NCBI GenBank assembly: GCA_026414565.1
Contig: JAOAIT010000024.1
Location: forward strand, 1-55,498
DNA length: 55,498 nucleotides
Reading direction: 5' to 3'
From: Verrucomicrobiia bacterium
GTDB lineage: Bacteria > Verrucomicrobiota > Verrucomicrobiia > Limisphaerales > Fontisphaeraceae
Shown here: one piece after another, positions 1 to 55,498 of the stretch
Numbering within the stretch: the first letter of the stretch is position 1
Layout of the letters: every line of letters begins with the position of its first letter
Notes under the pieces: generated by a model
Seen by the model: the letters and a program-made list of their open reading frames with translations, nothing else
Told to the model about the DNA's origin: nothing
Databases searched by the model: none
Made by a program: the position numbers and the translations under genes

Positions 1-19
1 AGATGTGTATAAGAGACAG
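1..19. other. Nextera transposon-end adapter at contig start
   Basis: The bases AGATGTGTATAAGAGACAG are exactly the Tn5 mosaic end with Nextera linker used in tagmentation libraries. They are not genomic. They put an in-frame stop before the first gene and generate the well-known artefact peptide MCIRDS in another frame. The genomic insert therefore starts at base 20. Confidence 0.97.
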
Positions 20-681
20 CCGCCCCGCCGGCCCCCCCGGCCCAGCCCACGCCCACCCCCGCGCCGCCCGTGACCACGCCCCCCAAGGCCAATCCCACTC
101 CCACCCCGCCCAAGACCGAGCCGCCCGCCAAGTCCACCGCCAAGACCACCACCCCGGCCCCGCCCGCCAAAAACCCGCGCATCAACACCACTCTCACCAC
201 GCGCAAATCCTCCGACAAGGCCGCCACCGAAAAAACGACCTCTTCGCCCACCGCCAAGACCGGCGCGGCCCAGTCCGCGCAACGCGCCCAGGCGGTGGAG
301 CGCGTCATGCAATCCCTCCACCAGGGCCTCACCTCCGGCGGTTTGACCCTCAGCGATGTCGTCGGCTCCGGCGTCGGCGGCGGCCCGGCGGCCATCAATT
401 ACAGCCAGGCCGTGCTGGGCGCGTATGACGACGCCTGGCAGCCCCCGCCCGAGCTGGAGGAGGACACCGCCGTGACCGTGGCGCGCATCATTGTGCACCG
501 CACCGGGCGGATTGTGGACGCCCGCATCATCAAGCGCTCCGGCAATCATCTCATGGATTTGTCCGTGCAAAACGCCCTCGAGGCGGTCAAGGAACTGCCG
601 CCCTTCCCCGAGGGCGCGCGGGATTTGGAACGCACGTTCAAAATCGAATTTAATCTTAAAGTGAAACGAGGCATCGGATGA
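20..681 (+). CDS. tolA: TolA/TonB-type protein, C-terminal part (5' truncated)
   Basis: The reading frame enters from the contig edge without a start codon, so the N-terminal membrane anchor is missing. What remains starts with a long Pro/Thr/Lys/Ala-rich stretch (about 75 residues), the usual periplasm-spanning linker of TolA and TonB proteins. After a short middle region comes a TonB/TolA-like C-terminal domain in the last 75 residues (VARIIVHRTGRIVDARI, then ALEAVKELPPFPEG, ending FKIEFNLKVKR). The stop overlaps the tolB start by four bases (ATGA), and two pal genes follow, so TolA is a better name than TonB. TolA links the inner-membrane TolQR motor to TolB-Pal at the outer membrane. The short GTG or ATG codons inside the linker are not credible starts. 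Confidence 0.8.
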
Positions 682-1880
682 ACAACCTGGATCTTTCACG
701 GCGGACATTTGGGCAACGGCTGGGCTGGAGCGCGGCGGGCCTGTGTCTGTGGGCCGCAGGCCTTCGCGCCCAAACGGGCGAGGAAACCCTGGTCATCCCC
801 AAGGAGGCCAACCCGGCCTCCGTCATCCCTGTGGCCGTCAGCGGCTTTTCGGGCGAGGTGGACCAGGTAATCCGTTTTGATCTGGAGGTGCTCGGCTGCG
901 AGATCGTCCCCCTCGAGCGCGCCGTCTATCTCGTCCAGGGCTCCAACAGCGGCAACGTCCAGGGCGCCCTCATGGATGCCCGCACCAAAAACTCTCTCCT
1001 GGCCAAGGCCTACACCGGCGGCACCCTCCGGGCGCAGGCCCATGCCTTCGCCAACGATGTGATCCTCTCGCTCCGCGGCACCAAGCCCATTTTCCACACC
1101 CAGATCGCCTTCAAGGTGGACCGCGGGCCGGTCAAGGAAATCTACGTCAGCGACTTCGACGGCCATAATCCGGTCCCCATCACCCGCGACAATTCCATCA
1201 CCGCCGCCCCCTGCTGGCGGCCGGGCACGCGGCAGTTGTATTATGTCTCCTACAAGGAAGGTTTCCCCGCCATTTATTTGCATGACCTCAACGCCGGCGT
1301 GCGGCGGCCGGTGGCGCGCCATGCCGGCTCCAACATCAGCCCCGCCATCTCGGCCGATGGCAAACTGGCCCTCATCCTGAGCAAAGGCGGCAGCCCCAAC
1401 TTGTACGTGGCCGATGCCGAAGGACAAAACCTGCGGCAGTTGACCCGCGGCCGCGAGGGCGAATCCTCCCCCTGCTGGTCCCCCGACGGCAAACAGATTT
1501 GCTTCGCCTCGCGCCAGGAGGGCGGGCGCGGCCTGTACGTGGTCAGCGCCGTCGGCGGCGAGCCGCGGCGCCTGCGCACCGCGCTGGTCAGCAACGCCAC
1601 CGAGCCGGACTGGTCCCCCGACGGCAAATGGATTGCCTTCACCACCCAGACCGGCGCCAACAGCTTTGAAGTGTGCGTGGTCCCGGCCGAGGGCGGCGAA
1701 GCCCTCCGGCTGGCCCCGGGCGAAGATCCCTCCTGGGCGCCCAATTCCCGCACGCTGATCATCGCCCGCCGCACCGGCAACGGCAACCGCGTGTTGTCTT
1801 TGCTTGACGTTCCCACCAAACGGGTCAAGGATGCCCACCAGGTCGGCGGCAGTGCGTCCCAGCCCAGTTGGGCGCGTTGA
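678..1880 (+). CDS. tolB: TolB, periplasmic beta-propeller of the Tol-Pal system
   Basis: TolB is the periplasmic partner that couples TolA to Pal and helps constrict the outer membrane at division. This 400-residue protein has an export signal (about 1-32, ending GLRAQ), an N-terminal domain to about residue 155, then a propeller with PD40-type repeats: SADGKLALI, SPDGKQICF, SPDGKWIAF and APNSRTLII. The length fits the family (about 400-430). The start is fixed by a four-base ATGA overlap with the upstream tolA-like gene, a sign of translational coupling. The signal contains SRRTFGQ, which resembles a twin-arginine motif; TolB is normally Sec-exported, so this is unusual. The order tolA-tolB-pal is standard. 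Confidence 0.93.
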   Translation: MNNLDLSRRTFGQRLGWSAAGLCLWAAGLRAQTGEETLVIPKEANPASVIPVAVSGFSGEVDQVIRFDLEVLGCEIVPLERAVYLVQGSNSGNVQGALMDARTKNSLLAKAYTGGTLRAQAHAFANDVILSLRGTKPIFHTQIAFKVDRGPVKEIYVSDFDGHNPVPITRDNSITAAPCWRPGTRQLYYVSYKEGFPAIYLHDLNAGVRRPVARHAGSNISPAISADGKLALILSKGGSPNLYVADAEGQNLRQLTRGREGESSPCWSPDGKQICFASRQEGGRGLYVVSAVGGEPRRLRTALVSNATEPDWSPDGKWIAFTTQTGANSFEVCVVPAEGGEALRLAPGEDPSWAPNSRTLIIARRTGNGNRVLSLLDVPTKRVKDAHQVGGSASQPSWAR

Positions 1881-1904
1881 CCCCGTACCCTTGAAGCGAA
1901 CACC

Positions 1905-2525
1905 ATGAACCGCCTCACCGCCTCCATCGGCTTGAGCCTGGGTTTGGCCCTCCTGATTGTCGTGGGCGAGGGCTGCCGTCGCCGCCCCACCGCCCTGACC
2001 TACATCCCCGGCCACAGCCGCAGTGTCACCAATGAAGTCGCCGGCCTGATGGACGACGCCACCCGCGCGCCCTCCTCCACCAGCCCCGGCGCCACCGGCC
2101 TCAAACCGGGCGGCCCCGACATCGGCTCCATCCCGCTGCCCGATCGCTCGCGCCGCGAAAACATGAACGAGGACCGCGAGTTCTTCAAAAACCAGACCGT
2201 CTATTTTGACTTCGACAAGGCCGCCGTCCGCGCCAGCGAGCGCGGCAAGGTGCAGGCCGTCGCCGAGGCCCTCAAAAAACGGCCGCAGGCCTCCGTCGAA
2301 GTCGAAGGGCACTGCGACGAGCGCGGCACCGAGGAATACAACCGCTCCCTGGGCGAGCGCCGCGCCCTGGCCATCCGCGAGTATCTCATCCTCTTGGGCA
2401 TCTCCAGCGAGCGCATCTTCACGGTCAGCTTTGGCGAAGACAAACCCGCCGTGCCGGGCCACAACGAAGCGGCCTGGGCCAAAAACCGGCGGGGCGAGTT
2501 CATCCTGTTAACCCCCAAACCTTAA
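1905..2525 (+). CDS. pal: Pal-like OmpA-family lipoprotein, first copy
   Basis: This is a peptidoglycan-associated lipoprotein that anchors the outer membrane to the cell wall. The 206-residue protein has an N-terminal signal with Cys24 in VVGEGC as the probable lipidated residue (an imperfect lipobox, with Glu at -2). A low-complexity linker follows to about residue 90. The OmpA C-terminal domain starts at VYFDFDKAAVR and includes EGHCDERGTEEYNRSLGERRA, with the Asp and Arg that bind diaminopimelate, and ends FGEDKPAVPGHNEAAWAKNRR. It lies 24 bases after tolB. A second copy follows directly, and the two share 60 bases with only one mismatch in the OmpA core. Confidence 0.9.
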   Translation: MNRLTASIGLSLGLALLIVVGEGCRRRPTALTYIPGHSRSVTNEVAGLMDDATRAPSSTSPGATGLKPGGPDIGSIPLPDRSRRENMNEDREFFKNQTVYFDFDKAAVRASERGKVQAVAEALKKRPQASVEVEGHCDERGTEEYNRSLGERRALAIREYLILLGISSERIFTVSFGEDKPAVPGHNEAAWAKNRRGEFILLTPKP

Positions 2526-3036
2526 CCTTTTGAGCTTGACCCACCACGCTCTGCAACTCCACACCTCCATCATGAAAAAACCGCTGTACCTGATTCTGAC
2601 CCTCAGTCTGGCTGTCATCCTCACCGCGGCCTCCGGCTGCTCCAAAAAATCCACCAAACCCGTGACCAGTCTGCCGGCGCAAAAGGGCACCGCCGGCACC
2701 GGCTCCGGCGCCAGCGGCACCGGCACCGAAACTGTCCCCGCCCTGCCCGGCGGCACCCAAAACCCCTCCGGCGCCAACCTGCCCGGCAACCCGTGGGAGC
2801 AACCCTCCCGCGCCGGTCTGGAAGGCATGACCCCGGACCGCGAAGCCCTCAAAAATTACACCGTCTATTTCGAGTTTGATCGCTCCGCCGTCCGCCAGAG
2901 CGAGCAGCCCAAGGTCCAGGCCGTGGCCAATGTCCTCAAGGCCCAGCCCGACACCAAGCTGCAAATCGAAGGCCATTGCGACGAGCGCGGCACCGAGGAA
3001 TACAACCGCTCCCTCGGCGAGCGCCGCGCCCTGGCC
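2313..3036 (+). repeat. 60-base near-identical direct repeat in the two pal genes
   Basis: Bases 2313-2372 and 2977-3036 match at 59 of 60 positions (the only difference is G at 2351 versus C at 3015). Both encode CDERGTEEYNRSLGERRALA. Identity at synonymous positions here, but not in the linkers, points to recent tandem duplication or gene conversion over this core. Confidence 0.8.
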
Positions 3037-3186
3037 CTGCGCGAATTCCTCATCAACCTGGGCATTGACGGCAACCGCATCTACACCGTCAGCTTCGGCG
3101 AGGACAAACCCGCCGTCCAGGGGCACAACGAAGAAGCCTGGGCCAAAAACCGCCGCGGCGAGTTCATCCTTTACCGCAAGCCCTGA
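2572..3186 (+). CDS. pal: Pal-like OmpA-family lipoprotein, second copy
   Basis: This is a second 204-residue peptidoglycan-associated lipoprotein. I chose the ATG at 2572 because it gives a textbook signal (MKKPLYLILTLSLAVILTAA) with lipobox AASGC and lipidated Cys23; the in-frame ATG 42 bases upstream would put a hydrophilic leader ahead of the signal. A Gly/Thr/Ser linker is followed by the OmpA domain (VYFEFDRSAVRQSE, EGHCDERGTEEYNRSLGERRA, FGEDKPAVQGHNEEAWAKNRR). It lies 46 bases after the first copy in the same operon. Two adjacent Pal paralogues suggest different linker lengths or expression conditions, which the sequence cannot decide. Confidence 0.9.
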   Translation: MKKPLYLILTLSLAVILTAASGCSKKSTKPVTSLPAQKGTAGTGSGASGTGTETVPALPGGTQNPSGANLPGNPWEQPSRAGLEGMTPDREALKNYTVYFEFDRSAVRQSEQPKVQAVANVLKAQPDTKLQIEGHCDERGTEEYNRSLGERRALALREFLINLGIDGNRIYTVSFGEDKPAVQGHNEEAWAKNRRGEFILYRKP

Positions 3187-3299
3187 GGCCGCCGCTCGCC
3201 GCCAAAGCCACTGAGGCGCAGCGCGCCCGCGCCCGCCGGGCCCCGCAATCCGGCCCCGTGCCGATTGTCCCTGACCCGCGCCCTTCCCGGAAACGGGCA

Positions 3300-3328
3300 T
3301 TGAGCCAGAAGCCCGTTGGCTCTACAAT
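3300..3328 (+). promoter_or_regulatory. Candidate aroC promoter, leaderless arrangement
   Basis: A -35-like TTGAGC (3300-3305), a 17-base spacer and a -10-like TACAAT (3323-3328) lie just before aroC. Only six bases separate the -10 from the ATG at 3335, so transcription should begin at or within a base or two of the start codon. No Shine-Dalgarno sequence is present. Confidence 0.6.
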
Positions 3329-3334
3329 AATCCC

Positions 3335-4450
3335 ATGGGCAACATCTTTGGGCATTTGTTTCGCATCACCACCTGGGGCGAATCTCACGGCGGCGGCGTG
3401 GGCGTTGTCGTCGAAGGCTGCCCGCCCCGCCTGCCGCTGACCGAGGCCGACATCCAGCCCGATCTCAACCGCCGCCGGCCCGGCCAGTCCAAAATCGTCT
3501 CCCCGCGCAAGGAGCCGGACCACGTCGAAATCCTCTCCGGCACGTTTGAGGGCCTGACCCTCGGCTCGCCCATCTGTCTCTGGGTCAAAAACGAGGACGC
3601 CCGCCCGGAGGCCTACACCGAAATGGCCGAGAAGTTCCGCCCCTCCCACGCCGATTACACCTACTGGGCCAAATACGGCATCCGCAACTGGCAGGGCGGC
3701 GGCCGCGCCAGCGCCCGCGAAACCGTGGGGCGCGTCGCCGCCGGCGCCATTGCCAAAAAAATCCTGCGCCTGCATTTCGGCGTGGAAGTCCTGGCCTGCG
3801 TGACGCAGGTCGGCCGCATCAAGGCCCAGGTGGACGTCGAGCGCGTGCAAGCGCAGGACATCGAAGCCAACATCGTCCGCTGCCCCGATGCCGCCGCCGC
3901 GGAGAAAATGGTCCGGGCCATTGAACGCGCCCGCCGCCAGGGCGACAGCCTGGGCGGCATCGTGCTGGGCCTGGCCCGGGGCGTGCCGCCCGGCTGGGGT
4001 GACCCTGTGTTTGACCGCCTCCAGGCCGATCTGGCCAAGGGCATGATGAGCCTGCCGGCCGCCAAAGGCTTTGACATCGGCTCCGGCTTTGATTGCGTCA
4101 ACTACACCGGCCTCACCCACAACGATCCCTTCCGCATGCAAGGCGGGCGGGTGCGCACCCTCAGCAACCGCTCCGGCGGCGTGCAGGGAGGCATCAGCAA
4201 CGGGGAAACCATTTACTTCCGCGTGGCCTTCAAACCCACCGCCACCGTCATGCACGAGCAGCCCACCGTGGATGTCCGCGGCCACAACACCACCCTTAAG
4301 GGACGCGGCCGCCATGATCCTTGCGTGCTGCCGCGCGCCGTGCCGCTGGTGGAGGCCATGACCGCGCTGGTCCTCGTGGATCACGCCCTCCGGCAGCAGG
4401 CCCAATGCGGCCCCTGGCTCAACCCGGCCGCGCCGCCGCCCCCCAAATAA
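3335..4450 (+). CDS. aroC: Chorismate synthase
   Basis: It converts 5-enolpyruvylshikimate-3-phosphate to chorismate with reduced FMN, the last step of the shared aromatic pathway. The 371-residue protein has the family's typical length and signatures: the N-terminal [19 protein letters not shown], then [54 protein letters not shown] (split here across the FMN site), and [16 protein letters not shown]. Near the C-terminus are [17 protein letters not shown] and [18 protein letters not shown]. It stands alone on the plus strand, 149 bases after the pal genes, and meets the dehydrogenase on the other strand tail to tail with one base between them. Confidence 0.97.
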
Positions 4451-4451
4451 T

Positions 4452-5777
4452 TCACGCCTTCCACACCTGTCCCGGGCGGGTCCGCTGTCCGGCCATGGCG
4501 TTGCGCGTGTCCACAATCAGCCGTGCATGCCGCGCCAGCAGCGCGTAATCCACCTGCCGATGATGCGTGGCAATCAGCACCGCGTCATACTGCCGCAGCG
4601 CCTGCGCCGTCAATGGCACCGAGCGCGTGCCCGCCCAGTGGGGATGCTCCCGGTTTTTGCGGATCACCGGCACATGCGGATCATGGTAGGCCACCCGCGC
4701 TCCGTGCGCCGCCAGCAAATCCATCAGCACATAGGAGGGCGACTCCCGGTCATCATCCACATTCGGCTTGTAGGCCACCCCCAGCACCAGAATCCGCGCC
4801 CCCTTGAGCGCCCGTTGCCGCTGGTTGAGCGCGTCCATCAACCGGTGAATCACATACTCCGGCATCCGCGTGTTGATCTCGCCCGCCAGCTCGATGAACC
4901 GCGTGGACTGGCCATACTCCCGCGCCTTCCAGGTCAGATAAAACGGATCAATCGGTATGCAATGCCCCCCCAGACCTGGCCCCGGATAAAACGGCATGAA
5001 ACCAAACGGCTTGGTTTTCGCCGCTTCAATCACCTCCCAGATGTCAATCCCCATCGCGGTGTACACCACCTTCAGCTCGTTCACGAGCGCGATGTTGACG
5101 CTCCGAAAAATGTTTTCCAGCAGCTTGGTGGCCTCGGCCACGCGACACGACGACACCGGCACCACCGTTTGAATCGCCCGCCGGTACAACGCCGCCGCGC
5201 GCTCCCGACAGGCCGGCGTCAGGCCCCCCACCACCTTGGGAATGGCGGACACCTGGCTGGCCGGGTTGCCCGGATCTTCGCGCTCGGGCGAAAAGGCCAG
5301 ATGAAAATCCTCCCCCGCCCGCAGGCCGGATTGCTCCTCCAACACCGCCCGCAGCTCGCCCTCCGTCGTGCCGGGATACGTCGTGCTCTCCAGCACCACC
5401 AGCTTCTTCTCCCGCACCGCCCGGCTGCCCCGCCCCACCCGCCGCGGCCGCAAATACGGCGCCACCATCCGCCCCGTGTTCAGGATGAACGACAAGTCCG
5501 GCTCGCGATGCTTGTTGAGCGGCGTCGGCACGCAGATGATCACCGCCTGCACCTCGCGCACCCGCGAAAAATCCGTCGAAGCCTCAAACCGCCCCGCCCG
5601 GCGCTCGGCCGCCACCGCCGCCGCCGGTATGTGCAGGATGTAACTCTCGCCCCGATTCAGCGCGTCCACCTTGTGGGGATCAATGTCCAGGCCGATGACC
5701 CGCACCCCGGCGCGGGCAAATTGCAGAGCCAGAGGAAGACCCACGTAACCTTGTCCAACAATGGCGATGCTGTCCAT
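4452..5777 (-). CDS. UDP-N-acetyl-hexosamine/UDP-glucose dehydrogenase family protein (WecC/WbpA-like)
   Basis: It is an NAD-dependent nucleotide-sugar 6-dehydrogenase that makes UDP-uronic acids for surface polysaccharide. With the ATG at 5777 it has 441 residues and begins directly with the Rossmann motif [14 protein letters not shown]. The central helical region carries the substrate-binding [20 protein letters not shown], and the catalytic Cys lies in [16 protein letters not shown]. The UDP-binding domain includes [20 protein letters not shown]. The ENIFRSVN and CIPIDP patterns fit the WbpA/WecC (UDP-GlcNAc or UDP-ManNAc) branch better than Ugd. A GTG eight codons upstream is a weaker start. 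A TTGACT hexamer (5809-5814) 17 bases before an AAGGCT could be its promoter. Confidence 0.88.
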
Positions 5778-5855
5778 GGGCTGTGAGCCTTTCGTTTGCA
5801 CCCGGCCAAGTCAAGTCTGGAGGCACCCCGCCCCGCCCCCCACCGCGCGCCCGCG

Positions 5856-7271
5856 TCAATTCTTCGGCGGCGGCAGGTTGAGTTTGGCGCGCAACACCGC
5901 CTGCAGCCGCGGATCCATCGCGCCCGGCGCCAGCAGCTCGTCCCGCACCTGCTGATCCATTTCGGCAAAGGGCCGCAGGCCAATGCGGGCCACCACCTCC
6001 GGATCCCGGCCCAGCCCCGCCTGGTAGCTGCTCCAAATCCGCTGGGCCATGAGCCGCAACCCGGTGGCCTCATCGTCCTGATCCTGCACCAGGTAGAAAT
6101 AGGCCGTGTGCAGATAACCCAGAATCGTCGCCGTCACCCGATCCCGCCCCGACTCCGACACCGTCTCGGTGATCCGCCGCACGCAGAAGGTGTCCAAATC
6201 CCCCCCGGCCGCCTTGACCTGCACATCCTCGGGGTACATCTGCGTCAGCACCTGAAACCACCGCCGCGCCTCCGCCATCCGGTTGAACGCGTAAAACGTC
6301 TCCACCGCCGAGCGCAGAAAATTGCGATGCGCCCGCCGGATGTTCTCCACCGCCCCGGGCTCCTCCTGCATCTCCCGCAGAAAAGTGGGATGCAACCGCT
6401 CGATGACCTCCGGCTTGGGCCCCAGCACGGGCACCCCCTCCGGCGTGAAGGAGAGGATGCGCCCGCGCTCAAAGGACAACTGCAACGCCTGATGAATGAG
6501 CTGATGCAGCGGCCGCACCTCGCCGGGGCGCGATTTCTTCAGCCCCAGATGCAGCCAGTACAACGCATGCGCCTCCGGCAGCCGCCAATCCAGCGGGCCG
6601 TAGGTCTCATCCACCTCCTGCATCAGCGCGGGATCCATCTTGTACTGCTCGCGCAGCACCCGCGCCCGGGCGCGGGCCTCCTCGCTCTGGGGGGCAATCA
6701 GCTCCCGGTAGCCCAACGCATTGGTGCCCAGCACCCGCATCATCTCCGCCGCCCACTGGGCCTTGTAATACAAATGGGCCGCGTCCAGATCCTTGCCGAT
6801 CTTGTGCTGGAAATGCCACGCCAGCTCGCGGTAAATCAGCGCCTCGTCCGGGTTGTACCGCAGCCCCTCGTCCCGCAGCAGCCGGATGCCCCGCTGCACC
6901 CAGCGCCACCGGTCCTCCGGCGCGTTGAACTTGACCGAGATGTTGTAGGCCATGTTCCAGGCCTGGTTGATCCAGACCTGCTTGAGCCGCGGCTGCAGCT
7001 TGGTGATCCAGTCCGAGAGCTGCACCATCTCGAAATATTTCTCCTCGTCCTGCAGCCGCGAGGCGCGCATCCACAGGGCATTGGCCACCAGCCCCCGAAA
7101 CCCGCCCAGCGCCACCGTCACAAACGCCAGCATCGGCGGCGCGTTTTTCAGCTCCTCCCCCTTGGGGATCATCGCCGTGCGCCGCGCCTCGAGCGGCCCC
7201 TGCCAGCGGCTGGCGCCCATCAGCAGCACCAGCGCCAGCGCGGCGTACAGGATTTTGGCGCGTGACACCAT
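5856..7271 (-). CDS. Uncharacterised membrane-anchored alpha-helical protein at the end of the ABC/SPFH operon
   Basis: This 471-residue protein has one N-terminal hydrophobic segment (about residues 5-20, KILYAALALVLLMGASRW) followed by a long, largely helical, soluble region. It is rich in Trp, Tyr, Arg and Glu with TPR-like spacing (ALIYRELAWHFQHKIG, AAHLYYKAQWAAEMM). I recognise no enzyme motif. The ATG at 7271 begins seven bases after the stop of the ABC-2 permease, so it is co-transcribed as the last of eight genes. It is probably a periplasmic or membrane-surface accessory to the exporter. Similar operon-end proteins are common in verrucomicrobial ABC loci, but I cannot name a family. 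Confidence 0.75.
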   Translation of the reverse strand: MVSRAKILYAALALVLLMGASRWQGPLEARRTAMIPKGEELKNAPPMLAFVTVALGGFRGLVANALWMRASRLQDEEKYFEMVQLSDWITKLQPRLKQVWINQAWNMAYNISVKFNAPEDRWRWVQRGIRLLRDEGLRYNPDEALIYRELAWHFQHKIGKDLDAAHLYYKAQWAAEMMRVLGTNALGYRELIAPQSEEARARARVLREQYKMDPALMQEVDETYGPLDWRLPEAHALYWLHLGLKKSRPGEVRPLHQLIHQALQLSFERGRILSFTPEGVPVLGPKPEVIERLHPTFLREMQEEPGAVENIRRAHRNFLRSAVETFYAFNRMAEARRWFQVLTQMYPEDVQVKAAGGDLDTFCVRRITETVSESGRDRVTATILGYLHTAYFYLVQDQDDEATGLRLMAQRIWSSYQAGLGRDPEVVARIGLRPFAEMDQQVRDELLAPGAMDPRLQAVLRAKLNLPPPKN

Positions 7272-7278
7272 AGCCGGA

Positions 7279-8664
7279 CTACGTGGCCGCCAGTTGCGCC
7301 GCCGCCAGCTCGCGCCGGCTGAAGGTGCTGATGCCCAGCAGGGCAAACGCGCCCCCCAACACCACCATCACCTGCAGCCACGCCTGCCCCAGCGTGCCCC
7401 AGGTGATGCTCCGCCCCGTGCTCAGCGCGTCAATCGGCGAAAAGGACCGCGCCAGTTGCACCACCGCCAGAATGCCCTTGAACACCGGCAGCATCACCCG
7501 GTCCACCATCGGCATGTCCACCTTCCCCGTCTCATGATCCCGCCCCATCACCGTCCCCTCCTCCAGCGCGGCGGCCATCGAGCCGCTGAACATCAGCACC
7601 ACCATCAGCGACAGCGCAAAAAACGCCGCCACCGGAAACGACAAAAACGCCGAAGCCGCCAGCCCCAGCGCCGCTAGCAGCGCCAGCCACATCCACAAGA
7701 TCAGCAGCCCCCGCGCGTAGTTCACCTCAAAGCTCGCCTCCCGATACAACACCTCCAGCCCGTCCTCGAGCAGAAACACCACCGCCGTGGGATTGCGATT
7801 CACAAAATGAATCAGCAGCGTGCCATCCTCGGCAATCACCCGCGACGCCGGCACGCTAAATTCCTGAAACGCCTCGGGCGTCATTGGCATCACGTGCTCG
7901 TACAACGGCGCCTCCAGCGGCCCAAACCGCCACCGCCCCTCCACCACCACCCCCGGCCGGTACTCCGGCAGATACAGCTTGGCGCGGATGTGCAGCGGCC
8001 CGTCCCCCAGCCGCTCCCGCAGGCCCCGCGCGTCCAGCCGCCACGCGCGCGCATAATCGCGCCGCACAATCTCATCAGCCGCCTTGAATTGCTCCTCGAT
8101 TTCCCGCAACACCGCCGCGGCATCCTGGGGCGACAGCGGGCCGGGATGTTGTTTGCGCCAGTCCGCAAACGCCCGGGCCACCAGCGGTTTGAAGTCCTTG
8201 GGCGGTTCCTTCAACGAGGCCCGCGCCACCAGCACCTCCTGCCGCAACCGCTCCTGCTGCGCCGGCGGCAGCTCCCGCGAGCGCCACTGCAACTGGCCAT
8301 ACACCATCAGCCCCGCCGCGAAAAGCAGCGCCGCATCCAGCGTCACGATGCCCAGCCAGCGGCCCGCCCAGATTTTCCAGCGCGGCACCGGCTTGACCGC
8401 CACCATCTGCATCTGCCCCTCCTCGATGTCCCGCGCCAGCGTCCCGCAGGCCAGCCAGAGCGTGGCCGCCCCCAGCAGCGCAAAGATGCTGCCCAGCGCA
8501 TACGTCAGCACAATCTGCGTAAAGCCCGTCGCCGTTTCATCATGCTTGATGATGCCCGGCAGCAGGACCGCCGCCACCACCAGCAGCGCGCTCAACACCC
8601 AGATCAGCCGGTACCGAAAGGCCGCCTTCCACGTCAGCCACATCATGGCCAGCAGGGATTTCAT
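7279..8664 (-). CDS. ABC-2 type transporter permease
   Basis: This 461-residue integral membrane protein has an N-terminal TM helix (LIWVLSALLVVAAVLLPGII), a second helix pair around 50-70 and 100-125, and a large extracytoplasmic loop (about 130-310). A C-terminal cluster of TM helices follows (LILWMWLALLAALGLAASAFLSFPVAAFF, then the final VMVVLGGAFALLG). This is the layout of ABC-2 permeases with a large periplasmic domain. The segment DIEEGQMQMVAVKPVPRW matches the conserved cytoplasmic coupling region. It starts three bases after the ATPase gene stop. With that ATPase it should form an exporter; the substrate is unknown. Confidence 0.87.
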   Translation of the reverse strand: MKSLLAMMWLTWKAAFRYRLIWVLSALLVVAAVLLPGIIKHDETATGFTQIVLTYALGSIFALLGAATLWLACGTLARDIEEGQMQMVAVKPVPRWKIWAGRWLGIVTLDAALLFAAGLMVYGQLQWRSRELPPAQQERLRQEVLVARASLKEPPKDFKPLVARAFADWRKQHPGPLSPQDAAAVLREIEEQFKAADEIVRRDYARAWRLDARGLRERLGDGPLHIRAKLYLPEYRPGVVVEGRWRFGPLEAPLYEHVMPMTPEAFQEFSVPASRVIAEDGTLLIHFVNRNPTAVVFLLEDGLEVLYREASFEVNYARGLLILWMWLALLAALGLAASAFLSFPVAAFFALSLMVVLMFSGSMAAALEEGTVMGRDHETGKVDMPMVDRVMLPVFKGILAVVQLARSFSPIDALSTGRSITWGTLGQAWLQVMVVLGGAFALLGISTFSRRELAAAQLAAT

Positions 8665-8667
8665 GCC

Positions 8668-9906
8668 CTAGGAGCCTTTCACCAGGTTGCGCAACTTCTC
8701 CTCCGCCCGCCGCAGCTCCTCCGCCATCTGCCGCGGATCGGCCGCCGGCGCGGCCGGCTTCTCCGCGGCGGGCGGCGTCACCGCCGGCTGCGCCAGTTGC
8801 GCCAGTTTGGCCGCATCAGGCGCGGCCTCCGCCGGCGCGGCCGTGGCCGCGGGCGCCGATGGCACGGCCGGCTCCGGCCGCACAAAACGCTCCAGCCGGC
8901 GATCCGGCTCCCCGCTTTCCGCCGGCCGCAAATACTCGGCCAGCACGTTGGCCGAAGTGGCCCCCGAGGTTTCCTCCGCCTGCTCGCGGGCCCGGCGCAC
9001 CACCTCCAGAAAATACCGCTCCAGATTTTGCGTCGGATTGTCCACCTGCACCTGCTCCGCCGCCACCTCCGTCCGCAGAATCTCCAGCACCTTTTCCAGC
9101 GTGGGCCGTGACAGCACCGGCGTGGTGATGCGGATGGTGTCGCGCTCGGTCAGCAAATCTTTCAGCGCCCCCATGGCCTGGATTTTGCCCCCGTAATAAA
9201 TCACCACCCGGTCGCACACATCCTCCACATCCGCCAGCAGGTGACTGCTCAAAATCACCGTCTTGCCCCGCCGCGCCAGGGCCAGGATCAAATCCTTGAC
9301 CTCCCGGCAGCCCAGCGGATCCAGCCCCGCCGTCGGCTCATCCAGAATCACCAGATCCGGGTCATTGATGAGCGCCTGCGCCAGTCCGATGCGCCGCTGC
9401 ATCCCCTTGGAAAACTCCCCCACCGCCCGCGTCCGCACCCCGCCCAACCCCACCATCTCCAGCAGTTGCTCGGTGCGCCGATCCCGCTCGCGCGGCGGCA
9501 GCTCAAATAAATCCCCAAAAAAACGCAGCGTCTCCCGCGCGTCCAGAAACCGGTACAGATAGGACTCCTCCGGCAGATACCCGATCCGCGCCTTGGTGGC
9601 CACATGCCGCGGCGAGTGATTGAACACCAGAATCTGCCCCGCCGTGGGCCGCAACAGCCCCAGAAGCATCTTCACCGTGGTGGACTTGCCCGACCCATTC
9701 GGCCCCAGCAGCCCGAACACCTCCCCGCGGTACACATCGAAATCCACCCCGTTCACCGCCCGGGCCTTGGGCCGGCCCCAGAAATCCTTGAACACCTTGG
9801 TCAGCCCCCGCACCGACACCACCACCTCGCGCCCCGCGGCCGCCGCGCCCGCCGGCGCGGGCGCCTGCGGGCGGCTGGGTTGTTCCGGCATGACTTGCGT
9901 TGCCAT
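8668..9906 (-). CDS. ABC transporter ATP-binding protein with Ala/Pro-rich C-terminal extension
   Basis: This ABC-2 exporter ATPase has Walker A GPNGSGKST (68-76), signature FSKGMQRRIG (about 163), Walker B LVILDEPTAGLDP (about 184) and the H-loop SSHLL. The NBD spans about 27-250. The remaining 160 residues hold a mixed domain, an Ala/Pro-rich linker and a charged helix at the end (EELRRAEEKLRNLVKGS). At 412 residues it is about 100 longer than typical ABC-2 ATPases. An Ala/Pro-rich N-terminal tail also precedes the domain. It is translationally close to the permease downstream (3 bases) and follows the P-type ATPase gene by 32 bases. Confidence 0.92.
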   Translation of the reverse strand: MATQVMPEQPSRPQAPAPAGAAAAGREVVVSVRGLTKVFKDFWGRPKARAVNGVDFDVYRGEVFGLLGPNGSGKSTTVKMLLGLLRPTAGQILVFNHSPRHVATKARIGYLPEESYLYRFLDARETLRFFGDLFELPPRERDRRTEQLLEMVGLGGVRTRAVGEFSKGMQRRIGLAQALINDPDLVILDEPTAGLDPLGCREVKDLILALARRGKTVILSSHLLADVEDVCDRVVIYYGGKIQAMGALKDLLTERDTIRITTPVLSRPTLEKVLEILRTEVAAEQVQVDNPTQNLERYFLEVVRRAREQAEETSGATSANVLAEYLRPAESGEPDRRLERFVRPEPAVPSAPAATAAPAEAAPDAAKLAQLAQPAVTPPAAEKPAAPAADPRQMAEELRRAEEKLRNLVKGS

Positions 9907-9938
9907 AGGGTTGCCTCCGCCTCCCTCCCCGCCCCCGC

Positions 9939-11987
9939 TCAGGCCGGTTGCGGCTTGAAGGTGATGGGTTGCTCCGGCGCGGACGCCGCAGGCGCGGCGG
10001 GCGGGCGGACCGGCTCATAATGCTCCAACTCCTCCCCCTGCCGCACCAGCCGCGCGCTGTTAAAGATGACGATGAACGAGCCGACATTGTGCATGATCGC
10101 CGCCACAATCGGGCTTAAATACCCAAACGCCGACAGCGCCAGCCCGCCCACGATGAACAGAATGCCCACCACAAAGTTTTGATTGATCACCGAGCGCGTG
10201 GCCCGCGACAGCCGCACCAGGAACGGCAGCCGCCGCAAATCATTGTTCATCAGCGCAATGGTGGCGCTGTGAATGGCCACCTCGCTCCCCGCCGCCCCCA
10301 TCGCAATCCCAATGTCCCCCGCCGCCAGCGCCGGCGCATCGTTCACGCCGTCGCCCACCACCGCCACGCGCAGCCCCTGCTGCTTGAACGCGCGCACAAA
10401 CTCCACCTTGTCCTGCGGCAGGCACTCCCCGCGGCTCTCCTCGCAGCCAATCTCGCGCGCCACCCGCGCCGCCACCGGCTGCCGGTCCCCGCTCACCATC
10501 GCAATTCGCCGCACGCCGATGGCCTTCAATTCCTCCAGCGCCGGCCGCGCCTCCGGCCGCGTCTCATCCCGCAGCCCGATCCATCCCAGAAACCGCCCCT
10601 GCCGCGCCACAAATATCAGGCTGAACCCCTCCGTCTCGTTCAAATCCACCGACTGCAGAAAATCCCCCTCCAGCCCGTGATCCCGCAGCCATTGCGCCCG
10701 CCCCACCAGCACCTCCGCGCCCTCCACCTCCGCCCTGACACCGCGCCCCGCCGTCTCGGCAAAGTTTTGCGGCTCCGCCAGCGGCACGTTCACCTCCTCC
10801 GCCAGCGCCGCCAGCGCCCGGGCCGCCGGATGATTGCTGTATTTCTCCGCCGAGGCCGCCAGCCGCAACAGCTCCGCCGCGCTCACCCCCTCCTGCGGGG
10901 CCAGGCGGCTCACCGCCAGCTTGCCCGTCGTGATGGTGCCGGTCTTGTCAAAAATGAACGCCGTCAACCGCCCTGCCAGCTCCAGATCCGCCACGTTCTT
11001 GATCAAGATGCCCAGCCGCGCCGCCGCCGACAACGCCGCCACAATCGCCGTCGGCGTCGCCAGCACAAAGGCGCACGGACACGACACCACCAGCGTCGCA
11101 ATCACGCGATTCAAATCCCGCGTGAACACCCACACCAGCGCCGCCACCACCAGCACCAGCGGCGTGTAAAAACCCATGTACTGGTCTATGATCCGCATGA
11201 TCGGCAGCCGGGTCTGCTCCGCCGCCAGGATCAAGTCCCGCACCCGCCCCAGCGTGGTGTCCCGCCCCGCGCGGCTCACCTTGATGTCCAGCACCCCCGT
11301 CAAATTCATCGTGCCCGCAAAAACTTCGTCCCCCACCTTCTTGTCCACCGGCAGCGATTCGCCGGTGATGCTCGCCTGATTGAGCGAGCTTTGCCCGGCC
11401 ACCACCACCCCGTCCGCCCCCACATTGTCCCCGGGCCGCACCCGGATGATGTCCCCCACCTTCAGCTCATGCACCGGCACCTCCTCCTCCGCTTGGCCGG
11501 TCACCCGCCGCGCCTTGGTGGGGGTGAGTTTGATCAGCGACTCAATGGAGGCCCGCGCGCCCTCGGCCGTGCGCGTCTCGATGATCTCCCCCATCAACAT
11601 GAAAAAGGCGATCACCCCCGCCGTCTTGTAATCCCCGGTGGAGATCGCGGCCAGCACCGCCAGCGCCACCAGCTCGTTGATGCTCAGCAAACCCCGCCGC
11701 AAATCCTGAATGGCGGTCCGCACAATCGGCGTCCCCAGGATCACCGCCCCCAGCATCCCGCTGGCCGCCGCCACCAGCGTGGCCCGCTCCACCACCCAGT
11801 CCACCACATAGGCGTTGATCACAAACATCAACCCGATCAGCGTCCACGTCAGCCGCACCTGCGTGTGCGAGTGATCATGCCCGCAGGCCGGACAGCTCCC
11901 GCCCGCATGATGATGATGATGCGCCTCAGGATGAGCGTCAGGGCCATCCTCGGCCTTCCGGCGGCTGAGCAGGGAGGTGACTTGCAT
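9939..11987 (-). CDS. P1B-type heavy-metal-translocating ATPase
   Basis: This metal-export pump of 682 residues has TGES in SITGESLPV, the transmembrane metal site CPC in SCPCAFVLATPTA, phosphorylation motif DKTGTIT, the P1B hallmark HP in SNHPAARAL, and GDGVNDAPAL. The N-terminus lacks a classical HMA (GMxCxxC) domain but carries a His/Cys-rich segment (HHHHH, then SCPACGHDHSHTQ, about residues 19-43) likely to bind metal. The last TM pair contains MHNVGSFIVIFNSARL, which does not match the CopA YN/MxxSS pattern, so copper is less likely and Zn/Cd/Mn-like ions are more likely; the exact metal is open. It sits inside the SPFH/ABC operon, four bases before the hflK stop boundary. Confidence 0.92.
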   Translation of the reverse strand: MQVTSLLSRRKAEDGPDAHPEAHHHHHAGGSCPACGHDHSHTQVRLTWTLIGLMFVINAYVVDWVVERATLVAAASGMLGAVILGTPIVRTAIQDLRRGLLSINELVALAVLAAISTGDYKTAGVIAFFMLMGEIIETRTAEGARASIESLIKLTPTKARRVTGQAEEEVPVHELKVGDIIRVRPGDNVGADGVVVAGQSSLNQASITGESLPVDKKVGDEVFAGTMNLTGVLDIKVSRAGRDTTLGRVRDLILAAEQTRLPIMRIIDQYMGFYTPLVLVVAALVWVFTRDLNRVIATLVVSCPCAFVLATPTAIVAALSAAARLGILIKNVADLELAGRLTAFIFDKTGTITTGKLAVSRLAPQEGVSAAELLRLAASAEKYSNHPAARALAALAEEVNVPLAEPQNFAETAGRGVRAEVEGAEVLVGRAQWLRDHGLEGDFLQSVDLNETEGFSLIFVARQGRFLGWIGLRDETRPEARPALEELKAIGVRRIAMVSGDRQPVAARVAREIGCEESRGECLPQDKVEFVRAFKQQGLRVAVVGDGVNDAPALAAGDIGIAMGAAGSEVAIHSATIALMNNDLRRLPFLVRLSRATRSVINQNFVVGILFIVGGLALSAFGYLSPIVAAIMHNVGSFIVIFNSARLVRQGEELEHYEPVRPPAAPAASAPEQPITFKPQPA

Positions 11988-11990
11988 AAC

Positions 11991-13076
11991 TTAATGCTTG
12001 TGCTCGGGGGCGGCGGGCGCCGGGCTTTCGGTCTTCAACCGCGCAGGTTCACGATTCAACTGCAACCGCAGCTCGCGCGGCCGCCCGTCCGCGCGCGCCG
12101 GCAGGAAAAACTTGTCCTGCGCGTTGGTCAACACCCGGCCCAGCGTCTCCACCTGCAGGCGGGCCGTGAACAGCGCGGCGTCCCGCCGGTAGCTGGGCAG
12201 CAGGTCCAGAAAATATCGCGCCTCCGCCTCCACCTCGGCCACCAGCCGGTTGCGCTCCGCCTCGGCGGCGTTGCGGCGGGCGCTGGCCTCGCCCTGGGCG
12301 CGGGCCCGCACGCCGTTGGCATGGGCCTGGGCCTCGTTCACCTTGGTGTGCAGCTCGCTCTCGGCCGCCGTGACCTGGTCAAAGGCCGCCTTCACCTGCC
12401 GCGGCGGGACGGTCACCAGATCCAGTTGCTCCACCACAATCCCCAGCCCCTGCTCGCGCGCCAGTTGTTCCACGCGCGCCAGCATCCGCTCCTTCACCGC
12501 GGGCAGGTTCAGCCGCAGGGCGTCGTCCACGCTGAACTGCGCCATGGCATGAAACAACGCATTGTTCAGGGCGTTGGTCACCAGCGCCATCGCGTTGGTG
12601 AACCCAAAGTAAAACCGCACCGGCTCCACCACCCGGTACCGCAACTGCGCCTGCGCGTGAATGATGTTGCCGTCCCCCGTGACCGCGTACCCGTCCAGCA
12701 CCGGATTCAACCGCGGCGGCGGCGTGTTGGCCGCCGGGCCCCGCAGCTCCCGCGGCCAGCCCACCGTCGAGCTGGCGCTCAAAATCTGCTGCGCCGGTAT
12801 CTTCACCACCTCGTCAATCGGATACGGCCAGGCCAGATGAAAACCCGGCCCCAGCACCGCCTCCTCGCCCCGCCCCACCGGCTGGCCAAACCGCAGGAGC
12901 ACGGCGCGCTCGTTCTGCGAAACGGTGAAGAAATTGGACCCGCAGAAATACACCACCAGCACCACCAGCGCCAGCCGGACCAGCCCAAAGCTGCTCTTCA
13001 ACGCCTCGGCCAGCGCCTGCGTGCCGGCGTCACTCCATCCGCCCGGGGCGGGCGGTTTGGTTGGCGTGGGGTTCAT
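11991..13076 (-). CDS. hflK: HflK-like SPFH-domain membrane protein
   Basis: HflK and HflC form a large membrane cage that modulates the FtsH protease. This 361-residue protein has one N-terminal TM helix (VRLALVVLVVYFCGSNFFTV, about 32-51), then the SPFH/Band-7 domain starting ERAVLLRFGQPVG with GPGFHLAWPYPIDEV, and a coiled-coil region rich in Ala/Glu/Arg (NEAQAHANGVRARAQGEASARRNAAEAERNRL). The C-terminus ends APEHKH. It lacks the Gly-rich N-terminus of proteobacterial HflK. Its ATG overlaps the hflC stop by four bases, giving the order hflC-hflK, the reverse of E. coli. Confidence 0.85.
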   Translation of the reverse strand: MNPTPTKPPAPGGWSDAGTQALAEALKSSFGLVRLALVVLVVYFCGSNFFTVSQNERAVLLRFGQPVGRGEEAVLGPGFHLAWPYPIDEVVKIPAQQILSASSTVGWPRELRGPAANTPPPRLNPVLDGYAVTGDGNIIHAQAQLRYRVVEPVRFYFGFTNAMALVTNALNNALFHAMAQFSVDDALRLNLPAVKERMLARVEQLAREQGLGIVVEQLDLVTVPPRQVKAAFDQVTAAESELHTKVNEAQAHANGVRARAQGEASARRNAAEAERNRLVAEVEAEARYFLDLLPSYRRDAALFTARLQVETLGRVLTNAQDKFFLPARADGRPRELRLQLNREPARLKTESPAPAAPEHKH

Positions 13077-13981
13077 GGCTGGGTCCCGCGCGCCGGCGCC
13101 GCCGGCTCCTTCATCAAATCAAAGGGCGGCGTGCGCTGATCCAAAATCAACGTGCTCCGCTCCTGCAGCGCCTGCTCCAGCGCCTTGAGCTTCAGCAGCA
13201 GCACCGCCAGCTCCGGGCTTTGCTCGAACACCTGAAACGCCTTCGCCGCCTCCGCGTCCCCCTGCCCCCGGATCAACGCCGCCTCCCGCTCGGCCTCCGC
13301 CAGGATTTTCTCGCGGTCCCGCTCCGCCGCCGTGCGGATTTCCATGGCCCGCGACTCGCCCTCCCCTTGAAAGGTCTGCCCCAGCCGCTGCCGCTCCTTC
13401 TGCATCCGGTCAAACACCTTTTCCGTGATGCTCTCCGGCAGGCCCAGGCGCTTGATGCGCACAAACTCCACCGCAATCCCGTAGCCCGCCGCCGCCTCGG
13501 GTTTCACCCGGGCCAGAATCTCCTCCTCCACCTGCGCCAGCTTCATTTCGTTGGGATCGGTCGAGATAAAATGCCGGAACGGATGCTGCCCCACCGTCTC
13601 GTTCTTCTTGCTCCGGATCATTTCATCCAGCCGCCGCGTGGCCTCGGTCAGCGAGCCGCCGGCAAAGTTGACGAAGAACTTTTCCGGATCGGCAATCGTC
13701 CAGCCCGCATACACCGAGATCAACAGATTCCGCCCGTCGCTGGTCAGCGTTTCATCCAGCTTGCTCTCGAAGTTCTGCACCCGGCGGTCCAGGTAATAAA
13801 CCTTCTGAATCGGCCACGGCAGCCGGAATTTCAGGCCCGGCTCGGTGATGGTGCGCGAGACGCGGCTGAAGGTGGTCACGATGGCCAGCTCGGTCTGGCG
13901 CACCTGAAACGCCACCAGCAAAAAGACAAACAACACCATCAGCAGGATGCCGACAGCCAGATTGATGCGATTGCGGTTCAT
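13073..13981 (-). CDS. hflC: HflC-like SPFH-domain membrane protein
   Basis: The 302-residue partner of HflK. It starts at the ATG at 13981 with a TM helix (LAVGILLMVLFVFLLVAF), then the SPFH core (ELAIVTTFSRVSRTITEPGL, RLPWPIQKVYYLDRRVQNFE), and the HflC-typical GIAVEFVRIKRLGLPESITEKVFDRM. Next come the coiled coil ERQRLGQTFQGEGESRAMEI and RDREKILAEAEREAALIRGQGDAEA. The longer open frame upstream is spurious because it runs antisense-like through the previous gene's coding frame. The gene is 14 bases after the large SPFH gene and overlaps hflK by four bases. Confidence 0.9.
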   Translation of the reverse strand: MNRNRINLAVGILLMVLFVFLLVAFQVRQTELAIVTTFSRVSRTITEPGLKFRLPWPIQKVYYLDRRVQNFESKLDETLTSDGRNLLISVYAGWTIADPEKFFVNFAGGSLTEATRRLDEMIRSKKNETVGQHPFRHFISTDPNEMKLAQVEEEILARVKPEAAAGYGIAVEFVRIKRLGLPESITEKVFDRMQKERQRLGQTFQGEGESRAMEIRTAAERDREKILAEAEREAALIRGQGDAEAAKAFQVFEQSPELAVLLLKLKALEQALQERSTLILDQRTPPFDLMKEPAAPARGTQP

Positions 13982-13995
13982 AGACCGTTGCCCGT

Positions 13996-15942
13996 TTATT
14001 TGGTTTTGGGGGGAGGCAGCACCACGTCGTCTATCCCCGGACGCAGCTTGTCTTCCAGATTCAACTGGATCACGTCCTCGGTGTTCGTGGCGGCCAGCAC
14101 CACTTTGCGCCCCGCCGCCCCGCCCCGCACCAGCGCCTGCAAATAGCCCCGCGCCGCAAACACCTGCGGCGATGCCTGCCAGGCCTGCCGCTGATGGTTG
14201 AACCGGATGGCCTGCGCCTGCGCGTCCGCCGCCCGCCGCAGCGCGTAAATCTCCGCCTCCGCCCGCCGCCGCGCCGCCTCCGCCCGGGCCTCCGGCAGCG
14301 TCTTGGCGGCGTAGCCCTCGGCCTCCAGAATCTTCGCCTCCTTCTCCTGCAACGCCGCCACCACCTCCTGATAGGCCGGCGCAATCCGCACCGGCGGGTG
14401 GATGTTCTGCAGCCCCACAAACACAATGCGCACCCCCAGCTTCAGCTCGTTGGCCCGCTGCTGGATGCGCTGGCGCAGCTCCTCCGCCGTCCGCTGGCGG
14501 CCGGTGGTCAAAATGTCGTTCAAATCCGCGCTCACCAGATACCGCACCACCTCCCGCGTGGCCACCCGCTCCAGCAGGGCCGCCCCGTCGCTGTAATTGG
14601 TGGCCCACATCAGCAGGTTGGTCACCTGGTATTGCACCGGCAGGTCCACCGCCAGCAGGTTCACCGGCGCCGCCTGGTTGCCCTCCCGCCCCGCCTCGCT
14701 GTCCTCGCGGCTGGCCACCAGCAAATTAAACTCACCCTTCGCGTGCGCCTCCGTCCACAACACCGCCTGCGGCTCCTCCGCCCCCCCCGCCTTCGCCCGC
14801 CCGTGCGCATGGCCATGCGCCCCCCCCTCCTCCTCCGCCGCCTCCTCTTCATGGGGACTGTGCCCAATGGAAAAAGTCTGAATCCGCTCCGTGCGATAAC
14901 GATACACCCGGTCCACCGGCCACGGCCATTTCAAGTGTCCGCCCGCCTCCAGCAACCGCGGCACCGGCCGGCCAAAACGCTCCAAAATGGCCTGCTCCCC
15001 CGGCTCGATGAACACCACACACGTCGAGAGCAGCAGCAGACCAAGCTGCGCCAGCAAAAACAACCCCAGATACCGCTGCAAAAACTGGTAAAACCACGTC
15101 TCCGATACCTTGAACCCAAACTGATAATCCAGCGCATGGGCCACCGTGGTGAAGATGCCCTCCGGCTGGCTCGCCAGTCCCACCAGCCGGCTCTCAAAAA
15201 GCAGCCGCCGCTCCGCCCCTTTGACCCGCGGCCGGTAAATCTCCAGGATGAGCGTCAGCGCGTTTTCCACCCCCACCACCGCCAGCGCCAGCACCAGCGC
15301 CCGCGCCACCCAGCCGTCCACCCGCGGGTAGCCTGCCAGATCCGCCCCCACGCCCGCCGCCACCAGCCCGCACAGATAGGCCCCCAGCAAAACATACCCC
15401 GCCGCCGGCCGCAGCAGCCGCTCCCGCGTCAGCCGCACCAGGTTGGCCGCCACTTTCCCAAACAAAAACAACACCAGCCCCACCCCGCCATAAATCGCCA
15501 GCGCCACCCCCCCATGCGCCAAAACCCCGCCCGTGGGCTCCTCCAGCCGGCGGGCGGGACTGCCCAGCCACTGCCACAACAGCCACGCGCCCCCCCACTG
15601 CAACGCCAGCAGCACCACCGCCACCCCCGGCGCAAAGTATTTCTCAAACTGCTCCCGCGCCCGCCGCGCCGGCCGCAGCTCGGCCTCCTCCCCCCGAAAC
15701 AACGCGGCCTCCGTGGATTTGCGGGCCAGCTCCTCCAGCTCAAGCTGCTCCTGCCGCTCGCTTTCCTCCAGCCCCATCTGGAACCGGCTCACCAGCGCGG
15801 CCAGAAAACCCATCCCCAAAAACACCGCCACCACCTGCCCCGCCGCCGAGCCGGCATACCGCCCCATGGCAAAGGTCACCCCCGCGGCCAGCAACAGCAC
15901 CGCGGTGTTCATGCTCGCATTTGTGCGCCATTGGCGTTCCAT
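13996..15942 (-). CDS. Large polytopic SPFH-domain protein (third HflK/C-like paralogue)
   Basis: This 648-residue protein joins an N-terminal membrane domain of about 280 residues, with roughly seven or eight TM segments, to a C-terminal SPFH domain (CVVFIEPGEQAILERFGRPV, then LKWPWPVDRVYRYRTER). A coiled coil follows (RAEAARRRAEAEIYALRRAADAQAQ). Between SPFH strands is a His/Glu-rich insertion at about residues 355-385 (SPHEEEAAEEEGGAHGHAHG), plausibly metal-binding. The ATG at 15942 follows TTAAGGG and lies just after the upstream stop; an ATG at 15969 would overlap it by 23 bases. Ordinary HflK proteins have one TM helix, so this is an unusual architecture. It is probably a scaffold for the neighbouring transporters and the HflKC cage. 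Confidence 0.85.
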   Translation of the reverse strand: MERQWRTNASMNTAVLLLAAGVTFAMGRYAGSAAGQVVAVFLGMGFLAALVSRFQMGLEESERQEQLELEELARKSTEAALFRGEEAELRPARRAREQFEKYFAPGVAVVLLALQWGGAWLLWQWLGSPARRLEEPTGGVLAHGGVALAIYGGVGLVLFLFGKVAANLVRLTRERLLRPAAGYVLLGAYLCGLVAAGVGADLAGYPRVDGWVARALVLALAVVGVENALTLILEIYRPRVKGAERRLLFESRLVGLASQPEGIFTTVAHALDYQFGFKVSETWFYQFLQRYLGLFLLAQLGLLLLSTCVVFIEPGEQAILERFGRPVPRLLEAGGHLKWPWPVDRVYRYRTERIQTFSIGHSPHEEEAAEEEGGAHGHAHGRAKAGGAEEPQAVLWTEAHAKGEFNLLVASREDSEAGREGNQAAPVNLLAVDLPVQYQVTNLLMWATNYSDGAALLERVATREVVRYLVSADLNDILTTGRQRTAEELRQRIQQRANELKLGVRIVFVGLQNIHPPVRIAPAYQEVVAALQEKEAKILEAEGYAAKTLPEARAEAARRRAEAEIYALRRAADAQAQAIRFNHQRQAWQASPQVFAARGYLQALVRGGAAGRKVVLAATNTEDVIQLNLEDKLRPGIDDVVLPPPKTK

Positions 15943-15946
15943 GCCC

Positions 15947-16912
15947 TTAACCCAGCTCGCGATCCTCAAACAAAACCAGTGCCACCATCAAGGCCGCCCC
16001 CGTATAACATACGCTGTACCCCAGCGCCCGCCCCACATAACCCCACAATCCCGGGATGGCCTGATCCGTCTCCATCGCATCGGCAATCCAGAAACTCTGC
16101 CAGTTGGGCACCAGCGCGTAAAGACTGGAACCCACCCACGAGCCTTGCGCCGCCAGCGTGCCAAAAAGATACGGCGACATCAACCCCAGTAAAAACAAAC
16201 CCGAACACACCGCCAGCGTGGCCACCATCTCCAGCCGCGTCGAGCACGCCAGCGCCAGCCCCGCCAGCATCCACACCGCCATCAAGATCAACAGCCCCGC
16301 CGGCAGCATCCGCCAGTCCACCCCCGTCCCAAACGCCTGCACCTTCCCGCTCTTGTCCAGAAAATTGATCAGCACAAAACCCAGTGTCGCCGTCAGCACC
16401 AGGCTCAACACCGCATCCGACACAAACGGCCGGCGCAAAAAATAATTGCTCAACCCCGCCAGCCCGTAGGCCAGCCCCAGCGACACCACCCACAGCGCCA
16501 GCCCCAGCCGATCCGCCCGCCCATACGCATCAAACGCCATCCGGCTCGCCAGCAGCGCCCCCAGCAAATTCAGGTACGTCATCAACGTCATCGCCCCCGC
16601 CAGCCCCGCATATTTGGCCAGCAAAAAACGCGCCCGCCCCACCGGCTTCGCCAGCACCGCCAGCGCCGTGCCAAACTTGATCTCCCGCGCCAGCGACGCC
16701 GACGCGCTCAGCACCGCCCCCAGCAGCCCCGCCAGCAGCATCACCGCCAGCACGCTGTCCTTCACCATCTTCGGATCATCGCCCAGCCCGAAATACGGCA
16801 CACACGCCAAAAACACCTCGAAAAACGCCGAAGCCGTCGCCAACAACGGAAACACCGGCTGACGTATCAGCTCCATGAATGTATTGGCTGCGATGGTCCA
16901 AAATTGCCGCAT
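15947..16912 (-). CDS. ABC-2 family permease
   Basis: The first gene of the eight-gene operon encodes a 321-residue integral membrane protein with about six to eight hydrophobic helices: VFPLLATASAFFEVFLACVPYF, SVLAVMLLAGLLGAVLSASA, AMTLMTYLNLLGALLAS, LGLALWVVSLGLAYGLAGLS and others. The loop SLAREIKFGTALAVLAKPVGRARFLLAKY is the conserved cytoplasmic segment of ABC-2 permeases of the NosY/YhaP kind. No ATPase is adjacent, so it probably shares the ATPase encoded five genes downstream with the second permease. The ATG lies 4 bases from the next gene on the other end. Confidence 0.85.
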   Translation of the reverse strand: MRQFWTIAANTFMELIRQPVFPLLATASAFFEVFLACVPYFGLGDDPKMVKDSVLAVMLLAGLLGAVLSASASLAREIKFGTALAVLAKPVGRARFLLAKYAGLAGAMTLMTYLNLLGALLASRMAFDAYGRADRLGLALWVVSLGLAYGLAGLSNYFLRRPFVSDAVLSLVLTATLGFVLINFLDKSGKVQAFGTGVDWRMLPAGLLILMAVWMLAGLALACSTRLEMVATLAVCSGLFLLGLMSPYLFGTLAAQGSWVGSSLYALVPNWQSFWIADAMETDQAIPGLWGYVGRALGYSVCYTGAALMVALVLFEDRELG

Positions 16913-16992
16913 GTCCCGCTCATCCCTTTCCCAACCGCCCCCGCCGCTGCTTCAACCGGCGCACTCCCCATCCTATCCGCTTGGACAGGGTC

Positions 16993-17009
16993 TGAACAGC
17001 TTCTGTTCA
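16993..17009. promoter_or_regulatory. Palindromic operator candidate upstream of the SPFH/ABC operon
   Basis: TGAACAG-CTT-CTGTTCA is a perfect 7-base inverted repeat with a 3-base centre. It lies immediately downstream of the sigma-54-like element on the minus strand, covering the expected transcription start about 85-95 bases before the first gene. It does not fit the GAAC-N4-GTTC spacing of a classical LexA box. Confidence 0.55.
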
Positions 17010-17025
17010 AGCCAGAACCGTGCCA
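17010..17025 (-). promoter_or_regulatory. Sigma-54-type (-24/-12) promoter candidate
   Basis: Read on the minus strand the bases are TGGCACGGTTCTGGCT. The sigma-54 consensus is TGGCACR-N4-TTGCW, and this differs at one position only, with the invariant GG and GC dinucleotides correctly spaced. It points into the eight-gene operon that begins at 16912. An enhancer-binding activator would be needed; none is encoded in the window. Confidence 0.55.
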
Positions 17026-17109
17026 CGCCCGCCCACCTCATGCAAGTGACTCCCGCACAGCATTTTCCGTCTCAACCGCACCCACCCGCCCCCGCCCGTT
17101 GCTCGTTTT

Positions 17110-17868
17110 TCACGCAACCGTGCCACACACCGCACACTCCGGAGCCCGCCGCGTGCGCACGGTTTTGAATGTCATCGTCCGCAAGTCGCATTGCCACAGC
17201 CGGTTCTTCAACACCTCCCCCACCCCCGTGATGAGCTTGCACACTTCCATCGCCCCCACACACCCCGCCAGACCCGCCACCGCCCCCACCACCGGAAACT
17301 GCCGCCGCCAGTCCGGCGGCTTCTCCGGACACAAACAGGCCAGGCAGGCCGTCTCGCCCGGCAAAATCGTGGTCACCTGCGCCGTCAGCTCATACATGGC
17401 ACACTCCACCATGGGCTTGCGCTGCCGCACCGCCTGCCGGTTCAACTCATACCGCTCCTCAAACAACGGCGCCGCATCCACCACCACATCCGCCTCCGCC
17501 ACCAGCCGCGCCGCGTTGGCCGCGCTGATATTCTCCGCCACCGCCATAATCTCCACGTGCGGATTCAGCTCCCGCAACCGCCGCGCCGCACACTCCACGC
17601 GGGGCCGGCCCACCCAGTCATGGGTCATCAACAACTGCCGGTTCAAATCCGAAAGCCGCAACACGCCCCCATGCGCCAGCACCAGCCGCCCCACCCCCGC
17701 CGCCGCCAGTTGATAGGCCACCTGTCCCCCCACGCCCCCCACCCGCGAAACCAGCACCGTCGCCCCTTTGAGTTTTTGCTGGCCGGCCTCGCCCCAGCCC
17801 GGCACCCAAAGCTGCCATTCATAACGCTCGCGCTCGGCATCCGTCAGCAAGGCAGGGGAGGTATCCAT
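17110..17868 (-). CDS. E1-like ThiF/MoeB-family adenylyltransferase
   Basis: The family activates the C-terminal Gly of ubiquitin-like sulfur carriers (MoaD, ThiS) by adenylation. This 252-residue protein has the nucleotide loop VGGVGGQVAY, the SDLNRQLL segment (usually SNLNRQ), DVVVDAAPLFEERY, and the two zinc CxxC pairs CLAC and CAVC of MoeB/ThiF proteins. The ATG at 17868 is preferred over a TTG two codons upstream; the stop of the ABC ATPase gene lies just six bases before it. Its place after a molybdate/tungstate-type transporter suggests a role in molybdopterin synthesis (MoeB-like) rather than thiamine, but this is context only. Confidence 0.85.
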   Translation of the reverse strand: MDTSPALLTDAERERYEWQLWVPGWGEAGQQKLKGATVLVSRVGGVGGQVAYQLAAAGVGRLVLAHGGVLRLSDLNRQLLMTHDWVGRPRVECAARRLRELNPHVEIMAVAENISAANAARLVAEADVVVDAAPLFEERYELNRQAVRQRKPMVECAMYELTAQVTTILPGETACLACLCPEKPPDWRRQFPVVGAVAGLAGCVGAMEVCKLITGVGEVLKNRLWQCDLRTMTFKTVRTRRAPECAVCGTVA

Positions 17869-17874
17869 GGCCAA

Positions 17875-18519
17875 TTAGAGGGTAACTTGCGTCATCTTCC
17901 CGTTCTCCAAACGAAACACCTGATCGGCCAGTTGCCGGGCGTCCTCGGGATGATGCGTGACGTGCAACGTCGTCACCCCGGTTTGCGCCCGCACCGCCTT
18001 GAGCAGGGCGTACATCTCCCCCCGCGTCTCTTCATCCAGCGCGCTCAAAGGCTCGTCCAGGCACAAGATCCGCGGCGCGATGGCCAGCGCCCGCCCCAGC
18101 GCCACCCGCTGCGCCTCCCCCCCGCTCAACCCCGCCGGCCGCCGCTCCAACAAATGCGTAATGCCCAGCAGCTCCGCCAGATGTTGCACGCGCGCCCGCC
18201 GTTCCGCCGCCGCCACCCCCCGCACCGTCAATCCAAAAGCCAGATTCTCCTCCACGGTCATCGTCTGAAAAAGCGCCCGATCCTGCGGCACGTACCCGAT
18301 GCCGCGCCCCGCCGGATCCCAGTGTGTCACTTCCTCCCCATCCACCCACACGCGCCCGCTCTCCACCCGCCGCAGCCCGCACAACGCCTCCAAGAGCGTG
18401 GTCTTGCCGCAACCCGTGCGCCCCATCAACACCGTGTAACTCCCTGCCGGCAGCTCAAAGCTCACCGCCCCCAGCCGGAACGTCCCGGCCCGCACACATA
18501 ATTGCTCCACCCGGATCAT
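17875..18519 (-). CDS. Molybdate/tungstate-type ABC transporter ATP-binding protein
   Basis: This 214-residue import ATPase has Walker A GRTGCGKTT, Q-loop YVPQDRALFQ, signature LSGGEAQRVALGRALA, Walker B ILCLDEPLSALDE and the H-loop HVTHH. The sequence pattern is that of the ModC/TupC/sulfate group, but it lacks the C-terminal MOP (molybdate-sensing) domain of ModC. The ATG at 18519 overlaps the permease stop by four bases (ATGA). It ends six bases before the ThiF/MoeB-like start, so all three genes form one operon. Confidence 0.85.
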   Translation of the reverse strand: MIRVEQLCVRAGTFRLGAVSFELPAGSYTVLMGRTGCGKTTLLEALCGLRRVESGRVWVDGEEVTHWDPAGRGIGYVPQDRALFQTMTVEENLAFGLTVRGVAAAERRARVQHLAELLGITHLLERRPAGLSGGEAQRVALGRALAIAPRILCLDEPLSALDEETRGEMYALLKAVRAQTGVTTLHVTHHPEDARQLADQVFRLENGKMTQVTL

Positions 18520-19361
18520 GGCGCCTGCCCCTGATGAAAACTTGCCCCCGACCCAAACCATCGCACCACCAACAACACCACCACCGCCGCGATGATCATC
18601 AACAGCGAAACCGCCACCGCCGCCTCCAGCGCCCCCACGCTCAGCTCCAAAAAAACCGACGTGGACAACACCTCCGTCTTCATCCGTGTCGCCCCGGAAA
18701 ACACCAGAATCGGCCCAAACTCCCCCAGCGCCCGTGCCCACGCCAGCGTGCCCGCCGTGAGCACCCCCCGCCGCGCCTCGGGCAGGGTCACCCGCCAGAA
18801 GGCCTGCCGCCGCGTGCAGCCCAGCGTCCGCGCCACCTGCTCGCTGCGCGGGCTGATCTGATCAAACGTCACCCGCATCGTCTGCACCGCAAACGCGCAG
18901 GCCACCGCAAACTGCGCCAGGATCACACTCGGCACCGCGTAGGTCACCGGCACCCACCGCTCGAGCCACCGCCCCGGCGCCGTCTGCATCAAGATGAGCA
19001 GACTCAGCCCAATCACCAGCGGCGGCAGCACTATCGGAATGTCCAGCAAAGCCTCCAACAATCCCTTCCCGCGAAACGTGCAACGCGACAGCACATACCC
19101 CAGCGGCACCCCAATCCACACACACAACAATGCCGTGATGCTGCACGACAACAGGCTCAAACGCACCGCGTACTGGATGTTCTCACTCTGCAGCGCCGCC
19201 AGCAGATGCCCGGGTGAAGTGTAGGCCAGATCCGCCACCAACATCGCCACAATCAACACCACATACACCCCTCCCAACACCGACAAGCCCACCAGAAACG
19301 GCGCATCCGACCGCCGCCGCGGCCCCTGGCGCGTGCCCGCACTTGTCGGTGGTGCCGTCAT
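18516..19361 (-). CDS. Molybdate/tungstate-type ABC transporter permease (ModB/TupB-like)
   Basis: The 281-residue membrane protein has about six TM helices (FLVGLSVLGGVYVVLIVAML, AVRLSLLSCSITALLCVWIG, ALLDIPIVLPPLVIGLSLLIL and more). Its EAA loop TLGCTRRQAFWRVTLPEARRGVLTAGTLAWARALGEFG is characteristic of ModB/CysT-type permeases; I give the loop here in pieces: LGCTRRQAFWRVTLPEARRG, then AWARALGEFGPI. The start is the ATG at 19361, with AGTATA (TATACT on the coding strand) only nine bases upstream. No substrate-binding protein gene is adjacent, so the specificity (molybdate, tungstate or sulfate) is inferred. The downstream MoeB-like gene favours molybdate or tungstate. Confidence 0.85.
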   Translation of the reverse strand: MTAPPTSAGTRQGPRRRSDAPFLVGLSVLGGVYVVLIVAMLVADLAYTSPGHLLAALQSENIQYAVRLSLLSCSITALLCVWIGVPLGYVLSRCTFRGKGLLEALLDIPIVLPPLVIGLSLLILMQTAPGRWLERWVPVTYAVPSVILAQFAVACAFAVQTMRVTFDQISPRSEQVARTLGCTRRQAFWRVTLPEARRGVLTAGTLAWARALGEFGPILVFSGATRMKTEVLSTSVFLELSVGALEAAVAVSLLMIIAAVVVLLVVRWFGSGASFHQGQAP

Positions 19362-19370
19362 CCGCCAGCC

Positions 19371-19376
19371 AGTATA
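19371..19376 (-). promoter_or_regulatory. -10-like element nine bases before the Mo/W permease start
   Basis: TATACT on the minus strand lies nine bases before the ATG at 19361. No good -35 hexamer is present 16-18 bases upstream. If used, the leader would be only a few bases long. Confidence 0.35.
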
Positions 19377-19428
19377 ACGGCTGCCCCCGCAAACCGCCAC
19401 TCCCAACCACCCGCCCCGCATGCCGCGC

Positions 19429-19457
19429 TTGCGCTCCCCCTGCCCCCACGTCAGAAT
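19429..19457 (+). promoter_or_regulatory. Candidate promoter directly before the GH42-like gene
   Basis: TTGCGC (19429-19434), a 17-base spacer and CAGAAT (19452-19457) stand seven bases before the ATG at 19465. The spacing repeats that at aroC and predicts a leaderless message. The hexamers are imperfect, so confidence is moderate. Confidence 0.4.
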
Positions 19458-19464
19458 GGGCCCG

Positions 19465-21621
19465 ATGACCGCACTTCGCCTCACCGCCGCCCTGCTGGCG
19501 GGCGGCCTGGCCTGCGCCTTGGCCGCCGACACCGCCCCCGCGCTCCGCCCCTGGACGAACTACCACGTCATCATGTGGGTGGGCGATTCCATCCACCAAC
19601 AAAAACACCAGTGGAGCCGCTTCCAACAGCGCCTGCGCGAAATGGGCGTCACCGCCGGCATGGTCTATGATGGCGGCGATCCCCGCCCCTGGGTCGCCAG
19701 CCAGTTCCCCTACTACGTCGAAAACATCATCAACCGCGGCCTCTGCCTCAAGTTCCATTCCAGCGTCACCGACTGGGACAAGTTTGTCACCCGCTGGAAA
19801 GATCCCCGCGATGAAGCCTCGCTGGTGCGCGATTATTGCCTCGACGACCCCCAATGGCGCGCCTGGGGCCGCGCCGAAATGCAAAAAGTCGCCCGCGGCA
19901 ACCGCGACTACTCGCCCCTCCTCTACGACATCCGCGATGAACTCTCCGTCACCATCTCCGCCAATCCGTTTGATTACGATTTCCACCCGCTTGCCCTCAC
20001 CGCCTTCCGCGAGTGGCTCACCACCCAATACCCCTCCCTCGCCGCCCTGAATGCCCAGTGGGAAACCCAGTTCAAGGCCTGGGACGAAATCAAGCCCTTC
20101 ACCACGGATCAAATCAAAAACCGCATGGCCAGCGGCGAAGCCCTCCCGCGCGGCCGCCCCGACTGGCAGGCCCTCCAGCGCCTCCGCTTCAACCCTCGCA
20201 CCGCCCGCGAGCAACCCACCCGCTGGAATTTCTCCCCCTGGGCGGATCACCGCACCTACATGGACCTCTCCCTCGCCCGCGCCCTGGACGATTTCCGCCA
20301 GGCCGCCCGCCTCCTGGATCCCCACACCCCGGTGGGCATCGAAGGCACCCAGATGCCCCATGCCTTCGGCGGCTACGACCTCTGGCGCCTCTCCCGCGTC
20401 CTCGATTGGGTCGAGCCTTACGACATCGCCAACGCCCGCGAAATCTTCGGCTCCTTCATGCCCGGCAAACTCTTCCTCACCACCGTCTTTGAAAAGGAAA
20501 CCCTCCCCGCCGCCCGCCGCCTCTGGCATCTCCTGCTGCAGGGCGACCGCGGCTGCATCATTTGGTGGAGCGAAGACTGCCTGGACTGGAAAAACCCCGA
20601 GCTGCCCCTCACCCCCAAGGCCCGCGCCCTGGAGCCGGTATTGCGCGAAATGACCTCCCCGCTGGCCCGCCTTTTCATGCTCGCCACCAAAGAGCACGAT
20701 CCCATCGCCCTCCACTACTCCCAGCCCAGCATTCAAGTCGCCTGGCTCCTGGAATCCACCGTGGACGGCTCCACCTGGTTGCGCCGCTTCTCCAGTTTCG
20801 AGGCCAGCCATAATCACCAGGCCAAAGTACGCAATAGCTGGCTCAAAATCTTCCAGGACCTCGGCTACACCCCCCGCTTCGTCAGCCAGGAGCAAATCGA
20901 ACAGGGCGAACTCGACAAAGCCGGCTATCGCCTCCTCGTCCTGCCCTCCTCCTGGGCCCTGTCCGACCGCGAACGCGAGGCCATCAGCGCCGCCCAGCGC
21001 CGTGCCCAAAACCCGCTGGCTGTCTATGGCAACGATCTCCCGGGCCTCTTTGACGCCCACGGCCGCCTCCGCACCAACTACACCGCCCGCTTTTACCAGG
21101 ACAACCATCTGCCCCCCGCCGTGGCCCTGCCCGCGGCCTTCGCCCAGTGGGACGCCTCAAAAGGTCCGCCCCAGTCCCGGAGCGGCGACCTCGGCGCCTA
21201 TGCCCGCGACCGGCTCAAACCCAACCCCGACCTGAGCTGGGCGCAATGGGTGGCCTCCCATCGCCTGCCCCTGCCCCGCCCGGTCATCGTCCCCCTCGAA
21301 GCCCGCGTGCGCGTGCACCGCTTCCGGCTTGGCGCCGCCCGCCTGGTGGCCCTCGAGCGCGGCATTGACTACCACATGAGCGAAGACTTGAAACAGGCCG
21401 GCGGCAATGAAGCGCTTGAACAACCCCTGCAGATCACCGCCACCCTCGCCGAGCCGGCCCACGTCTATGATTTGCGTGCCCAAAAGTATCTGGGGCGGCT
21501 CCGCGAAGTCCCCTGCCGCCTCGATCCCTGGCGCCCCACCCTCCTGGCCCTGCTTCCGGAACCCGTGCCCGAGGAGCAGCTCCTCCCCAGCCTGCTGGCC
21601 CAGACGCGCCCCGCGCCCTGA
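19465..21621 (+). CDS. Secreted GH42-like beta-galactosidase-family glycoside hydrolase
   Basis: The 718-residue protein has a Sec signal (MTALRLTAALLAGGLACALAA, about 1-22). The catalytic-barrel region includes YYVENIINRGLCLKFHS, LLYDIRDELSVT (DELS is the likely acid/base Glu region), the GH42-typical FREWLTTQYPSLAALNAQW, and GCIIWWSEDCLDW towards the end of the barrel. About residues 450-570 resemble the glutamine-amidotransferase-like trimerisation domain of GH42. The N-terminal region YHVIMWVGDSIHQQ differs from typical GH42, and GH42 enzymes are usually cytoplasmic, so the family call is approximate. The substrate is unknown. It stands alone, divergent from the Mo/W transporter and convergent with the cytochrome operon. 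Confidence 0.7.
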   Translation: MTALRLTAALLAGGLACALAADTAPALRPWTNYHVIMWVGDSIHQQKHQWSRFQQRLREMGVTAGMVYDGGDPRPWVASQFPYYVENIINRGLCLKFHSSVTDWDKFVTRWKDPRDEASLVRDYCLDDPQWRAWGRAEMQKVARGNRDYSPLLYDIRDELSVTISANPFDYDFHPLALTAFREWLTTQYPSLAALNAQWETQFKAWDEIKPFTTDQIKNRMASGEALPRGRPDWQALQRLRFNPRTAREQPTRWNFSPWADHRTYMDLSLARALDDFRQAARLLDPHTPVGIEGTQMPHAFGGYDLWRLSRVLDWVEPYDIANAREIFGSFMPGKLFLTTVFEKETLPAARRLWHLLLQGDRGCIIWWSEDCLDWKNPELPLTPKARALEPVLREMTSPLARLFMLATKEHDPIALHYSQPSIQVAWLLESTVDGSTWLRRFSSFEASHNHQAKVRNSWLKIFQDLGYTPRFVSQEQIEQGELDKAGYRLLVLPSSWALSDREREAISAAQRRAQNPLAVYGNDLPGLFDAHGRLRTNYTARFYQDNHLPPAVALPAAFAQWDASKGPPQSRSGDLGAYARDRLKPNPDLSWAQWVASHRLPLPRPVIVPLEARVRVHRFRLGAARLVALERGIDYHMSEDLKQAGGNEALEQPLQITATLAEPAHVYDLRAQKYLGRLREVPCRLDPWRPTLLALLPEPVPEEQLLPSLLAQTRPAP

Positions 21622-21636
21622 GCAACCTCCCCGCGC

Positions 21637-23793
21637 TCAGTGCAACAGGCGCGAAGTCATGGCATAGATGATCAGCAGCAGCAGCACCACCCCCGTGCCG
21701 AAGAAGAAATACCCAAAGGCCCGCGCAATCGCCTGCCAGCGCGCCCATTCGTCCTTCACCCGGAATTGATCCAGCCGGCCCTCGGCCACCAGCCGGTCAT
21801 ACCACCGCCGCCGCTCGTGCAGCATCTCCGTCTTTGAAATGCGCCCGGAGAAAATCACCGTGTCCATCGGAAACTTCTCCAGCCGGAAATGCGTGTTGAA
21901 GAAATGGATGGTGAAAATGAAACCGGCCGCCAACAGCGCCTCGTCCGAATGCACGATCAACGCCACATTGATCATCCAGCCCGGCATGAAGTGCGAGAAA
22001 AACTGCGGGAACCACATGATCAGCCCCGACACTCCGATGATCGCCACCCCCCAGAACACCGCAAAGTAATCAAACCGCTCCCAGTATGTCCACCGGTCAA
22101 ACTGCGGCTTCGGCCCTTTACCGAAAAACCAGCGGTTGTGCGCAATGAAATCGCGCCAGTCCTGCAGCGTCGGGATCATGCTGTCCGGGCTGATGAGCAC
22201 CGCCTTCAACCGCCGCCAGGACCACCGGCCCGTGGCCGGATCCCGCACCGCCTGCCGGTTGCGCCACGCATTCCACCCCAGATCCGCCAGGTGCAGGCCG
22301 AAGTACAGGAAGGTGATGATCGCGCCAAACCGGTGCAAAATCCGCGCCACATCCGGCCCGCCCATCACCCGGAACATCGCCTTGGCCCAGTCGGTGTAAT
22401 AAAACTTCAGCGGCATGCCCGTGATCACCAGCAGCAGAAAACTGCTCACCACCAGCACATGCAAAAACCGCTCAAACGGCACAAACCGCGTGAACCATTC
22501 ATCCCCCTGCTGCGTCTGAATCTTCGCCTCCCGGAACTTCTTGGAATCCGTCAAATACAGGTACACCGACCGCACCAGCCACAGCAGCGTGTGCGCCCCA
22601 AAAAACGCAAACACCGCCAGCAGCAGCCCCGTCATCCCCACAAACACCGCGTGCAGCACCGGATAATTCTTCCGGTCCATCGGGTTGGCATGCGGAATAT
22701 ACCGCGCAAAGCTCGCCGTGGCCCCCGGATGACACTGCGCGCACGTCTGCACAATGTTGGAGGGATGCAGCCGCGATTCCGGATGGCTGGCCGGCTGCAC
22801 ATCATGATGCCCGTGACAGTCAAAACACGCCGCCACATCCGGCGCCGCATTCGGCTTGCCCAGCGCCATGGCCTTGCCATGGTAGGTGTCCCGGTAATTG
22901 GTCAGCCGGTCCTCATGGCACCGCCCGCAGATGCGGTCGCTGATGCTCTTGAAGTGCCCGCTGTGCGGCGGCTCGATGGTGTGCGCCGTGTGGCAGTCAT
23001 TGCAGGAGGGCGCCCGCTTGTCCCCCTTCGCCAACAACTGCCCGTGCACACTGCGCTCATAAATCTCCTCCACCTTCACGTGGCACTTGCCGCACGTCCG
23101 GGCCACGTTGGCCGGATTGATCGGCGCGCTCCGGTCCACCGTCCGCTTGATGTTGTGCACCCCGTGGCAGTCGTTGCAGCTCGGCGCCACAATCAACCCC
23201 TTCACCTGCAGCGCCCGCCCGTGGATGCTCTCCTGATACTCGTCCGCCACATGCGGAAACCGCATCCGGTACTCCTTGGTCAGCCCCGGATTGTCGTGGC
23301 ATTTGGCGCACGTGCGCGCCAGATTCAGCTTGTACACCGGCGAGCCGGGATGCTGGGTGGGAATGATCTCATGCGCCCCATGGCAGTCCCAGCACTGCGC
23401 CGAGGCCGACGCCCCCATCACGTGGCTCAACCCGTGGATGCTCGTGGCATACTCCGCCGCCGCCTGCACGTGATTGGTCTGCGGCGTGTGGCAGGTGACG
23501 CATTGCGGGCGCGGCAGCGGCGTGTCATGCACCGCCTCCTTGATCCCCACATGGCAGTCCACACAGTTGATTTTGGCGTGGACCGACGCCGCAAACAGGT
23601 TGGTGGGAAACGCCGGCAACGGCACCTCCTTGCCCTTCACCTTGCGCACCTGCGCCTCTCCGTGACAATCCAGACAATCGGCGTTGCTGAGAACTTCCGC
23701 CGCCGTTGCCGCCACCGGCAGACAGACCGCGGCCAGTCCCAGACTCGCCACCCACCCGGCCACCGCCCGGCGCAGGCGTTGATACCTTGACAT
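21637..23793 (-). CDS. Fusion of 11-haem cytochrome c domain with b-type membrane domain (CbcL-like)
   Basis: After a signal peptide (about 1-31) residues 35-370 hold eleven CxxCH motifs, in order CLDCH, CVDCH, CVTCH, CWDCH, CAKCH, CNDCH, CGKCH, CNDCH, CGRCH, CFDCH and CAQCH. The C-terminal 330 residues form a membrane domain with about five TM helices and histidines placed for b haems (HTLLWLVRSVYLYL, FLHVLVVSSFLLLVITGMPL, HRFGAIITFLYFGLHLADL, HFFNTHFRLEKFPMDTVIF). This layout is that of Geobacter CbcL, an inner-membrane quinol oxidase used for Fe(III) reduction at low potential, where a multihaem c domain is fused to a HydC/FdnI-like b domain. It follows the NapC-like gene by 23 bases. Protein naming beyond 'CbcL-like' would need a search. 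Confidence 0.87.
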   Translation of the reverse strand: MSRYQRLRRAVAGWVASLGLAAVCLPVAATAAEVLSNADCLDCHGEAQVRKVKGKEVPLPAFPTNLFAASVHAKINCVDCHVGIKEAVHDTPLPRPQCVTCHTPQTNHVQAAAEYATSIHGLSHVMGASASAQCWDCHGAHEIIPTQHPGSPVYKLNLARTCAKCHDNPGLTKEYRMRFPHVADEYQESIHGRALQVKGLIVAPSCNDCHGVHNIKRTVDRSAPINPANVARTCGKCHVKVEEIYERSVHGQLLAKGDKRAPSCNDCHTAHTIEPPHSGHFKSISDRICGRCHEDRLTNYRDTYHGKAMALGKPNAAPDVAACFDCHGHHDVQPASHPESRLHPSNIVQTCAQCHPGATASFARYIPHANPMDRKNYPVLHAVFVGMTGLLLAVFAFFGAHTLLWLVRSVYLYLTDSKKFREAKIQTQQGDEWFTRFVPFERFLHVLVVSSFLLLVITGMPLKFYYTDWAKAMFRVMGGPDVARILHRFGAIITFLYFGLHLADLGWNAWRNRQAVRDPATGRWSWRRLKAVLISPDSMIPTLQDWRDFIAHNRWFFGKGPKPQFDRWTYWERFDYFAVFWGVAIIGVSGLIMWFPQFFSHFMPGWMINVALIVHSDEALLAAGFIFTIHFFNTHFRLEKFPMDTVIFSGRISKTEMLHERRRWYDRLVAEGRLDQFRVKDEWARWQAIARAFGYFFFGTGVVLLLLIIYAMTSRLLH

Positions 23794-23816
23794 AATTCAA
23801 CCTGGTAAGCCGGCGG

Positions 23817-25298
23817 CTACATCGGGCCGCCGTTGTGACATTCGTGACATTGATAGCCCGAGGGAATCTCATCCCCCGGATGCTCAAACGGCTGGCCCCG
23901 CGCGTTGAGCTGCAGCAGCTTCTCCCCGTCCCCCTGGGCCAGAATGATGTGGCAGATGCTGCAATCCTTGAACACAATCTTCTTCCGCCCGTCGGTGGAC
24001 ACATGCTTGTCATCGTGGCACCGCGTGCACCCCGGCCAGTCCTTGTGCCCGATGTGATTGGGATACGCCCGCCAGTTCACCTTCATCTGCGGGAAAAAGT
24101 TGCGCCGGTAAATCTCCTGCAGCGCCGCCACCGCCGCCTCCGCCCGGGGATGCCCCGGATACTTGCCCCGGATGAACTGCGCGATCCGGTTGGTGGCCTC
24201 CGCCGTGCTCGCATAATTCTGCGTGAGGATGTACAGCGCATTGGTCTTGATCCACGGCAGCCCCGGATCAATCTGCCCCAGCGCCATCGCCAGATTCACC
24301 GCGTCATTCGGCGCCTTGAAAATGTGCGCCGGCCGGTTGTGGCAGTCCACACAATCCATCCGCCGCAGCCGGCTCATGTCCACCCGGTTGGTGTAGCCGG
24401 GCAGATGAAACTCGGTCACCTTCCCCTGCAGGTCCGTCAGCCGCACATAGGGGATCACCATGCGCGAATCATCCGCCGGCACATATTCGACGATGTGCCC
24501 CACATTCATGTGCCAGTGAATGCCCCCCACCGGCCCGTGCGTCGGATCCGCCCCGCCCACCTTCAACAGCAGCCGCAAATGATGCACCGTGTTGGTCTCG
24601 TCCCCCAAATAATACGTGTACAGCCGGTCCGTATTCCCCACAAACTTCGCCGGCCAGTGGCACTGCTCGCACGTCTCCTGCGCCGGGCGCAAATCCTTGA
24701 TCGGCGTCGGTATGGGCCGCGGATATTTGTTGGCCAGCGTGGCATACACCTGGTAGCTCCCGCTCAGCTTCGACTTCACAAACCACTCCGCCCCCGGCCC
24801 GATATGGCACTCCGTGCAGCTCACCCGCGCATGCGGCCCGCTTTGATAGGCCGTCATCTCCGGCTCCATCACCTGATGACACGCCTGCCCGCAAAACACG
24901 GTGGACTCGGTGAAATGATATGTTTGATAACTCCCCAGCGCCGAAATCAACAGAAAGCCCAGCAGCCCGCCCACCCCCACCAACACCACCCGCCGGTCCC
25001 GCGCCATGCTCAGGTCAAACTGCAGCCGCGGCGCCGGACCCCCCGCCCTCAAGATTTGCCGCCGCCGCCACCACACCCCAAACACCGCCAGCCCCAGCCC
25101 CAGAAACAAAAACGCCGGCGCCACAAAAAAGGTGAGAATCCCCACATACGCATTGCTGCCGCCCTTCATGCCGTGCATGACGAACAGCATCAAAAACGAA
25201 AACAGGCTGCCCGCCATGATGATCAAGCCGGCCACCAGCAGCCAGTTGCGATGCAGCAGCGGATTGGCGGGACTCTCGCGCGGCGTTGGTTCAGCCAT
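23817..25298 (-). CDS. Seven-haem NapC/NirT-family membrane cytochrome c (ImcH-like quinol dehydrogenase)
   Basis: This 493-residue protein begins with three TM helices (about 18-42, 52-76, 105-126) and continues into a periplasmic domain. It has one CX3CH (CGQACH) and six CxxCH motifs: CTECH, CEQCH, CVDCH, CTRCH, CSICH and CHECH. The segment EPEMTAYQSGPHARVSCTEC with VKSKLSGSYQVYA and PRPIPTPIKDLRPAQETCEQ is characteristic of the NapC/NirT group that includes ImcH, a Geobacter quinol oxidase with seven haems. It would pass electrons from quinol to periplasmic cytochromes. The start ATG follows TAAGG. A terminator-like hairpin separates it from the monohaem cytochrome gene, so it may have its own promoter. 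Confidence 0.88.
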   Translation of the reverse strand: MAEPTPRESPANPLLHRNWLLVAGLIIMAGSLFSFLMLFVMHGMKGGSNAYVGILTFFVAPAFLFLGLGLAVFGVWWRRRQILRAGGPAPRLQFDLSMARDRRVVLVGVGGLLGFLLISALGSYQTYHFTESTVFCGQACHQVMEPEMTAYQSGPHARVSCTECHIGPGAEWFVKSKLSGSYQVYATLANKYPRPIPTPIKDLRPAQETCEQCHWPAKFVGNTDRLYTYYLGDETNTVHHLRLLLKVGGADPTHGPVGGIHWHMNVGHIVEYVPADDSRMVIPYVRLTDLQGKVTEFHLPGYTNRVDMSRLRRMDCVDCHNRPAHIFKAPNDAVNLAMALGQIDPGLPWIKTNALYILTQNYASTAEATNRIAQFIRGKYPGHPRAEAAVAALQEIYRRNFFPQMKVNWRAYPNHIGHKDWPGCTRCHDDKHVSTDGRKKIVFKDCSICHIILAQGDGEKLLQLNARGQPFEHPGDEIPSGYQCHECHNGGPM

Positions 25299-25370
25299 AA
25301 GCCTTATGAATGATATTCCCCGTCCCGTTCAGCCCGGCCGCCCGGCCCGCTGCCTGCCCCGCACAACGAA

Positions 25371-25402
25371 AGCCCGCCAGCCACCGTGGGCGCTGGCGGG
25401 CT
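25371..25402 (-). terminator. Strong hairpin between monohaem cytochrome and ImcH-like gene
   Basis: A perfect 11-base stem (AGCCCGCCAGC / GCTGGCGGGCT) encloses a 10-base loop. CGAA and TTCG extend it on the outside after one bulged base. On the minus strand it lies 63 bases beyond the cytochrome c stop and is followed by TTTCGTT, a weak T tract. It probably ends or attenuates the barrel-cytochrome transcript before the inner-membrane genes. Confidence 0.7.
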
Positions 25403-25464
25403 GTTTCGTGCACCGTTCCGTTCCACGGAACGGCTGGAGCAGAGCCGCGGAGCGGCGGTATCCT

Positions 25465-25794
25465 TTACTTCTTGAAAGAACGCATGTACTTGACCAGCGC
25501 CTTGATCTGGTCATCCGTCAGGCCCTCGGTGGGCTTCATCAGGGTCTTGTCCCCCTCCTTCAAGCCCTCCTTGATGGCCTTGAAGGCGTCTTCATCCTTC
25601 ATCTTCTCCTGGACCTTCGGATCGGTGTAATCCTTGGCGCCCAGCTTCTTGCCCATCTTGGTGTCGCCCTTGCCATCCGAGCCGTGGCACTTGGCGCACT
25701 CCTTCTCGTAGATGGCCTTGGCATCCTGGGCTTGCAACCCGGCCGCCGCCAGCGCGACGGCCCCGATAATGACGAGGTGTTTCATCATAGTCAT
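25465..25794 (-). CDS. Small monohaem cytochrome c
   Basis: The 109-residue class I cytochrome c has a signal peptide (MTMMKHLVIIGAVALAAAGLQA, cut near QAQ), haem motif CAKCH at about residues 33-37 followed by GSDGKGDTKMG, and a C-terminal helix DDQIKALVKYMRSFKK typical of small c5/c6-like carriers. The likely distal ligand is Met in TLMKPTEGL. Unusually for its surroundings it is Lys-rich. It lies between the outer-membrane barrel and the inner-membrane oxidases, so a role as soluble periplasmic shuttle between them is the simplest reading. Confidence 0.92.
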   Translation of the reverse strand: MTMMKHLVIIGAVALAAAGLQAQDAKAIYEKECAKCHGSDGKGDTKMGKKLGAKDYTDPKVQEKMKDEDAFKAIKEGLKEGDKTLMKPTEGLTDDQIKALVKYMRSFKK

Positions 25795-25879
25795 GTCAAT
25801 CTCTCTGTCTCTTGGACGCTCCCGGGCGCTGTTTGTTTCATTCTTTGTGTGGTGTCTCCGTCAAATAGCCCCGCGTCCC

Positions 25880-27970
25880 CTAAAACCGGATCTGCAGCGA
25901 CGAATACACCATGTGCGCATCAAAATCATTCCGGCCCCCCGCCGTCGCATCCCGGTGCGTGAAAAACCCGTACTTCAACGCCAGCCGGATGTTGTCCCGC
26001 AGCCGCCGCGTCAGCCCCGCCGTCACCGCGTGCTCCCGCGCATTGGCCCCGTACGGCACCCCAAAGGTCGAGTTGTCGCTGTAATTATCAAAGGCCCGGT
26101 AATAGAAATACGTCGCCTGCGCGTCCGTCTTGTTGTCCAGCACCCACCCCACCGTCGCGCTCGCGCTCCAGTAGTTGTTCCGCGCGTCCAGCACCGCCTG
26201 GGTGAACGAGCTGACCGGCGTCTCCGTCTTGCTGAACACCACATTGAAGCCGCCCTGCAAATACAGCCGCGTCCACGGCACATAAGTCAGGTTCTGCGCA
26301 AAAACATGCGAGGTGATCCGCCCGCTCTCCACCGCCCCCAGCCCCGCCTCGTTCACCGGCTTGGTGTCCACCGTGGAGATCTGGTAGTCATACCGCGACA
26401 CCAGCGTCACCTTCTGATGCGGCCGCAGCGTCAGCCGCGCATTCACGTCGTCCGTGGTGAAATCCTGCCCCGCCAGGAAGCCCGGATACCGGTTGTTGCT
26501 CAGCGGATCATTGGCCGTGTTGTCCACCAGATGATCGTAATCCGTCGAGCGCATCTTCCGATAATACTGCGCGTCCAGCGTCACCCGCCGCGAAGCATAC
26601 CAGTTCACCCCCACCGTGTACTTCTGCCCGAAGCGCGAATCCTCCACATAATGATTCACCGGCAGCGGAAAAGCCGCCCCGATCTCCGTCAGATCGCCCT
26701 CGCCCTGGCTCCACTCGCCCCGCGCGTAAAACACCCAGTTCGTCACCCCCGTGTACCGCAGCTCCAACTGCTCCGCCAGCTCCAGCACGTCCCGCTCGCT
26801 CCGCGCGCTCACCGGCGTCACCGGCCCCACGCCCGTCTGGAAATACCACGCCTCGCTGTCCGTCCCCGTGCGCTGCAGCCGGAAGGAGGGCACCAGCGTC
26901 AGATTCGGCCAGGGCGTGTACATCAGGTTCAGGTTGGCCACGTGATCCTTCAACTGCGAGCCGCCGCTCAATCCGTAGAAGCCCAGCCCGCTGGCCAGCG
27001 CCGGCACAAACTGCACATCATAATCATTCCCGTAAATCCGGCTCCCTCCCACGTCGCTGTCCAGCGTGGTGTACCCATAGCCCGTCGAGAAAAACAGCTT
27101 CTGATGCAGCCGGCTCTCCACAAACGCATGCGCGCTCCACGCCTCCGAGCGCACCGTCTCCCGGTGCGTCACCCGCCGGTCCGCCGCCTCGCCCGGCCAC
27201 TGCCGCATCTTGCGGGCGTTGTCCAGATCGCTCTTGTCATAGCGCACGCCCGCCCCCAGGGTGAATTTCCCCACCGTATGCCGCAGGTCCGCCTGCCAGA
27301 TGTCCCGCTCCTCATCAATGTCGTAAAACGACGGCGCGATGCCCCGCACCGGCCCCAGCCCGTACGGATGCACATACCCCCACGAGGTCGAGCTTTTCAG
27401 CCCCTCCCGCATCTGATGCGTGTACTTCAACGTCAGTTGCGGCAGTTTCTTCAACCGCAGGCCGCCCTCCACCCAGATCTCCCCCCGATCCAGCGCCAGC
27501 GCGTCATCATAGAGATCGTACCACCCCTCGGTGGGCCGGAAAAACCCGCCGCTCCCGTCGTCCCACGTCCGGTAGTACGTCATGCCGCCCCGCAGGAAGC
27601 CCAGATCCTCCTTGGTGATCTCCAGCCGGGCCTTGTAGTCCTGGTTGTCAAACAACACGCGGCCATCCATCAACAGCGTCACCTTCTTCCCCAAATCCCG
27701 CTGGTAATGGAAGTCCTCCATCCCCCCAAAGGTGCGCCGGCGGATCTGCTGCCGCTGCTGGAATGCCGCCCGGTTGCCGTCCAGTGACAACCCGCCCGCG
27801 GAAAACTCGATCCAGTTGTTGTAGGCCTCGAGTTTTTCCTCCAGCGACTTGGCCGCCGCCTCGGAGGTTTCGGCGGCCTGGGCGCCCAAGGCCGCCGCCA
27901 AACCTCCGCACACCAACAAACAGCCCACCGTTCTGGCTGTGGAACCCCGGCAAAGCATGGTCGTTTTCAT
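25880..27970 (-). CDS. Outer-membrane beta-barrel of the MtrB/PioB type
   Basis: MtrB/PioB barrels surround a multihaem cytochrome to make an electron wire through the outer membrane. The 696-residue protein has a signal peptide (cut near AQAAE, about 33), an N-terminal helical part (SLEEKLEAYNNWIEFSAGG), and about 600 residues of alternating, aromatic-rich strands (KVTLLMDGRVLF, VTLDAQYYRKM, TDAQATYFYYRAFDNY), ending SLQIRF with terminal Phe, the usual barrel-insertion signal. MtrB-like barrels are about 650-850 residues. It starts 18 bases after the MtrA-like gene, which strongly supports the assignment. No N-terminal CxxC like that in Shewanella MtrB is visible. Confidence 0.82.
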   Translation of the reverse strand: MKTTMLCRGSTARTVGCLLVCGGLAAALGAQAAETSEAAAKSLEEKLEAYNNWIEFSAGGLSLDGNRAAFQQRQQIRRRTFGGMEDFHYQRDLGKKVTLLMDGRVLFDNQDYKARLEITKEDLGFLRGGMTYYRTWDDGSGGFFRPTEGWYDLYDDALALDRGEIWVEGGLRLKKLPQLTLKYTHQMREGLKSSTSWGYVHPYGLGPVRGIAPSFYDIDEERDIWQADLRHTVGKFTLGAGVRYDKSDLDNARKMRQWPGEAADRRVTHRETVRSEAWSAHAFVESRLHQKLFFSTGYGYTTLDSDVGGSRIYGNDYDVQFVPALASGLGFYGLSGGSQLKDHVANLNLMYTPWPNLTLVPSFRLQRTGTDSEAWYFQTGVGPVTPVSARSERDVLELAEQLELRYTGVTNWVFYARGEWSQGEGDLTEIGAAFPLPVNHYVEDSRFGQKYTVGVNWYASRRVTLDAQYYRKMRSTDYDHLVDNTANDPLSNNRYPGFLAGQDFTTDDVNARLTLRPHQKVTLVSRYDYQISTVDTKPVNEAGLGAVESGRITSHVFAQNLTYVPWTRLYLQGGFNVVFSKTETPVSSFTQAVLDARNNYWSASATVGWVLDNKTDAQATYFYYRAFDNYSDNSTFGVPYGANAREHAVTAGLTRRLRDNIRLALKYGFFTHRDATAGGRNDFDAHMVYSSLQIRF

Positions 27971-27988
27971 GGGATGTACTCCGGGAGG

Positions 27989-28822
27989 TTAGAACCGCAA
28001 TGAGGGATTCACCCGCGAGCCATGCACCGCCTCATGACATCCCGCGGTCCAACACGTGCCCTGCTGCAAACTGATCTTGTGATCCACCCCGCCGATCAGA
28101 ATCTTGCCCGGGGTCACCTGCTGGAAATGGCACTTCAAACACAAATTCGCATTCCGCGCCGTCAGCAGCTTCGCGTTCACCGTCCCGTGCGGATCATGGC
28201 AGCTCGTGCAGCCCTCCCGCATCGCCGCATGCTCAAACACATACGGCCCCCGCTGCGCCTCATGGCATCGCAGGCACGCCTCGTTCTGCGCCAGCCACGC
28301 CGTCCCCCCGCCCCGCGTCGCCGGCCCCTTGTGCGGATCGTGGCAGTCCGTGCAGCTCATCCGCCCCTCCGGCACCGGATGATGATGCGCCGCCTGAAAC
28401 GCCCCGCGCTTGTCCACATGGCAGGTGAAACACGTCTCGCTCGATTTCCGCGGATTCAAAATCGTCGGCCGGTCGCTCACCACCGCCGCCTCCAGCGTCA
28501 GATTGTGGCTCGCAATCCGCCGCTCCCCGCCCGATTCCACATGCAGACTGCCCGGCCCGTGGCAGCTTTCGCAGCCCATGTTGATCGCATTCGGTCCCTT
28601 GGCCATTAGCCGCGCATGCGCCGCCGTCTGGAAATCCTTGTAGATTTCCTCATGGCACTGCTCGCATTCCTTGGAGCCTACATACTTGGCCCCGGGAATG
28701 TCCGGCGGCACCACCACCGTGCGCGTCACCGTGGCGCATGAGGCCGCCAGCACCGCCAGCGCCCCCGCCGCCGCCAGGCCCCAGCCCCCGCCCGGTATCC
28801 CGTCCAGCATTCGTTTTAACAT
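27989..28822 (-). CDS. Eight-haem MtrA/DmsE-like periplasmic cytochrome c
   Basis: The family sits inside MtrB-type barrels and conducts electrons outward. I start at the ATG at 28822 (277 residues) because AGGTGAGG stands seven bases upstream; a GTG four codons earlier lacks this site. Signal peptide about 1-29 ends AVLAASC, a poor lipobox. There are seven CxxCH motifs (CEQCH, CESCH, CFTCH, CTDCH, CLRCH, CTSCH, CLKCH) and a final CX4CH (CWTAGCH). The blocks QRGPYVFEHAAMREGCTSCH and DPHGTVNAKLL, and the ending AVHGSRVNPSLRF, match the DmsE/MtrA pattern. Shewanella MtrA has ten haems, so this copy is shorter. The barrel gene follows 18 bases downstream. Confidence 0.87.
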   Translation of the reverse strand: MLKRMLDGIPGGGWGLAAAGALAVLAASCATVTRTVVVPPDIPGAKYVGSKECEQCHEEIYKDFQTAAHARLMAKGPNAINMGCESCHGPGSLHVESGGERRIASHNLTLEAAVVSDRPTILNPRKSSETCFTCHVDKRGAFQAAHHHPVPEGRMSCTDCHDPHKGPATRGGGTAWLAQNEACLRCHEAQRGPYVFEHAAMREGCTSCHDPHGTVNAKLLTARNANLCLKCHFQQVTPGKILIGGVDHKISLQQGTCWTAGCHEAVHGSRVNPSLRF

Positions 28823-28870
28823 AAGCGGCCTCACCTGTTGCGTGTTGCCTGTTGCACACCGCCGTCCGCG

Positions 28871-30682
28871 CTACCTGGCCAGCTCCGCCTTCACCTTGTC
28901 ATTGGCCACCTTCAACAAATACCGCGTGTAGGCGTTGTTGTGCACGCCATAACTCCCGTCCTGCTTCACCATGTACAAATTGAACCGCGCCTCCATGATC
29001 GCCCGCGGCAGCCCGTTGGTCGGGTTGGTCTGCTGCGCCGCCGTCGGCCCCGTCCACGACAACGCCCCCGCCGGCGCCGGCGACAATGAACCCGGCGTGT
29101 TGAACTCCCACGCCAGCTCCGGCACGCTGTTGGTCACCCGCACCCCGTTGACCACCTGCACCACCCGCCCCGCATTCCGCAGGGCCGCCGGTGCCTTCGT
29201 CCGCGCCCACAACACCAGGTTGCTCTGCACCTCCGCCATCTTGTTGCGCGTCACCTCCTGCGTGAATTCAATCAGCAGCTCCATCCACTCGTCATCCTGG
29301 CCCGTGTGGCAGTCCCGGCATTTGTCAAACGTCTGCGTCGGATTGAAATTGTGCCCCGTGTGATTGGGGTTGTTGGCCGTCGGATTGGTCACCGTCACCT
29401 TCTGCATGTGGCAGTCCACGCACTGTTTCTGCAACTGCCAGTGCGGTGACATCGGCACCGGCGCATTCGTCGGCACCACCCCCAGGTTGCCCACCAGAAT
29501 GTTATATTGCGGCGAATAATGCGGCGCCCGCGCCGTCCCATACGGATCCGCCCCCCGCCCGTTGTGGCACTGCCCGCACACCTGCACGCTCGCATTGTAC
29601 CCCTTCTGCACCAGGTTCGTCCCCGACGTCACCATGTTGTAGGCATTGGTCGAGAACAACGGATACCGCAGCATGTACCCGTACTGCGTCTTGCTGTGCG
29701 GATCGTGGCATACCACGCACGTAATCCCAATCGCCGCCGCCTCCCGCCCCGCCGACACCCCCGGCGGCAGCCGGAACACATTGGTCATCAGCGTCGAAAG
29801 CGCATTCGTCGTCGCCGGCTCCTTCAACATCGCATACCGCACACTGCCCGAATGGCACGCCCCGCACGAATTCATCCGCCCCAGCGAGGTCGCCTCCGTC
29901 CCCAGAAAACCGGCCACCAGCTCCTCGTTCACCTCCGCATGCAAATGCGTCTCCCATTCATTGAACGTCGGATGATGCGCGTCAGTGTGGCAGCCGCCGC
30001 ACAACTGCGACGCCAGCTCCTTCACCGGCCGCGTCGTCGGATCAAACGGATTGGCCGCATGCGCCGCCGCCGGCCCGTGGCAGCTCTCGCAGCCCACATT
30101 GGCCAGATCCGGCGTCAGCGCCTCGCTCTTGTACCCCGTCGGCAGCCCATACCCCACCGTATGACACGGCAGGCACCGGCTGTTGTTGTGCATGTTGATC
30201 CGCTTGAGCGAGGCCAGCGCATTGCCATGGCGCGTCTGCAGCCAGCCGCCATGCGCGCTGCGATGGCACGCCGAGCACTCCGTGCTCCCGGCAAACACCG
30301 GCGACGGCCCCGCCACCCGGAAGGTCGCATTGTCCCCCAGCGGCACCGTGGCGCTGAAGCCGTAGGTCGTGGCCAGCGTCTGCCACCCGTTGCTCCGCAA
30401 CCCCCTGTTGCCCTGCAACAGGAACGGCGTCACCGGATCCACAAACCCGCGCCACGTCACCACCACCTGGTTGTTGGTGGTCGTGCGGATGCTGGTGATG
30501 ATCGGCCGCGCCGGCATCCCGCCCTCGTGCGGCTCCTGCAAATGAATCTCATACGGATCCCCATGCGCCGCCCCCTGGATCGCCGCCGCCCATCCGGCCG
30601 CCGCCAGCGCCAGTCCATAAACCACGCCGCGGCGCCACGCCAGGCGCGCCTGTTGCCGAAAACCAGATGCCATCGTCTTCAT
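28871..30682 (-). CDS. Nine-haem exported cytochrome c, first gene of the conduit operon
   Basis: With the ATG at 30682 the protein has 603 residues: a signal peptide (about 1-40), an FN3-like beta domain (RPIITSIRTTTNNQVVVTWR and the following 60 residues), then nine CxxCH motifs (CSACH, CLPCH, CESCH, CGGCH, CGACH, CVVCH, CGQCH, CVDCH, CRDCH). The 100-residue C-terminal part has no haem and ends YGVHNNAYTRYLLKVANDKV. The GVHN-YxxxLL pattern resembles the C-terminal helix of pentahaem nitrite reductase and cytochrome c554/HAO relatives. It could be the extracellular partner that MtrC plays elsewhere, or a reductase. I cannot show catalysis from the sequence. Confidence 0.87.
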   Translation of the reverse strand: MKTMASGFRQQARLAWRRGVVYGLALAAAGWAAAIQGAAHGDPYEIHLQEPHEGGMPARPIITSIRTTTNNQVVVTWRGFVDPVTPFLLQGNRGLRSNGWQTLATTYGFSATVPLGDNATFRVAGPSPVFAGSTECSACHRSAHGGWLQTRHGNALASLKRINMHNNSRCLPCHTVGYGLPTGYKSEALTPDLANVGCESCHGPAAAHAANPFDPTTRPVKELASQLCGGCHTDAHHPTFNEWETHLHAEVNEELVAGFLGTEATSLGRMNSCGACHSGSVRYAMLKEPATTNALSTLMTNVFRLPPGVSAGREAAAIGITCVVCHDPHSKTQYGYMLRYPLFSTNAYNMVTSGTNLVQKGYNASVQVCGQCHNGRGADPYGTARAPHYSPQYNILVGNLGVVPTNAPVPMSPHWQLQKQCVDCHMQKVTVTNPTANNPNHTGHNFNPTQTFDKCRDCHTGQDDEWMELLIEFTQEVTRNKMAEVQSNLVLWARTKAPAALRNAGRVVQVVNGVRVTNSVPELAWEFNTPGSLSPAPAGALSWTGPTAAQQTNPTNGLPRAIMEARFNLYMVKQDGSYGVHNNAYTRYLLKVANDKVKAELAR

Positions 30683-31183
30683 AGCCACCGGTACTGTGTG
30701 GAGGGTTCAACCCGGCCTACCGCGCCGGGGGGCTGGCCGGCGCCCGTGCGGCACCGCCGCAGGACCGGACGCCACTTGCCGTTGTTGACCAGCATGCACG
30801 TTACCATTTGTACGCGCCGGCCCTCACCCCAGCCACACCAATTTTGGTAAGCTCATAACCTTTTTTGCCCCGCCCCTACTGGCCACGGTTAGCCGACATA
30901 ATAAGTTATCGTGATTATATACAAGTTTATGGTTAATTATTTTAATATTTTCTTAAATAATGCGCTCCCGGGCCGCCGTCCCGCCCCAGCCCGCCCCGGT
31001 GGGGCATGGACTAATAATATATATTAGTAGAACTAAAATAATCTTCGGCGATTGAGATATTCTTATATGCGCATGACATTATTCACCGCACCCCCGGCGT
31101 CCTCCCCACCGGCAGATGGCCCCCACCTCCTCACCACTCGCCACCGGCAACCCTCACCCCCAAGCCCTCCTCGCGGCCGCCCG
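30683..31183. promoter_or_regulatory. 501-base intergenic region with AT-rich island
   Basis: There is no gene here. Bases about 30885-31085 are strikingly AT-rich in an otherwise very GC-rich window. On the minus strand TATAAT (forward ATTATA, 30914-30919) could be a -10 for the cytochrome operon, which would give a leader of about 225 bases. A 19-base palindrome lies at 31010-31028. The GC-rich part (30700-30850) can fold but I see no firm RNA family. It also follows the stop of the protease gene, so it contains that gene's 3' end. Confidence 0.55.
31010..31028. promoter_or_regulatory. 19-base palindrome in the AT-rich island
   Basis: ACTAATA-ATATA-TATTAGT has perfect 7-base arms and a 5-base centre. 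It lies about 90 bases upstream of the candidate -10 of the cytochrome operon (minus strand), a position suited to a dimeric activator or repressor. No other copy was noticed in the window. Confidence 0.5.
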
Positions 31184-33778
31184 CTAGCGCCTCAGCCGGA
31201 AATACCGGCTGCTTTCCGTCCGCGGCACAAAGGCCTCCGTCTCGGGAAATCGTCCCGGGATGGCGGCCGCCGGACTGAACCCCCCGCCCAGCGTCCCCGC
31301 CGTCCACAATTCAAACAGCTCGCCCCCGCCCGCCGGCCAGCTCAACCGCAGGTAGTGCGCATTGAACGGTGACAAATCCAGCACCAGCGGTTGATTCGGC
31401 GCCCGCGGATCCGTCCCCAACACCTGCTCCACCGCGTTGTTGTAGCCGTCCCCGTCCGGGTCCCCCTGCGGCTGGCCCTGCGTGGTCTGGAGCCAGGCCA
31501 GCTCCCAGGCGTCGTCCAACCCGTTGGCATTGGTGTCGGTGATGGACACCCCCTGCAACACCAGCTCCGCATACGTCCACACCCCCGTGGCACCGCTCAC
31601 TTCATCGCTGATTTGGGCGCGCCACACCCCGCGCCCGGCCTCGTAAAAATGGTGGCACGTGTAATACGTCCAGTCGCTCGGCCCGGCGCTCGTATCCGTG
31701 TTGCGCATCTGCAGCTCGCTCACCGTGCCCGCCGGCGATTGCAACGTGATGCGCAAATCCCCCCGCCGCGGATGCGTGGTCTTCACCCGCAGCCCCACCC
31801 ACTCGCACACCAGGCCGTTGGTCACCGTAAAATCCACCGCCGCCGCCTGCAACCGCAACCGCGCCGTCGCCCCGGCGTTGGTGGTCAGCCAGCCCCGCAA
31901 CTGCGCCCCGTGCGTCTGCGCCAGCAACGCCGCCGGCAGCGGACAAAACTCCGACACCGCCAGCGCCGCGGGCGTCCCCGCGTTGGTCAGATAAAACAAC
32001 ACGCCGCCCGCTCCGGCGGCCGCCGCCGCCTGGATCACCGCCTCATAATTCGTCCCCGCCACCGGCAACACCACATACCTGCCCTGCGCATTCGTGGGCG
32101 ACAGCTCCTCCGCCCCGTTCAGCGCCACCAGCGGCAGCCACGCGGTGGGCCGGTCCGCCCGCGGCCCCCAACGATTCGGCTCCGCCGGGAACGACAACTC
32201 CGGGCTGCCGCCCTGCTCCCGAGCCACCTCCAAGCGCAACGGATTTTCCGGAATCGCCACCGCCTGCGTGGACACCACCGACACCTCCACCGCCGGCGGC
32301 CGGTTGCTCCACCCCCGCGCCAGCCGCACCGCCTGCCCCGCCTCCGGCACGCCGAAGCCCACATTCACACTCACCCGCAGCCCCGCGCCATTGGTTTTCA
32401 CCGCCGGATCCGCCAGATCATAGTGCCCGGCCGAGAGCAGCAAAACCTGCTGCACATCCCGGTAGGTCAGATTCGTATTGACCGCCAGCACCAGCGCCGC
32501 CAGGCCCGCCATCTGCGGCACGCTGAAGGACGTGCCCGCCAGATCCCCCGTGTAATCGCTCGCGTCGTTCTCCGGCCACCCCGCGGCATTGGTGCTCCAG
32601 CCCGCCGCCCCGCTCAAGTCCGTGCTCCACACCCCATTCCAATACAGCCCCGTCCCGTTGGGCATCGCCAACAGCACACACGTCCCCAGACAACTGTAGG
32701 GCGCCACCCGCCCGTCCGCCTTCACCGCCCCCACCGTGATCACCCGCGGATCGTTCAAATAACCGTCGTCCGTCGCCAGCCGCACATACGGCCGCGCATT
32801 CCCGCTGGGCCGGCACATGATCACCCCGCGCCCGCCCCGCCCCTCGCCCAACGCCACCGCCAGCGCCTGCCGCTCCGCCTCCGTGGGCCGCGTCTGCCGG
32901 ATTTCATTCGATTCATTCCAACTGTGATTCTGAATCCCCACCCGCTGGATCCGGTGTTGAAACATCTCCGCCAGCCGCAGATTGCTCACAAAATTTCCGT
33001 TCGCGCTGAGGATCACCCAACTGGCAAACTGCGCCTCCGGCGCCACCCCCGCCACCCCGCGCCGGTTGCCCGCCTCCGCCACCGCCAGCCCCGCCACCCA
33101 CGTCCCATGCGCGTCATTGGCCATGCTCGGCCAGCCGTTGGTTTGCAGCGTGTCAAAATTGTAGTGCAGCCCCGCCGCCTGGCGGTTCGTCAAGTCCCGG
33201 TGATCCAGATCAATCCCCCCGTCCGCAATCGCGATGATCTGCCCCGCCCCCCGGCTCAACGGCCACGCCGCCCGCACATTCAAATCCGCCCCCAGCGGCA
33301 GCCCGTTGGTGGCCCGATTCTCCAGATGCCATTGCCGCCCAAACCACGGATCATTCGGCGCCGCCGCATACGGCCCCTCCCGCCGCAACGGCCGATACTC
33401 CTCCGGACTCGCCACCCGCACCTCCGCCCGCCGGCTCCAGCGCTCCGCCAGCTCCAGCGCCGCCCACGCCGCCGGCGCCGCCACCACCGCCATCTGCTCC
33501 CCGATCAAAAACTCCGCCTCCACCCCCTCGCGCGCCAGAAAATCCCGCACCCGCGCCGGCGCCGCCACCCCCACCACCACCCGCCGCCCATACTCCCGCC
33601 GGACGCCATCCTCGCGCACCCCCGGCAGCGTGGCCGCCTCCCTCACGCCCAGCGCTGCCGTCACCTCCACCACCCGCAGCTCCGGCTCGCGCCACACAAA
33701 ACGCCGCGTCTCCGCCGCCCCGGCCACCGCCGCGAGCGCCAGCAACACGGCCCCGCCCCATCGCCATAAACCACGCAT
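31184..33778 (-). CDS. Secreted subtilisin-like serine protease with P-domain
   Basis: This exported S8 protease has 864 residues: signal peptide (about 1-24), propeptide-like region to about 140, catalytic domain with Asp in IADGGIDLDH, His in NDAHGTWVAG, oxyanion Asn in RPSGNARPYV and Ser in GTSFSVPQMAG (the usual GTSMAAP is altered). A PA-like insert follows (about 540-640). Next is a proprotein-convertase P-domain (LRVKTTHPRRGDLRITLQSP, with WTYYTCHHFYEA) and calcium-loop repeats DTNANGLDDAWE and DPDGDGYNNAVEQVLGTDP. The C-terminus is a short beta domain ending SSRYFRLRR, common in verrucomicrobial secreted proteins. ATG at 33778 is preferred to a TTG two codons upstream. Confidence 0.9.
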   Translation of the reverse strand: MRGLWRWGGAVLLALAAVAGAAETRRFVWREPELRVVEVTAALGVREAATLPGVREDGVRREYGRRVVVGVAAPARVRDFLAREGVEAEFLIGEQMAVVAAPAAWAALELAERWSRRAEVRVASPEEYRPLRREGPYAAAPNDPWFGRQWHLENRATNGLPLGADLNVRAAWPLSRGAGQIIAIADGGIDLDHRDLTNRQAAGLHYNFDTLQTNGWPSMANDAHGTWVAGLAVAEAGNRRGVAGVAPEAQFASWVILSANGNFVSNLRLAEMFQHRIQRVGIQNHSWNESNEIRQTRPTEAERQALAVALGEGRGGRGVIMCRPSGNARPYVRLATDDGYLNDPRVITVGAVKADGRVAPYSCLGTCVLLAMPNGTGLYWNGVWSTDLSGAAGWSTNAAGWPENDASDYTGDLAGTSFSVPQMAGLAALVLAVNTNLTYRDVQQVLLLSAGHYDLADPAVKTNGAGLRVSVNVGFGVPEAGQAVRLARGWSNRPPAVEVSVVSTQAVAIPENPLRLEVAREQGGSPELSFPAEPNRWGPRADRPTAWLPLVALNGAEELSPTNAQGRYVVLPVAGTNYEAVIQAAAAAGAGGVLFYLTNAGTPAALAVSEFCPLPAALLAQTHGAQLRGWLTTNAGATARLRLQAAAVDFTVTNGLVCEWVGLRVKTTHPRRGDLRITLQSPAGTVSELQMRNTDTSAGPSDWTYYTCHHFYEAGRGVWRAQISDEVSGATGVWTYAELVLQGVSITDTNANGLDDAWELAWLQTTQGQPQGDPDGDGYNNAVEQVLGTDPRAPNQPLVLDLSPFNAHYLRLSWPAGGGELFELWTAGTLGGGFSPAAAIPGRFPETEAFVPRTESSRYFRLRR

Positions 33779-34021
33779 GAACAACGCCTAACCATAATGG
33801 CAATCTCCCCCTTTTTCCATCGCCGTTTCGCCCTTTTCCGCGGGCGGCCGGCCCAAAAACGCCCGCCGCCCGCCACTTCACTTGGACTTGCGCCCGCCCG
33901 GCAAAACCGACACATTAACCCCCATGCAGTGGACCACGGAAATCACCGCCCGCCTGCCGGGAGCATGCCGCCGGCGGCCGTGGCCTGCCCTGTGTTCAAC
34001 CTCCATGCCACCTCCCGTCCT

Positions 34022-35377
34022 ATGAGCTTCATGATCAATCGCCGCCACTTCCTCAAAACCGCTTCCGCCTCGCTGGCCCTCTCGGTGGTCGGCGCCCGGG
34101 CCGCGGACCTCATCCAGCAAAAAACCTGGCGCGTCGGCCTGATCGGCACCGGCTGGTATGGCAAGAGCGATCTCTTCCGCCTCATTCAGGTGGCGCCGGT
34201 GGAGGTGATCTCCCTTTGCGATGTGGACCGCAACCTCCTCAAGGAGGCCGGCGAGCTGGTCAGCCAGCGCCAGAAGTCCAAAAAAGTGCCGCGCCTCTAC
34301 ACCGATTACCGCCAGATGCTCGCCGAGCGGGATCTGGACCTCGTCCTCATCGGCACGCCCGACCACTGGCACGCCCTGCAAACCATTGCCGCCCTCGAAG
34401 CCGGCGCCCATGTCTATGTGCAGAAACCCATCAGCGTGGACGTCCTCGAGGGCGAGGCCATGCTGGCCGCCGCCCGCAAACACCGCCGCGTGGTGCAGGT
34501 GGGCACCCAGCGCAAAAGCACCCCCCACCTCGTCGAGGCCAAGAAAAACATCGTGGACGCCGGCCTGCTGGGCAAGGTCTCCCACATCGAAATCTGCTGC
34601 TATTACCACATGCGGGCCAATGGCAATCCTCCCGTTCAGCCCGTTCCTGATTTCCTGGATTATGAAATGTGGACCGGCCCCGCCCCCTGGCGCCCCTACG
34701 ACGGCCTCCCGCATGTCCGCTGGTGGCGCACCTTCATGGAGTACGGCAACGGCATCGTGGGCGACATGTGCATCCACATGCTCGACACCGTCCGCTGGAT
34801 GCTGGGCCTGGGCTGGCCGCGCCGCATCAGCTCCAGCGGCGGCATCTTTGTGCAGAAAGAAGGCAAGTCCAACATCACCGACACCCAGACGGCCGTCTTT
34901 GAGTACCCCGAGCTGACCATCGTCTGGCAGCACCGCACCTGGGGCGACCCGCCCGACCCGGATTATCCCTGGGCCATGTTCCTCTACGGCGATCGCGGCA
35001 CCCTCAAGGCCAGCGTCACCCGCTACGATTTCATCCCCCGCGACAAAAACAGCAAACCCATCCGCAAGGACTGCCTCTACGAACGCGAGCAATTCCCGGA
35101 AGACGTCACCGAAAAGGGCATCGAGCTGCACGCCGCCCCCGCCACCCGCCGCCACATGCTCGACTGGCTGGCCGCCATCACCGAGGGCCGCCGCCCCGTG
35201 GCGGACATCGAGGAAGGCCACATCTCCACCGCCAGTTGCATCCTGGCCAACATCGCCATGCAACTGGGCCGGCCCGTCACCTACGACCCCGTCAAACGGG
35301 TGGTCGTAGGCGATGCCGCCGCCACCAAATTATTGCGCCGCGCCTACCGCAAACCGTGGAAACATCCGGAAGTCTAG
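34022..35377 (+). CDS. Tat-exported Gfo/Idh/MocA-family oxidoreductase
   Basis: This NAD(P)-dependent sugar or polyol oxidoreductase family member has 451 residues. A twin-arginine signal (NRRHFLKTASASLALSVVGA) precedes the Rossmann fold with VGLIGTGWYGKSD. The usual EKP motif reads QKP (HVYVQKPISVD), a variant seen in exported planctomycete and verrucomicrobial relatives. The C-terminal catalytic domain has GIVGDMCIHMLDTVRWMLG, which holds the conserved His-Asp pair. Either ATG, at 34022 or 34031, would give the Tat motif. It is tail to tail with the ThuA gene (30 bases apart), with a hairpin between them. The substrate is unknown. Confidence 0.88.
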   Translation: MSFMINRRHFLKTASASLALSVVGARAADLIQQKTWRVGLIGTGWYGKSDLFRLIQVAPVEVISLCDVDRNLLKEAGELVSQRQKSKKVPRLYTDYRQMLAERDLDLVLIGTPDHWHALQTIAALEAGAHVYVQKPISVDVLEGEAMLAAARKHRRVVQVGTQRKSTPHLVEAKKNIVDAGLLGKVSHIEICCYYHMRANGNPPVQPVPDFLDYEMWTGPAPWRPYDGLPHVRWWRTFMEYGNGIVGDMCIHMLDTVRWMLGLGWPRRISSSGGIFVQKEGKSNITDTQTAVFEYPELTIVWQHRTWGDPPDPDYPWAMFLYGDRGTLKASVTRYDFIPRDKNSKPIRKDCLYEREQFPEDVTEKGIELHAAPATRRHMLDWLAAITEGRRPVADIEEGHISTASCILANIAMQLGRPVTYDPVKRVVVGDAAATKLLRRAYRKPWKHPEV

Positions 35378-35382
35378 CCGGC

Positions 35383-35406
35383 CGGCCGCCCGCGGCGGGA
35401 CGGCCG
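35383..35406. terminator. Hairpin between convergent genes
   Basis: CGGCCGCCCG-CGG-CGGG(A)CGGCCG forms a ten-pair stem with one bulged A and a three-base loop, placed exactly between the stops of the Gfo/Idh/MocA gene (35377) and the ThuA gene (35408). It has no T tract, so it may act bidirectionally and weakly. Confidence 0.45.
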
Positions 35407-35407
35407 C

Positions 35408-36427
35408 CTACTTAATCTCCGCCAGCATCTCCGGCTTGATGCCCTTGACATGCTTGCCGAAGCCGAAGTACGTCGGCTTCCACTCGCCCACAATTTCCAC
35501 GCGGCTGCGCGCCGGGATTTGCGCCTCCATGCCCAGGCACCAGTAGGCCCCGTTGACCAGCAGCCGCCGGAAGGCCTCATTCTGCATGTCCACCGCGCTG
35601 CCCATCGTGGAAGTGAACACCCGCCCGCCCTTGTAGGTCTTGGTCCACGCAATCGGCATCATCGGATTATTCTTCTCCCCTTCCACCGGCGGATCCTCCG
35701 GCTTCATCCCCTTGACCACCTGCCCCAGCACCAGCGGCCGGCTGTCCCCCGGCAGCGGCAGGCGCACCCGGTACACATCGGTCGGCCCGAAAATCTCCCC
35801 GTCCTTGATTCCCCGCAGGATCGGATGATTCGCCTCGCCCGGCGCGATCATCCCGCGCGTCGCCTCGGTGCCGTGATTGCCGTGATGCGCAATCCACTTC
35901 TCCCCCAGCACCTGCCGCCCGAAGCCCCCCTCATAATCCGCGCCCCCGTAGCCGTCGCTGTATTTGAAATACGGGCTGTTTTTGTTGCTCAACTTGAACG
36001 CATGCGTCGCCGTGCGTATCCCCAGCACCGGCTTCCCCGCCTCCACATAATCCACAATGGGCTTCATCTGCTCGTCCGGCAGATTGCGCCAGCGCGTGAA
36101 AATGATCATCAAGTCCGCCGTCTTCAGCGCCTCCAGCCCGGGTATATTACTGTTCACATTGGGATTGATCTCGCCGGTCGCCGGGTCAATCGCATACAAC
36201 ACCGTGCACTTGAACCCATGATGCCGCGCCAGAATCCGTCCCAGTTGCGTCAACGCCTCCTCCGACCGATACTCCTCGTCGCCCGAAACCAGCACGATGT
36301 GTTTGCCCTTGCCGGGGCCGGGAAAACCGTCATACACCACCCACGGCGCCGCCGGCGCCGCAAACACCATCCCCCCCCCACAGATCAGTCCCGCCAGCAA
36401 GGCCCAGGAGAATATGGATTGCTTCAT
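35408..36427 (-). CDS. Secreted ThuA-domain protein
   Basis: The 339-residue protein has a signal peptide (MKQSIFSWALLAGLICGGGM, cut after VFA) and a ThuA (class I glutamine-amidotransferase-like) domain: HIVLVSGDEEYRSEEALTQL, LMIIFTRWRNLPDEQMKPIV, ATHAFKLS, NHGTEATRGM and GGRVFTSTMGSAVDMQNEAF. ThuA proteins are linked to trehalose and other sugar use, but the exported verrucomicrobial/planctomycetal ones have no settled reaction. I start at the ATG at 36427, which directly gives a signal peptide. Its partner on the other strand, the Gfo/Idh/MocA gene, often goes with ThuA genes in the same lineages, so a shared carbohydrate pathway is plausible. Confidence 0.87.
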   Translation of the reverse strand: MKQSIFSWALLAGLICGGGMVFAAPAAPWVVYDGFPGPGKGKHIVLVSGDEEYRSEEALTQLGRILARHHGFKCTVLYAIDPATGEINPNVNSNIPGLEALKTADLMIIFTRWRNLPDEQMKPIVDYVEAGKPVLGIRTATHAFKLSNKNSPYFKYSDGYGGADYEGGFGRQVLGEKWIAHHGNHGTEATRGMIAPGEANHPILRGIKDGEIFGPTDVYRVRLPLPGDSRPLVLGQVVKGMKPEDPPVEGEKNNPMMPIAWTKTYKGGRVFTSTMGSAVDMQNEAFRRLLVNGAYWCLGMEAQIPARSRVEIVGEWKPTYFGFGKHVKGIKPEMLAEIK

Positions 36428-36570
36428 AGTATTGGCTTTGTGCATCTGCGTTCTGCCGCATTGGACGCCAAAAAGCAATCCGATATTCCAACCCCCGCGC
36501 CAGCCGCGCCCTCCCACACCGCACTGGCACTCCGCCGCCGCTTATGGTATGACCTGCGGGCGTCACGACC

Positions 36571-38268
36571 ATGACCAAAATCCTGTTGCTTGCCGCCGCC
36601 CTCGCCGCCCTGGCCCTTTGGCAACCCCGCTGGTTTTCCCGCGCCCTGCGCGGCCTTGAGCTGCTTACCGGCGCGCTCGGCCGCCGGCCCCGCCTCACCA
36701 TCGCCCTGGTGGGGCTGCTCACTTTTGCACTGCACGGCGGCCTCACGCTCGTGGTGGGCCGCTCGGCGCCCCACATCCACGATGAGTTTGCCAATCTCCT
36801 GGCCGCCGACACCTTCGCCCGCGGGCGCCTGGCCAACCCGGCCCATCCCCTGGCCGAATTTTTCGAGGAAATCCACGTCCTCTGCGAGCCGCCCCACTCG
36901 CCCACGCCCGTGCGCATGTCCAAATACCCCCCGGCCCAAGGCCTCATGCTGGCCCTGGGCCAGGTGACCGTGGGCCAGCCCATCGTGGGCATGTGGCTGA
37001 GCGTGGCCCTGGCCTGCGCCGCCCTGTGTTGGGCCTTTTTTGCCTGGCTGCCGCCGCGCTGGGCCGTGCTGGGCGGCCTGCTGGTGGCCCTGCATCCGGT
37101 GTTGCTCAAGTGGGGCCAGGTTTATTGGGGCGGCGCGGAGGCCCTCCTGGGCGGCGCGCTGGTGGCCGGCGCCTTTCGCCGCTGGGTCAACGGCCCCCGG
37201 CCCGCCCATGGATTCTGGCTGGCCACCGGCGGCGCCTGCATGGCCTTGAGCCGCCCCTTTGAGGGGCTGCTGGTGGCCCTCATCGCCCTCACCGGCCTGG
37301 CCGTGTGGACGTGGCGCCAGCGGGCCACCCTGGACATTAAAACACTGCAACGCGCCCTGCTGCCCGCCGCCATCGTCGCCGGCCTCTACCTCGGCTGGCA
37401 GGGTTATTACAACGCGCGCCTCACCGGCCAATATCTCAAGTTTCCCTACATGGTCTATGAGGAACGTTACGCCGTGGCCCCGTTTTTGGTGTGGATGAAA
37501 CCGCGCCCGGAACCAGCCTACCATCACGCCCTCATCCGCGAGCACTTTGTCGGCTATGCCTGCGAGGAATATTACGCCCAGCAAACGCTGACGGGATTCC
37601 TCCGCCAGTCCGGGGTGAAACTCAAGCGCCTGGCGCGGGATTATCTGGGGCGCTTCTACGTCCTGGCCCTGCCCCTGCTGGCGCTGCCGTGGGTCTGGCG
37701 CCGCGGCGGCTGGCCCCGCTTTGCCCTCGGGGCGGTGCTGGCTTTCGGGCTGCTCACTCTGCAGGAAACCTGGATGTGGGACCGCTACGCCGCCCCCATC
37801 GGCGGTTTCCTGTTTGTCGTCCTGCTCCACGGCCTGCGCCAATGGGCGGGCTGGCGCCCCGGCGGCCGGCCCCTGGGGCGCGCCGTGGTGGTGTTGATCC
37901 TGCTCGGTTTTCTGGGCCAGACCGCCTTGTGGCTGAAAACCCGCCGCTGGGAAAACCAGCGCCGCGACTGGGACTACCAGCGCCAGGAAATGATCGCCCG
38001 CCTCACCCGCCAGGGCGGTCAGCACCTCATCCTTGTCCGCTACGGCCCCAAACAATCCGTGCATGATGACTGGGTCCACAACGGCGCCGACCTCGACGGC
38101 GCCCCCGTCCTCTGGGCGCGCGACATGGGCCCGGAGAAAAACCGGCGGCTGCTCCAATACTTTGCCGGCCGCACCGTCTGGCTGCTCGAATCCGAGCTGC
38201 CCGTGGCCCAGGTGCGGGATCAAATGAAATCCCCGCCCCAGCACGAATTGCGCCCGTATCGGGAATGA
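36571..38268 (+). CDS. Polytopic membrane glycosyltransferase-like protein (GT39/ArnT type)
   Basis: This is a 565-residue integral membrane protein with around ten to twelve TM helices. The first long luminal loop after the second helix has HIHDEFANLLAADTFARGRL, the Asp-Glu pair that GT39/ArnT enzymes use with polyprenyl-phosphate sugars, then SKYPPAQGLMLALGQ, also typical (KYPPG). A C-terminal soluble part of about 120 residues follows the last helix (GGQHLILVRYGPKQSVHDDW). It probably transfers a sugar to lipid or protein at the periplasmic face. The gene is divergent from the ThuA gene and is followed by an MsbA-type exporter after 154 bases. Confidence 0.78.
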   Translation: MTKILLLAAALAALALWQPRWFSRALRGLELLTGALGRRPRLTIALVGLLTFALHGGLTLVVGRSAPHIHDEFANLLAADTFARGRLANPAHPLAEFFEEIHVLCEPPHSPTPVRMSKYPPAQGLMLALGQVTVGQPIVGMWLSVALACAALCWAFFAWLPPRWAVLGGLLVALHPVLLKWGQVYWGGAEALLGGALVAGAFRRWVNGPRPAHGFWLATGGACMALSRPFEGLLVALIALTGLAVWTWRQRATLDIKTLQRALLPAAIVAGLYLGWQGYYNARLTGQYLKFPYMVYEERYAVAPFLVWMKPRPEPAYHHALIREHFVGYACEEYYAQQTLTGFLRQSGVKLKRLARDYLGRFYVLALPLLALPWVWRRGGWPRFALGAVLAFGLLTLQETWMWDRYAAPIGGFLFVVLLHGLRQWAGWRPGGRPLGRAVVVLILLGFLGQTALWLKTRRWENQRRDWDYQRQEMIARLTRQGGQHLILVRYGPKQSVHDDWVHNGADLDGAPVLWARDMGPEKNRRLLQYFAGRTVWLLESELPVAQVRDQMKSPPQHELRPYRE

Positions 38269-38422
38269 CTCCCGGCCGCCAACCGCCCCGGCATCAAGCC
38301 CGCCCTCCGGGGCGGCGCCCGCCCCCTGGGACGGGAGGCCGTGACGGCGGCCGCCGCTTCTGGCTCGACGCCAGACCGCCCCAACCGTTATGTTGGTCCC
38401 CGCGGACTCGCGGTTCATCATC

Positions 38423-40276
38423 ATGAGCCATATCTGGACGGTGCTTAAATTTGGCTGGCCGTACTTGCGCAAGTACTGGCCGCGCCTGCTCATGGGCATC
38501 CTGCTGGCGGTGAGTTTCGGCCTCACCAACGCCAGTTTCGTCTGGGTCTCGCGCACGCTCTTCGAGCGCATGGACCCCGCCTACGCCGCCCGCCGCGCCG
38601 AGGAAAAAGCCCGGCCCCCCGCCGCCCCCCAACTCGTTCAGCCCGGCTGGCTGCCGCAAGCCTCGGAAAAAGTGCAGGCCGCCCTCGACCCCTGGCTGCC
38701 CAAGGCCGGACGGCGACCCGACTGGCGGCAGATGCTCGGCGGCCTGTTGATCCTCCCCCTCATGGTGGCGGTGAGCCGCTATCTCGGTTATCTGGCCACC
38801 TATTGCAACAACTGGGTGGGCGAGCGCTTCATCGCCGATGTCCGCGTCAGTTTGCTGGAAAAGCTCTATGCCCTGTCGCTCGATTTCTTCAACCGCTCCA
38901 CCCTGGGCGATTTGCTGACCCGCATCAACAGCGACACCGCGGCCCTGCAGCGCTGCATGACCAACGGTTTCAATGACCTCATCAAGGAACCGTTCACCAT
39001 CGCCGTGGTCTTCCTGGCCCTGCTCATGGTCAACGCGCCGCTCACCCTGCTGGCCATCGTGTTTCTCCCCCTGTGCGTGGTGCCGCTCATCATCCTCGGC
39101 CGCAAAGTCCGCCACGCCATGCAACGCCTGGTCCAGGCCACCGTCTCCCAGGCCAACCTGCTCGTCGAGGCCCTGAGCGCCATCCGCGTGGTCAAGGCCT
39201 TCGGCCTCGAGGCCGAGCAGAGCCGGCGCTACCGCGAGTACATCCGCCAGTCCGTCCACCACAGCATGAAAAACGTCCAGGCCAAGGAGCTGGTCAACCC
39301 CCTCATGGAGGTCATCGGCATGCTGGGCCTGGGCCTGCTGATTGTGGTGGTCTTTTACCGCCAGGTCTCCGTGCCGGACTTGGTGGGCTTTTTCACCGGC
39401 GTGGCCGTCATGTTCACCCCCATCAAACGCCTGGCCAATGTGCCCATGTTTTTTACCCAGGCCAGCGTGGGCGTCCAACGGCTCATGCAAATCTTTGCCG
39501 AGCAGCCCACCGTCAAGGAACCCGCCCACCCCCGGCCCGCCCCCGCCTTCGCCCGCGCCATCACTTTTGAACACGTCACCTTCGCCTACCACGATCAACC
39601 GGTGTTGCAGGACATTCAACTCACCATTCCCAAGGGCCTGCGCCTGGGCATCGCCGGCGAAAGCGGCAGCGGCAAAAGCACGCTCGTCAATCTGATCTTC
39701 CGCTTCTACGACCCCCAACAGGGCGCCATCCGCCTCGACGGCGTGGATTTGCGCGACCTGAACAGCGCCGACCTCCGCCGCCAGATGGCGCTCGTCAGCC
39801 AGGAGGTCGTCCTGTTTGACGGCACCATCGCCGAAAACATCGCCTGCGGCAAACCGGGCGCCACCCGCGCCGAGATCGAACAGGCCGCCCGCATGGCCTA
39901 TGCCCATGATTTCATCATGGCCAAACCCCAGGGCTACGATACGCCCGTGGGTGAGCGCGGCGTCGAGCTGAGCGCCGGCCAGCGCCAGCGCATTTGCATC
40001 GCCCGCGCCTTCATCCGCAACGCCCCCATCCTCGTCCTCGACGAAGCCACCGCCGCCCTCGACGCCCAGTCCGAGGCCGAGGTGCAGGCCGCCATTGAAC
40101 GACTGGAGGAGAACCGCACCGTCATCTGCGTGGCCCACCGCCTTTCCACTCTTCAGGCCATGGATCAGATCATCGTCCTGGAAAAAGGGCGCATCATTGA
40201 GCAGGGCACTTTTACCGAACTGTTGGCGCAGGACGGCGTCTTCGCCCGCATGGCCCGCCGCCAGGGACTGGGTTGA
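38423..40276 (+). CDS. MsbA-type ABC exporter (TM domain fused to ATPase)
   Basis: This 617-residue half-transporter of the ABC-B family flips lipids or exports lipophilic substrates. The N-terminal membrane domain (six helices, about 20-340) includes FNRSTLGDLLTRINSDTAAL, the usual coupling region, and the C-terminal ATPase has Walker A GESGSGKST, Q-loop LVSQEVVLFDGTIAENI, signature ELSAGQRQRI, Walker B ILVLDEATAALD and the H-loop CVAHRLST. The ATG at 38423 gives the natural N-terminus MSHIWTVLKFG; an in-frame ATG 11 codons upstream is less likely. The N-terminal domain has a Pro/Ala-rich insertion of about 45 residues (around 60-100). MsbA (lipid A) is the best guess. Confidence 0.88.
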   Translation: MSHIWTVLKFGWPYLRKYWPRLLMGILLAVSFGLTNASFVWVSRTLFERMDPAYAARRAEEKARPPAAPQLVQPGWLPQASEKVQAALDPWLPKAGRRPDWRQMLGGLLILPLMVAVSRYLGYLATYCNNWVGERFIADVRVSLLEKLYALSLDFFNRSTLGDLLTRINSDTAALQRCMTNGFNDLIKEPFTIAVVFLALLMVNAPLTLLAIVFLPLCVVPLIILGRKVRHAMQRLVQATVSQANLLVEALSAIRVVKAFGLEAEQSRRYREYIRQSVHHSMKNVQAKELVNPLMEVIGMLGLGLLIVVVFYRQVSVPDLVGFFTGVAVMFTPIKRLANVPMFFTQASVGVQRLMQIFAEQPTVKEPAHPRPAPAFARAITFEHVTFAYHDQPVLQDIQLTIPKGLRLGIAGESGSGKSTLVNLIFRFYDPQQGAIRLDGVDLRDLNSADLRRQMALVSQEVVLFDGTIAENIACGKPGATRAEIEQAARMAYAHDFIMAKPQGYDTPVGERGVELSAGQRQRICIARAFIRNAPILVLDEATAALDAQSEAEVQAAIERLEENRTVICVAHRLSTLQAMDQIIVLEKGRIIEQGTFTELLAQDGVFARMARRQGLG

Positions 40277-40314
40277 TGGCCAGGCCGCGCCGCGGCACCC
40301 GCCGGCGATTTCGC

Positions 40315-42789
40315 TTACTTGAACTGCAGGAACGTCACGGAATGCGGCGCAAAAACCCACCGCGGCGGACCGCCGGCGGCGCCGTGCCGCCACCGCCGGC
40401 TCTGCGGCGCCACGCGCTCCGGTGCGGCGGCGGTGTTGCGGGCATCCAGCGGCCCGGCCAGCTCTTCCACCACGGCCTCCGCCCGGGCGGGCACAAACCC
40501 GGCCAGCTCCAGCCGCGCCGGCACGGGCTGATCGCTCAGATTGACCACCTGCACCACCAGCGCGCGGCCGTCCTCACTGCGCGTGGCCGTCACCTCCAGG
40601 GCCTCGCCGGCGCCCTGCACCTCCGCCCGCACCGCCCACGGTTGATAATGGCGCGCAAACAGCCGCGTCACATACCCTGGCGGCTGCAACCACACCTGCG
40701 CGGGATTCAAAAAAAGCAGCCCCTGATCCCATCCATTGTCATTCTGCCCGTCGGGCTGCAGGCAGTTGGCGGAGCAGACCACCGGCACGCGCCCGTCGCG
40801 CTGAAAACGTTGCAGCGCCAGCGCGTTGGCCAGGGCGCGGCGCTGCGCGGGGTTGTTGGCGTTCAATTCAAACACCGCCAGCCGAAACCGCGCGTCCGGC
40901 ACCAGCTTCTCCAGCGCATCGCGGAAACTCAGCGCGCCCTCCAGCGAGCCCGTGGGGCGCGGCCCATCCGTCCACACGTGCACATCGAACCACACCTCGC
41001 GCCCGTGCTGCCGGGCCAGCTCGAGAATCTGCCGCTGCGCGTTCAGATGCGTGATGCGCGAAGCCGCCCCCCGCACGGCCTGGGGATCGGTAATGACCTC
41101 CTCATAGGCAAAGTCTCCCACCACCAGAATGATCTCCGGATCACGCGCCCAGATGGCCTCCGCCAGCGCCTTAAATTTCGCATAATACGCCTCGTCCACG
41201 CGCTCCTCGTTGCCCAGTTGCAAATGCCGCAGCCGGTATGGCGCCCGATGGCCGTCGGCCACCCGCCGCCGCCCCCAGGGCGTCTCCGGCGGGCCGTTGA
41301 CGTACTCAATGAAATCCGCCATGTCCTGCGGCGTTTCCCCCATGTTCACCGCCGGAATGGCCAAAAAACCTGCCGCCTCGCAGAAATTGAGAAAATCAAA
41401 AATGCCCCACCCGTTGGAAGCATAGGGATACCACCATCCCTTGTAGGGCGGACGCTGCTCGCGCGGGCCAATCATTTTTTTCCACCGATACTCCGGCGCA
41501 TTCACCATGCACCCGCCATAACGCATCACCGTCAGCCCCTGGGCCACCAGCGCCTCGGCCACATCCCGCCGTACGGGCAGGCCCTTGAACCGCCCCCAGG
41601 CGCCGGGTTGCAGCAGGGCATAGCCCACCACCACGCTGCCCGGCTGCTTGAGCTTGAGCGCCAACCGCCCCGCCGGGTCCGTGGCGCCGGGCGTCAGCTT
41701 GAAGTTCAGCTTCTGCCAGCCTCCCGCCGCCACCGGCAGCCGCCGCTCCGCATACACCCGCGCCCCGTCGCGGCTCTCCAGCGCCACCCATAATTCGGTG
41801 TCCTCCGCCGCGCGCGCCACCACCAGGCCCTCGTACACCCTGCCGCGCTGGAAATACATGCCCCAGCGGTTCAAGCCCTGATTCTCGATCCCGATCTCCC
41901 CCACGCCGCTGCTGAAGGTGAGGCGCTGACTTTGCGGCCCTGAATACGCATCCCGGGTTTCCAGCCCGAACTCGCCCCGCGCACTGCCGCGGCGCAGGGG
42001 CCGCCACATGCCACTCACGCCCCGCCCCCACAGCTCCGCCTCCGCCTGCGCAAACTCCACCCGCCGCACCGCGCCGCCCGTGGTGAGGACCAGGTTGCGG
42101 AAACGCGCCTCCCGCTGCCACGTGCGCAGCCCCACCAGCCCCGCGCCCAGCGGATGTTGCGTATCCTCATAACGGGTGATCAGGCGCTCATTGACCCGCA
42201 CCTCCAACGCCGTGCCCTCCATCCGCACCGCCAGCTTGTTCCATTGCCCCACCGCCACCTCGCACGGCACCGTGCGAATCGGCTCCCAATTCTGCCGGTG
42301 CCGCCCCAACACCAGCCGCCCGGACGTCTCCAGCGCGATCTCATAGCCCGTGAAACGATCCGCCCCCACTCCCGGCTCGCTGACCTTGACAATGAGTCCC
42401 GCATTGCCCGGGGCGCGCTCAGGGAAAAACACCTCCACACTCACCTCGCCCTCGCTCAGCGCCGGCGCCAGATCGCACAATAATTTCGGCCCGTCCCCGC
42501 CCGGCGCGTGCAGCACCCCCTCCTGCACCGTCCAGCTCCCGCCGTAAGCCGTGAAACCGCGCACCGGCAGCGGCGGCGCCGGCTCGGCAAAGCTCTCGCC
42601 AAACACCATCTGGCTGTCCAGCCCGCCATACACCTCATGATTCACATCCTCCAAACACGCCCCCGTCAGATAAGGGGAAATCCGGTGGGCACGCGCCGCG
42701 GCATCCACCGTAATCACGGCCTCGGGCGCCGCCCACAGTCCGGCCCCGAGCATCAACCAACCACCTATCAGCAACACCCTCATTTTCAT
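40315..42789 (-). CDS. GH51-like alpha-L-arabinofuranosidase with inserted sugar-binding domain
   Basis: The enzyme would release L-arabinofuranose from plant polysaccharides. The 824-residue protein has a signal peptide (about 1-20, ending GLWAAP), the GH51 N-terminal block ISPYLTGACLEDVNHEVYGGL, then a jelly-roll domain of the concanavalin/3-keto-disaccharide-hydrolase type (about 70-240), and the (beta/alpha)8 barrel from about 400. There LQLGNEERVDEAYYAKFK is the acid/base Glu motif and LAVFELNANNPAQ is a candidate nucleophile position. A C-terminal beta domain follows. The ATG at 42789 follows AAGGTG at good spacing; GTG at 42798 is weaker. It lies 96 bases after GH127, in one operon. 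Confidence 0.78.
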   Translation of the reverse strand: MKMRVLLIGGWLMLGAGLWAAPEAVITVDAAARAHRISPYLTGACLEDVNHEVYGGLDSQMVFGESFAEPAPPLPVRGFTAYGGSWTVQEGVLHAPGGDGPKLLCDLAPALSEGEVSVEVFFPERAPGNAGLIVKVSEPGVGADRFTGYEIALETSGRLVLGRHRQNWEPIRTVPCEVAVGQWNKLAVRMEGTALEVRVNERLITRYEDTQHPLGAGLVGLRTWQREARFRNLVLTTGGAVRRVEFAQAEAELWGRGVSGMWRPLRRGSARGEFGLETRDAYSGPQSQRLTFSSGVGEIGIENQGLNRWGMYFQRGRVYEGLVVARAAEDTELWVALESRDGARVYAERRLPVAAGGWQKLNFKLTPGATDPAGRLALKLKQPGSVVVGYALLQPGAWGRFKGLPVRRDVAEALVAQGLTVMRYGGCMVNAPEYRWKKMIGPREQRPPYKGWWYPYASNGWGIFDFLNFCEAAGFLAIPAVNMGETPQDMADFIEYVNGPPETPWGRRRVADGHRAPYRLRHLQLGNEERVDEAYYAKFKALAEAIWARDPEIILVVGDFAYEEVITDPQAVRGAASRITHLNAQRQILELARQHGREVWFDVHVWTDGPRPTGSLEGALSFRDALEKLVPDARFRLAVFELNANNPAQRRALANALALQRFQRDGRVPVVCSANCLQPDGQNDNGWDQGLLFLNPAQVWLQPPGYVTRLFARHYQPWAVRAEVQGAGEALEVTATRSEDGRALVVQVVNLSDQPVPARLELAGFVPARAEAVVEELAGPLDARNTAAAPERVAPQSRRWRHGAAGGPPRWVFAPHSVTFLQFK

Positions 42790-42885
42790 GCTCTTCACCT
42801 TTTCCTGCGCCAGCTCCGCCGGCTCGATTGAATATCGCCCAGTTTCTGATGTTTTCTTAATCCCAGGCGTTGGCCTGCGCGCTTT

Positions 42886-45372
42886 CTATTCCACGCGCCA
42901 TTCCAGGATCCCGCCGGACCAGCCCGGCTGCAGTTGCACCTCCAACCGCAGGGCGCGGGTCTCCACCGGCGCAAAAGTCACCCGGTTGAACCGGTCCATC
43001 TCCGTGCCATAGCCACTCGGCTGGGACACCGGCCGCCACTCCTCCCCGTCCCGATACAGCACCCGCCATGATTGCGGCACCCGGCAATGGGCCTGAATGC
43101 GCCGCTCATCCCACCAATACACCTCCACCGCGCGCACCCGCACGGGCCGGCCAAAATCATACTGCACCCACTCCACCGTCCCCCGATGATCCCACCAGGT
43201 GAACCGCGGGATTTTGGCGTCATCCGACGCCGCCGGCTCCACCTGGTCATTCAAGGCCGCCACGGTGTCCCGCGCAAAACAATGCGACGCCGAGGCCCGC
43301 GCCCCGCTGGCGAGCGTCGGCCGCGGCAGCGGCTCGGCCACCAGCGGCGTCTCCGCCATCCACACCCGCATTTCCCCGGCCTGCCGGTTGGCATGTGCAA
43401 AATAAGGAATGGCCATGAAGGTGGCGTTGGACATTCCCGGCACCCGGTTTTGCGGCAGGTACAACGTGTCCGGCCACTCCGCCCGATGCACGGCCACGGC
43501 CGGACCGCGGAGCACCGTCACCCCGCCCAGCAGGCCCGGTTGATGCTCCGCCCGCAGCGGGGCCTCGGGCGGAATCACCAGATGCCGCACACTGCCGCCG
43601 TGATCCACGCCCTCCAAACAGTAAAACAGCGGCCCGCGTTGCAGCGCCACCCGCCCGCGGTTGGCCTCCACCTTCGGATGCGCCTGCACGCGCCGCACCG
43701 GCAGCGGCAGGGACAATTCCACCACCTCGCCCCGCCGCCAGGTGCGCTGCAGGCGCGCATAACCCCGCACCACCTCCACCGTGCCCACCCCGCGCCCGTT
43801 CACCCGCAGCCGCGGCTGCTCACCCCACCCCGGCAACCGCACATACAAGGCAAAATCCACCGCCCGCTCGGGCGTGACCACCAGCTTGATCTCGCCCTCC
43901 CAGGGATAACGCGTGAGCTGGCGCAAGTGCACCGGCACACCCTGCACCGGCACCGTCGTCCGGCTGCCGATGAACAAATTGACATACACCTCGCCCGGCG
44001 CCTGGGCATAAATGCAGCCCGGCAGCGCCCCCATGATCTTGAGAAACATGGGCGGACAACACGGGCAGGAATGCCACGCCCAGCGCTGCCGTTGCGGGCC
44101 GGCGGCCAGCGGATTGTCGTAGAAATACCGGTCCCCGCTCAGGGAAACACCGGTGAGAATGGCGTTGTACAACACCCGCTCCAGTTCATCCGCGTAGCGC
44201 GCCTCGCCCAGCGCCAGATTAAGCTGGTGATGAAAAAATCCCGCCCCCACCGCCGCGCACGTTTCCAGATAGCCGTCATTGGGCAGCTCATAATCCCCGC
44301 CAAACCCCTCATGCTGCGCCACCGCCCCCAGCCCGCCGGTGATGTACATGCGCCGCTGCACCATATTGCTCCACAGCCGCGTGGCCGCCGCCAGATAATC
44401 CGCCCGCCCATTGGCCCGCGCCGCCGCCACCACGCCGGCGCATAACAGCGTGGCCCGCACCGCGTGGCCCTCCAGCGTCTCCTGCTCCAGCACCGGCCGA
44501 TGATCCTGCCCATACGCCCCAAAGCTCTTGCGCCCGGCATGCCGCCCCCGGTTTTCGATCCAAAACTCGGCCAGCCGCAGATACTGCAGCTCCTCCACCG
44601 GCACCGGCATCCGCGCCTTCAAGCCAGGCTCCTCCTTGAACAATCCATACAGCTTGACCAGCGCCTCCTCCGGCAGCGAGTGCCCCGGCACCACGTTCGC
44701 CTTGGGCGGCGGCCCCATCACGTCCGCCATGTGATTCGCCAGCCGCACCGCCACCTCCAGCAGCCGCGTCTTGCCCGTGGCCCGGTAATAATGCACCGCC
44801 GCCTCCACCAGCGCCCCTGCGTTATAGACATCGTGCTGCCAGTTGTCGTCGCCCCCGTTCAGCCCCCACGGCTGATGCGGCCGCTCCAGTTGCGTGTAGG
44901 TGTTGAGATAACCCTGCGGATGCCGCGCCTGCGCCGCCGCTATGCGTTCAATGTAACCATCCACCCGCCCTTCCAGCGCGGCCTCCCGCCGCGCCGCCAG
45001 AAAATCCGCGCTCGCCCGGATCATCTCGTAGATCAAACCATCATACCACGGCGGCCCCGCATGCTGGCCGCTGCGGCCTTCGCGGACCCGGTCAAAATTG
45101 GTCAGTGCCCCGTCCTGCTCAAACTTGGCGAAACAGTCCGGGATCGTCACCTCCCGCCACACCTTGAGTTTGGGCGACCAAAACGCATCCTCGATCACCA
45201 CCTGTGCCACCGGCACGGGCGTGAGCGGGGCCGGCGCCCCCCTGACGCCGCCGGTCAACCCCAGCGCCACCAGACCCACCCGGAGCCAGAGCCGCCAGAA
45301 CCGCGCCCGGGCCCTTGCCGCCGGTTGTCCCTGACCCCGTGCCGCTGTGTGTGCTGCGCTGCTGCATTCCAT
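42886..45372 (-). CDS. GH127 beta-L-arabinofuranosidase-like enzyme with discoidin domain
   Basis: GH127 enzymes remove beta-L-arabinofuranose from plant glycoproteins and arabinans using a Zn-thiolate site. The 828-residue protein has a signal peptide (about 28-45, before the AP-rich start of the mature protein), the (alpha/alpha)6 domain with HEGFGGDYELPNDGYLETCA (Glu and first Cys of the metal site) and SCPCCPP (the adjacent Cys pair, including the nucleophile). All three Cys ligands are kept. A C-terminal F5/8-type (discoidin) carbohydrate-binding domain covers about 680-828. AAGGTG stands before the ATG at 45372, favouring it over the GTG three codons earlier. XylR-like and GH51 genes flank it. 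Confidence 0.87.
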   Translation of the reverse strand: MECSSAAHTAARGQGQPAARARARFWRLWLRVGLVALGLTGGVRGAPAPLTPVPVAQVVIEDAFWSPKLKVWREVTIPDCFAKFEQDGALTNFDRVREGRSGQHAGPPWYDGLIYEMIRASADFLAARREAALEGRVDGYIERIAAAQARHPQGYLNTYTQLERPHQPWGLNGGDDNWQHDVYNAGALVEAAVHYYRATGKTRLLEVAVRLANHMADVMGPPPKANVVPGHSLPEEALVKLYGLFKEEPGLKARMPVPVEELQYLRLAEFWIENRGRHAGRKSFGAYGQDHRPVLEQETLEGHAVRATLLCAGVVAAARANGRADYLAAATRLWSNMVQRRMYITGGLGAVAQHEGFGGDYELPNDGYLETCAAVGAGFFHHQLNLALGEARYADELERVLYNAILTGVSLSGDRYFYDNPLAAGPQRQRWAWHSCPCCPPMFLKIMGALPGCIYAQAPGEVYVNLFIGSRTTVPVQGVPVHLRQLTRYPWEGEIKLVVTPERAVDFALYVRLPGWGEQPRLRVNGRGVGTVEVVRGYARLQRTWRRGEVVELSLPLPVRRVQAHPKVEANRGRVALQRGPLFYCLEGVDHGGSVRHLVIPPEAPLRAEHQPGLLGGVTVLRGPAVAVHRAEWPDTLYLPQNRVPGMSNATFMAIPYFAHANRQAGEMRVWMAETPLVAEPLPRPTLASGARASASHCFARDTVAALNDQVEPAASDDAKIPRFTWWDHRGTVEWVQYDFGRPVRVRAVEVYWWDERRIQAHCRVPQSWRVLYRDGEEWRPVSQPSGYGTEMDRFNRVTFAPVETRALRLEVQLQPGWSGGILEWRVE

Positions 45373-45469
45373 GCCCCGCACCTTACCACATCGTCCGCCG
45401 CCGCGGTTGCAATCTTTTATCTGGAAAATTTCGTATTTTTAGGGGCGCCCGCCGGGGCTGGCGGCGGGA
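45373..45469. promoter_or_regulatory. AT-rich patch between the regulator and the GH127 gene
   Basis: This 97-base gap contains an AT-rich core (45411-45440, with GAAAATTTCG followed by TATTTTTAG) just upstream of GH127. XylR-type regulators bind AATTTCG-like half sites in E. coli, so this is a reasonable operator site. The evidence is similarity of composition and position only. Confidence 0.35.
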
Positions 45470-46669
45470 CTAGTCCGCCACCCCGTACTGGCGCCGGTAG
45501 CGGGCGGGCGGCAGGCCGTAGAACTTGCGAAAAAGACACACCAGGTAGGCGGCCTGCTCCACCCCCACCGCCTGCGCAATCTGCGGCAACTTCCAGTCCG
45601 TGGCGAGCAGCAGCTCGCGGGCGCGCTGCATTTGCACCGCCCGGATTTCCCGCTGCGGCGAGTGCCCCACATGCCGCCGGAAGGCGCTCTCCAGCCAGGA
45701 GCGCGAGCATTTCAAATGACGCACCACCTCTTCCACCCGCAGCCCCCGGCAGGCGTGCTGCCGGATAAACTCCATGGCCCGGCTCACCAGCGGCTCGGCA
45801 AAGGCATACACCTCGGTGGACTGCCGCGTAATCACCCCGCGGGGCGGCAGCAGCAGCGGCGCCGCCGGCGCCGCCGCCCCCGCCATCAACCGGTCCAGCA
45901 TCGCCGCCGCTTCATACCCCACCCGCTCCGCATCGGGCACCACGCTCGACAGCGGCGGCTCGCACAGCTCGCAAAACGTTTCCGCGTTGTCCACCCCCAA
46001 CACCGCCACCTGCCGCGGCACCGACCACCCCAGTTGGCGGCAGGCGTCCAGCACGTGCTGCGCGCGCACATCGTTGCAGGCCATGATGCCGATGGGCAGC
46101 GGCAGCGTTTGCAGCCAGCAGGCCAGCCGCTGGCGCTCCTCCTCGTACGGCCGCTCGCGCACGCTCAGCCATCGCGTCTCAAATATCCACTCCCGTTTCA
46201 GCGCCGGCCCCGCCACCTCCGTAAAACCCTGCCGCCGCTGCAACGACCACGTCTCCCCCAGAAATCCACAATACGCCAGTTGCCGGAATCCCCGCTCCAA
46301 CAAATGCCGCGCCCCCAGCCGGCCAATGGCCACCATGTCGGACGCCACCCGCGGCAGCCCCAGCTCCAGATGCTGATCATTCAAATCCACCACCGGCAGC
46401 CCCCGCTGCCGGAACACCTCCGCCCATTCCGGCGTCGTGGAGCGGCAAATCACGCCGTCCCCCTTCCACCGCCGCAGCCAGTCCGGCGGCGGCGCGCGCA
46501 GCTCGCGCTCGTCCAAAAAAACCGACCACCCGCCGTGCCGCCGCAGATACCGCGCAATGCCGCGCAAGATCTGGCGTCCGTACACCACGGAGGTCTCCAC
46601 AATCAGCGCCACCTGCCGCCGCCGTGCCCCGGCGCGGCCGGCAGATTTGCTCCGCTTGACCTGGCTCAT
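45470..46669 (-). CDS. XylR-like AraC-family transcriptional regulator
   Basis: The 399-residue protein joins a LacI-type periplasmic-binding-protein sensor (about 20-280: QVALIVETSVVYGRQILRGI, CNDVRAQHVLDACRQLGWSV, VAVLGVDNAETFCELCEPPL) to an AraC DNA-binding domain with two helix-turn-helix motifs at the C-terminus (LRVEEVVRHLKCSRSWLESA and KLPQIAQAVGVEQAAYLVCL). This is the architecture of XylR, which activates xylose genes in E. coli. The ATG at 46669 is the chosen start because upstream sequence is Gly/Ala/Glu-rich and lacks domain similarity. It lies directly upstream of GH127/GH51 on the same strand, so it likely senses a pentose such as L-arabinose and controls them. Confidence 0.9.
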   Translation of the reverse strand: MSQVKRSKSAGRAGARRRQVALIVETSVVYGRQILRGIARYLRRHGGWSVFLDERELRAPPPDWLRRWKGDGVICRSTTPEWAEVFRQRGLPVVDLNDQHLELGLPRVASDMVAIGRLGARHLLERGFRQLAYCGFLGETWSLQRRQGFTEVAGPALKREWIFETRWLSVRERPYEEERQRLACWLQTLPLPIGIMACNDVRAQHVLDACRQLGWSVPRQVAVLGVDNAETFCELCEPPLSSVVPDAERVGYEAAAMLDRLMAGAAAPAAPLLLPPRGVITRQSTEVYAFAEPLVSRAMEFIRQHACRGLRVEEVVRHLKCSRSWLESAFRRHVGHSPQREIRAVQMQRARELLLATDWKLPQIAQAVGVEQAAYLVCLFRKFYGLPPARYRRQYGVAD

Positions 46670-46719
46670 GCCCCAGCTTGCTTCACCGGTTACTTCCCCC
46701 TCCCCCGGCCGCCCCCCGC

Positions 46720-46780
46720 TAAAAGCAAAAGCCAGAGTTAAATGGACCTCGGTTGCACCCAACCCATGTAACTCTGGCTT
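46720..46780 (-). terminator. Intrinsic terminator after the lysine-rich gene
   Basis: AAGCCAGAGTTA (46729-46740) and TAACTCTGGCTT (46769-46780) form a perfect 12-base stem. On the minus strand the loop contains an inner hairpin (GGTTG-GGTG-CAACC), and the stem is followed by TTTTGCTTTTAGC, a good T tract. It sits 18 bases after the 21-residue protein's stop. This is the strongest terminator in the window. Confidence 0.88.
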
Positions 46781-46798
46781 GTTGGTTAAAGGTTCAGG

Positions 46799-46864
46799 TT
46801 ATTTCTTCTTCTTGGCGGCTGCCTTCTTCTTGGCAGGCGCTTTCTTCGCCTTCTTATCGGCCAT
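46799..46864 (-). CDS. 21-residue lysine-rich protein
   Basis: The tiny frame starts at the ATG at 46864 and encodes 21 residues, 11 of them Lys. It reads MADKKAKKAP, then AKKK, and ends AAAKKKK. The upstream AAGGAGGTGA (46871-46880) is a near-perfect Shine-Dalgarno sequence, nine bases before the ATG, which is exceptional in this window, where most genes lack a clear one. The gene has its own promoter candidate (47017-47047) and a strong terminator. The AAKK repeats resemble histone-H1-like and HU tail sequences, so DNA, RNA or ribosome binding is plausible, but no family is established. I am confident that it is translated, but not of its role. Confidence 0.75.
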   Translation of the reverse strand: MADKKAKKAPAKKKAAAKKKK

Positions 46865-47005
46865 CGTGTTTCACCTCCTTTCTGCGCAAACTTGCGTCGG
46901 GAGAGAGAGGAGAGAAAATCACGCTTCCTTGAATACCGCCGGAGGAACCAGAAGAGACAAACCACCCTGCGGCTTCTGGCGTGCACCGCGCAGGCTGCTG
47001 ATGGT

Positions 47006-47028
47006 GTGTCATGGCATTTATATGACAC
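47006..47028. promoter_or_regulatory. Inverted repeat over the -10 of the lysine-rich gene promoter
   Basis: GTGTCAT (47006-47012) and ATGACAC (47022-47028) are exact 7-base arms with nine bases between. They overlap the -10 element of the candidate promoter, a standard repressor position. Confidence 0.45.
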
Positions 47029-47047
47029 GCTCCGCTGCTTTCGTCAA
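47017..47047 (-). promoter_or_regulatory. Promoter candidate for the lysine-rich small protein
   Basis: Read on the minus strand, TTGACG (47042-47047) is followed by TATAAA (47017-47022) with a 19-base spacer, or by CATATA with 17. The -35 is a 5/6 match. It would start a leader of about 145 bases before the ATG at 46864. Confidence 0.5.
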
Positions 47048-47269
47048 CTGTCCCGCAAAAAAATCTGCACTTGTGGCTTCGCTCGTCATCTGTCCCCGCG
47101 CCGCTCCACGCATGAAATTTTTTCTGCGTCTGCGTGTCCGCGCCAATAAATCATGCGGCCCGCCGCCGCGTTCTCTCCGCCAGCCGCGATAAAACCTCGC
47201 GCGCATGGGAAGCGAGCGCCTGGGGCATTGCGCCTTTTCTTCTTCGCGGCCTCGCTCTACACTGCCGGC

Positions 47270-48001
47270 GTGGCAAACGAACACGCGACACCGCCTCCCC
47301 CGGTGGCGCTGATCACCGGCGCCGCGGGCGGCCTGGGCAACGCGGTGATCCACGAGCTGCTGGCCCAGGGCTGGCGCGTGGGCGCCGGCTGGCATCGGCA
47401 GCCGTTGACGCCCGCCGGCGAGGCCCTGCTGCCGCTGGCGCTGGACGTGACCTCCACCGCCGGCGTGACTGCGGCCGTCGAGCAGTTGCTGGCCCGCTGG
47501 GGACGCCTCGATCTGCTCGTCCACTGCGCCGGCATCACCCGCGACACCCTCCTGGCGCAGATGCCGCCCGCCGACTGGGACGCCGTGATGCAGGTGCACG
47601 TCAAAGGCGCGTTCCTCTGCGCCCGCGCCGTGCTGCCGGTGATGGCCCGCCAGCGCGCCGGCCACATCCTCCATATCAGCAGCTTTGCCGCCCGCGCCGG
47701 CGCGCGCGGCCAGGCCAACTACGCCGCCGCCAAGGCCGCCCTGTTGGGCCTGACCGTGAGCCTGGCCCGCGAGGCGGCCCCCCACAACGTGCAGGTCAAC
47801 GCCGTCCTCCCCGGCGTGCTGCCCACCGGCATGACGCAATCACTCACCGCCGCGCAGTTGGCCGCGCTCACCGAGGCCAACCTGCTGCGCCGGATGAACG
47901 ACCTGCCCGAGGTGGCCCGCTTCATCGTGTTTCTGGCAGGCATGCGGAATGTCTCCGGTCAAATCTTTCAACTGGACAGCCGGGTGCATTCGTGGACTTG
48001 A
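47270..48001 (+). CDS. Short-chain dehydrogenase/reductase (FabG-like)
   Basis: The 243-residue protein matches classical SDR length (about 245). The cofactor motif is TGAAGGLGN in VALITGAAGGLGNAV, the family NAG motif reads HCAGITRDTL, and the catalytic Ser-Tyr-Lys is formed by HISSFAARAG and YAAAKAALLG. PGVLPTGM resembles the PG motif after the active site. FabG reduces 3-oxoacyl-ACP, and this could be a FabG paralogue or a sugar SDR. I chose GTG at 47270 because it gives normal length and TACACT lies six bases upstream; an ATG at 47153 would add 39 atypical residues. The medium-chain dehydrogenase gene follows after 30 bases. Confidence 0.85.
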   Translation: MANEHATPPPPVALITGAAGGLGNAVIHELLAQGWRVGAGWHRQPLTPAGEALLPLALDVTSTAGVTAAVEQLLARWGRLDLLVHCAGITRDTLLAQMPPADWDAVMQVHVKGAFLCARAVLPVMARQRAGHILHISSFAARAGARGQANYAAAKAALLGLTVSLAREAAPHNVQVNAVLPGVLPTGMTQSLTAAQLAALTEANLLRRMNDLPEVARFIVFLAGMRNVSGQIFQLDSRVHSWT

Positions 48002-48031
48002 TGTCCGGGCCGACTGCGGATCAGTCATGCC

Positions 48032-49066
48032 ATGAAAGCTCTCGCTCTCACCGCCCTGCGCCGTCTGGAATGGATGGAGCTGCCAATGCCCGAGCTGCGC
48101 TCGCCGCACGATGTCCTGCTGCAAGTCCGCTGCGTGGGCATTTGCGGCTCGGACCTGCATTATTACGAAACCGGCCGCATCGCCTCCCGCCGCGTCCAGT
48201 TCCCGTTCGTCCTGGGCCACGAATGCTCCGCCGTGGTCATGGCCACCGGCGCCGCTGTGCAACGGGTCAAACTGGGGGATGAAGTGGCGGTGGACCCCGC
48301 CATGAGCTGCGGCGCGTGTGATCAATGCCGTGCCGGCCGTCCCCACACCTGCCGCCATCTGCGTTTCCTGGGCTGCCCCACCGAGGCGCCGGGTTGTCTG
48401 AGCGAGTTCATCGTCATGCCCGAAACCAGTGTGTATCGCACCTTCCGGCGCATCAACCTGGTCCAGGCCGCCCTCTGCGAGCCGCTCTCCATCGCCCTCC
48501 ATGCCGTGCGCCTCGCCCGCCTGCAACCCGGCATGAGCGTGGGCATCCTCGGCGCAGGCCCCATCGGACTGTGCGTCATGCTGGCCGCCCGCCACGCCGG
48601 CGCCGCGGGCATCTGGATGACCGACCGCCTGCCCTATCGCGTGCAATTCGCCCAAGACCACGGCGCGCGCTGGGCCGGCAACCCCGACACCGAAGATGTC
48701 GTCCGCCACATCCTCAACGCCGAGCCTCACGGGTTGGATGTCGTCTTCGAGTGCGCCGGCCAGCAGGCCGCCCTGGACCAGGCCGTGGACCTCCTCAAGC
48801 CCGGCGGCACGCTGGCGATTGTCGGCATTCCCCGCGAAGAACGCGTCTCCTTCCACATTGACTCGCTGCGCCGCAAGGAAATCACCCTCGTCAATGTCCG
48901 CCGCCAGAATCAGTGCGTGCAGCCTGCCATGGACCTCGTGGCCACCGGCGCGGTGCAACCCGATTTCCTCGTTACACACACCGTCGGCCCGGAAGGAGCC
49001 GCCGACGCTTTCGCCATGGTGGCGGACTATCGCGACGGTGTGATCAAGGCCATGATTGAATTCTAA
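48032..49066 (+). CDS. Zinc-containing medium-chain alcohol/polyol dehydrogenase
   Basis: The 344-residue protein belongs to the sorbitol/threonine dehydrogenase type. Catalytic zinc ligands are in GICGSDLHYYE and GHECSA, and structural zinc Cys residues in CGACDQCRAGRPHTC. The Rossmann cofactor motif is VGILGAGPIGLCVML, followed by the Asp (MTDR) that suggests NAD preference. It has the family's usual length. It is co-directional with the SDR gene 30 bases upstream, so both probably act on one sugar or polyol pathway, and L-arabinose breakdown is possible given the neighbouring arabinosidase genes. Its exact substrate is not visible in the sequence. Confidence 0.88.
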   Translation: MKALALTALRRLEWMELPMPELRSPHDVLLQVRCVGICGSDLHYYETGRIASRRVQFPFVLGHECSAVVMATGAAVQRVKLGDEVAVDPAMSCGACDQCRAGRPHTCRHLRFLGCPTEAPGCLSEFIVMPETSVYRTFRRINLVQAALCEPLSIALHAVRLARLQPGMSVGILGAGPIGLCVMLAARHAGAAGIWMTDRLPYRVQFAQDHGARWAGNPDTEDVVRHILNAEPHGLDVVFECAGQQAALDQAVDLLKPGGTLAIVGIPREERVSFHIDSLRRKEITLVNVRRQNQCVQPAMDLVATGAVQPDFLVTHTVGPEGAADAFAMVADYRDGVIKAMIEF

Positions 49067-49093
49067 CCTCCCCCGCCTCCGCCCCGGCGCCGC

Positions 49094-49984
49094 TCAACCG
49101 GCCGGCAGCCCCTCGCTCTGCAGCCGCCGGATTTCCTCCCCAAATCCCCGCCGGAAGTCCGGATAGCGCGGCTGCCAGCCCAGCTCGGCTTTCAACCGCA
49201 GGTTGCTGACGCGCTTGTGCGTCAAAGCCCGTTTGCGCGGCGCGCGCTCGCCGGCTTCCGCCGCCGGGGGCAGCGGCCGGTGCAGCACCTCCGCCAGCCA
49301 GCCATACAACTCGCGCGGCGTGACCGGGTGATCATCGGCCACATTATAAACTCGCCCCGCCGCCGCGGCGCGCTGCTCCCACGCGGCCAGAATGGCCGCC
49401 ACCACGTCATCGCGGTGAATCATGTTGAGCCAGCGGCCTTCCCCCTCCCCCAGCCGGGCCTGGCCGGCCAGAAATTGTTGCAGCCAGAAACACCGCCCCG
49501 GCCCGTAGATGCCCGCCAGCCGCAGAATGGTCACCGGCAGTCCCGCCGCGCGCCATTCCTGTTCGGTGGCCACCAGCACCTGCGCCGTTTCACTGGCCGG
49601 CGCGGTGGGGCTGTCCTCCGTCACCCAGCCTCCATCCGTCTGACCATAAACGCTGGTGCTGCTCAAATGGATGTACAAATCGGGGGGATCCGCGGCCAGC
49701 ACCTCGCGCAGATGCCGGCCCGCCTCCAGAAACACCTGGCGATACACCTCCACCCCGCCGCGGCTGGAGGAAACACAGTTGATGACCACCTCCCACCGCT
49801 GGCGCAGGGTTTGCACCGCCTCCCGCCGGGTGAGATCCAGGGTGAGCCAGCGCACGCGCTCCAGCGGCGCCGGCACCGGCTCCGCCGCACTGCGCCGCAC
49901 CGCGTGGACTTCGGCGCCGCGCTGGAGAAGCTCTGCCGCCAGCGCCGTGCCCACGTAGCCGCAACCCAAAATCAATGCGCGCAT
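49094..49984 (-). CDS. NAD-dependent epimerase/dehydratase-family protein (YeeZ-like)
   Basis: The 296-residue extended-SDR protein starts MRALILGCGYVGTALAAELL with the GxGxxG cofactor loop. LSSTSVYGQTDGGWVTEDSP holds the SSTSVYG motif. The Tyr-x3-Lys catalytic pair expected in epimerases is not clear (EQEWRAAGLPVTILRLAGIYGPG), which fits the YeeZ subgroup of unknown reaction rather than GalE. NMIHRDDVVAAILAAWE is conserved in the group. It is adjacent to pnp on the same strand, with 69 bases including a hairpin between. Confidence 0.85.
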   Translation of the reverse strand: MRALILGCGYVGTALAAELLQRGAEVHAVRRSAAEPVPAPLERVRWLTLDLTRREAVQTLRQRWEVVINCVSSSRGGVEVYRQVFLEAGRHLREVLAADPPDLYIHLSSTSVYGQTDGGWVTEDSPTAPASETAQVLVATEQEWRAAGLPVTILRLAGIYGPGRCFWLQQFLAGQARLGEGEGRWLNMIHRDDVVAAILAAWEQRAAAAGRVYNVADDHPVTPRELYGWLAEVLHRPLPPAAEAGERAPRKRALTHKRVSNLRLKAELGWQPRYPDFRRGFGEEIRRLQSEGLPAG

Positions 49985-50017
49985 AATCCCGGGCGGACCG
50001 CGGCGCGTTGGGCCCCG

Positions 50018-50032
50018 CAGGCCGGTGGCCTG
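50018..50032 (-). terminator. GC hairpin after pnp
   Basis: CAGGCC-ACC-GGCCTG on the minus strand gives a 6-base stem and 3-base loop, 22 bases after the pnp stop. It has no T tract, so it is a weak terminator or 3'-end stabiliser. Confidence 0.4.
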
Positions 50033-50053
50033 GGCAAACCTTGGGCCTCAGGC

Positions 50054-52426
50054 CTAGTCGTCGCGCCGGTGATGGCCGCGCCCGCCGCCATGCCGGCCGC
50101 GCCCGCCGCCCCCGCCCCCGCCACGCGGCGCACGGCTCCCGCCGCGCGGTGCCTGGCGCTCCCGCCGTTCCGGGCGTTCCGGGCGTTCCGAGCGTTCGCG
50201 GCGCTCGCCTTCGTAGGGCTGCGCCTCCTCCGCCTCCGACTGCTCCTCGGCGGCCTCGGTGGCTGCCGCGGCGTCATCGGCCGCCGGCGCGCCCTCCTGG
50301 CCCTCGGCCATCATGCGATCCCGCTCCGCCATGGCGGCCTTGCGGGAAAGGCGCACCCGGCCTTTTTCGTCCACGCCCAGGCACTTGACCATGATTTCAT
50401 CGCCCAGCTTGACGATGTCCTCGGTCTGCTTGACGCGGAAATTGGCCAGCTCGCTGATGTGACAGAGGCCGTCCTTGCCCGGCAGGAATTCGACAAAGCA
50501 GCCAAAGTCTTTGATCGTCACCACCTTGCCGCGATAAATCTTGCCCACCTCGGCCTCGGCCGTCATCCCCATGATGGCGTCGCGGGCGATCTTCATGCCC
50601 TCGGCGCTGGTGGAGTAGATGTTGACGGTGCCGTCGTCCTCGATGTTGATTTCGCAGCCGGACTCCTCGACGATGCGCTTGATGTTCTTGCCGCCCGGGC
50701 CGATCAACGCGCCGATCTTCTCCGGATTGATCTTCAGCGTCTCAATGCGCGGCGCATACTTGCTCAGCTCCGGCCGCGGCGCCGCCAGCACCTTGCTCAT
50801 TTCGCCCAAAATGTACAGCCGCCCGGCTTTGGCGCGCTCCAGCGCCTCGGCCATGATGCGGTGCGGCAGGCCCTTGAGCTTGAGATCCAACTGGAATCCC
50901 GTGATGCCGTTGGCCGTGCCGGCAATCTTGCAATCCATGTCGCAGAAGGCGTCCTCCCAGCCGATGATGTCGGTGAGCAGCTCATAGCGGCTGATGCCGC
51001 CCTGGGCGTCCATTTCCGTGCACAGGCCGATGCTGATGCCCGCCACCGGCCGCTGCAACGGCACGCCGGCATCCATCAGCGCCAAGCTCGCCCCGCACAC
51101 CGTGGCCATGCTCGTCGAACCGTTGGACTCCATGATCTCGCTGGTCACCCGGATGGCGTATGGATAATTCTCCAGCGGCAGCAGCGGCTCAATGCTCCGC
51201 TCCGCCAGCGCCCCGTGCCCGATCTCCCGCCGCCCCGGCCCGCTGATGCGCCCGGTCTCGCCCACGCTGAAGTTGGGGAAGTTGTAGTGCAGCAGAAAAC
51301 GCTTGGTGGTGTCGCCCCCGGCGTAGGCGTCAAACTCCTGCGCATCCTCGCTGGTGCCCAGCGTGGCCAGGGTGACCGCCTGCGTTTCCCCGCGGCAGAA
51401 CAGGGCCGATCCATGCGCCCGCGGCAGCAGGCCCACCTCGCAGGAAATGGGGCGGATCTGATCAAACGGCCGCCCGTCCAGCCGCTTCTTCTCATTCAAA
51501 ATGAGACTGCGCACGGCCTCCTTCTGTATGTAGTAAAACGCGTCGTTGATGACGAACTCGGTGACCTTCTCGGCCCCAAATTTCTCCACCAGCCGGGCGC
51601 CCACCTCGTCCTGCACCGCCTTGACCGCGGCCTCGCGCGCCAGTTTGCCGGGGGTCAGGAGCGCCGGCACAATCTTGTCGCCCGCCAGGCGTTTGGCCTC
51701 GGCCAGGATTTCCTCCGGCACCACCTGCACGGTGATGGCCCGTTTGGGCTTGCCGGCGCGGGCCGCCAGCTCCTTCTGGGCGGCAATGAGCGGCTGGATG
51801 GCCTCGTGGCCAAACTGCAGCGCCGCCATGAAATCAGCCTCGCTGATCTCCTTGGCCGAGCCCTCAAACATCAGCAGCTCGGTCTCGCTGCCCACATAAA
51901 CCATGTCCATATCGCTCTGATCCCGCTCCTGATGGGTGGGATTGGCAATCCACTGCCCGTTCACCCGCCCCACCCGCACCGCTCCCAGCGGCCCGGCCCA
52001 CGGAATGTCGCTGACCATCAAGGCCGCCGACGCCCCAATGACGCTCAGGATGTCCGGATCATTCTCCCCGTCGGCGCTGAGCAATATGCTCTGCACCTGC
52101 ACCTCATTGAACCAGCCTTTGGGGAACAACGGCCGGATCGGCCGGTCCGTCAGCCGGCTGGTGAGGATTTCCTTCTCCGTGGGGCGGCCTTCCCGCTTGA
52201 AATAGCCGCCCGGAAAGCGCCCGGCGGCGGCCGCCTTCTCGCGGTAATCCACGGTTAAGGGGAAGAAGTCCTGGCCTTCCTTGGCCTTGATGGCGGCCAC
52301 CGCCGCCACTATGACGATGGTTTCTCCCAGTTGAACGGTTACGGCTCCGTCGGCCTGCTTGGCCAGTTTGCCAGTTTCGATGTGAATCGGACGGTTGCCC
52401 ACTTGGGCGGTTACTTTTTCTGCCAT
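50054..52426 (-). CDS. pnp: Polyribonucleotide nucleotidyltransferase (PNPase)
   Basis: PNPase degrades RNA phosphorolytically from the 3' end and is a core RNA-decay enzyme. The 790-residue protein has two RNase PH domains ([20 protein letters not shown] with [11 protein letters not shown]; second with [20 protein letters not shown]), then a KH domain (GxxG in [15 protein letters not shown]) and an S1 domain ([20 protein letters not shown]). The last 65 residues are a Glu/Arg-rich then Gly/Arg-rich tail ([25 protein letters not shown]), an RGG-like extension not seen in E. coli. The ATG at 52426 follows GGAT and fits the normal N-terminus [10 protein letters not shown]. It lies 235 bases downstream of rpsO, the usual arrangement. 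Confidence 0.97.
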
Positions 52427-52661
52427 GTTGTACATCCAACCGCCAGTACCGGGGTACTTCGTTCAACATCCAACCCTCCTCCGGGAGCGGCTGCTGAAGG
52501 AAATGCCTCGGCTGGCGGTTGCTTCTTTCTATCTCTCGTGACTTCGGTTTTTTCTGGAAACGGGCCGCTCGGGTCACGTTGCCAAACGGCCCGCCCCCCA
52601 AAAACTGAACCCCTGCCCGGGCCGGTGCGGCTGACGCGCCGCCCCGGGCCGTCACCGGCTC
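52427..52661 (-). promoter_or_regulatory. rpsO-pnp intergenic region with hairpins
   Basis: The 235 bases between rpsO and pnp hold two structured parts on the minus strand. First is a stem GCCGGTG/CACCGGC (52621-52627 with 52653-52659), enclosing an inner GCGGC/GCCGC hairpin, just after the rpsO stop. Then comes CGGGCCGTTTGG with CGGCCCGTTTCC (about 52555-52600). In E. coli the same interval has the RNase III and autoregulatory site of pnp; a similar role is likely but unproved. Confidence 0.5.
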
Positions 52662-52916
52662 CTACCGGCGCAATTTCAGCTTTTTGGTCACTGCCTGATA
52701 CCGGGCGGCATCGGTCTGGTGCAGGTAGTCCAGCAACCGCCGGCGCTGCCCCACCATCATCAACAACCCGCGGCGCGAGCTGTGATCCTTCTTGTGCTTC
52801 TGCAAATGCTCCGTCAACTGATTGATGCGCTCGGTCAACAGCGCAATTTGCACATCCGCCGACCCGGTATCCTTGTCGTGCAGCTTAAATTTCTCGATGG
52901 TCTTGCTCTTGTCCAT
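52662..52916 (-). CDS. rpsO: Ribosomal protein uS15
   Basis: This small-subunit primary-binding protein, 84 residues, has the family pattern throughout: an N-terminal [20 protein letters not shown], then [20 protein letters not shown], the conserved [20 protein letters not shown], and the ending [16 protein letters not shown]. coli uS15 has 89 residues. GGAAG stands seven bases before the ATG, next to a hairpin (52927-52942) that may take part in the known type of uS15 autoregulation. It heads the rpsO-pnp pair. Confidence 0.98.
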
Positions 52917-52926
52917 ATCGGCTTCC

Positions 52927-52942
52927 GACCGCCCAGGCGGTC
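52927..52942 (-). promoter_or_regulatory. Hairpin beside the rpsO ribosome-binding site
   Basis: GACCGCC-TG-GGCGGTC (minus strand) forms a stem just 5' of the GGAAG ribosome site, ending about ten bases before the start codon. In many bacteria uS15 represses its own mRNA through a structure in this position; the structures differ among phyla, so this is a candidate only. Confidence 0.45.
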
Positions 52943-52991
52943 TTTCATCTCAACGTTCTATTTCAGCTTCGTTAACTTCAATAAAGCGACA

Positions 52992-53020
52992 AAATAACCA
53001 CATCCCCAGCCGCCTGTAAA
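52992..53020 (-). promoter_or_regulatory. Candidate rpsO promoter
   Basis: TTTACA (53015-53020 on the minus strand), a 17-base spacer and TTATTT (52992-52997) fall in a locally AT-rich patch upstream of rpsO. The -35 matches 5/6 and the -10 poorly. The leader would be about 70 bases. Confidence 0.35.
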
Positions 53021-53098
53021 GTTTATTCCGCACAAAAGTGCCCTCCCTGCCCCTCCCCCGCATTGCCCCCGCCGCCCGCCAATGCTAGCTTGTACCCC

Positions 53099-53980
53099 AT
53101 GGCGTCCCCTGCCCGCCTGCCCGTCCGCTCGGAAGAGCAAGCCCGCGAATGGAGCCTGGTCCTCATCAGCCAGGGCATCGAGTCGGCCTGGCAGCAGGAC
53201 CCCGCCTCCGGCCAGTGGTTCCTCGAGCTGGACCCCGCCCACCTGACCGCCGCCTGCCAGCACCTCCGCCTCTACCTCCGGGAAAACCGCAACCGCCGCT
53301 GGCAAAGCCCCGTGGGGGGGACCGGCGAAATCTATGACTGGCGGGTGTGGTTTTGGGCGGCCTTCCTGGCGGTGATGTTTTACCTGCAGGCGGTGTTGCC
53401 GGTGGATTTGTCGCTGGCCGGCCGGGTGGACGGCGCCGCCGTGGCCCGGGGTGAACTCTGGCGGCTGTTCACCGCCACCACCCTCCACGGCGACGAAGCG
53501 CATTTGCTCGCCAATCTGGCCTCGGGCGTGCTCCTCCTCGGCCTGGCCATGGGCGCGTTTGGACCGGGCGCCGCCCTGCTGGCCGGTTTGCTGGCGGGGG
53601 CGGCCGGCAACGCGGCCACCCTCCTGGTGCACGGCCCAGCGCATCTGAGCCTGGGCGCCTCCGGCGTGGTGATGGGCGCGCTCGGCCTGCTCGCCGCCCA
53701 GTCGGTGCTCGAGGCCCGCGCCCAGCCCCGCCGCCAGTGGCTCACGCGCGGACTGGCCGGCGCCCTCCTGCTCACCGTCCTCCTGGGCCTGAACCCCGCC
53801 AGCGATGTCACGGCCCACCTGGGCGGGCTGGGGGCCGGCCTGCTGTTGGGCCTTGGCCTGAGCAAAGCGCGGCAGCACATCCCGGCCACCCTGGCGCAAT
53901 GGGACCCCTGGCTGGCGTATGCCTGCGGCGCCCTGCTGGCGGCAGCCTGGGCCGCCGCCCTGCTGGCCGCCGCCCCTTGA
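53099..53980 (+). CDS. Rhomboid-family intramembrane serine protease
   Basis: This 293-residue membrane protease has a cytosolic N-terminal part (about 1-75, including EWSLVLISQGIESAWQQ), then six TM helices. The catalytic Ser is in GASG (LSLGASGVVMG), the His is in TAHLGGLGAG, and HGDEAHLLANLASG gives the conserved His and Asn of helix 2. ATG 53099 gives a natural N-terminus; a -10-like TAGCTT lies seven bases before it. It lies upstream of clpP where many bacteria have tig. Its substrate is unknown. Confidence 0.88.
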   Translation: MASPARLPVRSEEQAREWSLVLISQGIESAWQQDPASGQWFLELDPAHLTAACQHLRLYLRENRNRRWQSPVGGTGEIYDWRVWFWAAFLAVMFYLQAVLPVDLSLAGRVDGAAVARGELWRLFTATTLHGDEAHLLANLASGVLLLGLAMGAFGPGAALLAGLLAGAAGNAATLLVHGPAHLSLGASGVVMGALGLLAAQSVLEARAQPRRQWLTRGLAGALLLTVLLGLNPASDVTAHLGGLGAGLLLGLGLSKARQHIPATLAQWDPWLAYACGALLAAAWAAALLAAAP

Positions 53981-54026
53981 AGGGCCGGCCTGAACCGCCT
54001 GCCCCGCCGGTTTTTCCGCGCAAAAC

Positions 54027-54055
54027 TTGACGCTGGGCAGGCCCACGAGTAGGTT
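54027..54055 (+). promoter_or_regulatory. clpP promoter candidate
   Basis: TTGACG (54027-54032), exactly 17 bases, then TAGGTT (54050-54055). The -35 is a 5/6 match and the -10 a 3/6 match. The ATG at 54079 follows 23 bases later, with AGGA in between as a ribosome site. Confidence 0.5.
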
Positions 54056-54078
54056 GGCAAAGTTAGGATATCGTCATT

Positions 54079-54693
54079 ATGAATAATTTTCTGGTGCCAA
54101 TGGTGGTCGAGCAGACCGGGCGCGGCGAGCGCGGCTATGACATTTACTCCCGGCTGCTGGTGGACCGCATTGTCTTTCTGGGCACGGCGGTGGATGACAT
54201 GGTGGCCAACCTCATCATCGCCCAGTTGTTGTTTCTCCAGATGAATGACCCCAAGAAAGACATCCACCTCTACATCAATTCCCCCGGCGGCAGCGTCACC
54301 GCCGGCCTGGCCATTTATGACACCATGCAGTTTCTCACCTGCGATGTGAACACCTACTGCATCGGCCAGGCCGCCAGCATGGGGGCCGTGCTCCTGGCCG
54401 CCGGCACCAAGGGCAAGCGCTTCGGCCTCCCCAACTCCCGCATCATGGTGCATCAGCCCTGGGGCGGCGTGCAGGGCCAGGCCACCGACATCAGCATCCA
54501 GGCCCGCGAAATCCTCCGCCTCAAAGACCGCCTCAACGAAATCCTCGCCAAACATTGCGGCCGCTCCGTGGAGGAGGTGGCCCGCGACACCGACCGCGAC
54601 CGCTTCATGTCCAGCGAGGAGGCCAAGGAATACGGCCTCATTGACCAGGTGGTGGTCAGCCGCAAGGAAATCCCCGCCCAAAAGAAGGACTGA
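54079..54693 (+). CDS. clpP: ATP-dependent Clp protease proteolytic subunit
   Basis: ClpP forms the two-ring proteolytic chamber that works with ClpX. The 204-residue protein has catalytic Ser in [11 protein letters not shown], His in MVHQPWGG, and Asp in a DTDRDRFM region, with the N-terminal [20 protein letters not shown] and [19 protein letters not shown] that are diagnostic of ClpP. The length matches E. coli ClpP. clpX follows 98 bases downstream, the classic pair. Confidence 0.98.
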
Positions 54694-54741
54694 ACCCGTT
54701 CAGTCCCGCCCCGGCCCCGCTGATGATAAAAAAGTGGCGGT

Positions 54742-54770
54742 TTGCCGCAAAGGGACTAATTTTATTTTAC
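54742..54770 (+). promoter_or_regulatory. Possible separate clpX promoter
   Basis: TTGCCG (54742-54747) is followed after 17 bases by TTTTAC (54765-54770), or by TATTTT (54763-54768) after 15, in an AT-rich stretch just before clpX. Both elements are weak. Confidence 0.3.
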
Positions 54771-54791
54771 CTGAAACCGCCCGGTTGAACT

Positions 54792-55479
54792 ATGGCCCGA
54801 ATCAAAGCCAATCCCATGTGCAGCTTCTGTGGCAAGGCACACACAGAAGTTAAGAAGCTCATCCAGGGGCCGGGCGTCTATATCTGCGACACCTGCGTTC
54901 TGCTCTGCAAAAGCGTGCTGGACAAGGAATTGGGACCCGCCCCGCCCCCGCCGCAGGGGCCGGCCCGCATCCCGCGCCCCGTCGAGCTGAAGCGGCTGCT
55001 GGATGAATATTGCGTGGGGCAGGAGCACGCCAAAAAAGTGCTCTCCGTGGCCGTGCACAACCATTACAAGCGCATCGCCCACACCACCGCCTCCGACACG
55101 CATCCCGCCGGCGCGACCGACAAGGAGGTCCAGATCGAGAAATCCAACATCCTCCTCATCGGCCCCACCGGCAGCGGCAAAACCCTCCTGGCCCGCACCC
55201 TCGCCCAGGCGCTGGATGTGCCCTTCGCCATCGCCGACGCCACCACCCTCACCGAGGCCGGCTATGTCGGCGAGGATGTCGAGAACATCCTGCTCGCCCT
55301 CATCCAGAACGCCGACTACGACCTCAAGGCCGCCGAAATCGGCATCGTCTACATCGACGAAATCGACAAGATCGCCAAGAAGGGCGAGAACATCTCCATC
55401 ACCCGCGACGTCTCCGGCGAGGGCGTCCAGCAGGCCCTCCTCAAGATGCTCGAGGGCACCGTCTCCAACGTCCCCCCCC
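54792..55479 (+). CDS. clpX: ATP-dependent Clp protease ATP-binding subunit ClpX (3' truncated)
   Basis: ClpX unfolds substrates and feeds them to ClpP. This fragment of 229 residues begins with the N-terminal zinc-binding domain ([15 protein letters not shown] and CDTCVLLC, a C4 site). The AAA+ module has Walker A GPTGSGKT, the ClpX-specific [20 protein letters not shown] and Walker [11 protein letters not shown], and then runs to [20 protein letters not shown], where the contig ends in adapter sequence. Full ClpX has about 420-430 residues, so about half is missing. The ATG has no clear Shine-Dalgarno. The frame was found by reading directly from the clpP stop. Confidence 0.96.
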
Positions 55480-55498
55480 CTGTCTCTTATACACATCT
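55480..55498. other. Nextera transposon-end adapter at contig end
   Basis: CTGTCTCTTATACACATCT is the reverse complement of the sequence at 1-19 and is the Nextera mosaic-end adapter. It ends clpX artificially. Confidence 0.97.

Follow-up and report, generated by a model that had tools for sequence, protein, structure and literature searches.

A conserved lysine-rich mini-gene of 21 codons in a Verrucomicrobiia bacterium and its look-alikes in other phyla

The stretch of DNA analysed here (the window: 55,498 nt, JAOAIT010000024.1 of assembly GCA_026414565.1, from a Verrucomicrobiia bacterium of the order Limisphaerales, family Fontisphaeraceae) contains, as read from its sequence, a complete small unit on the minus strand (Table 1). 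At the heart of this unit is a mini-gene that starts with ATG and encodes a peptide of 21 residues, 11 of which are lysine and one aspartate, giving a net charge of about +10. The Shine-Dalgarno (SD) region is separated from the start codon by 6 nt, and the frame is followed by a short linker and a terminator whose fully paired 12-bp arms are followed by TTGCTTTTAG. If transcription starts just behind the TATAAA box the leader would be ~140 nt long. The 191-nt stretch of the locus that was folded gave -60.6 kcal/mol against -51.2 (s.d. 3.9) for shuffled sequences (z -2.45), with 2 of 200 shuffles folding as well. A first-pass annotation, made from the letters alone, had described a 21-residue frame with 11 lysines, a near-perfect ribosome site and a perfect 12-base-stem terminator with a T tract, all of which were borne out. 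Its promoter candidate held in part; the TTGACG and TATAAA boxes are present and are unaltered in G001 (the congener), the only further member of the genus among the genomes searched, but a strict sigma-70 scan found no promoter, and the two boxes are thus best described as a plausible candidate. The terminator hairpin does not appear in the output of the terminator scan because its loop is too large for the range that the scan accepts (3-8 nt). Within the window no Rfam family reached its gathering score and no tRNA or tmRNA was found. On the same strand, 3' of the mini-gene, lie two long ORFs that read as putative sugar-degrading enzymes and a LacI/AraC-like regulator; the gene that directly follows the mini-gene is presumably the regulator, judging by ORF reading, and likewise in the congener.

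Table 1. Coordinates of the mini-gene unit and the ORFs that follow it in the window.
Feature	Position	Strand	Basis
Complete small unit	47047 -> 46719	-	sequence reading
Candidate -35 box, TTGACG	47042..47047	-	sequence; same in congener; missed by strict scan
Candidate -10 box, TATAAA, 19-nt spacer from TTGACG	47017..47022	-	same in congener; missed by strict scan
SD region AGAAAGGAGGTGA, complementary over 13 nt to the 3' end of this genome's 16S	46871..46883	-	
21-aa ORF MADKKAKKAPAKKKAAAKKKK, stop TAA	46799..46864	-	identical in congener; similar ORFs in other families
18-nt post-stop linker, predicted SD pairing partner (hypothesis)	46781..46798	-	fold; mixed statistics
Intrinsic terminator: perfect 12-bp outer stem, structured loop, TTGCTTTT tail	46719..46780	-	sequence, fold, congener
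Terminator arms	46780-46769 and 46740-46729	-	
Two ORFs, 827 and 831 aa	40315-46669	-	

The SD region of the mini-gene is the exact reverse complement, over 13 nt, of TCACCTCCTTTCT within the 3' end of the 16S from this assembly (L327), which reads GGATCACCTCCTTTCT. The window has a single copy of the portion AAGGAGGTGA (46880-46871), where dinucleotide shuffles predict 0.02. It should be emphasized that the short core GGAGGTG is common in this DNA (48 sites, of which 44 are on the minus strand, against an expectation of 11.65), and therefore only the long SD match is informative. The best possible SD, combined with a terminator of its own, would favour strong translation of a short mRNA, and the window mini-gene is probably strongly translated.

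Comparison with the congener provides evidence of constraint on the locus. The G001 locus displays 89% identity over 328 bases, and the DNA from the SD through the stop is 100% identical, such that all 21 codons are the same. The changes fall in the loop and flanks, leaving the stem and the T tract, as well as the promoter boxes, unaltered. In the adjacent regulator 39 of 67 conserved K/A/P/D residues retain an identical codon, and in pnp 133 of 205; 35-42% of comparable codons are thus altered in these two genes, and the chance that 20 codons remain unaltered is ~2e-5 at the regulator's rate and ~2-3e-4 at that of pnp. The comparison shows that the mini-gene DNA is constrained beyond its amino acids, through codon choice, RNA structure or both. 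When the 328 bases were used as a DNA query against 58 genomes, five matched, the window's own among them; L003 and L005 are true relatives besides the congener, and L004 and L006 were rejected as K-rich stretches of other proteins. The only same-family genome outside the genus, G002, gave no match by either the 328-base DNA search or the SD/K-rich pattern search, nor does a mini-ORF precede its exonuclease (L258; see below). The proposal that this is a genuine small gene is upheld by the identical frame in the congener and by the retention of the peptide kind in other families, but G002 showed no copy. On these comparisons the window mini-gene is genuine and conserved. A frame disrupted in close relatives with the hairpin kept, which the first-pass annotation had named as grounds for rejection, was also looked for and was not seen; other families retain this type of peptide with an altered hairpin sequence.

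Mini-genes of this kind recur across the order, as the suggested search for the same signals in related genomes revealed: SD, frame and hairpin are found together. A pattern comprising an SD plus M-x-x-K-K matched 63 sites in 61 of 293 genomes, compared with 7 of 293 for the reversed-pattern control. When 59 of the 63 sites were read, 43 belonged to the mini-gene family and 16 were other genes, five of which were rejected as a second type of K-rich-start gene. This second type (L030, L035, L037, L048 and L049) recurs in the order, encodes ~100 aa, resembles MAAKKK...RLWLMYPPKLI, and has the SD GGAGGTTAATC or similar. A typical member of the mini-gene family in the order begins M[AP]AKKK..., has the SD GGAGGTGA, and is followed by a hairpin and often by a gene beginning M..LVFDIET, whose product falls in a Pfam family of predicted 3'-5' exonucleases akin to the PolB exonuclease domain (PF10108, E 5e-17). 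Of the 146 genomes of the order, 135 have the PolB-like exonuclease, and its upstream DNA could be read, over up to 900 bases, without an SD being required. The sample comprised 110 loci from the 135 genomes, reduced to 104 by removal of three without a start motif and three with <250 bases upstream; of the other 25 genomes, 9 were excluded since the adjoining mini-gene was already known and 16 lay outside the sample. A K-rich mini-ORF was found in 53 of the 104 regions and in none on the opposite strand (0/104). In 48 of the 53, although the SD formed no part of the search, GGRGGTGA lies 5-10 nt before a start, and two of the remaining five have GTGGGTGA or AGAGGTGA within the stretch read. 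An acidic control pattern matched 17 of 142 order genomes, with the GGAGGTGA core in 0 of 20 sites. The 84 distinct genes of the order (59 starting with ATG, 25 with GTG) encode 13-134 aa, and 85 members representing these 84 genes consist of 50% K, 32% A and 6% P. In the window's own genome the exonuclease is on a different contig (L105) and lacks a preceding mini-ORF. The mini-gene is not indispensable, at least by these searches, because it is absent from G002 and from 51 of the 104 pre-exonuclease regions. Across the home phylum the pattern search matched 8 of 387 genomes, the window's own plus seven others, with no same-class entry among the matches; five of the seven (L108, L109, L110, L112 and L114) hold a K-rich low-complexity protein.

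The mini-genes are generally followed by a predicted hairpin. After near-identical loci had been collapsed, as was done for the pairing comparisons below, z values for the post-stop fold were below -1.5 at 36 of the 38 non-redundant loci from the order and at 64 of the 81 from elsewhere, and a stem of >=6 bp with a T-rich tail was present in 31 of 38 and 59 of 81, respectively. The stem CAGGATGG/CCATCCTG occurs in 20 of the 84 order genes, its upper part varying in sequence and largely staying paired, while other clades have different stem sequences. In the predicted fold of the window locus, the SD pairs with the 18 nt that follow the stop codon. Across the 38 order loci each SD paired better with its own post-stop sequence (first 20-30 nt) than with swapped ones (z -4.7, compared with -1.6 for the reversed SD), the mean SD-core pairing probability behind the stop was 0.53 against 0.42 when swapped, and bases flanking the SD core add to the pairing. 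In a larger set of 46-58 loci the corresponding z was -3.7 to -4.4, with the SD predicted to be masked in 22-27 loci; the case for masking is weaker because the reversed control was also negative here (-2.4 to -3.2). Outside the order there was no SD/post-stop pairing signal (p about 0.26). Masking of the SD by post-stop sequence is thus a hypothesis for which these models are suggestive only. IhtA/hctA was weighed as a precedent for SD masking and set aside. In the Eisenbacteria loci L340-L350, GGACCTGGCACGTCC recurs between stop and terminator as a conserved small hairpin.

Look-alikes extend far beyond the home phylum. When GTDB species genomes were scanned with the pattern GGAGGTGAN{3,10}ATGSCNRCNAARAARAAR, in which the SD, unlike in the pre-exonuclease set, belongs to the search itself, at least 119 stretches matched. 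Of the 119 matches listed, 102 code for low-complexity proteins rich in K, and 95 of these proteins are <=60 aa (median 22). Again among the matches listed, the look-alikes fall under at least ~18 phylum-level names, which were taken from 80 of the 119 stretches, and include bacteria (Eisenbacteria, Chloroflexi, Nitrospirae, Acidobacteria, Omnitrophota, Zixibacteria, Fibrobacteres, Eremiobacterota, Dadabacteria, Methylomirabilis, Auribacterota, Actinomycetota, Deltaproteobacteria, Phycisphaerales and several Patescibacteria) and archaea (Diapherotrites, Woesearchaeota and Pacearchaeota); individual assignments may be wrong because nearly all of these genomes are metagenome bins. Presence is uneven, with 22 of 47 genomes in Eisenbacteria (the phylum of L119) compared with 3 of 145 in Moraniibacteriota (that of L130). 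In a viral-contig control 2 of 10 stretches passed the K-rich filter, most being unrelated proteins. Common descent and convergence between phyla cannot be told apart from low-complexity sequence of this type. The window mini-gene represents, as judged by these matches, a type of minimal gene rich in lysine codons that is widespread, reaching further than the first-pass annotation stated. Small clusters also occur: six loci (L133, L137, L149, L158, L210 and L213) have two or three K-rich mini-genes no more than a few hundred bases apart, every copy preceded by an SD.

The neighbours of the mini-genes outside the order, called heuristically at 87 loci, are diverse. A TIGR00375-like protein (below the model cut-off) lies on the opposite strand, by motif, at 11 of the 87. 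The TIGR00375 group is known as endonuclease Q. The convergent arrangement is seen in Patescibacteria-type loci (L123, L126, L132, L136, L150, L152, L164, L178, L189, L224 and L232), in which this protein is a constant neighbour. UvrA is a neighbour by motif in four loci, confirmed in L206 and also read in L342 and L348, and others include UDG (L196), a RecA domain (L210), SecA, PrmC, riboflavin synthase, MotA/ExbB and LpxC. The occurrence of DNA-repair neighbours in separate lineages is suggestive at most. The variety of neighbours counts against a leader peptide that serves one regulated gene.

With respect to function, we propose that the mini-gene encodes a stand-alone, disordered polycation of the smallest size, akin to the tail of histone H1, which is strongly translated and binds nucleic acid by charge, a reading to which we assign a probability of roughly 0.58. 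The peptide would bind DNA and/or RNA through charge alone, compacting or shielding the nucleic acid, and selection would act on charge density and not on sequence or length. The peptide is likened to an H1 tail because its charge, its K/A/P composition and its repeat-based change in length, which spans 13 to 134 residues in K/A/P repeat-like steps among the genes of one order, are shared with Hc2 and the AlgP tail. The window peptide itself has no match in Pfam or NCBIfam. The best of the longer relatives tested, the 81-aa protein of L110, scored 25.1 bits against HC2 (cut-off 40; E 2e-5), 17 against NF038053 (cut-off 80) and 14.1 against NF038052 (cut-off 135). No tested member reaches the curated cut-offs of the HC2/H1-like models (PF07382, NF038052 and NF038053), and by this test the window peptide is not an HC2 member. 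Composition, the sub-threshold likeness of L110 to the H1 models and repeat-driven length change point to nucleic-acid coating as the likeliest function. The first-pass annotation had raised this role together with modulation of the ribosome, for or against which the comparisons do not speak.

The main rival to the H1-tail-like polycation is a tiny accessory ribosomal protein that threads rRNA in the manner of mycobacterial bS22 and bL37 or eukaryotic eL41. It could be argued that the size and basicity of the peptide resemble those of these proteins, and that a very strong SD fits a high-copy product; in addition bS22 occupies the place of eL41 near the decoding centre, and bL37 lies near the peptidyl transferase centre (PMC6133939). 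A repeat-like sequence that spans 13-134 aa in a single order, however, is unlike a part built for a single site, presence is patchy, and no solved chain matched the window peptide in a phmmer search at E up to 10, a program that is weak on 21 low-complexity residues. We view a ribosomal role as unlikely. Slightly less probable again is that the locus acts as a regulatory RNA or leader peptide, in which lysine codons or SD/post-stop pairing would act on the terminator or on the gene that follows, with little part left for the peptide. Consistent with such regulation are the predicted pairing of the window SD behind the stop, the preference of the 38 order loci for their own post-stop sequence together with the contribution of flank bases, the same-strand exonuclease that follows in much of the order, and the absence of any codon change in the congener, which points to constraint on the RNA as well. 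A leader of this type would be expected to precede one conserved same-strand gene, but what follows is the exonuclease in much of the order, the regulator in the window's genus and elsewhere varied genes or genes on the opposite strand. The pairing evidence is itself qualified by the negative reversed control in the 46-58 loci, in which 22-27 are predicted masked, and by the lack of signal outside the order; furthermore, the frame is retained between families while codons and hairpins differ.

That the polycation serves polyphosphate or other polyanion granules, and not the nucleoid, is improbable. AlgP is found at polyphosphate granules, whose spacing depends on its H1-like KPAA tail (PMC9239181), but AlgP has an additional N-terminal domain, and the surroundings of the mini-gene contain no polyphosphate hint. 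It is hardly credible that the frame is a chance low-complexity ORF; frames of 21 codons are common, but mini-ORFs occupy 53 of the 104 pre-exonuclease regions compared with none on the control strand, SD, frame and hairpin recur jointly, and the acidic control, despite matching in 17 of 142 genomes, never displays the GGAGGTGA core.

A wider proposal, which we advance more tentatively than the H1-tail-like reading of the window peptide, is that the look-alikes constitute an undescribed class of genes of ~12-60 residues, consisting almost only of Lys and Ala with Pro, Thr and Val, which have a near-perfect anti-SD match and usually their own terminator, and which occur under ~18 phylum-level names that include archaea. 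Such genes may be among the most strongly translated of their genomes and might act as a prokaryotic 'protamine' for packaging nucleic acid by charge alone, with SD/post-stop tuning in some clades. We found no description of such mini-proteins in searches of open-licence PubMed Central papers. If the peptides are as abundant as their expression signals imply, length-based gene calling has overlooked a plentiful basic protein in many uncultured lineages, and, if the proposal is true, about a dozen residues would suffice as the minimal functional unit of an H1-like protein. The signature of an SD and a K-rich mini-frame makes such genes easy to find.

Protamines are tiny stand-alone polycations that pack DNA through charge, and are arginine-rich and eukaryotic; the window peptide resembles them by description, in size and charge, and is lysine-rich. 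In its shortness and strong basicity it is also like bTHX, eL41 and the mycobacterial proteins bS22 and bL37. These ribosomal proteins are not known to be repeat-like or variable in length, whereas the mini-genes are both, and the window peptide matches no solved chain. In their K/A-rich composition, repeat-built sequence and variable length the mini-genes resemble Hc2/HctB of Chlamydia and its relatives. Hc2 binds DNA and differs in length via lysine-rich repeats, but measures 165-237 aa in C. trachomatis, in contrast with the 21 aa reported here (PMC2848022). The mini-genes likewise share a K/A/P-rich, disordered and polycationic character with the C-terminal KPAA tails of AlgP and PhaF from Pseudomonas, and peptides from the AlgP tail bind DNA (PMC9239181). 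In AlgP and PhaF the tail is joined to an N-terminal domain (PMC9239181), whereas in the window the tail-like part stands alone, in a frame of 21 aa.
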